A stretch of DNA of 34,794 nucleotides. It comes from a virus. Positions 1 through 34,794 of this stretch are shown piece after piece (position 1 is the stretch's first letter; every line of letters begins with the position of its first letter). A program made the position numbers and the translations under genes. Location of the stretch: the IMG/VR virus record IMGVR_UViG_3300024505_000155, positions 1 to 34,794 of that record. The stretch is one strand, 5' to 3'. Below the pieces are notes generated by a model that saw only the letters and a program-made list of their open reading frames with translations, was not told the DNA's origin and searched no databases.

Positions 1-141
1 TTCAATCTTTTCTTCTGCTGATAGGCATGCCCATAAGTAACCCATAACATATGCGTTACCACTATCTTCGCTATCATTGCGAATTGCTTTTGATAAGCGT
101 TTGATTTGCTGAAGTATCTTCATACTTGTATCTATATCCAT
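1..141 (-). CDS. Partial gene, N-terminus of a small hypothetical protein
   Basis: An open frame begins with ATG at 141 and runs off the left edge without a stop, giving 47 residues that start MDIDTSMKILQQ. I do not recognise it. The visible part is helical-looking, with a basic stretch (QIKRLSKAIR) followed by an acidic patch and a Trp/Cys-containing segment. Its ATG overlaps the TAA of the upstream transglycosylase gene (TAATG), so the two are probably translationally coupled and belong to the same leftward operon. The 3' end and any fold are outside the window. Confidence 0.6.
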   Translation of the reverse strand, partial: MDIDTSMKILQQIKRLSKAIRNDSEDSGNAYVMGYLWACLSAEEKIE

Positions 142-590
142 TAGTACCAACCTCTCTTCTTCCAGTGCTGCCAAGCAACTGATGGCTTTCCGTATCGGTG
201 CGATATGTACGACAGCCCCTTCTCAATTTGGAGAGGGGCTGGAGTGCCAGGCTTAGTCTTTAGTACCTGTGCAATTCCATATGCAGTAGACCAAGGGTTA
301 TCTGCAACATGATTCCATGCTGATTCTTTACCCCATAATTGGTTGAGTGCATACCATTCAGACTTGCTCCAATGTGGATAGTAGATAGACATATATCCAC
401 GAGCATATACTTTGGACATTGATGATGTCCATTGTTTTGGTTTGTTGTCATAGCATTCAAGCACAATTGTTTGATACATCTTGTGTTCCATGCCTTTGAT
501 ATATGACTTAACTGGTGTGCCAATTAAGCCAGCAAATGCAAGTAAAGTTACACTAATAATAATCTGGTACTTTTTGACGGCTGTAAACAT
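141..590 (-). CDS. Membrane-anchored lytic transglycosylase-like muralytic protein
   Basis: This 149-aa protein has a short basic N-terminus and one hydrophobic segment (about residues 8-25), then an SLT-like lysozyme-fold domain. The putative catalytic Glu is E89 in WGKESAWN, followed by the AYGIAQV segment (103-109) and a C-terminal YISHRYGKPSVAWQHW-type ending, the usual order in actinobacterial and actinophage transglycosylases. Such enzymes cleave the glycan strand of peptidoglycan without hydrolysis. The anchor suggests action at the outer membrane face, or a virion- or lysis-associated role. An AGGAGG ribosome site lies just upstream of the ATG. It sits in the leftward arm of tiny genes, far from the M15-like endolysin at 29912-30358, so it may not be the main lysis enzyme. 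Confidence 0.75.
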   Translation of the reverse strand: MFTAVKKYQIIISVTLLAFAGLIGTPVKSYIKGMEHKMYQTIVLECYDNKPKQWTSSMSKVYARGYMSIYYPHWSKSEWYALNQLWGKESAWNHVADNPWSTAYGIAQVLKTKPGTPAPLQIEKGLSYISHRYGKPSVAWQHWKKRGWY

Positions 591-597
591 AGCCCTC

Positions 598-735
598 CTA
601 GTCTGCGTAGATTACATCATATGGTTCATCTGGTTCTGGATTACTGCATACACATTCCCATATAAAGCAACCACATTCATCACATTCTTTGTTCTTACCG
701 AAGGCTGCATCATCTTCGAATCGTGGCTCACTCAT
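598..735 (-). CDS. Small Cys-rich acidic protein, probable zinc binder
   Basis: This is a 45-aa ORF starting MSEPRFEDDAAFG. It has five cysteines arranged C-x2-C-x-C then C-x3-C (ECDECGCFIW, ECVC) and an acidic Pro-rich tail. The Cys pattern suggests a small zinc ribbon or knuckle; no specific function can be assigned. Its start overlaps the end of the 728-904 gene by 8 bases, and the AGGAGG ribosome site of the next gene follows its stop. Both junctions are typical of a compact phage operon, and this supports it as a real gene despite its size. Confidence 0.6.
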   Translation of the reverse strand: MSEPRFEDDAAFGKNKECDECGCFIWECVCSNPEPDEPYDVIYAD

Positions 736-904
736 TTGTAGTTGTCCTTTCGTCTACTATTTCTGATTTCTCTCTAACTGGAATACCTCTATTGATTAGA
801 TATGCACGATAAAGTTCTTCGTATTCATCATGGTATTTGTTGGCAAGAAAGCGTCTGGCATATGATGACGCTGCAACTCTAACGCTATTATATTTACTGG
901 TCAT
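728..904 (-). CDS. Small hypothetical protein, 58 aa, basic helical
   Basis: The ORF starts MTSKYNSVRVAASSYARRFL and continues with a Tyr/Glu-rich helical segment (KYHDEYEELYRAYLINRGI). Short proteins with a similar YRAYLINRGI-type segment look familiar from actinophage early regions, but I know of no function. Its ATG overlaps the TGA of the upstream gene (ATGA at 901-904), and its own end overlaps the next gene by 8 bases. This chain of overlaps is the main evidence that it is coding. It could be a small DNA- or protein-binding factor; nothing in the sequence decides this. Confidence 0.6.
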   Translation of the reverse strand: MTSKYNSVRVAASSYARRFLANKYHDEYEELYRAYLINRGIPVREKSEIVDERTTTNE

Positions 905-1134
905 ACTTTCTCCTTGTGTAGTTTCCAGAATGCTGCATCTGTTGTTACTGTTACTTCTAATTCTACATCAGGATATACAGATAGTAAATGGTCTAGGGCT
1001 TCACCTGCAGAATTGTATCCTGAATATTCTGATGAATGTCCCACGGCTGGATAGACTCTGGCATCCCAGCAGTTTTTGTTACTATCACTGTAATGGAATT
1101 GCACACATTCCATTTCCCAAATTTCAACCTTCAT
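901..1134 (-). CDS. Hypothetical protein, 77 aa
   Basis: I place the start at the ATG at 1134 (MKVEIWEMECVQFHY), because it overlaps the TGA of the upstream gene in an ATGA junction; an ATG five codons upstream is possible but less economical. The protein is Trp- and Cys-containing, mixed alpha/beta in character, with an HSSEYSGYNSAGEALDHLL segment suggesting a small folded domain. No motif identifies a function. It is part of the coupled chain of leftward genes between 141 and 2002. Confidence 0.6.
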   Translation of the reverse strand: MKVEIWEMECVQFHYSDSNKNCWDARVYPAVGHSSEYSGYNSAGEALDHLLSVYPDVELEVTVTTDAAFWKLHKEKV

Positions 1135-1346
1135 ATAAATACGCTCCAATACTTCATCTGTCTTGTTGTGTCTGCTAGATAGCGAGCAACATCTGAATGT
1201 GCTGTTTCATTATAAAAGTATTTTGTTTTATTATCAACTACTACTTTCATAAAGATGGTGTCATTCTCATCTATATCTATAGATACTCTGTCGTCTTCAT
1301 AGTATCTAAACCATTTGGCTGTGTTAACTGGTGGGTGTTTAGCCAT
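1131..1346 (-). CDS. Hypothetical protein, 71 aa, acidic
   Basis: The ORF begins MAKHPPVNTAKWFRYYEDD and contains a beta-rich central part (VSIDIDENDTIFMKVVV) followed by NKTKYFYNETAHSDVARYL. It has no recognisable catalytic motif. Its ATG overlaps the TAA of the upstream gene (TAATG at 1344-1348) and its TGA overlaps the ATG of the downstream gene. It resembles a small single-domain phage protein of unknown role. Confidence 0.6.
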   Translation of the reverse strand: MAKHPPVNTAKWFRYYEDDRVSIDIDENDTIFMKVVVDNKTKYFYNETAHSDVARYLADTTRQMKYWSVFI

Positions 1347-1576
1347 TACTCTTGCTGCCCTCTCATTTGTATCTGAAATTCTACCATTGCTACGACATCT
1401 TCATGTCCTAGTATGGCATCTTCTTCAGTGTGATACCGTGCTTGATAGTTAGATAACGAATCGTTATCGTCATCAATAAATATCATAGTCTCATATGCTT
1501 CTCCACCATAAGGATATGGTAATTGCACTGTTGAAATTGTATAGTTTTCTATATCTGTTTTAATATCTAATGTCAT
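1346..1576 (-). CDS. Hypothetical protein, 76 aa, acidic
   Basis: I choose the ATG at 1576 (MTLDIKTDIENYTISTVQL), because a TTAGGAAAC ribosome-site-like sequence precedes it. Longer in-frame starts would overlap the upstream gene by more than 60 bases. The protein is acidic, with a run of Asp residues (FIDDDNDSLSNYQARY) and a C-terminal helix (HEDVVAMVEFQIQM). Function unknown. It is coupled to the next gene by a TAATG overlap. Confidence 0.55.
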   Translation of the reverse strand: MTLDIKTDIENYTISTVQLPYPYGGEAYETMIFIDDDNDSLSNYQARYHTEEDAILGHEDVVAMVEFQIQMRGQQE

Positions 1577-1595
1577 TTTGTTTCCTAACATAAAG

Positions 1596-1823
1596 TTATA
1601 ATGATTCAACGAAAGCAATTGCTTCTCGTCTAAAGCGAAAGCCATCTTTGTAATCAAGTGTTATTAAGTCAAGTACTGCCCAGTTCTGTGCATTATAACT
1701 TGAACCTATAATACGTGTGCTTACATAGTATCTATTACATGGACTAACAATTCCATTGTAAGTACTAAATGAGTGTGGCAATTTATCATATTGTACTTTA
1801 CTCCATCTAGTTTTTTTGTTCAT
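1596..1823 (-). CDS. Hypothetical protein, 75 aa
   Basis: The ORF starts MNKKTRWSKVQYDKLPHSFS and has a beta-sheet-like body with a single Cys, ending FRREAIAFVESL. I see no family motif. Its ATG lies inside the stop of the upstream membrane-protein gene (TAATG at 1821-1825), so the two are probably translated in tandem. The gap of about 20 bases to the next gene holds that gene's ribosome site. Confidence 0.55.
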   Translation of the reverse strand: MNKKTRWSKVQYDKLPHSFSTYNGIVSPCNRYYVSTRIIGSSYNAQNWAVLDLITLDYKDGFRFRREAIAFVESL

Positions 1824-2002
1824 TAAAATGGTCGTTCTACGTGGCTATACATGCAGTTGTCTCTGTATTCTTTGAAGCGCTCTCTAGTTCTGCGCTCCTG
1901 TTTAATTAGAACATGATTAGCAAACAGTAGTATGCCTACTGTTGATAGCATTACTGTAGATGCAATGATGATAGCAATCATATCTATCCAAGATAGAATC
2001 AT
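1823..2002 (-). CDS. Small single-span membrane protein, 59 aa
   Basis: This ORF starts MILSWIDMIAII and has one long hydrophobic segment (residues about 3-29), followed by a basic and acidic helix (LIKQERRTRERFKEYRD). That layout suggests an N-out/C-in bitopic inner-membrane protein. An AAAGGAG ribosome site sits about 9 bases upstream of the ATG. It is the first gene after the promoter-like box at 2033-2050 and so probably heads the leftward unit that ends beyond the left edge. It could be a small holin- or superinfection-type protein, but nothing specific shows this. Confidence 0.6.
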   Translation of the reverse strand: MILSWIDMIAIIIASTVMLSTVGILLFANHVLIKQERRTRERFKEYRDNCMYSHVERPF

Positions 2003-2032
2003 ATTGGTTTCTCCTTTTAAATATAAAGATTA

Positions 2033-2050
2033 ACTTGTATATATCAGTTA
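2033..2050 (-). promoter_or_regulatory. Repeated promoter-like box, copy 1
   Basis: Read on the minus strand, this 18-base element is TAACTGATATATACAAGT. It lies about 30 bases upstream of the start of the 1823-2002 gene. A near-identical copy (one base different) lies at 4221-4238 in front of the other leftward unit, and a weaker copy (13 of 18 bases) lies at 5572-5589. The TATATA core could be a -10 region; no convincing -35 is seen at ideal spacing. It may equally be an operator. Confidence 0.45.
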
Positions 2051-2064
2051 AGTTTATTACTTAA

Positions 2065-2111
2065 TCAAATAAAAAGAAAGGGAGTGAGTAGCCTGGTAAC
2101 TACCCACTCCC
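2065..2111 (-). terminator. Intrinsic terminator of the SSB-like gene
   Basis: Bases 2080-2111 form a stem of GGGAGTG and GTAG paired with CTAC and CACTCCC, with one A-C mismatch and an 8-base loop. On the minus strand it is followed directly by a T-rich run (TTTCTTTTTATTTG). It lies just downstream of the stop of the 2118-2465 gene and just upstream of the promoter-like box at 2033-2050, so it separates two leftward transcription units. Confidence 0.8.
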
Positions 2112-2117
2112 TAACTA

Positions 2118-2465
2118 TTATACGTGTACTTCTACAGAATGTACTTCAACCTGTGGAAATGGAGCACGACGTTTGCTTTCGTCAATATTTTGACGACGGT
2201 CAAACTTAGTAACTAAGCGACCAGTAACTGTAACAGGTAGTGAAATCTCTGTACCTGCTTTGGCTGTACCAAGAATTTCTGCAATTGTAGAATCATCTAG
2301 AGCGATAATATTCATACCAACTACATAGATTTTACGGTCAGCAGTTCCATCTGAAGTACGACTTACATCACGTTGGTCAAGCCAACCTGTAAGTAGAGTT
2401 CCAGTTGCATTCTTATATGTCTTTATATTCTTGATAGTACCTGTGATACTTACTTCGTTTTTCAT
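2118..2465 (-). CDS. Putative OB-fold / SSB-like protein
   Basis: This 115-aa protein starts MKNEVSITGTIKNIKTYKN. It has alternating beta strands and ends in a VTVTGRLVTKFDRR...PQVEVHSVEVHV pattern, like the last strands of single-stranded-DNA-binding OB folds. The family resemblance is weak and based on strand pattern only. If correct, it would coat ssDNA during replication or recombination. No acidic SSB C-terminal tail is visible. It has its own terminator downstream (2065-2111) and a strong hairpin upstream (2521-2547), so its level is probably set independently. A TTAGTT/AAGAGAGAGAG-type purine stretch precedes the ATG. Confidence 0.45.
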   Translation of the reverse strand: MKNEVSITGTIKNIKTYKNATGTLLTGWLDQRDVSRTSDGTADRKIYVVGMNIIALDDSTIAEILGTAKAGTEISLPVTVTGRLVTKFDRRQNIDESKRRAPFPQVEVHSVEVHV

Positions 2466-2520
2466 TTGTCTTACTCTCTCTCTTGATTAGTTTCTGATTA
2501 GTTTATTTACTTGTTGGCTG

Positions 2521-2547
2521 GTAGCCCAGCCGAAGGCACTGGGCTAC
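2521..2547 (-). other. Strong intercistronic hairpin
   Basis: A perfect 9-bp stem, GTAGCCCAG with CTGGGCTAC, encloses a 9-base loop (TGCCTTCGG on the minus strand, containing UUCG). It lies between the 2561-2884 and 2118-2465 genes. There is no T-run after it, so it is not a standard intrinsic terminator. It could be an RNA-processing or mRNA-stability element, or a factor-dependent pause site. Confidence 0.6.
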
Positions 2548-2560
2548 CTGCCTATTTATT

Positions 2561-2884
2561 TTATTCAGTTATATCATATGACAACCAACCATTACAGAAT
2601 TTATCTATAGTTTTTGGATGCCAATTACTAAGGTCATAGTGTGAAAAGAATTTAGCCATTAATTTATGACCACACTTATGACATAAATGAAATTCAAACT
2701 CTTTACTATTAGGATTCATTGTATCAACATACTCATTGTATCCACCTTCAACTCGGAAATTGAGCATATTCTCAAACGTACCATAATATTTATCAGCATA
2801 TACTATGAGATTACATGAATCGCAGCGTTGACTGAGATTAGCATTGGTTTCGATAATCTCAGCACGTGTTGGTTTACGAGGCAT
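2561..2884 (-). CDS. Hypothetical zinc-binding protein, 107 aa
   Basis: The protein starts MPRKPTRAEIIETNANLSQ. It has two cysteine pairs, CDSC (about residues 21-24) and CHKCGH (about 68-73), spaced as in a zinc ribbon with a long insertion rich in aromatic residues. No enzymatic motif follows. It directly abuts the upstream 2885-3427 gene, which also has Cys pairs at both ends, so the two may act together. The role is unknown; nucleic-acid or protein binding is the usual use of such ribbons. Confidence 0.6.
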   Translation of the reverse strand: MPRKPTRAEIIETNANLSQRCDSCNLIVYADKYYGTFENMLNFRVEGGYNEYVDTMNPNSKEFEFHLCHKCGHKLMAKFFSHYDLSNWHPKTIDKFCNGWLSYDITE

Positions 2885-3427
2885 TTATTTCACCAACTTT
2901 CTTACATTTTGTTCTAGTGGTTTATCACAATCTGTGCAATTAGGAAAGATTTTAGGAGTCAGTAAGTGGCACCACATACATTCAATTTCTCGATTGCGTT
3001 GACGTTCGTCATCTAATTCCCATAGTTCATCATATACACCACCATCAATTAATTGCACAATTGGTGGTAAGAATTCATTGCGTGTTAGCGGTTCATCTTC
3101 ATCTATAAACTTAACTGATAACTCAATTAGTTTACAATCATCACTCCACTTTTCAAACATGATGGCTCGTTTACGCGGTGGTGCAATATAGGTTTGTGAT
3201 GAGACCCAATCACTACCATTAGGTTCATCTATGTCTACCGACATACCTTTACCTTCACCTAACCTATCATCTTCATGTAGATTCCATGCATTTCTGGTGG
3301 ACTTGGCTTCATCTGTTTCTATACATTCTTGGCACTTGCCTACTGGTAAACCTTCAGCAGAATCTCTAGCGATAATCATACATTCATAGCATTCGTTTGT
3401 TATTGATATACCAACTGATTCAGTCAC
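2885..3427 (-). CDS. Hypothetical protein with terminal Cys clusters, 180 aa
   Basis: The protein begins MTESVGISITNECYECMI and carries C-x2-C pairs near both ends: CYEC and CQEC in the first 40 residues, CMWC and CTDC in the last 35. The middle is acidic, with no recognised domain (HEDDRLGEGKGMSVDIDEP, then a hydrophobic stretch). The four pairs could form one or two zinc sites. It is followed immediately by the 2561-2884 gene and preceded by the 3458-3485 hairpin. Function unknown. Confidence 0.6.
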   Translation of the reverse strand: MTESVGISITNECYECMIIARDSAEGLPVGKCQECIETDEAKSTRNAWNLHEDDRLGEGKGMSVDIDEPNGSDWVSSQTYIAPPRKRAIMFEKWSDDCKLIELSVKFIDEDEPLTRNEFLPPIVQLIDGGVYDELWELDDERQRNREIECMWCHLLTPKIFPNCTDCDKPLEQNVRKLVK

Positions 3428-3457
3428 TTGCTTTCTCCTTTTCTGTACTTTATGTGA

Positions 3458-3485
3458 AGTCTGCTATCGCTTGCCGTAGCAGACT
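3458..3485 (-). other. Intercistronic hairpin
   Basis: A perfect 9-bp stem, AGTCTGCTA with TAGCAGACT, encloses a 10-base loop between the NADAR gene and the 2885-3427 gene. No T-run follows on the minus strand. The stem contains the AGTCTG/CAGACT word that is also repeated upstream of the terminase gene. Likely an mRNA stability, processing or attenuation element. Confidence 0.55.
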
Positions 3486-3493
3486 GAACTACT

Positions 3494-3907
3494 TTATTGT
3501 TCTTCATCTCTAATCCACATAAGCAATTTACCTAAGTGGTTTTCACCTTTACCATTGCAGACACCCCAGAAAGTATCTCCCCAGGTATTGCCTTCAACTA
3601 TTTGTTCGTCACCTGTAGCCATTAACTTGGCATTTAACTCAGGGTTTTGAGCAAATTTGGCTCGTAATACGGTAAGCATATAACTTAATTTAGTTTCATT
3701 CCAATCATTAATTAAAGTTATACGCTTACCTAATTGCTTAGCCTCAACTCCAGATAGGTTAGAGAACTTATCCATATCAGGTAAGTATTTACATTTACCA
3801 GCCTGGAATGCGGCTTCAGCATTTCTATACCGTTTGCCATATACAACAACAGGACTTTCATAGAAGTTAGAAAGCCATGCATATTCACCACGAAATGAAG
3901 TTATCAT
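3494..3907 (-). CDS. NADAR-domain protein (YbiA-like)
   Basis: I start this at the ATG at 3907 (MITSFRGEYAWLSNFY), just after the upstream gene's stop. An in-frame longer start exists, but it would run through the zinc-finger gene. The 137-aa protein is a full-length NADAR domain: FRGEYAWLSNFYESPV (5-20), the E31 AAFQAGK helix, an AKQLGK turn (56-61), and the C-terminal EGNTWGDTFWGVCNGKGENHLGK block. NADAR proteins act on ADP-ribose-linked N-glycosides; some reverse guanine ADP-ribosylation made by DarT1-type toxins, others belong to riboflavin or NAD metabolism. In a phage, a counter-defence or NAD-salvage role is plausible but inferred. Confidence 0.85.
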   Translation of the reverse strand: MITSFRGEYAWLSNFYESPVVVYGKRYRNAEAAFQAGKCKYLPDMDKFSNLSGVEAKQLGKRITLINDWNETKLSYMLTVLRAKFAQNPELNAKLMATGDEQIVEGNTWGDTFWGVCNGKGENHLGKLLMWIRDEEQ

Positions 3908-3911
3908 TTCT

Positions 3912-4109
3912 TTATCCTTTCCATACATCATTAAGATGCACATATTCGGTTGGACATGAACCACCCATAAAGCATGGACATGACTCACTGTCAACGAGTT
4001 TTTCTCTGTTTCGTTTACATTTTTCTTCATCTGTACAGGCGTATCCATTTTTCCATAAATCCATTGCAACGCCTTGCTTACCACATAATGAACATGTTGT
4101 TATTGACAT
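3912..4109 (-). CDS. Small zinc-finger protein, 65 aa
   Basis: The protein starts MSITTCSLCGKQGVAMDLW and has a C-x2-C pair at residues 6-9, further cysteines at about 25 and 31, and a CPCFMGGSC segment. The pattern suggests a compact zinc-binding fold. A GGATA sequence upstream of the ATG is a modest ribosome site. The gene heads the leftward unit that continues into the NADAR gene only four bases after its stop, and the promoter-like box at 4221-4238 lies upstream. Function unknown. Confidence 0.6.
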   Translation of the reverse strand: MSITTCSLCGKQGVAMDLWKNGYACTDEEKCKRNREKLVDSESCPCFMGGSCPTEYVHLNDVWKG

Positions 4110-4202
4110 GTTATATCCTTTCTTTACGTTGGGTGGAAGTTCTTACTTACGACATTAGGCGAGAACACTTCCGAAACTGCCTATGTTTCGAGTTAGTTTA
4201 AC

Positions 4203-4257
4203 GACATAACTAGGTCGTAGACTTGTATATATCGGTTATGCTGACATAACTGGGTCT
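4203..4257. promoter_or_regulatory. Operator-like cluster of direct and inverted repeats
   Basis: GACATAACTAGGTC (4203-4216) recurs with one change as GACATAACTGGGTC (4243-4256), 40 bases apart, about four helical turns. The second copy lies in a perfect inverted repeat, GTTATG-CTGA-CATAAC (4235-4250), and the first in ACGAC/GTCGT (4202-4219). The block surrounds the promoter-like box at 4221-4238, upstream of the 3912-4109 gene. The arrangement resembles paired binding sites for a dimeric regulator that could loop or occlude the promoter. No regulator is assigned. Confidence 0.45.
4221..4238 (-). promoter_or_regulatory. Repeated promoter-like box, copy 2
   Basis: Minus-strand sequence TAACCGATATATACAAGT differs by one base from the box at 2033-2050. 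It lies about 110 bases upstream of the leftward unit beginning with the 3912-4109 gene and downstream of the terminator at 4292-4322, as expected for a promoter or operator. No clear -35 hexamer is seen, so an activator or an alternative sigma factor may be needed. Confidence 0.45.
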
Positions 4258-4291
4258 CCGTACTACTATAGAAACCAGAATATCAAGCAAA

Positions 4292-4322
4292 GAAAAACCC
4301 CCTATTTCTAGGGGGCTTTTCT
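4292..4322 (-). terminator. Intrinsic terminator, possibly bidirectional
   Basis: A 7-bp stem, CCCCCTA with TAGGGGG, encloses TTTC. On the minus strand it is followed by TTTTTCTTT just after the stop of the 4328-4720 gene. On the plus strand it is followed by CTTTTCT, so it could also stop rightward transcripts. It isolates the GC-rich gene 4328-4720 from the leftward unit beginning at 4109. Confidence 0.85.
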
Positions 4323-4327
4323 AACGG

Positions 4328-4720
4328 TCAGATACCTACGGCATCTACCATGAAGACCGTTTCCCAGGTCTTATCAGGTAACTGACTGCTTCGTAACTTG
4401 CCCGAGACCGAGATTGTTGGGCGTAGCGTCGCCTTGGCGACGTTGCGCTCTCTAGTTTCAGTGCTCTCAGGCTCGCCGTCAACGAAGGCGAGGTCTCCAG
4501 CGGATGTATCTGGTTGCGCAGACTCTTTGGCAAAGTACTGCAACTCCAGGCTGTGGAAGGCATCCACTGCGTCGAAGGAGCGGAACCGTAGCGACGCTTC
4601 GAATTTGCCGCTCGCATCACGCAGAATAAGGATGCCTTTAGCGTAGGCATTGCCCTTCTTGGAGGTGCGAGTCTCGACGTATGCGAGTTCGGCGTTGTCA
4701 TAGGAGATTTGAGTGGACAT
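4328..4720 (-). CDS. Putative OB-fold / nucleic-acid-binding protein, 130 aa
   Basis: The protein starts MSTQISYDNAELAYVETRTS. It has a beta-rich N-terminal half (GNAYAKGILILRDASGKFEASLRF), an acidic linker (about 75-95) and a C-terminal strand pair (PTISVSGKLRSS...ETVFMVDAVGI). This resembles an SSB-like or other small OB-fold protein, but only by strand pattern. Codon use is rich in G/C third positions, unlike the AT-rich neighbours, which suggests recent acquisition or selection for high expression. It has its own terminator and abuts the structured region 4741-5376. Its ribosome site (AGGTTCC) is weak and could pair with the repeated GAACCTG/CAGGTTC words there. Confidence 0.5.
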   Translation of the reverse strand: MSTQISYDNAELAYVETRTSKKGNAYAKGILILRDASGKFEASLRFRSFDAVDAFHSLELQYFAKESAQPDTSAGDLAFVDGEPESTETRERNVAKATLRPTISVSGKLRSSQLPDKTWETVFMVDAVGI

Positions 4721-4740
4721 TGGAACCTGCTTTCACTTTG

Positions 4741-5376
4741 TAGTTTTCAAATTGCGCGGTTGCGCGGAACGCATGAGCGCACAGGTTCTGTAGCAAAGTC
4801 AAGGCGCTTGCGCCGTAATCAACACGCGGAGCCTGCGTAGCGTGGGGATTTGACTTGCTAACAGGTTCTGTGCGAGATTGCATGGAGCAGCACCGCAGCA
4901 TGCAGAAAACTGCATAGTAGAAAGCCGTTCCCTGTCCGCCAAATCCCATGACCGCTGAACCGCTAGTCGGGCGAGCCTCCAAGATTGGCAAGCACGGAGC
5001 AAAGGTATTCTGCGTGATGGCAAATTCGTGCTAGCGAAGGTGAGCCCTTGACTGCGTGGTGCCGACACCCTGGGTTGCGTACTCAGCAAAGAGGCAAGCC
5101 CAGATGCAGACGCTCAGACATCGCCGTAGTGCGAGCCTACTGAAACTGGTGAGCGCAGGTGCATAGCACCAGCACAACGATTGAGGTAAGGGCTGTTCGA
5201 AGCCCAGTTACCATAAGACCAGAAACGGGCATAGAACAATATACTGTCTAGTTAGAATACGCTCCCAGAAATAGGGAGGTAGTCTGCGCAGATAGAACCC
5301 AGTCAGAAGCCCAGACTAACTGTACAGGCTGTCGTCAGACTAACAGTTCTGGGGTCTAGATGACCCCAGACTGTTA
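4741..5376 (+). ncRNA. Candidate large structured noncoding RNA
   Basis: No credible protein gene lies here, yet GC is about 54 % by hand count. Nested helices cover most of it: TAGC/GCTA plus AAGTCAA/TTGACTT (4791-4802 with 4850-4860) close a junction of GGCGC-TT-GCGCC (4803-4814) and CACGC/GCGTG (4823-4844). This domain is flanked by two copies of ACAGGTTCTG. Others are TGCAG-AAAA-CTGCA (4901-4914), AGCACG/CGTGCT (4991-5032), GGTG-CCGA-CACC (5058-5069), CTGGGTTGC/GCAAGCCCAG (5070-5103), CTGGTG/CACCAG (5145-5171), GGTAA-GGGCT/AGCCC-TTACC (5185-5212), CTCCC/GGGAG (5262-5278) and a 15-bp hairpin at 5341-5376. A exceeds T (about 161 to 114) and loops are A-rich, favouring the plus strand. Boundaries and strand are uncertain. 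GOLLD and ROOL RNAs of phages are the known classes to compare. Confidence 0.55.
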
Positions 5377-5446
5377 AAACGGTGACCCAGTTAGTATGTG
5401 TATCTCTACAAAAAATATTTCTGTACAATAGTATACCCCCAGTCTG
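5281..5446. repeat. Cluster of CAGACT/AGTCTG hexamers upstream of terminase
   Basis: The word AGTCTG or its complement CAGACT occurs at 5281-5286, 5312-5317, 5336-5341, 5367-5372 and 5441-5446, with another copy at 5571-5576. Two copies extend to CAGACTAAC followed by TGT or AGT. The cluster is just upstream of the terminase gene, where packaging initiation sites and late-gene operators often lie. It could also be part of the structured RNA's 3' domain. No protein partner can be named. Confidence 0.45.
5341..5376 (+). other. Long stable hairpin at the end of the structured region
   Basis: TAACAG and TCTGGGGTC pair with GACCCCAGA and CTGTTA around a TAGAT loop, with a single bulged T: 15 base pairs in total. 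It is the most stable hairpin in the gap. Neither strand shows a T-run after it, so it is not a normal intrinsic terminator. It may mark the 3' end of the RNA by protecting or processing it, or be a protein-binding site. Confidence 0.6.
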
Positions 5447-5454
5447 ACCTGCAG

Positions 5455-5476
5455 TTTTATAAATAGTTCTATAAAA
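5455..5476. promoter_or_regulatory. AT-rich inverted repeat upstream of the late promoter
   Basis: TTTTATA (5455-5461) is repeated in inverted orientation as TATAAAA (5470-5476), with an 8-base spacer. It lies ten bases upstream of the -35 hexamer of the rightward promoter candidate. The size and position suit a dimeric regulator site, but a simple AT-rich upstream element is also possible. Confidence 0.4.
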
Positions 5477-5485
5477 AGTGTTCGT

Positions 5486-5514
5486 TTGACCTGTTTGAAC
5501 GGATTAAGTATATA
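5486..5514 (+). promoter_or_regulatory. Promoter candidate for the late operon
   Basis: TTGACC (5486-5491), a 17-base spacer and TATATA (5509-5514) match a sigma70/SigA-type promoter facing the terminase gene. Transcription would begin near 5521, leaving a leader of about 100 bases. The leader includes a weak stem (AGACT/AGTCT, then a T-run, 5518-5546) and the hairpin at 5593-5609. Confidence 0.55.
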
Positions 5515-5537
5515 TAGAGACTATAATAGATTCGCAA
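5509..5537 (-). promoter_or_regulatory. Opposed promoter candidate sharing the same -10
   Basis: On the minus strand TTGCGA (5537-5532), a 17-base spacer and TATATA (5514-5509) make a second sigma70-type promoter. Its -10 hexamer is the same palindromic TATATA used by the rightward candidate. It would transcribe leftward through the structured region toward the 4328-4720 gene, giving that gene a leader of about 780 bases. Confidence 0.4.
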
Positions 5538-5592
5538 GTCTTTTTAATAGCCTTGCTCATCCTGTACAGTAGTCTGTATATAACTGTTACAA

Positions 5593-5609
5593 GGCAGGTG
5601 AATACTGCC
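5593..5609 (+). other. Leader hairpin before the terminase ribosome site
   Basis: GGCAG pairs with CTGCC around a 7-base loop, seven bases before the AGGGGAG ribosome site of the terminase gene. It is followed by TATTTTA, too weak a T-run for a clear terminator. It may set translation or mRNA stability. Confidence 0.4.
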
Positions 5610-5625
5610 TATTTTAGGGGAGCAT

Positions 5626-7515
5626 ATGACATTCGAAAAGGGGGCTGAGAACCCCAACCGTGCAAAGGCTAATGCTGATAAGCAGAAGGTTCTAGACCTG
5701 GTATCCGAAGGTATGTCTGTAGCCACGGCTATGACTAAGATGGGGAAGAAGCCTGATACCGCCCGCATCTGGATAATGCGAGACCCAGATTTTGCTCGTA
5801 GGCTAGAGCAGGCTAAGGAAGACGCTAAGACCAACTCCATCAAGGCGCTGGGAATTCCGAAGGATGAAATATCCTTTGCCCAGTTTTCTGAGATGTTCTT
5901 GGGGTCTAAGGTGTTTCCACACCACCAGGACTGGATTGATATGATTGAGGGGCGCGACCCCTCCTGGCTCCACCCTGGTATGACCTATGAGCCTGGGGAC
6001 AAGACTCGTATGCTCATCAATGTTCCACCTGAGCATGCCAAGTCAACCGTAATCACGGTCAACTATTCGACCTACCGTATCGCCATCAATTCGAATGTCC
6101 GCATCATTGTGGTTTCTAAGACGTTGAACAAAGCGCGTGAGTTTGTATACTCAATTAAAAATAGGTTGTCCCACCCTCGTTACGCCAAGATGCAAAACAC
6201 ATTTGGTCCTGAAGGCGGCTGGAAGGGTGATGCAGACACTTGGCGCGTAGATACCGTCTACCTTGGTGGCGATGCGCGTGATTCATCTGAGAAAGACCCA
6301 ACCATCCAAGCCCTAGGTATGGGCGGTCAGATTTACGGCGCTCGTGCTGACCTGATTATCCTAGACGACTGCATCACTACGGCTAACGCCCATGAGTATG
6401 AGAAGCAGATTAACTGGCTACAGAAGGAAGTTATTACTCGTCTTGGCAAGAACGGCAAACTGCTTATCGTAGGAACCCGTATTGCAGCAACAGATTTCTA
6501 TAAGGAACTTCGTGACCCGAAGTACTGGTCTAACGGCAAGTGCCCCTTTACCTATATGGCTATGCCAGCGGTATTGGAGTATGCAGAGAAGCCAGAAGAA
6601 TGGAAAACTTTATGGGCTAAGTCCGACATCCCTTGGGATGGAGATGATGACGAGCCTGATGAGAATGGGTTATACCCCAAGTGGGACGGGCTTGCTTTAC
6701 ATAAACGGCGCGGTGAGGTAACTGCCTCTACTTGGGCGCTGGTCTATCAACAAGAAGATATAACTGAAGATGCAATCTTTTCACCAGCACTGGTGCAAGG
6801 CTGTATCAACGGCATGCGAAAGCGCGGGCTTCTTGACCCTGAGAAACCTGGACACCCAACTGTTGTTCGTGGGTATACCATCATTGGCTTTGACCCTGCT
6901 ATGGGTGCTGGGCATGCAGCATTTGTGGTTATTAACTATAACTCTGCTGACAGTCGTATCTATGTACTTGACTGTGTAAACATGTCTGAACCTACACCAG
7001 GAAAGATTCGGGACACAATTGAAGACTTGGTTACGAAGTACCGCCCTAATGAGTTGCGTGTTGAGATTAATGCTCATCAAAAAGCGTACTCGCTAGATGA
7101 TGATTTACGTAACTGGCTTGCTCAGTATGGCTGTGATTTAAAGCCACACTTTACTGGTAAGAACAAGTGGGACACAAACCTTGGCGTTGCTTCTATGTCT
7201 TCCTTTTTTGGAACGGCAATAGATGGCAAGTTCCAAAATAACAACTCAATAGAGTTCCCATCTACTGATGGTTCAGAAGGCATTAAGTCCCTACTGCAAC
7301 AGTTGATGACATGGAAACCAAATACACGCGGTAAGACCGACTGTGTTATGGCTTTATGGTTTGCCGTCTTACGTGCAAAGGAATTAATGCAGGCGGCTTC
7401 GTTTACGAACCGATATAAAGAAAATCGTTGGGCAACTCGTGCTCAACTTAAAAAGCGACAGTCCATTAATCTTGACGAAGCATTCCAAGAGCAATGGCAA
7501 GAAAACTATGGATAG
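5626..7515 (+). CDS. terL: Terminase large subunit, with an N-terminal HTH-like extension
   Basis: This 629-aa protein is the packaging motor ATPase and nuclease. A Walker A-like loop lies at 133-141 (VPPEHAKST), Walker B at 243-248 (LIILDD) and the coupling motif at 282-285 (VGTR). The RNase H-like nuclease domain shows D423 (IGFDPAMG), E480 (LRVEIN) and D572 (KTDCVMAL). Residues 16-65 (VLDLVSEGMSVATAMTKMG, then DPDFARRLEQAK) look like the DNA-recognition helices of a small terminase. No separate small-terminase gene is visible, so this may be a built-in substitute. An AGGGGAG ribosome site precedes the ATG. The first two thirds are more GC-rich than the last third. Confidence 0.93.
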   Translation: MTFEKGAENPNRAKANADKQKVLDLVSEGMSVATAMTKMGKKPDTARIWIMRDPDFARRLEQAKEDAKTNSIKALGIPKDEISFAQFSEMFLGSKVFPHHQDWIDMIEGRDPSWLHPGMTYEPGDKTRMLINVPPEHAKSTVITVNYSTYRIAINSNVRIIVVSKTLNKAREFVYSIKNRLSHPRYAKMQNTFGPEGGWKGDADTWRVDTVYLGGDARDSSEKDPTIQALGMGGQIYGARADLIILDDCITTANAHEYEKQINWLQKEVITRLGKNGKLLIVGTRIAATDFYKELRDPKYWSNGKCPFTYMAMPAVLEYAEKPEEWKTLWAKSDIPWDGDDDEPDENGLYPKWDGLALHKRRGEVTASTWALVYQQEDITEDAIFSPALVQGCINGMRKRGLLDPEKPGHPTVVRGYTIIGFDPAMGAGHAAFVVINYNSADSRIYVLDCVNMSEPTPGKIRDTIEDLVTKYRPNELRVEINAHQKAYSLDDDLRNWLAQYGCDLKPHFTGKNKWDTNLGVASMSSFFGTAIDGKFQNNNSIEFPSTDGSEGIKSLLQQLMTWKPNTRGKTDCVMALWFAVLRAKELMQAASFTNRYKENRWATRAQLKKRQSINLDEAFQEQWQENYG

Positions 7516-7523
7516 GAACTATT

Positions 7524-7913
7524 ATGGCTCGTTCAATTAAAATTGAAAGCATTGGTGGTGGAACCCGTGGAGTAGGTGGTTCTGTTTCTCGACCAGTAAA
7601 AAAATCTGTTAATAAAGCAATGTTAAAAGCAAATGCAGAAAAAACTGGTCGTAGAACAATTGGTTCTACAACTTTAAATAAAAAAGGACAAGTTGTTGAA
7701 TACATGTCTGGCAAAAAAGTTACGGGAACTGCTCGCAAAATTAAAGATAACTCTCAACGTACTGAACTAGAGGCTAAAGGATATTCAAAACGCGCTTCGC
7801 TTCCAAAATATCCAAGTAAAAAAAATATTGGAAATCCAGACAAATTAACTACACCTAAAGTGCCAGTAAAGCCAAAGGCTTCACGTACTCGTTCAGGAAA
7901 GAAGTCTAAGTAA
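7524..7913 (+). CDS. Small basic protein, paralogue 1 (MARSI-IESIGGG family)
   Basis: I start at the ATG at 7524 (MARSIKIESIGGGTRGVGGS), because the same start context occurs in the neighbouring paralogue; an upstream in-frame ATG lies inside terL. The 129-aa protein is very rich in Lys and Arg and low in hydrophobic residues, so it is probably extended or DNA-binding. It ends VPVKPKASRTRSGKKSK. The paralogue at 7916-8332 shares nearly the same first 23 and last 17 residues but has a different middle. Its position between terminase and portal suggests a virion or packaging role. I cannot name a function. Confidence 0.7.
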   Translation: MARSIKIESIGGGTRGVGGSVSRPVKKSVNKAMLKANAEKTGRRTIGSTTLNKKGQVVEYMSGKKVTGTARKIKDNSQRTELEAKGYSKRASLPKYPSKKNIGNPDKLTTPKVPVKPKASRTRSGKKSK

Positions 7914-7915
7914 TT

Positions 7916-8332
7916 ATGGCGCGTTCAATTAGAATTGAAAGTATTGGTGGTGGCTCACGTGGAGTCGGCGGTTCTGTTTCTCGAACAGTTAAAACAACAA
8001 AGGGTAAGGCAAAAGTAAATCGTAGAGTAAATAACATTAATGACGAGGCTGACAACCGAACTGGTGGAGCATTTGGCTATACTTATAACAAAAGTAAACT
8101 TAAAGAAGTTGTTGATAATTCTGGCACTACAAAAGTAAAACCACGTAATCTTGGTAAAACATTAAAACAAATTGCACCAAGTCGTAAAAAAGAAGTAAAA
8201 ATAGTTAATAAAATTATAAAAAATCGTGGCGAAGCAATTAAACCAAATGTTAAAGTAAATCCAAGAAATGTACCTAAAGTACCAGTAAAGCCAAAGGCTT
8301 CACGTACTCGTTCAGGAAAAAAGTCTAAGTAA
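7916..8332 (+). CDS. Small basic protein, paralogue 2
   Basis: This 138-aa protein (MARSIRIESIGGGSRGVGGS) follows paralogue 1 by two bases. The N-terminal block and the C-terminal VPVKPKASRTRSGKKSK block are conserved also at DNA level, whereas the central 95 residues differ. They are Lys/Asn-rich, with KEVKIVNKIIKNRGEAIK. It looks like a tandem duplication whose ends are under constraint. A polycationic, partly disordered DNA-binding or capsid-interior protein is plausible; nothing proves it. Confidence 0.7.
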   Translation: MARSIRIESIGGGSRGVGGSVSRTVKTTKGKAKVNRRVNNINDEADNRTGGAFGYTYNKSKLKEVVDNSGTTKVKPRNLGKTLKQIAPSRKKEVKIVNKIIKNRGEAIKPNVKVNPRNVPKVPVKPKASRTRSGKKSK

Positions 8333-8357
8333 TTTTTAATCAATCGTTAGGACACAA

Positions 8358-10103
8358 ATGTTAACAATTAAGCAGATTGCGGCGCGTGTTGAGTCGCTTA
8401 AACACCGCGCCCGCGAGCGCGATTCACGACATGAAGATGTTCTAGCAGTACGTCGTGGTCAGATTTCTAGCGTATATCCTGATTTCTTTCCAGATGGTGT
8501 TGATGCAAACGTAGTTGCAAACTTTATTGACATTGTTGCACGCGACCTCTCTGAGGTAATGGCTCCGCTTCCTGCTATTAACTGTTCTGCAATTAACCAA
8601 GTAGAAGATAAATCACGCAAGTTTGCTGACAAGCGAACTCGTATTGCTTCTAACTACTTCATTAATTCAGACCTGCAAGTGCAGATGTATACTGGTGCAG
8701 ACTGGTACATCACATTTGGTTTCGTCCCATTCATTGTTGAGTTCGACGAAGAAGCAAAACTGCCGCGTATCCGCATAGAAAACCCTGTAGGTGCTTACCC
8801 AGAGTATGACCGCTATGGACGCTGCGTTGCTTTTGCTAAAAAATACCGCATGACAATGGCAGAACTTTGTGCTCAGTTCCCTGAACACGAAGAAGGCATT
8901 CTTGGTGATGATGGTTATAACCAAGATATGAATGGTTACCTAACTGTCATTCGATACTATGATAAAGAGCAGTCTGTAATTTATATTCCAGAGCGCAATA
9001 ACTATCCAGTATCTGTTGCGGAAAACCCAGTCAAGAAGATGCTAGTTCACATTGCACGTCGCCCATCTGTTGATGGCGAGATGCGTGGACAGTTTGATGA
9101 CGTACTCGGTATTCAGTTGCTTCGCAATCGTTTTGCATTACTTGCAATGGAAGCAGCAGAGAAGTCTGTTCAGTCACCTATCGTCTTGCCTAGTGACGTT
9201 CAAGAGTTTGAGTTTGGTGGAGATGGAGTAATCCGCACCAACAATCCTGCTGGCGTTCGCCGTGTAGAACTTCCTATCCCTGCTGGTGCATTCAATGAAC
9301 AGCAGATACTTCAAGGTGAACTACGCACAGGAACACGTTATCCAGAGTCACGTACTGGTAACGTAGATGCTTCGATTATTACGGGACAGGGCGTTCAAGC
9401 CCTTATGGGTGGATTTGATACGCAGGTTAAATCTGCTCAGGCTATCTTTGCTTCAGCACTTAAGAATGTTATTTCAACATGCTTCTGTGTTGATGAAGTT
9501 GTATTTGATGTTAAGAAGACAGTTCGTGGCGTAGATGCTGGTTCACCATACGCTATTGAATACACTCCATCTAAAGACATTAAGGGTGACTACTCTGCAG
9601 ATGTCAGATATGGAATGCTTGCTGGATTAAACCCAGCACAGGGACTTATTTTTATGTTGCAGGCTTTGGGTGGCGACTTAATCTCAGTTGACTTGGCTCA
9701 ACGAGAAATGCCGTTTGGTATTAACGTCACACAAGAGCAAGAGAAGATTGAAGTTGAAAAACTTCGCAAGGCTCTCATTGGCTCACTGCAAGCATATACA
9801 CAAACAATTCCACAGTTAGCAACTCAGGGACAAGACCCATTGCCTATTATTCAAAAGATTGCTATGGCAATCAAGGGACGTAAAGAAGGCAAGTCTATTG
9901 AGGATGTTATTGAGGAAGTGTTTACACCAGAGAATCCTCCTGCTGGGGCTGCAGTTGAGCAACCCGTCCCCTCTGCTCCTGGCGCTCCAGTAGGAGGCGC
10001 TCCTGCAGAAGGACGACCAGATTTACAGATGCTGCTTAGCCGTTTAAATTCTAGCGGTGAAGCAACAGGTTCGGCACAAGTTAGACAGCAACGAGTAATT
10101 TAA
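8358..10103 (+). CDS. Portal protein
   Basis: This 581-aa protein lies in the canonical position after the terminase. It starts MLTIKQIAARVESLKHRARE, with an N-terminal helical region. A VANFIDIVARDLSEVMAPLP segment (about 52-71) follows, then a wing/stem region with a TGADWYITFGFVPFIVEFDEE stretch (about 109-130). The EKSVQSPIVLPSDV...GGDGVIRTNNP region suits the portal stem and loop. The C-terminus is Pro/Ala-rich (PAGAAVEQPVPSAPGAP) and probably flexible. Portals form a dodecameric ring at the packaging vertex and bind terminase, then the adaptor at 22398-23321. The identity rests on size, order and general pattern. Confidence 0.8.
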   Translation: MLTIKQIAARVESLKHRARERDSRHEDVLAVRRGQISSVYPDFFPDGVDANVVANFIDIVARDLSEVMAPLPAINCSAINQVEDKSRKFADKRTRIASNYFINSDLQVQMYTGADWYITFGFVPFIVEFDEEAKLPRIRIENPVGAYPEYDRYGRCVAFAKKYRMTMAELCAQFPEHEEGILGDDGYNQDMNGYLTVIRYYDKEQSVIYIPERNNYPVSVAENPVKKMLVHIARRPSVDGEMRGQFDDVLGIQLLRNRFALLAMEAAEKSVQSPIVLPSDVQEFEFGGDGVIRTNNPAGVRRVELPIPAGAFNEQQILQGELRTGTRYPESRTGNVDASIITGQGVQALMGGFDTQVKSAQAIFASALKNVISTCFCVDEVVFDVKKTVRGVDAGSPYAIEYTPSKDIKGDYSADVRYGMLAGLNPAQGLIFMLQALGGDLISVDLAQREMPFGINVTQEQEKIEVEKLRKALIGSLQAYTQTIPQLATQGQDPLPIIQKIAMAIKGRKEGKSIEDVIEEVFTPENPPAGAAVEQPVPSAPGAPVGGAPAEGRPDLQMLLSRLNSSGEATGSAQVRQQRVI

Positions 10104-10114
10104 GGGGGATAGTC

Positions 10115-10354
10115 ATGGCTCCACGCAAGAAACCAACAAGAGTACGTACTGTTAAAAGTGATGACTACACTCCATTAGAAAAATACTGCATTGCTGTAAA
10201 TGAATATTACAAAGCATTACGCACTGCAGGTTTTTCTGAAGGTGTTGCTATAACAATGATTCAGGATAGAAATTCATATCCAGACTGGATTATTCCAGAC
10301 CTACCAAATAAAATCGATAGTATTCCATATGATGATGATGAGGATGAGGACTAA
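10115..10354 (+). CDS. Small hypothetical protein with an acidic tail, 79 aa
   Basis: The protein begins MAPRKKPTRVRTVKSDD and ends in an acidic run (YDDDEDED). The middle (PLEKYCIAVNEYYKALRTAGFSEGVAITMI) is a helical segment. A GGGGGAT ribosome-site-like stretch precedes its ATG. It lies between portal and the giant ORF and overlaps the next gene by one base. Conserved small proteins in this position in actinophages are structural or unknown; I make no functional call. Confidence 0.65.
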   Translation: MAPRKKPTRVRTVKSDDYTPLEKYCIAVNEYYKALRTAGFSEGVAITMIQDRNSYPDWIIPDLPNKIDSIPYDDDEDED

Positions 10355-10782
10355 TGGCACAGCAAGGCGGTTATCGTAAGCCAGAGAATCCTGCACCTAT
10401 GTCAGGACCTGGTGCTTTATCACAACGCACAGATGGTGGACCAGCGCAAGGCGCTAGATATATTTCTGGACTTCCATATGGACAGGGACAAGCAACATAT
10501 GACCAGCAAACTGCTGCTCCTATGGCTGCTGCATCACCTATGCCATCTGCACCTGCTGCTGCACCAATGGAAATGCCAACACCATTAATGGCTCCAACAT
10601 CAAGACCTAATGAACCAATTACTGCTGGGATTAATATGGGTGCTGGTCCAGGTTCAGAAGTTATGATGGATAGACCATCAGAAACAAAAACTATTACTGA
10701 TACATTACGTGAACTTATTCGCTTTGACCCTAGTGGAGATACGGAACTTATTTATAGAACTCTTGTTGACGAAGGATACTAA
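10354..10782 (+). CDS. Pro/Ala/Met-rich hypothetical protein, 142 aa
   Basis: It starts MAQQGGYRKPENPAPMSGPG. Low-complexity Pro-Ala-Met-Gln composition fills the first 110 residues, followed by a short folded-looking end (TDTLRELIRFDPSGDTELIYRTLVDEGY). The composition suggests a flexible linker or scaffold-like virion component. One-base overlaps join it to the genes on either side, so it is coexpressed with the giant ORF. Function unknown. Confidence 0.65.
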   Translation: MAQQGGYRKPENPAPMSGPGALSQRTDGGPAQGARYISGLPYGQGQATYDQQTAAPMAAASPMPSAPAAAPMEMPTPLMAPTSRPNEPITAGINMGAGPGSEVMMDRPSETKTITDTLRELIRFDPSGDTELIYRTLVDEGY

Positions 10783-13700
10783 TGACAACAAAAGTTAATT
10801 ATATTGTAAATAGGTTAAGCCCTAATATTTATGCAGCAGCACAACAAGCAAATTTGCCTGCAAATCAAGTATCTCAATTAGAACAACTTGGTTGGACTGT
10901 TGATAAAAATCGTAGTTTAATGAAACTTCCTTCTGAGGAAGCACGTAAACAATTTTCATCACTTGCACCAGAAGTACAAGAAAAAATTAAATTTCTTTAT
11001 CCAGATGCAGATTATATAAAAGAACCAGATACATTAGGCGATAGAGTTATTGGTGCATTCGGTAAAGTTGCAGAAACGGCAGCATCACCATTAATTGGTA
11101 TATTTAAAGCAATGGGTGTATATAACCGTGTAATTAATACACCCTACCTTGTTGCGCGTCAAGTTTCACAAGGTAGAGATTTATTTAGTATTAAAACATT
11201 TAAAGATGCATGGGATGGTCGTCGTCTATATGATGATGGAGCATTAAAAGAAACTATTGCAGTATTTGGTGATGCAAATGTAAAGGTTGCACAAGGACTT
11301 CTTGCTGGATTAAAACCAGGAGAAATTGTTGAACAGTATGGAACTATAGATAATAATTTATTAAAGGCTTTGCAAAAAGCATACAATGACCCAGATTCAT
11401 TTAAACAAGTAATGGATGGGGTAAAATATTCACAAGTTTCATTTGGTAGAGATATAGCACGTATTTTTGACACAAAACCAACTAAGGGTAACTTGCATCA
11501 AGACTATATTGATGGAAAAACAAAAAATATTTCTGGTACTCTTGATTTTATTTACCAGTTAGTTATTGACCCACTTACTTATGTAAGCGGTGGTCTATCT
11601 AAATTACCTATTCTTGGTAATAAATTTATGTCACGCGGAGATAGACTTGTTAAAACAATTGAAGAACGTGGCACTGCTGGAGTACGTGAGATATTTCGTA
11701 CCGAACCAGATATTGTTAAATTATGGGACAATGGTATTGGCAAGGCTGTAAAAAAGATTGCAGATGCCCCAACTACTACAGAAAAAACAAAGGCTCGTCG
11801 AGAACTAGGTGCAAACTATCCTGGTTATAACAATGATGAAGCCATTGATATGCTTGTACGTAATGAAATTTTTGATGCAAAGGCTGCCGTTGATTATTTT
11901 TCTAAGGCTGAAAATGTCCCACTATTACTATCTGGTCGAGTAGATGGTATTCAGTATTTCCGTAATGGTATAGCAACTGCTAGAAATCAACGCCGCATTG
12001 CGTCTGGTATATCTAGATATGTTGATTCATTCTTTAATCCTACCAAGTCAACTGAGGAAATTGAAAAAAGCGGTAAAGATGCTTGGGAAATCTTTACTAA
12101 AGTAGGAAAAGATGAAAATGCAATTGTTCCAGAAGAAATTACTGAGGTTAAAAAGTTCTGGAATGAAATGTCCAGACGAGAAAAAATTGCTCAGAAGTTT
12201 GGAAAAAGCACTCAGGGTCGCTATATTCTTCTTGGAGAAGATTCATTAAAGACTGCTGATGTTGTGCGTGATACATTCCGACAGATTGTACCTAGAGATA
12301 TAGCAGATTTTCTTACATACAAGTTTGTTAATGCAGATGCAAACGACCAAGTAATTATTTTGCGTAATACTTATTATGCAATTATGCAAAAATATGGTCT
12401 AGATGGTCACCCAAAGGGTAAAGAACTTATTGAAAAAACACTTCAATCTAAGTTTGGTGACAAAGAAGGTCTAGCAGTTGTATCTAAATTGGAAGTAAAT
12501 CCAAAGTTTGCTGACGAAATTGGCGAAGTTGGATTAAAGCGCAGCGACTCTGGTCTTGAGTATGAAACATCTGGAATTATTCATCCATTCCAAGAGGCAA
12601 AAGGTGTTGCATCTTTGGACTTTATGGAAATTGCTGAAACAGTAGCCAATATTAAGAGCAAAAAGAATTTAATTATGGCTGCAGGTGGAGCCACCCAGTC
12701 ACATACTGCTGGAGAATTTGTAAATGCTTGGTCATTACTTACTCTTTTCCCACGTTTAGGTATTCGAAGCGGTATTGATGAAGGCATTATGTTCCTTTTA
12801 ACTGCTCCAGGTTCTGACATTATGAAATTTGCTTTACGCAAAGGTCACAAAATGGGTAAAATTGCTACTGCATATACTGGTAGTAAGTCTGCAGAAGGCT
12901 TGCGTTCAAGCCTTGCTGGTCTTTATGGTACTAGAGCATCAGAAGCAATTTCACTAGAAGCCCGTCTTGCGATTCGCGCAAAGGCTGCTAAAGATAAAGG
13001 CATAAGCGAAGACCTGCTTAGCAAAGTAGACGTTGGTACTGCTACTGCTAAAGAGGCTACCCGTATATTCCATGGGACTAGAGAACCTGATGCAGAGTTT
13101 TTGATTGAAGCACTTGCTCATGGTGGTCATATTCTGGCTTCAAGCGCACGTTCTATTGCTGGTGCTGCTTCTTTAACTGGTCGTCAAATAGATGAAGTTG
13201 TTCAACTTAACATTAATCCAAATAATTATGATTTAATGCTTAAGGATTTAGACCTTGTATCTGGTAGAACAGATAACGTAGTAAGCACATATGATTTAGA
13301 TAGAGCATCAATTCTTAATGGACGTGGAATTGCTGTTGTTCATTTTGAAAACTTTATTAAAAGATTCTACGGTAATAAAAAAGAACTTACTGGAACTAAG
13401 GGTAAAAGAACTTTTGACCCTGCTAGAAACTTTCTTGACAACAATGCGCTTGAGACAACTGCTGATTTTCGTAAGGCAAAAGAAGAAGCGCTGTCAGCAA
13501 TTGGTATTGAAAGAAATACGGAACTTGTTCAAGAAATTGGTGATAAAGCACTTGATGGTGTATCAAAAAGCGTAGCCTGGGTAATTAAAGACCTAGATGC
13601 GGTTAATGAGTTCATTAAAATGTCATCTCGTTCAAGTGAATTAATGCAGCGTGGTATTCCACGCGCAGAAATAGTTGCTGACCAAGTAGACCGTATTCTT

Positions 13701-15857
13701 CTTGACCTATATCAAACATTCCACGGCTCATCAAGCAATTTTAATAAGGGATTGTATGATTTAATTAAGTCTCGTCAAAAAGAATTAACTGATATAGAAA
13801 TAGAAACATTAGTAGATATACCAGATAAACTACGTAGAGCAACAAAGTCATTAACATTTGATGAGTTTGAAAAGGCTACAAAGGGATTCCAGCCTAAAGG
13901 ACGTATGTATACCCAGTTAGATATTGAGGGTATTACAGATATGGAAAGTGTTTATGCTAAGTTAGGCAACAATGCTTTTGAGTTTATGGACCGACAGGTT
14001 ACTGAAATGTTCCGTCAACCAGCAGTTATGCTGGCGTATACCCGTATACGTAACAATCTTAAGAAGGTTCAGCAAGAAGAAGAAGTTGCACTCTACAATA
14101 AGTTTATTAAAGAAAATGGTGGCACGGGTCGTCGTGACCCAGATACACTAAAGGCAGACATTAAAGAACAAGTTACTCGCAAATATGTAGAGATTGCAAT
14201 TAATCAGGCTGCGGATACTGTTCTTAAGTATGCTGATAATCCACAGATACGCACAAACTTTGCACTATCTATCCGCAACGTAGGTCGTTTTTATCGTGCA
14301 ACAGAAGATTTTTGGCGCAGAACATATCGTTTAAAAGATGTAGCCCCACGTGCTTTATATCGTATGCGTTTAGCGCATTTAGGTTTTAATTCTGCTGGCA
14401 TGATTTATACGGATGCTAAGGGCGACCCATATGTCATGATGCCAATGGATGATATTATTTTTAAAACAATTGATGGAACTGTCCGTACATTAACTGGTAA
14501 TGATGCATTTAAACAACCAATTTTTAATGACTTTACATTAAAGTTAAAACTTGCTAATCCATCATTCTCCCCAGATGCTGGTGTTCCAACATTATCTGGT
14601 CCAATTGCAGCACTTGGCGTACTTGGAATGAAATCTATTCTTGGTAGAACTGGTGCAATAGGTCAAATAGGAGCAGAAGAATTAGATAATATAGCGCTTG
14701 GTAATATTGGTGAAGGTATGGATATTACTAGAGCATTAGTTCCAGCATCGCTTCAAAAAGCATGGAAAATTTTAGATTCAAATGAAAAGGATAAGCAAGA
14801 AACAACTGCTGCTATGCAGGCTATTGCTTATAATGCATCCCAGGGAAATATGCTTAGCCCAAATGCAACCGAAGGAGAGAAATACGAATACTTAAAAAAT
14901 ATTCGCATATCAGCCCACAATATCATTGCAATGAAATCTATTCTTGGTTTATTTGCTCCAGTTGCACCATCAACACAAGAAAGTGTTGGGGTTCCAGACT
15001 ATCTAAAAGAGGTAGGACTTGTAAGTTTACGTGCTGAATTTTTTGATTTAGTTGATGCAGTAACAAAGAAATATAATGGAGATGTTCAAGACCCGTATGA
15101 ACTTGCATTAGCAACTTTTATAGGTAAGTATCCTGGCAAACTTGTTTATACAATTGCTAGAGATGAAAAGACAACTAAGGTTCAAATTGCAAAAACTAAG
15201 GCTCTTAAAAATTGGGCTATAAGTAACAAGCAAGTAATTGATAAATATGGTCAAGCAGCATTTATTATTGCTCCTAGAATTGGAGAATTTGATGCTGGTA
15301 CATATGCTTGGTTAGAAGCAGCAGATTTACTTCAAGATAAAAGTCTTGAAAAGTATTTTGTTGATGTAATGGTTGGAAAAGATAAGCAGGCTTATTATAA
15401 TATTGCCCGTGATGAGAAGCGTTTGTTGTCTCAGACCGCAAGTAGCACAGCACGTAAGGCTATTATTGAATCATCTACTGCTAAACGCCAATTATTAAAA
15501 GGTTCTAATCCAATGTTAGAGGCTGCTTTAACTGCTGGTGGTAATGAAATTGCCACAGAAGAAAGTATGCTTAGAAGCCTAGAAGAAATGCTTGCAAATA
15601 CAAATATTAAAATATCTGCTGGCACACGCTATAAGTTGCTTACTTTAACAAATCAAATGCGTTCATTTGTAAATATGTCAAATGACCCAGCAGTAAGAAA
15701 TGTAGAAAATTTTGTTCAATTAAAAAGAGACCGCAAATTATCTATTGAACAAATGATTGCAGAATTTGCAGAACAAGACCTAACGGTTAAGGAAGCAAAC
15801 CGCGCTATATTTAGTGCAATTCTTGATTACTATTCCCGCGATTCATATACATCATAA
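10782..15857 (+). CDS. Very large virion-type protein, 1691 aa (putative internal/ejection protein)
   Basis: This is the longest gene in the window. The N-terminus (MTTKVNYIVNRLSPNIYAAA) precedes a mildly hydrophobic region at about 85-130 (LGDRVIGAFGKVAETAASPL) and another at about 250-275. Most of the rest is long, charged and helical-looking. A second hydrophobic block appears near 650-690 (WSLLTLFPRLGIRSGIDEG, then IMFLLTAPGSDIMKFAL). No protease, transglycosylase or ADP-ribosyltransferase signature was found by eye. It sits between portal and scaffold, not after the capsid gene, so a tape-measure role is unlikely. Podoviral internal virion proteins of similar size that are ejected with DNA are the nearest known parallel. 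The assignment is inference. Confidence 0.55.
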   Translation: MTTKVNYIVNRLSPNIYAAAQQANLPANQVSQLEQLGWTVDKNRSLMKLPSEEARKQFSSLAPEVQEKIKFLYPDADYIKEPDTLGDRVIGAFGKVAETAASPLIGIFKAMGVYNRVINTPYLVARQVSQGRDLFSIKTFKDAWDGRRLYDDGALKETIAVFGDANVKVAQGLLAGLKPGEIVEQYGTIDNNLLKALQKAYNDPDSFKQVMDGVKYSQVSFGRDIARIFDTKPTKGNLHQDYIDGKTKNISGTLDFIYQLVIDPLTYVSGGLSKLPILGNKFMSRGDRLVKTIEERGTAGVREIFRTEPDIVKLWDNGIGKAVKKIADAPTTTEKTKARRELGANYPGYNNDEAIDMLVRNEIFDAKAAVDYFSKAENVPLLLSGRVDGIQYFRNGIATARNQRRIASGISRYVDSFFNPTKSTEEIEKSGKDAWEIFTKVGKDENAIVPEEITEVKKFWNEMSRREKIAQKFGKSTQGRYILLGEDSLKTADVVRDTFRQIVPRDIADFLTYKFVNADANDQVIILRNTYYAIMQKYGLDGHPKGKELIEKTLQSKFGDKEGLAVVSKLEVNPKFADEIGEVGLKRSDSGLEYETSGIIHPFQEAKGVASLDFMEIAETVANIKSKKNLIMAAGGATQSHTAGEFVNAWSLLTLFPRLGIRSGIDEGIMFLLTAPGSDIMKFALRKGHKMGKIATAYTGSKSAEGLRSSLAGLYGTRASEAISLEARLAIRAKAAKDKGISEDLLSKVDVGTATAKEATRIFHGTREPDAEFLIEALAHGGHILASSARSIAGAASLTGRQIDEVVQLNINPNNYDLMLKDLDLVSGRTDNVVSTYDLDRASILNGRGIAVVHFENFIKRFYGNKKELTGTKGKRTFDPARNFLDNNALETTADFRKAKEEALSAIGIERNTELVQEIGDKALDGVSKSVAWVIKDLDAVNEFIKMSSRSSELMQRGIPRAEIVADQVDRILLDLYQTFHGSSSNFNKGLYDLIKSRQKELTDIEIETLVDIPDKLRRATKSLTFDEFEKATKGFQPKGRMYTQLDIEGITDMESVYAKLGNNAFEFMDRQVTEMFRQPAVMLAYTRIRNNLKKVQQEEEVALYNKFIKENGGTGRRDPDTLKADIKEQVTRKYVEIAINQAADTVLKYADNPQIRTNFALSIRNVGRFYRATEDFWRRTYRLKDVAPRALYRMRLAHLGFNSAGMIYTDAKGDPYVMMPMDDIIFKTIDGTVRTLTGNDAFKQPIFNDFTLKLKLANPSFSPDAGVPTLSGPIAALGVLGMKSILGRTGAIGQIGAEELDNIALGNIGEGMDITRALVPASLQKAWKILDSNEKDKQETTAAMQAIAYNASQGNMLSPNATEGEKYEYLKNIRISAHNIIAMKSILGLFAPVAPSTQESVGVPDYLKEVGLVSLRAEFFDLVDAVTKKYNGDVQDPYELALATFIGKYPGKLVYTIARDEKTTKVQIAKTKALKNWAISNKQVIDKYGQAAFIIAPRIGEFDAGTYAWLEAADLLQDKSLEKYFVDVMVGKDKQAYYNIARDEKRLLSQTASSTARKAIIESSTAKRQLLKGSNPMLEAALTAGGNEIATEESMLRSLEEMLANTNIKISAGTRYKLLTLTNQMRSFVNMSNDPAVRNVENFVQLKRDRKLSIEQMIAEFAEQDLTVKEANRAIFSAILDYYSRDSYTS

Positions 15858-15866
15858 GAGGACTAA

Positions 15867-17369
15867 ATGGCAAATATATCTAAAGAGCAAGCCGCTGCTT
15901 TACTTAGATGGGCTGATAAACAGTTAGCATCTAATGGTGGTAATAGCCGTCCCTCAAATTGGGATAAAGCAACTGCTCCTTTTATTATAAATAAATATGA
16001 AACTTGGCAAGATGTATATAATGCTGCTTTAAAAGAATATAAATTAACTGGTGCAACAGAAAAAGAAATTGCACAAAATGCTCCAGTGAAAACCAAAAAA
16101 GATATTGCTGCAAAAAATAAAGCAGATATTACTGCTGCTGAAACCAAAAAAGCAGCAGACCCATTTGGTTTTGAAATTGAAAAATATACATTAACAGTAG
16201 ATACTGATGAAAATGGTAATCAAAGTTTACGTGGAATTTTACCTGGAAGTCAAAATGCTGTACCAATGTATATGTACACATCAAGTGGAGTTGAATTTAA
16301 TAAACCTACTGGACTTGGTAGACCAAGCAAAACAGTAAAAACTGAAAATAATTTACAGTTTTCAGAAAATTACAATTCTATTAGAGAAAAAATCTTGCAG
16401 GATGCAAGAGTAACTCCTGGTGGATTTGATGCTTTATTTTCTAAACTATATTCAACTGGTGTTATATCTAAAGAAACATTTAATTCTAAAAATATATCAG
16501 CCCAAGATTTTAGTAAAGGTCTTAAGTATTTAGTAGACCAGTATTCAATTAGGGCTTTGAATGACTATCAAGTTTATGGTAAGAAAGAACCACTTACATT
16601 TAATAAATTTCTTGATACTGAATTTAAAAGTGGTAAAGAACCTAAAACAACATATGATATGGTTCAGACAACACGTCAAGATGCAGCAGATGATGCTAAC
16701 CAATTTTTTATGCAGTATCTTGGTCGCCCTGCAAGCAAAGAAGAACAAGACCAATATTATAAAGAACTTCGAAATGCCGAGAAAAAGGCTATTCGATATA
16801 CAACAACAACAGATGGCAATACTGTAGTAAAAGGCGAGTTACTTAACGAAACAGACAGAATACTTATTATGGGTAAGGTTGCTGGCTCTGCTTTAAAGGG
16901 TACTAGTATTGATGAAATTATGAAGGGTGGCGCTGGTGCTGCCCAAGATGTTGATTTTATTCTTGCAACTGCACGTGATTACGGTGTAAAAATTACACGC
17001 GAACAGGCTATAAATTATGTTGCAGATAATCTTCGCAATGGTTTAAATACAAAAACAACTAAGCAAAAGATTATTGAAATTGCTAAATCAAATTATAAAG
17101 GTATTGGCGATAGAATTAATGAAAATGTAAGTACAAAAGAACTTGCTGGAAATTATCTATGGCAAAAATCTCAGATACTTGAACTTAATCAAGACAACAT
17201 GGATGTATTTGATGCAGATATTCAAGATGCAATTAATGGCAATATGACAATGACAGAGTTTAATCAAAAATTACGTAAGAACCCTTTGTGGTCTAAAACA
17301 AAGAATGCTAGAGAAGAAGCGGCTAACTACGCAACCGATATTCTTAGGTCATTCGGATTGATGGCATAA
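15867..17369 (+). CDS. Putative internal or structural virion protein, 500 aa
   Basis: The protein starts MANISKEQAAALLRWADKQL. A charged Ala/Lys-rich region (about 70-100) is followed by an FFMQYLGRPASKEEQDQYYKEL segment near residue 275 that recalls short helical surface-protein modules. The C-terminus ends in helices. An AAGAGGAC ribosome site lies in the 9-base gap after the giant ORF, and it overlaps the next gene by one base. Together with its neighbours it forms a three-gene block of large proteins. No enzyme motif is visible. It may be part of an internal core or ejection complex. Confidence 0.5.
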   Translation: MANISKEQAAALLRWADKQLASNGGNSRPSNWDKATAPFIINKYETWQDVYNAALKEYKLTGATEKEIAQNAPVKTKKDIAAKNKADITAAETKKAADPFGFEIEKYTLTVDTDENGNQSLRGILPGSQNAVPMYMYTSSGVEFNKPTGLGRPSKTVKTENNLQFSENYNSIREKILQDARVTPGGFDALFSKLYSTGVISKETFNSKNISAQDFSKGLKYLVDQYSIRALNDYQVYGKKEPLTFNKFLDTEFKSGKEPKTTYDMVQTTRQDAADDANQFFMQYLGRPASKEEQDQYYKELRNAEKKAIRYTTTTDGNTVVKGELLNETDRILIMGKVAGSALKGTSIDEIMKGGAGAAQDVDFILATARDYGVKITREQAINYVADNLRNGLNTKTTKQKIIEIAKSNYKGIGDRINENVSTKELAGNYLWQKSQILELNQDNMDVFDADIQDAINGNMTMTEFNQKLRKNPLWSKTKNAREEAANYATDILRSFGLMA

Positions 17370-18610
17370 TGGCTAGAGCAACTATGGAAGGTGGCAGCAA
17401 CGCTGGCTCACCAAATGCTGGTAAAACTGCTGCACAGATAGCATCTGAAGCCGCTATTAGAACGTATCAAAATGCTGCTGCTGCTGCAGAAAAAAATCCA
17501 ACAGCAGCAAATAAGGCTAGATTAAAAGATGCATTTACTGCAAAAACTGCTGCTGCTGCACCCGCTATTGATTATGGTCAAGTTGCTAAAGATGCAGAAA
17601 GAATTGCTGCAGAGGCTAATAAAACAATAGAAGAAATTCAACAAAATATAACTGATGTAAATATTGCTGGCGCCGAGGCTGGTGTAATCGCTCAATCTAT
17701 GGGTTCATTACCATGGACACCAATAAACAATGTTCCATCTAATAAAGAAAGTGAAGTTGATAAAGATGCATATGCGCTTCTTGAATCAATCTTTCGTTCA
17801 TATGGTCTTGAGAGTTTAGTTCCAGTTATTCGTGGTTATATGGAACAAAATCTTGGTGTAGAGCAGGCTAAATTAAAACTTAAAACAGAACAGGCTTATA
17901 AAGATAGATTTAAAGGCAATGAAATTAGGTTAGCAAAAGGTCTTAATGTTCTTGATGAGGCTACATATCTTGAATTAGAAAATGACTATTCTGAAACTCT
18001 TCGAGCATATGGTCTATCAGATTACTTTGGTATTGCTACAGATGCTACTTCTCGCTTGGCTCGCCAACAGAAGATGGCTGATGTAATAGGTAACGATATA
18101 TCAGCAGTTGAATTTAAAACACGTATCTCTACTGCAGTATCACGTGTAAAGAACGCAGATGCAAATACTAAAGATGCCTTTAGAGCACTTTATGGAATTA
18201 ATGACAGCGACCTAGTCAAGTTCTTCCTTGACCCTACAAAGGGTTCAGAAGAACTCAAGACTAAGGCAGCCGCTGCAGAGATTAGCGGTGCTGCAGTATC
18301 TGCTGGACTTTCTGGAACATCACTTGGTACAGCAGAAGAACTTGCAAAACTAGGCGTAGATAAATCTACAGCGCTAGAAGGATACGCAAGCATTGCTGGC
18401 TACTTGCCACAGGCTGAGTTCCTTAGCCAGATTTATGATGAGAGCGGTATCAAGTATGACCGCGCAGCAGCAGAAGCAGAAGTCTTTAAGGGAACTGCAT
18501 CTGAAAAACGCAAGCGTCAGCAACTTGCTGCAATGGAAGAAGCATCATTTGGTGGTTCTTCAGGACGACAAAGAACAGGACAAGCATCAGGTAATACTGG
18601 CTCGTTCTAA
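17369..18610 (+). CDS. Putative virion protein, Ala-rich, 413 aa
   Basis: The first 110 residues are Ala-rich and likely coiled or extended (from MARATMEGGSNAGSPNAGKT). Next comes a YALLESIFRSYGLESLVPVI segment (about 131-150), a pattern I have seen in actinophage structural proteins. The C-terminal half is helical and ends in a Gly/Ser/Gln tail. It completes the block of three large proteins before the scaffold. A structural or ejection role is inferred from position alone. Confidence 0.5.
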   Translation: MARATMEGGSNAGSPNAGKTAAQIASEAAIRTYQNAAAAAEKNPTAANKARLKDAFTAKTAAAAPAIDYGQVAKDAERIAAEANKTIEEIQQNITDVNIAGAEAGVIAQSMGSLPWTPINNVPSNKESEVDKDAYALLESIFRSYGLESLVPVIRGYMEQNLGVEQAKLKLKTEQAYKDRFKGNEIRLAKGLNVLDEATYLELENDYSETLRAYGLSDYFGIATDATSRLARQQKMADVIGNDISAVEFKTRISTAVSRVKNADANTKDAFRALYGINDSDLVKFFLDPTKGSEELKTKAAAAEISGAAVSAGLSGTSLGTAEELAKLGVDKSTALEGYASIAGYLPQAEFLSQIYDESGIKYDRAAAEAEVFKGTASEKRKRQQLAAMEEASFGGSSGRQRTGQASGNTGSF

Positions 18611-18619
18611 ATAAGAATC

Positions 18620-18690
18620 CCTAGACGGACCGACTAGCCCCGTCAGGCGTATAAGACTAGGAGTAGAAGCCAGCCAGTTTCCCCGAACTG
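18620..18690 (+). promoter_or_regulatory. Structured leader before scaffold and capsid genes
   Basis: This 126-base gap is the longest inside the late operon before the capsid gene. CCTA (18620-18623) with TAGG (18658-18661), and GACGG (18624-18628) with CCGTC (18640-18644), form a first stem. CAGTT-TCCCCG-AACTG (18675-18690) forms a second. No good sigma70 promoter was seen. It may be an mRNA processing, stability or translation element that lifts scaffold and capsid output. Confidence 0.4.
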
Positions 18691-18736
18691 TTACTGTGGT
18701 CTGCGAACTAAACAACAATAGAAGGGTGAGGTTGCT

Positions 18737-19228
18737 ATGAGCAACAACGACTGGGATAACGACGAAGACCTTGATTTTCTACAAGGTGCTAATGATGAGA
18801 CGGATGGTATTAAAGACCTTCGTAAAGCAAAACGCGCTAATGAAAAACGAATCAAGGAATTAACTGAACGACTTGAAAAGTTCGAACGTCAAGAACGTGA
18901 AGGAACCGTCACCAAAGTCCTAGAATCTAAGGGAGTCAACTCCAAGGCTGCCCGTCTAATCCTTAAGGATTTAGATGAAGTCAGCGAAGAATCAGTTAAT
19001 AACTGGCTTCGTGAAAATGGAGATATTGTCGGGTACACACCACAGACAGAGCAACCTGTTGCACCAGAATCTGTACGAGAGTTCTCTCGTCAGGATGGCG
19101 CTACACAGTTTGCTGCGACTCCCGACGTTTCAGATGAATATGTTGATATGTTACAAAACTATAACGGAAACTCTGAAGAAGAATTACTGTCCATAATCCA
19201 AAACATCTCTAACAAGATGCAAAACTAG
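18737..19228 (+). CDS. Capsid scaffolding protein
   Basis: This acidic 163-aa protein starts MSNNDWDNDEDLDFLQGAND. It has an extended charged coiled-coil segment (about 27-56, KAKRANEKRIKELTERLEKF), a Pro/Gln linker and a helical end (EEELLSIIQNISNKM). That composition, its length and its place immediately upstream of the major capsid gene are typical of phage scaffolds, which guide procapsid assembly and then leave. An AAGGGTGAGG ribosome site precedes the ATG. No protease domain is present. Confidence 0.8.
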   Translation: MSNNDWDNDEDLDFLQGANDETDGIKDLRKAKRANEKRIKELTERLEKFERQEREGTVTKVLESKGVNSKAARLILKDLDEVSEESVNNWLRENGDIVGYTPQTEQPVAPESVREFSRQDGATQFAATPDVSDEYVDMLQNYNGNSEEELLSIIQNISNKMQN

Positions 19229-19245
19229 AAAGAAGGTATCGCCAA

Positions 19246-20247
19246 ATGGCAGATGTCTTTACCACTACAACCACTGGATATGGTACTAACCTTGTAACCT
19301 TAGCATACGATAAGTTGATTGAAACCAACCTCCGCGTATTGCCAAAGTTCCGCGAGATTGCTGACAAGAAGGTCGGCTCACTCACACACAATGGTTCGTC
19401 CATTCGTTTCCAGTTTAACAATGATATTGCTGATACAACTGTAGCAGGAGCAACACTCTCAGAGACTGTTGACCCAGATTCAGTTGCAATTCCGCAAACA
19501 TCATACATTGACGTAGCACAACTTGAACTTGGTCGTTCAGTGCTTCCTGTCAAGAAGATTAACCTTATGTCAATTGCTAACATCGACCCATGGGTTGCTA
19601 ACGCAATTGGCTTCAACATGACCAAGACACTTGACAACGCAATCGTTGCTAAGTTGGATGCAGGAACAAACATTGTTCGCGTTGCAGGCGGTTCAGGCGC
19701 AGTATCTGGCACATATGAAAGTGTTGGAACTGTTGCTGCTAAGAACACAATTGCAGGCACAGATACAATGAAGTCTGCTGCTATTCGTTATGCAGTTACC
19801 AAGATGCGTGCTGCTGGAGTTCAGACAAAGGCTGCTGGAATGTATGTTGCATACATCCACCCAGAAGTTTCTAACGACCTCCGCACTGAAACTGGTAACA
19901 ACGTATGGCGTACACCACATGACTACCAGAACGCTGCACCACTATTTGGTGGAGAACTTGGTTCATGGGAAGGTGTTCGCTTTATCGAAACAGCAAACGC
20001 AACCAACGCACAGGCTGGAACTGGCGCTGGCGCATCACAGATTCGCGTTTACCACACATACGTCACAGGTGCTCAGGCACTTGCTGAGGCTGTATGGAAG
20101 GAACCAGGAATGGAAGTTGGCGTTGTCCAAGACCGTTTCAACCGTTTCTCACCAGCAGGATGGTACGGAATCATCAACTGGGCTCTCTATCGCTCACCAT
20201 CATTGGTTCGCATCGAGACCGCAGCATCAGGTCGTCAGACTGTCTAA
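19246..20247 (+). CDS. Major capsid protein
   Basis: This 333-aa protein starts MADVFTTTTTGYGTNLVTLA. It has the feel of the HK97-fold group including N4 gp56-like and P22-like coats: an N-arm, a DKKVGSLTHNGSSIRFQF strand region, a RSVLPVKKINLMSIANIDPW helix area, then IHPEVSNDLR and a C-terminal SPAGWYGIINWALYRSPS. Its codons are unusually rich in C-ending triplets compared with neighbours, as often seen for a very highly expressed gene. An AGAAGG ribosome site precedes the ATG. The scaffold lies upstream and a stable hairpin (20267-20285) follows. Confidence 0.88.
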   Translation: MADVFTTTTTGYGTNLVTLAYDKLIETNLRVLPKFREIADKKVGSLTHNGSSIRFQFNNDIADTTVAGATLSETVDPDSVAIPQTSYIDVAQLELGRSVLPVKKINLMSIANIDPWVANAIGFNMTKTLDNAIVAKLDAGTNIVRVAGGSGAVSGTYESVGTVAAKNTIAGTDTMKSAAIRYAVTKMRAAGVQTKAAGMYVAYIHPEVSNDLRTETGNNVWRTPHDYQNAAPLFGGELGSWEGVRFIETANATNAQAGTGAGASQIRVYHTYVTGAQALAEAVWKEPGMEVGVVQDRFNRFSPAGWYGIINWALYRSPSLVRIETAASGRQTV

Positions 20248-20266
20248 TCAGTAGATTGACGGGTAG

Positions 20267-20285
20267 GCAGGGGCTTTGCCCCTGC
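20267..20285 (+). other. Stable hairpin after the capsid gene
   Basis: An 8-bp GC-rich stem, GCAGGGGC with GCCCCTGC, has a TTT loop and lies 20 bases after the capsid stop codon. There is no T-run behind it, so it probably protects the capsid mRNA 3' end or only partly attenuates transcription of downstream genes. Confidence 0.6.
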
Positions 20286-20311
20286 TTATCAGTAAACCTA
20301 TTGGAGGAACA

Positions 20312-20566
20312 ATGGCATATAGATTCACAACACCTACAGTGCTAGAAGAATTTGATGGTGAATATCATCCATTGTTTTCTAGAATTAAAATTCCAAAAGG
20401 AATTACTGTATTAAAGATTGATGGAGATTACTTTGAAGTTAGGTATCCATCAGCAGAAGAAGTAGCAGATGCAGATATTGCATATATTGGTGGCTACTCA
20501 TATGAAGTAACAGCAGGAGAAAAGGCTGACCTAGAGGCAGCAGGTTACACAGTGGAGACGGTATGA
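20312..20566 (+). CDS. Small hypothetical structural protein, 84 aa
   Basis: Start chosen at the ATG at 20312 (MAYRFTTPTVLEEFDGEYHP), which is preceded by a GGAGGA ribosome site. The protein is beta-rich and acidic (YFEVRYPSAEEVADADIAYI) and ends YEVTAGEKADLEAAGYTVETV. Its place directly after the capsid gene suggests a head-completion or decoration role. I do not recognise the family. Its stop overlaps the start of the next gene. Confidence 0.6.
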   Translation: MAYRFTTPTVLEEFDGEYHPLFSRIKIPKGITVLKIDGDYFEVRYPSAEEVADADIAYIGGYSYEVTAGEKADLEAAGYTVETV

Positions 20567-21003
20567 CATATTGCAATCATATTAGCAGGGTAAAGACATG
20601 GGGCTTTAGTGAGAACCATGACTTTGAGGTGACAGAGTATGACTGCCTATTATGTGGATTAACATCACCAGTTCCTTTTAAGGAAGAAGAAAATATCGAC
20701 ATTGACCATGTTGATTGTGATGATGATTGTTTTGGGTGCAAGGTACGGACACTACAACTTAATACAGGTGATGCCAATTCAAGCAAAGTAATGAGCAATA
20801 AGAAATGGCATGGCGAACTGGATGCATATCGGGAAGCACGTGACCAAGGTATTCAGCCAGAGGGTACAAGTATGGATGCAATCCAAAGAGCAGTAGAAGC
20901 ATCAGAAGCAATGGGTAAAGCCTATGATGCTAATACTATGACAAGCGCAAGATTTATTGACAAGAAGTCAGTAAACGACCTAAGTGAAGTTGGAGTAATT
21001 TAA
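20563..21003 (+). CDS. Conserved hypothetical zinc-binding protein, 146 aa
   Basis: The protein starts MTYCNHISRVKTWGFSEN. It has Cys/His sites at C4/H6, C-x2-C (YDCLLCG, 28-31) and D/C-rich CDDDCFGCKV (52-61). This is followed by NTGDANSSKV, KKWHGELDAYREARDQGIQP, and a helical tail with MGKAYDAN. I recall the NxGDA...KKWxxELDAY...QGxQPxGT pattern from many actinophage structural regions, but no function is known to me. It starts four bases before the previous stop and ends one base into the next gene's ATG (TAATG). Confidence 0.7.
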   Translation: MTYCNHISRVKTWGFSENHDFEVTEYDCLLCGLTSPVPFKEEENIDIDHVDCDDDCFGCKVRTLQLNTGDANSSKVMSNKKWHGELDAYREARDQGIQPEGTSMDAIQRAVEASEAMGKAYDANTMTSARFIDKKSVNDLSEVGVI

Positions 21004-21182
21004 TGTCTGCAAAAGGCGAAATGTATAAGTCAAAGAAGTCAATGATGAAGCATGAAATGTCTGAGTCACCAGCAATGCGTAAGAAGGAATATGGCTCTGC
21101 ATCTGGTGGACTATTTGGCAAGAAGCCAATCAAGAAGGCTGCTAAGAAGGCTGCACCTAAGCGTATGGGAAAGAAGAAGTAA
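21003..21182 (+). CDS. Lysine-rich small protein 1, 59 aa
   Basis: It starts MSAKGEMYKSKKSMMKHEMS and ends KRMGKKK. Lys and Met are heavily represented and there is little hydrophobic core. Its C-terminal MGKKK matches the end of the next gene product, suggesting shared ancestry or function. It is the first of a run of six consecutive short basic genes between the capsid cluster and the adaptor. A DNA-binding or capsid-interior role is plausible but unproven. Confidence 0.6.
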   Translation: MSAKGEMYKSKKSMMKHEMSESPAMRKKEYGSASGGLFGKKPIKKAAKKAAPKRMGKKK

Positions 21183-21184
21183 TC

Positions 21185-21397
21185 ATGGCTGCTAAGAAAC
21201 CAACACCAAAGAAAAGCCCAGCACCAAAGAAATCAAATCTAGATGCAATCATTAAAGAATATCAGCGACAAGTTTCACCTAAAGGTGTTGCTTCTGCTTC
21301 TGCTGCTGCCAGCAAAGCAATGGACAAGAAGTATCCAGGGTTATATAAGAGTGCTACTCCAAAGGCTACACTTAAAAAGATGGGCAAGAAGAAGTGA
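21185..21397 (+). CDS. Lysine-rich small protein 2, 70 aa
   Basis: It starts MAAKKPTPKKSPAPKKSN with a Lys/Pro/Ala tract like histone tails, then a short helix (LDAIIKEYQRQVSP), an Ala/Ser run and DKKYPGLYKSATP, ending LKKMGKKK. The repeated KK pairs and Pro spacing suggest a polyanion-binding peptide. It is separated by two bases from its predecessor and overlaps the next gene by GTGA. Confidence 0.6.
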   Translation: MAAKKPTPKKSPAPKKSNLDAIIKEYQRQVSPKGVASASAAASKAMDKKYPGLYKSATPKATLKKMGKKK

Positions 21398-21576
21398 AGA
21401 AGTCAGCCAAGCATCCAGGATTCAAAGCAGCACAAAAAAAGATTGCTGCAAAGCAAGGTGTCTCAATGGAGAGTGCGGGTGCAATTCTTGCTGCGGGTGC
21501 GAGGAAAGCATCGAAAGCAGCAGTTAAGGCTAACCCACGCTTGAAGCGTGTTAGTGGAGTTAAGAAGGGCAAGTAA
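21394..21576 (+). CDS. Lysine-rich small protein 3, 60 aa
   Basis: The GTG at 21394 overlaps the previous TGA, giving a product that begins MKKSAKHPGFKAAQKKIA. It is Ala/Lys-rich and mostly helical (KQGVSMESAGAILAAGARKA), ending RVSGVKKGK. The QGVSMESAGAILAAGARKAS pattern is familiar from short phage proteins of unknown role. It is coupled to the next gene by TAATG. Confidence 0.6.
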   Translation: MKKSAKHPGFKAAQKKIAAKQGVSMESAGAILAAGARKASKAAVKANPRLKRVSGVKKGK

Positions 21577-21722
21577 TGTCCAAGACATCTAAGCACTATC
21601 TAAAGAGTGGAAAAGAATATAAAGGACCAATTCACAAGATGAATGGTCAAATCCATACTGGTGCAAAGCATACTGATGCAAGCAAAGTGCTAACACACAA
21701 GAAACCAAAGAAGGCAAAGTAA
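21576..21722 (+). CDS. Lysine/His-rich small protein 4, 48 aa
   Basis: This ORF begins MSKTSKHYLKSGKEYKGPIH and ends THKKPKKAK; one third of it is Lys or His. TAATG junctions at both ends show it is part of the coupled run. It resembles short cyanophage-type virion peptides in composition only. No function can be given. Confidence 0.55.
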   Translation: MSKTSKHYLKSGKEYKGPIHKMNGQIHTGAKHTDASKVLTHKKPKKAK

Positions 21723-22117
21723 TGGCATATACCAAGGCAAGCACACGTGAGCGACTCAAGAACCAGATTATGGCTGGGTCTAAAGGTGGCAAGCCTGGTC
21801 AATGGTCTGCTCGTAAAGCCCAACTTCTAGCCCAAGCCTATAAGAAGGCAGGCGGTGGCTACACAGGTGGCAAGACTAAGGCTCAGAAATCTTTGTCCAA
21901 GTGGACTAAGGAGAAGTGGGGCACAAAGTCAGGTAAACCCAGCACACAAGGTCCAAAGGCTACTGGTGAGCGTTACCTTCCTAAGAAGGCTAGAGAGGCT
22001 CTATCAGCCTCTGAATACGCTAAAACCACCGCTGCAAAGCGGGCTGGTATGCGTCAGGGCAAGCAGTTTGTAAAACAACCTAAATCTATAGCAAAGAAAA
22101 CAGCGAGATTCAGATGA
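21722..22117 (+). CDS. DUF5872-like basic protein, 131 aa
   Basis: It starts MAYTKASTRERLKNQIMAGS. The block SARKAQLLAQAYKKAGGGYT, then GGKTKAQKSLSKWTKEKWGT and GERYLPKKAREAL, matches my memory of the DUF5872 family, seen in large DNA viruses and aquatic phages. The C-terminal third (SEYAKTTAAKRAGMRQGKQF) is extra basic helix. The function of the family is unknown. The high positive charge and the neighbouring lysine-rich genes suggest interaction with packaged DNA. Confidence 0.65.
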   Translation: MAYTKASTRERLKNQIMAGSKGGKPGQWSARKAQLLAQAYKKAGGGYTGGKTKAQKSLSKWTKEKWGTKSGKPSTQGPKATGERYLPKKAREALSASEYAKTTAAKRAGMRQGKQFVKQPKSIAKKTARFR

Positions 22118-22398
22118 AGAAGAAAGACTCACGCCTAGCACGGGCTGGCGTATCAGGCTTTAACAAGCCAAAGCGTACTCCTAACCACCCTAAGAAGTCC
22201 CATGTGGTTGTTGCCAAAGAAGGCAATGTAGTAAAAACCATTCGGTTTGGACAGCAGGGTGTATCTGGTTCACCCAAGAAGGCTGGTGAGTCTGCTGCAT
22301 ACGCAGCACGTCGTCGTTCATTTAAAGCACGTCATGCAAAAAACATTGCTAAAGGCAAACTAAGCGCAGCATACTGGGCAGATAAGGTTAAGTGGTAA
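22114..22398 (+). CDS. DUF6321-like basic protein, 94 aa
   Basis: The product MKKKDSRLARAGVSGFNKPK continues with TPNHPKKSHVVVAKEG, IRFGQQGVSGSPKKAGE, and KARHAKNIAKGKLSAAYWAD. This is the pattern I associate with DUF6321, common in cyanophages and other aquatic phages. Function unknown. It overlaps the preceding gene by four bases and the adaptor gene by TAATG, so it is made together with the head-completion proteins. Confidence 0.65.
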   Translation: MKKKDSRLARAGVSGFNKPKRTPNHPKKSHVVVAKEGNVVKTIRFGQQGVSGSPKKAGESAAYAARRRSFKARHAKNIAKGKLSAAYWADKVKW

Positions 22399-23321
22399 TG
22401 ACCGCAACACTAGACGTTTTAACTGACGAAGTTATTATGAACCTTGCTGGCTATACGCTGCAGCAAGACCGCACTACTCACTTGACTTCTAATATAACTA
22501 CAACTACATCTACATTAGCAACACCTACCACATTCTCACTTAATGCAGATGAGATTGGTTCTGGAACTATTGAAATTAATAATGAGTTGCTATGGGTAGA
22601 TTCATATGACCGAATCTCTAAGACTGCAACTATTCCGCCATATGGTCGTGGATTTATGGGCACAACTGCAACTACACATGCTGCTGGTGACCGAGTAATA
22701 ATTAGTCCTACATTTCCACGCTCATCTGTTAAGCGTTCTATTCAAGATACTATTCGAGCCATTGGTTCTAGTATCTATGCTGCTAAGAATACTTCATTTA
22801 TCTACAGCCCATCTACAGATGTATATGAATTTGAAAATCTAAATGTGCAGAATGTTCTGCGTATGTCTTGGCAGGATACTGGTTCTACAAAGCGCTGGGT
22901 TCCAATCACACGTTTTACATTTGAACCATTACCAGATGCTGCTACATTTAGCGCAAACTCACAGACAGTAACAATTAACGATAGATTTATTCAGGCTGGT
23001 CGTAAGGTAAATGTTACCTACGCCACAGCACCTTCAATATTAAGTACATCATCTACAGATTCTTTTGCAGACCAAACTGGTCTATCAGAATCAGTACGAG
23101 ATGTTGTAGTACTAGGGGCATCATATCGTTTGCTTTCATTCCTAGACCCTGCTCGCAATGCAATCACTAGCCCACAGGCTGATGAGATTGATAGCAAGCG
23201 TCAGTATGGTTCAGGCAATGCAGCAACACGTGCACTATATCAACTCTATGCTTCACGTTTGGCTGAAGAAGTACAAGCACAGCAACAGCAATATCCACCA
23301 CGCATTCGCTATAGCCGATAG
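22398..23321 (+). CDS. Putative head-tail adaptor (connector) protein
   Basis: I start at the ATG at 22398 (MTATLDVLTDEVIMNLAGYT), which forms TAATG with the previous stop; the in-frame GTG six bases upstream is less likely. The 307-aa protein has a short helical start, then a beta-rich Thr/Ser region (LNADEIGSGTIEINNELLWV), a PPYGRGFMGTTATTHAAGD loop, and a helical C-terminal end with ASYRLLSFLDP and Gln-rich LAEEVQAQQQQ. Position between capsid genes and tail fibre suits an adaptor or short-tail tube A-type protein. The function is inferred from order and size. Confidence 0.55.
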   Translation: MTATLDVLTDEVIMNLAGYTLQQDRTTHLTSNITTTTSTLATPTTFSLNADEIGSGTIEINNELLWVDSYDRISKTATIPPYGRGFMGTTATTHAAGDRVIISPTFPRSSVKRSIQDTIRAIGSSIYAAKNTSFIYSPSTDVYEFENLNVQNVLRMSWQDTGSTKRWVPITRFTFEPLPDAATFSANSQTVTINDRFIQAGRKVNVTYATAPSILSTSSTDSFADQTGLSESVRDVVVLGASYRLLSFLDPARNAITSPQADEIDSKRQYGSGNAATRALYQLYASRLAEEVQAQQQQYPPRIRYSR

Positions 23322-23329
23322 GAACTTGA

Positions 23330-25831
23330 ATGACAGTAAGAAAATATTCCTCCCGTTCGCAGAAGACAACACTATCTGCGTCACTAACATCTGTTGCTAC
23401 ATCAGCAAATGTTGTATCTGGTACTTCACTGCTTGGTGGTATAACACTATCTGCTGGTGAAACCTTTACTGTTGTAATTGACCCAGATACAGCAATTGAA
23501 GAAATTGTAGATGTCACGGCGGTATCTACAAATACTTTAACAATCACACGTGGTGTCGATGGCTCATCAGGTCAGGCTCACTCTGCTGGTGCTGTCGTAA
23601 GACATATGGCAATTGGTCGCGACTACCGCGAAGCCAATACTCACATCGAGGCTTCGAGTGGGGTGCACGGACTTACTGGTTCCGTAGTTGGTACATCAGA
23701 TACACAGACTCTTACCAACAAGACCATCAATGCCGCAAGCAATACTATCAGCGGTATCACTTCATCGATGATTACTGATGGAACTATTGTAGATGCAGAC
23801 ATCAATGCTTCTGCAGCCATTGCAAAGACTAAGTTGGCGCTGACTGGAACAATTACATCTTCTGATATTGCCAATGACACAATCGTTAATGCTGATATCA
23901 ATACTGCTGCAGCAATTGCTGCTACTAAGATTGCTGGAACTGCTGTAACACAGGCAGATACAGGCACAGTGACAAGCACAATGATTGCAGATGGAACCAT
24001 TGTAAATGGTGACATCAATGCATCTGCTGCTATCGACTGGACAAAGATTGCCCCATCATCAACAGTATCTGCAACAGAACTTGGCTACCTTGATGGAGTC
24101 ACATCTGCTATCCAAACTCAGATTGATTCTAAGTTAGCAACATCTACAGCATCAAGCACATATGCGCCTTTGGCTTCACCAGCATTGACTGGAGTGCCAA
24201 CTGCTCCAACTGCTACAGCAGGAACTAATACAACTCAGATAGCAACGACAGGATTTGTAAGCACTGCAGTATCTAACCTTGTAGCATCAGCACCATCTAC
24301 TCTTGATACACTCAATGAGTTGGCTGCAGCCCTTGGTAATGATGCTTCATTCTCAACCACAGTAACCAACTCAATTGCTGCTAAGTTGCCACTTGCTGGT
24401 GGAACTATGAGCGGCGCCATTGCAATGGGTACCAATAAGATTACTGGACTAGGCACACCTACAGCAACGACAGATGCTGCAACTAAGGGTTATGCAGACA
24501 CAATGCTTCCACTTGCTGGTGGCACAATGTCTGGCGCTATCGCTATGGGTACTAACAAGATTACTGGTATGGGAACACCTACCGCATCTACTGACGCCGC
24601 CACTAAGGGCTATGTAGATACAGTTACAGTTGCCCCAAGCAACCTTACTGGCGTAATCACGTCTGTTGGTTCAGCAACATCTATTGCCTCACAGACTGGT
24701 ACTGGTACTAAGTTTGTAGTAGATACTAGCCCAACACTTGTAACACCTAACATTGGTGTGGCTACTGCAACATCTATCAATGGCACAACAATCCCAACAT
24801 CTAAGACTCTTGTAGTTACTACAGACAAGTTGAGTGTTCACGCTGCAACTACATCTGCCGAACTTGCTGGGGTTATCTCTGATGAGACTGGCTCTGGTGC
24901 TTTAGTATTTGGTACTAGCCCAACCATTACAACTCCTACAATTTCTGGCGCTGCAACTATTACGGTTGCATCTGGCACAACAGTCCCGCTTACTATTACT
25001 AATGATGGTACTGGTAATTCATTTGTTGTTAATGATGTTACATCTGATACAACTCCATTTATTATTGATGCAAGTGGTAATACTGGTATCGGAATTACTC
25101 CTACTTCTAAATTGCACATATATGATGCTACATCAGCGCAAGCATTCTTAACAAGTGATGCTTCTTCTTCTATTATTTTACGTCAAAATTCAACCGATAC
25201 AAGTGGTGCAATTACTTACTTTGATAAACAACGTGGAACAAATGCTTCACCAACTGTAGTATCAAATGGTGACACTCTTGGAACGTTATCCTTTAGAGGA
25301 TATGATGGAAGTACGCGTTCTACTGGTGCTATTATTCAGGCAATTGTTGATGCTGCTCCTGGCGTTAGTGATATGCCAACAAAACTTTCATTCCAAACAT
25401 CAGCAGATGGAAGCAACGCACCAACTGAACGTATGCGTATTGATTCATCAGGCAATACAACTATCAATTCTATTGCTGCTGGTACAACATCTACCGCTAC
25501 AGTCGGTGCTGGCTATATGGGCTTGCCTCAGAATAGCACAACAACAGGCGCCTATACAGTTGCCGCTGCAGATGCAGGAAAGCATATTTACTCAACTGCA
25601 ACTCGTACAATCACCATTGACTCAAATGCTAACCTAGCATTACCAATTGGTACAACAATTACATTCATTGCTGGTTCTGGTGCAACAGTAACCATTGCAA
25701 TCACAACTGACACTATGTATTTAGCAGGACCAGGAACTACTGGTTCTCGTACACTTGCTGCATTTGGTATGGCTACTGCAGTTAAGATTGCATCTACTAC
25801 TTGGATTATTAGCGGAAATGGGTTAACTTAA
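23330..25831 (+). CDS. Tail fibre protein, 833 aa
   Basis: The N-terminus (MTVRKYSSRSQKTTLSASLT) precedes a beta-domain with ITRGVDGSSGQAHSAGAVV, which probably attaches the fibre to the tail. Thr/Ala/Ser-rich shaft repeats follow (DTQTLTNKTI and repeated SSMITDGTIVDADINASAAI-type units), and two 40-residue LPLAGGTMSGAIAMGTNKIT repeats. The C-terminal part (IDASGNTGIGITPTSKLHIY) resembles trimeric beta-helix fibre ends. This is a host-recognition appendage. GGAACTTGA gives a weak ribosome site. It overlaps the next gene by one base (TAATG). Confidence 0.82.
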   Translation: MTVRKYSSRSQKTTLSASLTSVATSANVVSGTSLLGGITLSAGETFTVVIDPDTAIEEIVDVTAVSTNTLTITRGVDGSSGQAHSAGAVVRHMAIGRDYREANTHIEASSGVHGLTGSVVGTSDTQTLTNKTINAASNTISGITSSMITDGTIVDADINASAAIAKTKLALTGTITSSDIANDTIVNADINTAAAIAATKIAGTAVTQADTGTVTSTMIADGTIVNGDINASAAIDWTKIAPSSTVSATELGYLDGVTSAIQTQIDSKLATSTASSTYAPLASPALTGVPTAPTATAGTNTTQIATTGFVSTAVSNLVASAPSTLDTLNELAAALGNDASFSTTVTNSIAAKLPLAGGTMSGAIAMGTNKITGLGTPTATTDAATKGYADTMLPLAGGTMSGAIAMGTNKITGMGTPTASTDAATKGYVDTVTVAPSNLTGVITSVGSATSIASQTGTGTKFVVDTSPTLVTPNIGVATATSINGTTIPTSKTLVVTTDKLSVHAATTSAELAGVISDETGSGALVFGTSPTITTPTISGAATITVASGTTVPLTITNDGTGNSFVVNDVTSDTTPFIIDASGNTGIGITPTSKLHIYDATSAQAFLTSDASSSIILRQNSTDTSGAITYFDKQRGTNASPTVVSNGDTLGTLSFRGYDGSTRSTGAIIQAIVDAAPGVSDMPTKLSFQTSADGSNAPTERMRIDSSGNTTINSIAAGTTSTATVGAGYMGLPQNSTTTGAYTVAAADAGKHIYSTATRTITIDSNANLALPIGTTITFIAGSGATVTIAITTDTMYLAGPGTTGSRTLAAFGMATAVKIASTTWIISGNGLT
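24386..24622 (+). repeat. Tandem 120-base repeats in the fibre gene
   Basis: Two consecutive 120-base units encode LPLAGGTMSGAIAMGTNKIT followed by G(L/M)GTPTA(T/S)TDAATKGY. The DNA differs mostly at third codon positions. They are shaft repeats and a place where recombination could shorten or lengthen the fibre. Confidence 0.8.
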
Positions 25832-26394
25832 TGTCGGGTATTCTTGGCGGATTAATTGGTTCATTTGCAACAGCATCGACCAACTCTTATGAGTCTATTG
25901 CGACAGTAACAGTTGGTTCGGGTGGACAAACAACCGTTTCATTTACATCCATTCCTAGCACTTATACACATTTACAAATAAGAGGAATTGCAACAACAAC
26001 TTTAGCAACAGACGTTGGTTGTAGATTTGGTAATGGCAGCATTGATTCAGGAAACAATTATGCCAAACACGGATTATATGGAACAGGCAACGGAAGTGCT
26101 GGAGCAGCGGGTTATACTTCACAAAGTTATATGAATGTTCAGGGATTTGTATCGGGAACAGACGCAACCTATCCAATGGCTTTTGTAATAGATGTTTTAG
26201 ATTACAAAAACACAAGCAAAAATAAAGTTATGCGGTCTCTTGCTGGTTTAGAAAAAAATGCTGCTTATGGTGAAGTCGGATTATATTCAGGTGTTTGGCT
26301 TAATACATCAACAATAAATTATATTGACATTATTGCAACTGGAACAAGTTTTAAGCAATACTCAACATTTGCGCTCTACGGGATAAAGGGGTAA
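25831..26394 (+). CDS. Tail-tip/receptor-binding paralogue 1, 187 aa
   Basis: It starts MSGILGGLIGSFATASTNSY. The rest is a beta-sandwich-like domain with SIATVTVGSGGQTTVSFTSI, then PSTYTHLQIRG, and it ends STFALYGIKG. The same beginning (VGSGG...FTSIPSTYT) and end (LYGI) recur in the next two genes. Such modules are commonly appended to actinophage fibres and are probably exposed for host contact. The first 20 residues are a Gly/Ala-rich extension absent from the paralogues and may anchor it. Confidence 0.65.
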   Translation: MSGILGGLIGSFATASTNSYESIATVTVGSGGQTTVSFTSIPSTYTHLQIRGIATTTLATDVGCRFGNGSIDSGNNYAKHGLYGTGNGSAGAAGYTSQSYMNVQGFVSGTDATYPMAFVIDVLDYKNTSKNKVMRSLAGLEKNAAYGEVGLYSGVWLNTSTINYIDIIATGTSFKQYSTFALYGIKG

Positions 26395-26399
26395 ATCAA

Positions 26400-26900
26400 A
26401 TGGCAGCAGGTTCAACTTATACTCCAATTGCAACTAATACTTTGGGAAGTGCTGCGGCTTCTTATACTTTCAGTTCAATTCCTAGCACTTACACGGATTT
26501 AGTTTTAGTTATGAACACAAAAGGTTCTACATCTAATTATTGCCAATTAAGATTTAATGGCGATACTGGCACAAATTATTCGCGTACCGATTTGAAAGGC
26601 AATGGAAGTACGGCAGCAAGTTCTAGAGATTCAAATAGAAGTATTATTGACATTGCTTCTAATGCTACAAACGACACAAGCAATTTCAATACAAACATAA
26701 TTTTACATATTATGAATTATGCAAATACTACAACTTATAAAACAGCAATTTCTAGAGCCAATAACGCCGCAACTGGAACTGATGCGATTGTCGTTTTATG
26801 GCGTTCTACTTCGGCAATTAACAGTATTTATATTGCAGTAAATACTGGAAACTTAGAAGTTGGAACTACTTTAACCCTTTACGGAATTGCGAGCGCATAA
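26400..26900 (+). CDS. Tail-tip/receptor-binding paralogue 2, 166 aa
   Basis: The protein MAAGSTYTPIATNTLGSAAA shares the SFxSIPSTYTDL motif and the TLTLYGIASA ending with its neighbours. The central part (GTNYSRTDLKGNGSTAASSR, then SNFNTNIILHIMNYANTTTY) is the variable region. Its start lies five bases after the previous stop. The role is inferred as host recognition or fibre decoration. Confidence 0.65.
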   Translation: MAAGSTYTPIATNTLGSAAASYTFSSIPSTYTDLVLVMNTKGSTSNYCQLRFNGDTGTNYSRTDLKGNGSTAASSRDSNRSIIDIASNATNDTSNFNTNIILHIMNYANTTTYKTAISRANNAATGTDAIVVLWRSTSAINSIYIAVNTGNLEVGTTLTLYGIASA

Positions 26901-27400
26901 TGGCAAATACATTTACTTTAATCGCATCATCTACAGTCGGCTCTGGTGGGGCTTCTAGTATTGACTTTACAAGCATCCCAAGCACTTATACGGATTTATG
27001 CTTTCTGACTAGCACAAGAACAACCAGCGTTGCTCAAGGTGATGTGGTTAATATTGCTTTCAATAACAGCACAGCAAACATCAGCGCTAGAGTTATCTAC
27101 GGAGACTCGCCAAACGCAGTCTCAACGACATCAACAAGTTGGGGGTTTTGGACTACTTCTAATGGGGCAACAGCAAACACTTTTGCTAATTCAATGGTCT
27201 ACATTCCTAACTATGCGTCTAGTAACAATAAATCTTGGAGCACAGATTCTGTTACCGAAAACAATGGCGGAGCGTATTCCCTGTTACTTGCTGGACTTTG
27301 GTCAAACTCAGCCGCAATTAACAGAATCACATTCACAGCCGTAAACGGCAACTTTGTTCAATACTCAACCGCCTATCTATATGGAATTAAAAATTCCTAA
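26900..27400 (+). CDS. Tail-tip/receptor-binding paralogue 3, 166 aa
   Basis: It starts MANTFTLIASSTVGSGGASS and keeps the FTSIPSTYTDLCFL motif and the AYLYGIKNS ending. It has the same length as paralogue 2 but a divergent middle (VNIAFNNSTANISARVIYGD). It overlaps paralogue 2 by one base. Three tandem copies with conserved ends and variable cores suggest duplication followed by diversification of receptor-binding surfaces. Confidence 0.65.
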   Translation: MANTFTLIASSTVGSGGASSIDFTSIPSTYTDLCFLTSTRTTSVAQGDVVNIAFNNSTANISARVIYGDSPNAVSTTSTSWGFWTTSNGATANTFANSMVYIPNYASSNNKSWSTDSVTENNGGAYSLLLAGLWSNSAAINRITFTAVNGNFVQYSTAYLYGIKNS

Positions 27401-27426
27401 AACACACAACAACTAAGGAGCAATAA

Positions 27427-27663
27427 ATGACAGAAACACCTATGGCTATCGAGGTCAACTGCACTACTGGGGAAGTTGTTGAACGTCCTCTTACAGCAGA
27501 AGAAATCGCGCAGCGTGAGGCAGATGCAGCAGCAGCGGCAGCACGTAAGGCAGAAGAAGATGCAGCAGCAGAAGCACTTGCTGCACTCAAGGCATCTGCT
27601 AAGGCTAAGTTGGTAGCAGGAACACCACTTACCGAAGAAGAAGCAGCAACTCTAGTTATCTAA
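27427..27663 (+). CDS. Small Ala/Glu-rich protein, 78 aa (fibre-associated?)
   Basis: The product MTETPMAIEVNCTTGEVVER is followed by PLTAEEIAQREADAAAAAARK and a long Ala/Glu/Lys helix. The xEVNCTTGEVxERPLTAEE pattern resembles small proteins encoded next to tail fibres in many phages, some of which help fibre assembly. That role is a guess here. An AAGGAG ribosome site lies upstream, and an AAGGAG for the next gene follows its stop. Confidence 0.6.
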   Translation: MTETPMAIEVNCTTGEVVERPLTAEEIAQREADAAAAAARKAEEDAAAEALAALKASAKAKLVAGTPLTEEEAATLVI

Positions 27664-27720
27664 TCAGTTCCCTGGGTATGGACTTAAACTGCCCATTTAA
27701 TTTTCTATCTAAGGAGTAAC

Positions 27721-29691
27721 GTGGCTGGTCGTGATATAACCGAAGGTGGTGGAATCTACGATTTAACAGTAGATATTGGCATTGCATCTACCAATGCTGT
27801 ATGGCAAAACACTACTGTCTCTTATGATACAGCCATTGGTGGTATGCCGTTTATATCTGCAATCTCAGATAAAGATGAGGCTATTCGTCAGACAGCGCCA
27901 TTTAAGAAAGACCAGTTTGATAATGGTCAAGAACCAGGAGAGCAGTCGCTTACTGGTTGGTGGCTACGCAGCCAGATGTCATTTCATTCTGGTGCTGGTA
28001 TTAACTTTTATGACCCATTAACTAATGATGAAAACGGACACTACCGTTTTTATGACAGCAAAGGTGTAGATGTTTGGACTAAGGGTCAAGTAACTATGCT
28101 TAAGGAGACCACACAGGGTCACGTTATTACTGACCCTGTGTTGTCTAATGGTCGTGTACAACAGCATATTAGGTCTATTCGTTGGAATAATACAGATGGT
28201 GTATTACTACATGATGGTTATGATGTAGATAAAATTCCAGTTAATGACCCAACAAATCCAATTCATTTTATTGATTATAACGCTGGAACAGATTCAAAAG
28301 TATATGCAATATGTGATGACGGAACAACTGCATACTGGATTACAAATACAGCCACAAAAAAGACTGTATATAAGAAGGCTTTAACTGGTACATCTGCTAC
28401 TGCAAACACTGTAATGTTTGATGAAGTTGGTTTGATTTCAAATGCAACTATGGAATATGTTAAAGACCGTATTGTTATGTGTGCAGATAACAAAGTGTAT
28501 GAGTTTGCTGGTTCTGCTGTGGCTATGCCTACACCAATTTATACACATCCAGTTACTACACATCAGTATACTTCTGTAACTGCATCTGGTCCAGCAATTT
28601 ATATTGCTGGTTATAATGGCATTCAGTCTACTATTCAAAAGTTTACACTTAATACTAATGGTTCTATGCCAACACTTACATCTGCAGTGGTGGCAGCAGA
28701 GTTACCTGTTGGTGAAGTAGTTCACAAGATTTACTACTATCTAGGCTTTATGCTTATTGGTACTAATAAAGGTATTCGTGCTGCTGCTGTATCAGATACA
28801 GATGGTTCACTAGATTATGGTCCACTTATTGTGGAGACCAGTCAGCCTTGCTATGACTTTGCTGCTCGTAACCATTATGTTTGGTGTGCTACTGGAGTAG
28901 ATGGTAATCCTGGAGTTATCCGTTTAGACCTTAGTAATGAACTAGAACCACTCCGTTTTGCATATGCAAATGATATTTATACTCCAGATGTAACTGGATT
29001 TATTACCACTGGTTGTGCATTTGCTAATGGCACTGAGCGATTAACATATGTAACTGCCAATAATGGCACATCTGATGGATATATTTATGTTGAATCAGCA
29101 ACTACTTTGCTATCAACTGGTTATTTGCAGACTGGCAATATCCGTTATGGAACACTAGAACCTAAAAACTTTAAGCGTCTTATTGGACGCGGTGATTTCT
29201 CGTACGGTTCGCTAGGTTTAATTAGCGTTGATATGGATGGCACAGAATATGACCATATTACATATGACTCACAAGTACCATCTGTTGAAGTAGGTACTAA
29301 CCAGCCATCTGCTGCTAGAGAATACATTGCATATAAATTTTTATTTGTTCGTGATGCTTCAGCAACTTATCGTGGTCCTATATTTAAAGGCTATCAGGCT
29401 AAGGCTACTATTGCTACGCCACGTCAGCGTCAAATGAGTTTTCCTGTTTACTGTTTTGATACAGAGACAGACCGCAATGGTGTAACTGTAGGATATAAAG
29501 GCAGAGCGCATGAGCGTATCTTGCAGTTGGAATCAATTGAAGAATCAGGCGATGTTGTATTGTGGCAGGATTTAAATACACAAGAACTTCGTCAGGTTCA
29601 GATTGAAGGAATCTCTTTGAAGCGGACTACCCCGCCAGATAAGTTTGGTGGATATGGTGGTATTATTACGATTGTGGTGAGAACAGTATAA
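27721..29691 (+). CDS. Large tail protein, beta-propeller-like (short-tail nozzle candidate), 656 aa
   Basis: A GTG start at 27721 has an AAGGAG site five bases upstream. The protein is almost entirely beta, with repeated blade-like segments (HFIDYNAGTDSKVYAICDDG, EYVKDRIVMCADNKVYEFAG, YYLGFMLIGTNKGIRAAAVS, YDFAARNHYVWCATGVDGNP). The C-terminal part carries SFPVYCFDTETDRNGVTVGY and resembles tail distal domains. Propeller-like insertions are known in podovirus tail-nozzle proteins. The lack of a tail-tube or tape-measure gene makes a nozzle or tip role the best guess, but a baseplate-type protein of a longer tail cannot be excluded. Confidence 0.55.
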   Translation: MAGRDITEGGGIYDLTVDIGIASTNAVWQNTTVSYDTAIGGMPFISAISDKDEAIRQTAPFKKDQFDNGQEPGEQSLTGWWLRSQMSFHSGAGINFYDPLTNDENGHYRFYDSKGVDVWTKGQVTMLKETTQGHVITDPVLSNGRVQQHIRSIRWNNTDGVLLHDGYDVDKIPVNDPTNPIHFIDYNAGTDSKVYAICDDGTTAYWITNTATKKTVYKKALTGTSATANTVMFDEVGLISNATMEYVKDRIVMCADNKVYEFAGSAVAMPTPIYTHPVTTHQYTSVTASGPAIYIAGYNGIQSTIQKFTLNTNGSMPTLTSAVVAAELPVGEVVHKIYYYLGFMLIGTNKGIRAAAVSDTDGSLDYGPLIVETSQPCYDFAARNHYVWCATGVDGNPGVIRLDLSNELEPLRFAYANDIYTPDVTGFITTGCAFANGTERLTYVTANNGTSDGYIYVESATTLLSTGYLQTGNIRYGTLEPKNFKRLIGRGDFSYGSLGLISVDMDGTEYDHITYDSQVPSVEVGTNQPSAAREYIAYKFLFVRDASATYRGPIFKGYQAKATIATPRQRQMSFPVYCFDTETDRNGVTVGYKGRAHERILQLESIEESGDVVLWQDLNTQELRQVQIEGISLKRTTPPDKFGGYGGIITIVVRTV

Positions 29692-29909
29692 TGACTATAG
29701 AGCAATTAGGTATACTTGTATCTATCTTCGGTGCTATTGCAGGACTATTAGCATGGGGAATCAAGTGGACAATCAAGCATTACTTAAGTGAACTAAAGCC
29801 AAATTCTGGTAGTAGCATGAGAGATGCAGTTAATATCAATAGTGAAAGATTAAATAGAGTTGAACAAAGAGTAGATGATATTTATAAACTACTCTGCGAA
29901 AGGGGATAG
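29691..29909 (+). CDS. Small membrane protein, holin- or spanin-like, 72 aa
   Basis: The product MTIEQLGILVSIFGAIAGLL has one hydrophobic segment (about 4-27) followed by a basic turn (KWTIKHYLSELK) and a charged helix (SERLNRVEQRVDDIYKLL), probably coiled coil. This architecture is common for proteins encoded just before actinophage endolysins. It overlaps the stop of the tail gene by TAATG. Its proximity to the M15-like endolysin supports a lysis-related role, but holin activity is not proven. Confidence 0.6.
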   Translation: MTIEQLGILVSIFGAIAGLLAWGIKWTIKHYLSELKPNSGSSMRDAVNINSERLNRVEQRVDDIYKLLCERG

Positions 29910-29911
29910 CA

Positions 29912-30358
29912 ATGAAGATTGCAAAGAAAGCAACACCAGCAGCAATAGCAGTACTTAGACAGGCTACAGCCTTGCGCCCTAAGCGCAAGAAGGCAAGTGA
30001 TGGATTGCTGCCATCAGCAGCACATATTAAACAGAGTCCTAACTCAGACCATAACACTGGTTATGCAGTTGATTTAACACATGACCCAGCAAATGGGATT
30101 GACTGTGTTGATTTGTTTGTCAGATTACAAGAAGATAAGCGTGTAAAGTATCTTATATTTCAAGGCAAAATCTGGTCACAGAAAAATGGAGTTGTAGCCT
30201 ACAACGGAATTAACCAGCACAATAAGCACTTACATATTTCTATCTTGCCAGACTGCGGTGATGATGCATCGGAGTGGTTTCCATGGTTAGGCAAGGCTAC
30301 AGCCGTAGCAAAGATTGTTTCTAAAGTTAAACCGCTACCAAAAAAGGAAGTAAAATGA
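29912..30358 (+). CDS. Endolysin, M15-like D,D- or L,D-peptidase
   Basis: This 148-aa enzyme has the zinc-site pattern of M15/VanY-like peptidases: H47 and D54 in SDHNTGYAVDL, and H108 in NKHLHIS. An FQGKIWSQKNGVVAY segment lies between them. Such enzymes cleave stem or cross-link peptides of peptidoglycan. No signal peptide is visible, so release would need a holin. A Lys-rich tail (KVKPLPKKEVK) may aid wall binding; there is no separate binding domain. A GAAAGGGG-type ribosome site precedes the ATG. It is flanked by two small membrane proteins and ends the late operon. Confidence 0.8.
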   Translation: MKIAKKATPAAIAVLRQATALRPKRKKASDGLLPSAAHIKQSPNSDHNTGYAVDLTHDPANGIDCVDLFVRLQEDKRVKYLIFQGKIWSQKNGVVAYNGINQHNKHLHISILPDCGDDASEWFPWLGKATAVAKIVSKVKPLPKKEVK

Positions 30359-30546
30359 ATAAGAATAAAATTAATGCAATTGTGGCAACATACCTACGTG
30401 CTGCAGCAGCAGCCGTTATTGCCCTATACCTTGCAGGTGTAACTGACCCACGCCAGTTGGCATCTGCTGGACTTGCTGCTGTCGCAGGTCCTATTCTGAA
30501 GGCTTTAGACCCTAATGCCAAGGAATTTGGCAAGGGTTCTAAGTAA
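30355..30546 (+). CDS. Holin-like small membrane protein, 63 aa
   Basis: It starts MNKNKINAIVATYLRAAAAA and has one Ala/Leu-rich hydrophobic segment (about 8-27, then LYLAGVTDPRQLASAGLAAV). The C-terminus is basic (PNAKEFGKGSK). It overlaps the endolysin stop by four bases (ATGA). Small membrane proteins like this next to actinophage endolysins are usually annotated as holins. It is the last gene before the terminator at 30594-30635. Confidence 0.6.
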   Translation: MNKNKINAIVATYLRAAAAAVIALYLAGVTDPRQLASAGLAAVAGPILKALDPNAKEFGKGSK

Positions 30547-30593
30547 AAAATACCCTGTTTTAGGGGCATAGCAGCCCCGTAGAGACCCAAAAG

Positions 30594-30635
30594 CCCCCAG
30601 TTCTAGTAGTTAATACTAGGCTGGGGGTCTTTTTT
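30594..30635 (+). terminator. Intrinsic terminator of the late operon
   Basis: CCCCCAG and CTAGTA pair with TACTAG and CTGGGGG around a GTTAA loop, giving a 13-bp stem with small bulges followed by TCTTTTTT. It lies about 50 bases past the last late gene, after a smaller GGGGC/GCCCC hairpin (30563-30578). The complementary A-run before the stem could also let it stop leftward transcripts. It divides the rightward late genes from the converging leftward arm. Confidence 0.9.
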
Positions 30636-30678
30636 ACTTTAATGGGGTTGCTAGTGTAAGTGCACTCTTTTAGCGTGG

Positions 30679-30759
30679 TTAGATATGCTCCCCTTTTTTG
30701 TCAGCATACCAATCGTGACCATCAACATCACTAGCAAAATTTATTTCCGCTTGTTTAGT
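30679..30759 (-). other. Out-of-frame, protein-like extension of the 30741-30950 gene
   Basis: In the minus-1 frame relative to the 30741-30950 gene, an open frame reads TKQAEINFASDVDGHDWYAD then KKGEHI and stops at 30679. It has no ATG, GTG or TTG of its own, but joins the upstream gene at an A6 run (about 30760-30765). The composition looks like real protein. It may reflect ribosomal frameshifting, a recent one-base change, or an assembly error. Confidence 0.35.
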
Positions 30760-30950
30760 TTTTTAGGTGCTGCTTTCTTGCGGGTCTTAGGCTGTTCGAA
30801 TGTGTATTCTTCCCAGTCTTCAAACATTTCCTGTAGTTTCTTGACTCGCTGTCTTGCATTTACCCTATAGGCAATGTCTCTTGCTATATGTGAGACCAAA
30901 TCATGTAGTGCTAGTGCAATGAATGCACCTACTGCAATATCGTAAATCAT
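30741..30950 (-). CDS. Small membrane protein, 69 aa
   Basis: The protein MIYDIAVGAFIALALHDLVS has a hydrophobic N-terminal segment (about 3-21), an amphipathic charged helix (VNARQRVKKLQEMFEDWEEY) and a Lys-rich tail (KTRKKAAPKKLNKRK). Its ATG follows the WhiB stop directly, so the two are cotranscribed. A possible minus-1 extension lies downstream (30679-30759). A signal-anchor protein with a cytoplasmic basic tail is the best description. Function unknown. Confidence 0.6.
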   Translation of the reverse strand: MIYDIAVGAFIALALHDLVSHIARDIAYRVNARQRVKKLQEMFEDWEEYTFEQPKTRKKAAPKKLNKRK

Positions 30951-31214
30951 CTACGCTACCCATTTCTCTGAGATTAGTACTGGTTCAGGACTGATATTAA
31001 GTTTTTGTTGCATTGACCTTCGGGTTTTTTCCGAAGTACCACCCCACCAACCTAACACGGCATGGTGTAGTGCATAGTCAAGACACTCTGCTTTGACTAT
31101 ACAATTATTGCAGACCCGCTTTAGCGTCTCTACATTTTCATATAGTTTTTTATCTGTAAAGAATAGTTCTGTATCTAACCCATTGCAGTTTGCTTCTGTT
31201 GTAAAGTTATACAT
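30951..31214 (-). CDS. whiB: WhiB-family Fe-S transcriptional regulator
   Basis: This 87-aa protein has the four WhiB cysteines, C10 and the C35-x2-C38-x5-C44 cluster (CNNCIVKAEC), that bind a [4Fe-4S] cluster. The G-W-W-G-G-T turn (55-60) and a basic tail (SEKTRRSMQQKL) complete the family pattern. WhiB proteins occur in Actinobacteria and their phages and bind the principal sigma factor's region 4; some phage copies repress host genes or block superinfection. A strong CAGGAGG ribosome site precedes the ATG. It is the best host-range clue in the window. Confidence 0.92.
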   Translation of the reverse strand: MYNFTTEANCNGLDTELFFTDKKLYENVETLKRVCNNCIVKAECLDYALHHAVLGWWGGTSEKTRRSMQQKLNISPEPVLISEKWVA

Positions 31215-31216
31215 CT

Positions 31217-31378
31217 TTATCCTCCTGTTGAGTAAAAACCTGGTGAATTAAACTTAATCCCTGGAGCAGTCCAGATGCGCTGCATAGTTCCACTACAAGT
31301 AGAACAAACTGGCGGTATGTTTTCATTTGTTTCTACAATCTCACTACAAGTATTACATTTAAAATCATACAGAGGCAT
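31217..31378 (-). CDS. FmdB-like zinc ribbon protein, 53 aa
   Basis: I start at the ATG at 31378 (MPLYDFKCNTCSEIVETNEN), since MPLYDF is the usual beginning of FmdB/CxxC zinc-ribbon regulators. Two pairs, C8-x2-C11 and a CSTC pair near 29-32, make the ribbon. The end FNSPGFYSTGG also fits the family. It overlaps the end of the upstream gene by 14 bases and is followed within three bases by WhiB. The function of these proteins is poorly known; a regulatory role is often assumed. Confidence 0.75.
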   Translation of the reverse strand: MPLYDFKCNTCSEIVETNENIPPVCSTCSGTMQRIWTAPGIKFNSPGFYSTGG

Positions 31379-31577
31379 GCCTTGGCTCCCTAGAAATTCT
31401 AACTTTATGATAGTCACAAGTTCTATATAACTTTTGATAATCATTTCTGTTATTGAATTGTCTGTCATCTAATTTAATATTACATTCACAGACTTTTCTA
31501 TACTCATTTTCAAGTTGCTCAACTTCTTCTTTTGCTTTACGCAATTTTATAAGAATGATTACTGCTTCTGAATTCAT
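31365..31577 (-). CDS. Coiled-coil hypothetical protein, 70 aa
   Basis: The product MNSEAVIILIKLRKAKEEVE continues QLENEYRKVCECNIKLDD, a heptad-like helix, and ends in a Cys/His-containing basic part (LYRTCDYHKVRISREPRHASV). It starts directly after the upstream TAG and overlaps the zinc-ribbon gene. No family recognised. A dimeric helical protein is likely. Confidence 0.55.
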   Translation of the reverse strand: MNSEAVIILIKLRKAKEEVEQLENEYRKVCECNIKLDDRQFNNRNDYQKLYRTCDYHKVRISREPRHASV

Positions 31578-31769
31578 CTACTCACATCCATCTATTTCTG
31601 TAGGTGCGGTTGTAATCGTACCGCACTCTACACATTCCTGTGATAAGTCATACCAGCCAACTGCTCTAGTATCTTGGTCCCACATTACATTGATGCGGAA
31701 CATCATGCAACCACATATGCAGGCAAATGTTGGTGTGCCTCTTAAGTCATTCATCTGATTCATACTCAT
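31578..31769 (-). CDS. Small zinc-ribbon protein, 63 aa
   Basis: It starts MSMNQMNDLRGTPTFACICG. The pairs C-x-C (ACICGC) and C-x2-C (QECVECGTIT) and a final Cys form a probable zinc site around a beta hairpin with FRINVMWDQDTRAVGWYDL. The ATG overlaps the TGA of the sigma-like gene (ATGA). Function unknown; it may be a partner of the neighbouring transcription proteins. Confidence 0.6.
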   Translation of the reverse strand: MSMNQMNDLRGTPTFACICGCMMFRINVMWDQDTRAVGWYDLSQECVECGTITTAPTEIDGCE

Positions 31770-32434
31770 GAATCGTCAGCCATTCCAGATAAGTCTCTAT
31801 CTTGCTCATCTGCTGACTCGCCACTGTCTGGCTCATAATATGGTCTCCATCCACCTAGGTTTTTAACTAGTGAGTTCATTGCACGTTGCACTTTCATACG
31901 AGCACCATCTGGTGTGCTGCTCATATCTTTGGCTAGTAATGACCAGTCTGGTGAGTCAATACTAAACCTAAGTCTTAGTATGTTTTGTTTTGCATCTGAT
32001 AGTTTATTAAATGCTGCTGCAATGTCGCTTCGTAAAGTAAGCCAGTTGTTACCTTCGGCATCATTACCACTCCCAAACTTGGCATTGAGGTCTTGTATGC
32101 TAACGGGAATAGCATACGTGCCTGCAATGATGGATGGTAAGAATGCTTCGACAACACTTGTATCGTAATAGTATAAGTCTGATGTGTCGTATCCAGACTT
32201 ACGAGCCTTCTCTCGTTCACAATATTTGAGAGCCGCATTACGTAGTGACTTAGCAATTAATTTATCTCTATCTTTCTGCTCTAGTTCTGACCACTCTTTA
32301 TACTTGCGCGGATGCGCTACGAACCATACCCATAGTTCCTGTCCAATGTCATCTTTCTCTAGCATTGTATATCTGCGAGCATACTCTGCTGCTAGTTGCT
32401 GAACGACATCATTATATTCTGAGATGTAGTTCAT
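31766..32434 (-). CDS. Sigma-factor-like DNA-binding protein, 222 aa
   Basis: Residues 10-75 (QQLAAEYARRYTMLEKDDIG, then QELWVWFVAHPRKYKEWSEL) resemble sigma70 region 2, including the DDIxQExW pattern. Residues 133-195 (RSDIAAAFNKLSDAKQNILR, DWSLLAKDMSSTPDGARMKV, QRAMNSLVKNL) resemble the region 4 helix-turn-helix. The linker is short, as in ECF-type factors, and the tail is acidic. It could direct host RNA polymerase to phage promoters such as the boxes at 2033 and 4221. It lies in an operon with WhiB, which normally acts on sigma region 4. The call rests on pattern only. Confidence 0.65.
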   Translation of the reverse strand: MNYISEYNDVVQQLAAEYARRYTMLEKDDIGQELWVWFVAHPRKYKEWSELEQKDRDKLIAKSLRNAALKYCEREKARKSGYDTSDLYYYDTSVVEAFLPSIIAGTYAIPVSIQDLNAKFGSGNDAEGNNWLTLRSDIAAAFNKLSDAKQNILRLRFSIDSPDWSLLAKDMSSTPDGARMKVQRAMNSLVKNLGGWRPYYEPDSGESADEQDRDLSGMADDS

Positions 32435-33171
32435 TATGGCAAGATTACCTCACCATTAACTACTGGTACAGCATATGGTACAACTTTCTTATTATCTTCT
32501 ATTAAGATTCCGATGCCTTGTTGCCAGTTGGCTGTGCCTGCTGATAGGTATTCTGCTTGTCGCATATCCATCATATGTCCGATTTCTAGACCAAATAATG
32601 TATGTGTTTTGCCATAGAAACCTACTGTTTCATGTTGTAAACCCACGCGATGCGTGTGTCCACAGACTATTGACTTACCTAAACGCTTGGCTAATGACAA
32701 GGCTGTACTTCCAGGTGTCTGCGACAACTTGCCTTCGTCTCCGTGCGCCATTACCCAGCCAGGTAATAATTCATGCATGCGGTGTAAATAAGTTACGCCC
32801 ATAGAATTATACCCCAGTAGTTCTTCAATCTCTAAAGACTTGAGACTGTTAAACGCTGGGGCATACTTACGAATGTAAGTGTCGATGCGGTCTGTATGAT
32901 TAGACCGCTGCATATAAAATGGTTTTCGTCCTATTGCTTTTTTAAATCTTGATATAATTTCTTTTGTTTCATCTATGCCTTGCTGTAGAGTACCTGCGTA
33001 TTCTCCAGCCATACCTTTGTTCCAACGACTAGGTTCTGGTGCATCTAGTTCATCTCCTACACACCAGAGTTCATCTGGTTTGTAGTACTTAACAAAATCT
33101 ATAACGGCATCTACTGTTTTACTATCGTGGTAAGGAATCTGTAAGTCACTGAGGACGACGACTCGCTTCAT
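32434..33171 (-). CDS. Calcineurin-like metallophosphoesterase
   Basis: I start at the ATG at 33171 (MKRVVVLSDLQIPYHDSKTV), which has a GGAGATA ribosome site. The 245-aa protein shows the family's metal motifs in order: SDLQIPYHD (8-16), GDELD (about 39-43), a degenerate N-H step (RSNHTDR), AHGDEG and GHTHR. These bind two metal ions and hydrolyse phosphate esters. Substrates vary widely (nucleic acids, nucleotides, proteins). The GNHD motif reads SNHT, a relaxed form also seen in phage members. It overlaps the Nmad1-like gene upstream by 26 bases. Confidence 0.85.
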   Translation of the reverse strand: MKRVVVLSDLQIPYHDSKTVDAVIDFVKYYKPDELWCVGDELDAPEPSRWNKGMAGEYAGTLQQGIDETKEIISRFKKAIGRKPFYMQRSNHTDRIDTYIRKYAPAFNSLKSLEIEELLGYNSMGVTYLHRMHELLPGWVMAHGDEGKLSQTPGSTALSLAKRLGKSIVCGHTHRVGLQHETVGFYGKTHTLFGLEIGHMMDMRQAEYLSAGTANWQQGIGILIEDNKKVVPYAVPVVNGEVILP

Positions 33172-33463
33172 AACTATCTCCGTTTGACACGCCAGCCCAC
33201 TGATTGCGCTGAACAAGTAGTCCAATTATGGCATAGTTTGCTAGGTCAATTAGAGTATCTTCGATAGATTCATAGTTCGGCGTGTCGCCACTGTCAATTA
33301 GGTTATTAAGCCTAGCCAACTTGTCATACATACGCACTCGTAGCCCATTCATAGGACCCCCTGGGGCTCCTGCAATGTTCATTGGACCGTAATCCTCATG
33401 CTTTTTGTATAGAACTGTAAGCAATTCACGGGCAATTACATCTGCATCTTCACGGTTTTTCAT
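33146..33463 (-). CDS. Nmad1 / DUF1599-like protein
   Basis: This 105-aa protein starts MKNREDADVIARELLTVLYK. The block HEDYGPMNIAGAPGGPMNGL, RVRMYDKLARLNNLI, and SIEDTLIDLANYAIIGLLV is the signature of the nucleotide modification associated domain 1 (DUF1599). The family is predicted, not proven, to act in nucleotide or DNA base modification, and is common in actinophages and other phages. No modifying enzyme such as a thymidylate synthase homologue is in the window. It overlaps both neighbours, as expected in this compact operon. Confidence 0.8.
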   Translation of the reverse strand: MKNREDADVIARELLTVLYKKHEDYGPMNIAGAPGGPMNGLRVRMYDKLARLNNLIDSGDTPNYESIEDTLIDLANYAIIGLLVQRNQWAGVSNGDSYEASRRPQ

Positions 33464-33731
33464 TTAATAAGTCCCTTAATCCTTGGTCCATAGATTTCTT
33501 GGCTGCATGTACAACCATTTCTTCATATACTTCATCTGTCTTGCCATACTTGGAAGACAATAGCAGACCAGCAATGCTGGTCGCTAGGAACTTGGCTTCC
33601 TCTGGGTCTCTGTCTATAGCCTCATAGACATCATGCAGGGCTGTCAAGATATTAATATATTTGTTTTCAGATAATTGTATAACCATATCAAAGTTGAGAT
33701 GTTCTGCATGTTCCCAGAACCTATCATCCAT
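33450..33731 (-). CDS. Conserved-looking hypothetical protein, 93 aa
   Basis: I prefer the ATG at 33731 (MDDRFWEHAEHLNFDMVIQL), which overlaps the end of the primase gene by eight bases. An in-frame ATG at 33776 would add 15 residues but has no ribosome site. The protein is helical and acidic (ALHDVYEAIDRDPEEAKFLA, then SIAGLLLSSKYGKTDEVYEE). No motif assigns a function. It lies between the primase and Nmad1-like genes. Confidence 0.55.
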   Translation of the reverse strand: MDDRFWEHAEHLNFDMVIQLSENKYINILTALHDVYEAIDRDPEEAKFLATSIAGLLLSSKYGKTDEVYEEMVVHAAKKSMDQGLRDLLNEKP

Positions 33732-34359
33732 TGGCAATGCATTCTCTGATTCGCTCACTAATCCACCCACTTCCATTCTTGATTATCATACTGTTTACAT
33801 CTTCACCATCTGGCATACTGATGATATTCACATTACCTAGTTCACGGCTAATTTTCTTGCCGAACTCTAGTCCAGGTGCATCACCATCTGCAAGTACTAT
33901 CACTGTATCAAAATCATCTAAGATTTTGGCATAGTGTTTTTTCCAGTTGTTAGCCCCTGGAATTCCAACTGTCGGATGTTTAGTCTTGACTGTCATCATA
34001 ATGCAGTCGAACTCACCCTCTGTTACGCAGATGTAATCATCTGCTGCAAAGCATGCTTGTGTATTAAACATAGTAGTTTCTGCGCCAACTAATCCCATAT
34101 ACTTAGCATCATGTGTGCCTGTAATGTCACGGAATCTAATATCAACCACGCCTGATGGCGTGATATAGGGGATAGATAGTCTGCCTAGATATGGTTCATG
34201 CCCTGGAAGTGGGTCTTCTACCACTCCCAAGTGAAAGACTTTTGCCTCGTCTACCGAGAGTTGACGGCTTGACAGATACCGTTCTGCTACTTCTACCTTG
34301 CTTGCGTACCTCTGTGTAGCCTGCAGTAAGAACTGTCTCTGCGAATTGTTTAGCCTCAC
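33724..34359 (-). CDS. DnaG-type primase, Toprim half
   Basis: A GTG at 34359 is preceded by a strong AAGGAAGGAG ribosome site nine bases away. The 211-aa product has RYLSSRQLSVDEAKVFHLGV and GRLSIPYITPSGVVDIRFRD. The Toprim core follows: ICVTEGEFDCIMM (the Glu of the fold) and DTVIVLADGDAPGLEFGKKI (the DxD metal site), with MPDGEDVNSMI after it. It lacks the CHC2 zinc domain, which is in the overlapping upstream gene in another frame. Together they would make a DnaG-like primase that synthesises primers for DNA replication. No separate helicase domain is attached here. Confidence 0.82.
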   Translation of the reverse strand: MRLNNSQRQFLLQATQRYASKVEVAERYLSSRQLSVDEAKVFHLGVVEDPLPGHEPYLGRLSIPYITPSGVVDIRFRDITGTHDAKYMGLVGAETTMFNTQACFAADDYICVTEGEFDCIMMTVKTKHPTVGIPGANNWKKHYAKILDDFDTVIVLADGDAPGLEFGKKISRELGNVNIISMPDGEDVNSMIIKNGSGWISERIRECIANG

Positions 34360-34573
34360 GGAAATTAACTCCTTCCTTATACATAATTAAAGAGTAGACA
34401 TCGCCTTTGACTCCACAACCGTGGCAGACAAAGGCGTTCTTATCATAGTTTACTGCTGCACTTGCATGACTATCTAAATGAAAGCAGCATTTCATCTTAC
34501 GCCAACCGCTATTAACTGCTGGCAAATCTGCACCTAAGTATCTTAGGTATTCTTCAATGCTTGGTTTCTCCAT
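34196..34573 (-). CDS. Primase CHC2 zinc-finger half
   Basis: The ATG at 34573 (MEKPSIEEYLRYLGADLPAV) lies within the end of the upstream nuclease gene; a TTG one codon earlier is possible. The CHC2 zinc-finger is clear: C29-x2-H32 (CCFH), then C50-x2-C53 (CHGCGVKGDVYSLIMY). A KEGVNFREAKQFAE helix follows. Beyond residue 80 the frame becomes basic and unlike primases (VRKQGRSSRTVS), while the +1 frame carries the expected primase sequence. It overlaps the Toprim gene by 164 bases. The two halves may be separate chains or be joined by a frameshift. Confidence 0.78.
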   Translation of the reverse strand: MEKPSIEEYLRYLGADLPAVNSGWRKMKCCFHLDSHASAAVNYDKNAFVCHGCGVKGDVYSLIMYKEGVNFREAKQFAETVLTAGYTEVRKQGRSSRTVSVKPSTLGRRGKSLSLGSGRRPTSRA

Positions 34574-34794
34574 CAATGGCTCTCTTTAGTAGGTCTAACC
34601 ATACATGTCCAGGCATGGTGCAGTACCACTCGCTAGGGCTCCGCTTCCCTTTACGCTTGTGCCACACCACGCCTGTCCACGCCCCGTCATTGCTCATTTC
34701 CGTGAGCAATTCTTCTACCCAACCAGCCAAGTTCATCTTGGCATGGTTTTTGATTTCTATTGTAACTCCAGGTATACCTGAAACATCACCTTTG
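34554..34794 (-). CDS. PD-(D/E)XK nuclease, Holliday-junction-resolvase-like, partial
   Basis: The open frame extends to the right edge, and its ATG at 34736 is internal. Read from the edge, it contains KGDVSGIPGVTIEIKNHAK, a GD...E-x-K core of PD-(D/E)XK nucleases (D, E and K metal-site residues), followed by MNLAGWVEELLTEMSNDG and VVWHKRKG. The same layout occurs in actinophage proteins annotated as Holliday junction resolvases. It would resolve branched DNA before packaging or in recombination. It overlaps the primase zinc-half by 20 bases. Its true start is outside the window. Confidence 0.7.
   Translation of the reverse strand, partial: KGDVSGIPGVTIEIKNHAKMNLAGWVEELLTEMSNDGAWTGVVWHKRKGKRSPSEWYCTMPGHVWLDLLKRAIDGETKH

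Follow-up and report, generated by a model that had tools for sequence, protein, structure and literature searches.

The noncoding segment upstream of the terminase gene in this phage mirrors, in inverted orientation, the whole transcription unit of the neighbouring SSB-like gene (P0001), and comparisons among related phages indicate that the gene and its noncoding arm co-evolve. Positions refer to the window, which is the whole stretch of DNA analysed (34,794 nucleotides). The best explanation that can be offered from the comparative evidence, one to which we would give about an even chance, is that the module is a functional plus-strand rod, preferably of RNA, which is built on a coding gene.

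Organization of the inverted repeat

Comparison of the window with itself reveals an interrupted inverted repeat of about 1 kb at positions 4291-5285 (self minus-strand alignment: 64%, 1080 columns, E ~1e-51), with an inverted-repeat score of 282 versus at most 86 for any 1.2-kb stretch elsewhere. The left arm is the entire neighbouring unit, consisting of the minus-strand gene, its leader and its terminator (Table 1), and the inverted copy of this unit spans 4741-5285. The right arm is noncoding and has many short gaps or small deletions relative to the gene unit, with indel events almost as frequent as substitutions. In the predicted plus-strand fold, 317 of the 425 bases in the right arm are paired with the left arm and 27 are paired within the right side. 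The original prediction had placed a large noncoding RNA in the block 4741-5376, and it overlooked that most right-arm bases are predicted to pair outside this block, with the gene to the left. An assembly artefact is ruled out by identical sequence in separate contigs and by diverged versions in dozens of contigs.

Several properties that the original prediction ascribed to the block are exact. GC content is 0.538 versus 0.408 for the whole window, A exceeds T (161 to 114 over 4741-5340), and credible open reading frames are absent, the block having merely overlapping TTG-started minus-strand frames of 96-97 amino acids. The direct repeats that had been reported on either side of the tip of the rod are present, and the tip domain has the predicted fold that was claimed for it, including the hairpin with the CUUG tetraloop. 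CUUG tips recur in several relatives, and the exact pattern from the tip matches only the same phage in other assemblies. The tip stem of one relative (L188; alignment A4, columns 519-602) has a sequence largely unlike that of its near relatives and has kept its pairing. Single arms of L174, L178, L183 and L190 also hold strong local hairpins (z -4 to -11), and in these four phages the predicted rod may alternate with arrays of hairpins.

Table 1. Positions of the inverted-repeat module and other features within the window
Feature	Position	Strand	Evidence
NADAR-domain gene	3494-4084	-	Pfam PF08719, E 8e-24
Left arm of inverted repeat, antisense to SSB-like gene, terminator and leader	4291-4790	+	Self alignment, predicted fold
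Gene terminator hairpin; right-arm mirror at 5262-5279 pairs with it	4298-4315	-	Terminator scan, self alignment
Protein gene P0001, 130 aa, predicted OB fold, SSB-like	4328-4720	-	AlphaFold2 model, PDB structure matches
First ACAGGTTCTG direct repeat, facing the second in the tip stem	4781-4790	+	Predicted fold
Rod tip domain: hairpin 4803-4814 (CUUG tetraloop) and second hairpin 4818-4849	4791-4860	+	Predicted fold
Promoter-like TTGACT-18-GAGATT at tip, rightward	4850-4879	+	Promoter score; weak
Second ACAGGTTCTG direct repeat	4861-4870	+	Predicted fold
Right arm, noncoding mirror of gene unit	4861-5285	+	Self alignment, predicted fold
15-bp hairpin	5341-5376	+	Predicted fold; in terminase leader block, also in rod-less phages
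Putative late promoter TTGACC-17-TATATA upstream of terminase	5486-5514	+	Sequence reading; block conserved in relatives
Terminase large subunit, first late gene, anchor for relatives	5626-7515	+	PHROG 38, E 2e-66
Sigma-factor-like protein gene	31766-32434	-	PHROG 354, E 9e-20
Small DNA primase or primase fragment	33724-34359	-	PHROG 849, E 1e-42

The SSB-like gene and its locus in related phages

The AlphaFold2 model of P0001 has an OB fold (pLDDT 78), and bacterial SSBs are its top structural matches in the PDB. The values of these best matches (E ~1e-4, TM ~0.5) are such that the term SSB-like refers to predicted structure; the sequence has no Pfam match and no confident PHROG match to SSB families. 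P0001 is probably a DNA-binding protein. Changes among P0001 relatives are mostly at third codon positions, and by this pattern the gene is coding and under purifying selection in the relatives. Relatives of P0001 were found neither in annotated phages nor in bacterial genomes. P0001 is no homologue of the zinc-finger-like gene family that other phages have at this locus.

Genes of the late operon are read on the plus strand from the terminase, and the early genes are read on the minus strand from position 4720. The sigma-factor-like protein is a possible late-transcription switch. Relatives of the phage were collected through the terminase, 80 at first and about 80 more later. In close relatives the block immediately upstream of the terminase is conserved, while the segment between this terminase leader block and the first minus-strand gene is swapped among otherwise similar genomes. 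Cassette exchange at the locus is seen in four pairs of relatives with near-identical flanks and different inserts (L059/L063, L054/L055, L023/L027 and L009/L011).

The giant inverted repeat occurs in 14 of the regions upstream of TerL that were long enough for scoring (z 22-47), and all 14 have a P0001-family gene; the other regions tested have inverted-repeat z values of 4.5 or less. A protein-alignment search of viral contigs gave 39 P0001-family loci, every one of which has a mirror arm. Mirror-arm scores at these loci, some of which are truncated, are 40-222 versus maxima of 17-44 after shuffling, and a terminase of the same group adjoins the locus wherever the flank reaches far enough. 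The rod is absent from the closest named genome, OX376640. The sole DNA match in the phage database (MT836485) falls in an open reading frame resembling an ABC transporter and is due to chance.

Six rod-less relatives (L009, L011, L012, L016, L017 and L066) have other GC-rich noncoding segments of about 400-600 nt at the same place. These segments fold far beyond shuffled sequences, and better on the plus strand (z -5 to -9); an Rfam search of the GC-rich segments of rod-less relatives gave no match. They may be further structured RNAs, to judge from folding predictions. The motif CGCAACGGCCCAGARAGTTCCG is common to such segments of otherwise different phages (L011:1671-1692, L066:3385-3406 and L203-L209).

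Co-evolution of the gene and the mirror arm

Genes of the P0001 family pair with their own mirror arms with scores of 136-222, versus mostly 20-60 with the arms of distant lineages. At paired sites shared between two relatives, compensatory changes outnumber changes in the gene only by 19 to 1 (L191/L198), 23 to 1 (L190/L200) and 26 to 5 (L183/L200). Changes in the right arm only are more common at paired sites than changes in the gene only, which is expected if the gene is constrained. RNAalifold places 303 pairs along the rod in eight relatives, and both sides have changed in 66 of these. Pairs with double changes numbered 59 (mean of 36 and maximum of 43 with shuffled partners) and 67 (mean of 26 and maximum of 36), where the shuffled-partner maxima do not amount to a probability because the sequences are related. 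Pairing is lost when the partner is slid by 1-3 columns. By these comparisons, the gene and the noncoding arm co-vary and co-evolve in the related phage contigs.

Perfect helices within the rod are nearly capped at 10 bp, there being 20 runs of at least 11 bp versus about 119 expected from a geometric distribution. The cap is weaker once plus-strand G.U pairs are counted. Gap sizes cluster at 1-2 nt and 4-6 nt, and L191, L193, L197, L198 and L201 have mostly blocks of 6-10 bp with bulges of 5-6 nt on the gene side. A fixed helix period was sought, and only a broad spread was found. Members of a group have their interruptions at common positions (75-87% identity); distant groups differ in these positions, which counts against a functional rod. 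On the plus strand, GYTY is over-represented in bulges of 4 nt or more, with all six groups above the null (23 of 80 in the largest group versus 6.2 expected), and the complementary-strand control in the bulges gave no enrichment. The cap at 10 bp is compatible with a need to escape RNase III or to avoid unstable palindromes. E. coli processes long, perfectly paired hairpin RNAs even in an RNase III mutant (PMC6627737), so RNase III need not be the sole agent.

The main rival explanation is a mutational quasipalindrome. In this view the gene unit was duplicated in inverted orientation, template switching of DNA polymerase keeps the copy gene-like, the right arm is functionless, and the instability of long perfect palindromes limits the perfect blocks. 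Paired stems are known to be generated and preserved by template switching, which can also yield compensatory change (PMC8794818), and for the coding palindromes of hairworm mitochondria it is a favoured idea (PMC6649704); it may be the source of the compensatory changes here. Consistent with such a process, the arms track each other in short tracts, and the cap is sharpest for exact identity, not for helices that include G.U pairs. Template switching predicts growing identity and erased interruptions, however, yet many interruptions are conserved at 75-87% identity. Neither the two classes of bulge size and the shared bulge motif nor the plus-strand mismatch spectrum described below and the strict linkage to one gene family are predicted by it. 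The persistent interruptions, the shared bulge motif and the plus-strand mismatches favour selection over template switching, and we regard a purely mutational origin as somewhat unlikely.

Strand polarity and transcription

The original prediction assigned the structure to the plus strand, and the pairing evidence favours that strand. Isolated mismatches within helices are of the G.U type 54 times on the plus strand versus 7 on the minus strand, the next commonest plus-strand mismatches being U.U, A.A and A.G/G.A. The plus-strand fold has the lower minimum free energy in 19 of 21 elements (-570.5 versus -526.9 kcal/mol for the element in the window), and consensus energies likewise favour the plus strand (-336 versus -310 and -305 versus -286). 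In L191, L193, L197 and L201 both strands fold about equally well, and the types of gene-only change within helices are too few to tell the strand. Deamination bias on the plus strand could mimic the excess of G.U mismatches, but A is more frequent than T in the right arm (0.257 versus 0.209), which argues against a simple bias of this kind. On the minus strand the bulges are rich in purines, a pattern that would be more usual for a minus-strand RNA and that counts against a plus-strand rod.

Mean promoter scores are positive nowhere except at the tip, where the signal is weak (average z 0.94), and many relatives have similar rightward TTGACN-16..18 promoter-like elements there. Scans on either side of the rod yielded nothing consistent, and no convincing plus-strand promoter was found leftward. 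As the promoter-like element at the tip points to the right, it would yield the right arm alone, which counts against a transcript of the whole rod. The gene terminator, which falls within the left arm, also counts against a plus-strand rod, since the terminator scan gives it a weak form on that strand.

G.T pairing equally suits plus-strand single-stranded DNA, and so RNA is not proved. The plus strand might fold as DNA during replication, with the sites of the GYT bulges serving as a primase or complementary-strand start region, and G.T mismatches would be favoured there too. The phage encodes both a primase gene and the SSB-like protein, and the bulge motif G(C/T)T resembles the T4 primase site. 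A rod of single-stranded DNA leaves the coding gene as one arm unexplained, however, and is considered unlikely. Alternatively, an early transcript could start to the right of the right arm and run into the gene; the mRNA would then fold back on its leader into a hairpin that regulates the ssb-like gene at the level of translation or termination. The span of the rod, which covers the entire transcription unit including the terminator in several lineages, agrees with such a leader, as do the bulges, which are purine-rich on that strand. The 54 mismatches become A.C on the minus strand, where only 7 are of the G.U type, and the minus fold is the weaker one in 19 of 21 elements, making a minus-strand leader decidedly unlikely.

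Folding of the intergenic block alone

The block had been described as helix-dense along nearly its whole length and as a possible stand-alone ornate RNA of the GOLLD or ROOL type, for which its size, its phage context and its GC-rich noncoding character speak; the promoter-like element at the tip could also drive an RNA of the right arm. Folding of 4741-5312 does exceed that of shuffled sequences (z -3.05 on the plus strand; 0 of 100 shuffles equally good). The excess is local, however: it sits in 4721-4920 and 5121-5420, whereas shuffled versions of the middle of the block, 4921-5120, fold just as well as the original (z +0.5). The 15-bp hairpin at the right end, although present, belongs to a block common to phages that lack the rod and is thus part of the terminase leader, not of the element. 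Searches with the Rfam covariance models, those for GOLLD and ROOL among them, gave no match at the gathering score nor among weak matches to E 5, and Rfam searches with relatives of the element also gave none. What had been taken for a stand-alone RNA of this type makes up one half of a 1-kb rod, and a protein gene makes up the other. The proposal of a large noncoding structure under structural constraint stands, while that of a self-contained RNA confined to 4741-5376 is largely refuted and very improbable. Decay of an inverted pseudogene copy of the ssb-like gene, which would suit a noncoding right arm with many small deletions, is given negligible weight in view of the near parity of indels and substitutions, the mirror arm at 39 of 39 loci, the co-variation and the conserved interruptions, and is refuted unless template switching accounts for the co-variation.

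Proposed function and relationship to known elements

To return to the functional rod, it is rather probable that the module is kept by selection as a plus-strand nucleic-acid rod. If the rod is functional, RNA is quite likely its form in preference to single-stranded DNA; if it is RNA, the case for control of the ssb-like gene is evenly balanced. A plus-strand transcript across the locus would fold into the rod, one strand of which would be a full antisense of the ssb-like mRNA. The short helices would shield the rod from RNase III and spare the DNA long perfect palindromes, and the repeated GYUY bulges would serve as docking sites for a protein, which may be the OB-fold protein. Such a rod would most likely regulate the ssb-like gene at about the time of the switch from early to late expression, a timing suggested by the position of the module between the early minus-strand and late plus-strand operons. 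We tentatively propose, at a little under an even chance, that the module represents a new class of phage nucleic-acid element. In such an element, selection would act jointly on a protein gene and its dedicated noncoding mirror arm to form a rod with regular bulges, helices no longer than about one turn and a repeated bulge motif docking a protein, and the same bases would be under both coding and structural selection.

GOLLD and ROOL form a homo-oligomeric RNA cage, and GOLLD is often, though not obligatorily, found near tRNA genes. ARAGORN detected no tRNA in the window. GOLLD and ROOL (PMC12286853) are likewise large structured noncoding sequences in phages, but they are compact multi-helix RNAs, whereas the present element is a rod that includes a coding gene and lies in a window with no tRNAs.

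Both prediction and co-variation indicate a rod of about 1 kb over the whole element, as is the case in obelisks. Hepatitis-delta-type RNA likewise belongs to the class of rods of about 1 kb with a protein in one arm and bulged helices. Obelisks (PMC11922315) share with the phage module an unbranched rod of about 1 kb over the whole element, a protein encoded in one arm, and helices interrupted by bulges. The obelisk is a circular RNA replicon without a DNA stage, however, and its protein is Oblin-1, whereas the phage module was found in DNA phage contigs next to the terminase and its protein is SSB-like with an OB fold in the predicted model. Unlike obelisk and delta RNAs, the phage module is known from DNA sequence, occupies a fixed DNA locus beside the terminase, matched no ribozyme family, and has pairing evidence that favours the strand opposite the open reading frame.

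Mitochondria of Nematomorpha likewise have inverted repeats that overlap coding sequence, are evolutionarily maintained and may involve template switching, but these repeats are perfect, up to 284 bp long, and coding in both arms (PMC6649704). The phage module differs in having one noncoding arm and perfect blocks nearly capped at 10 bp. Cis-encoded antisense RNAs are known in plasmids and phages. The plus-strand left arm resembles them in being antisense to the gene, but here the antisense itself pairs with a third, co-evolving noncoding copy. Among open-access literature and library families we found no phage gene paired as a whole unit with a co-evolving noncoding arm, although a description elsewhere is possible.

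One practical lesson is that a structured-RNA scan of a single intergenic gap can overlook a partner strand in the adjacent gene. If the module is selected, the phage would possess a coding gene that doubles along its entire length as one strand of a long, conserved rod, a reading that can be tested thanks to the depth of the co-variation. If the module is kept by template switching, it would be a natural example, of unusual clarity, of compensatory change in which structure is not selected, and a warning against taking co-variation as proof of function. Whether a selected rod or template switching, both answers bear on the origin of structured RNAs.
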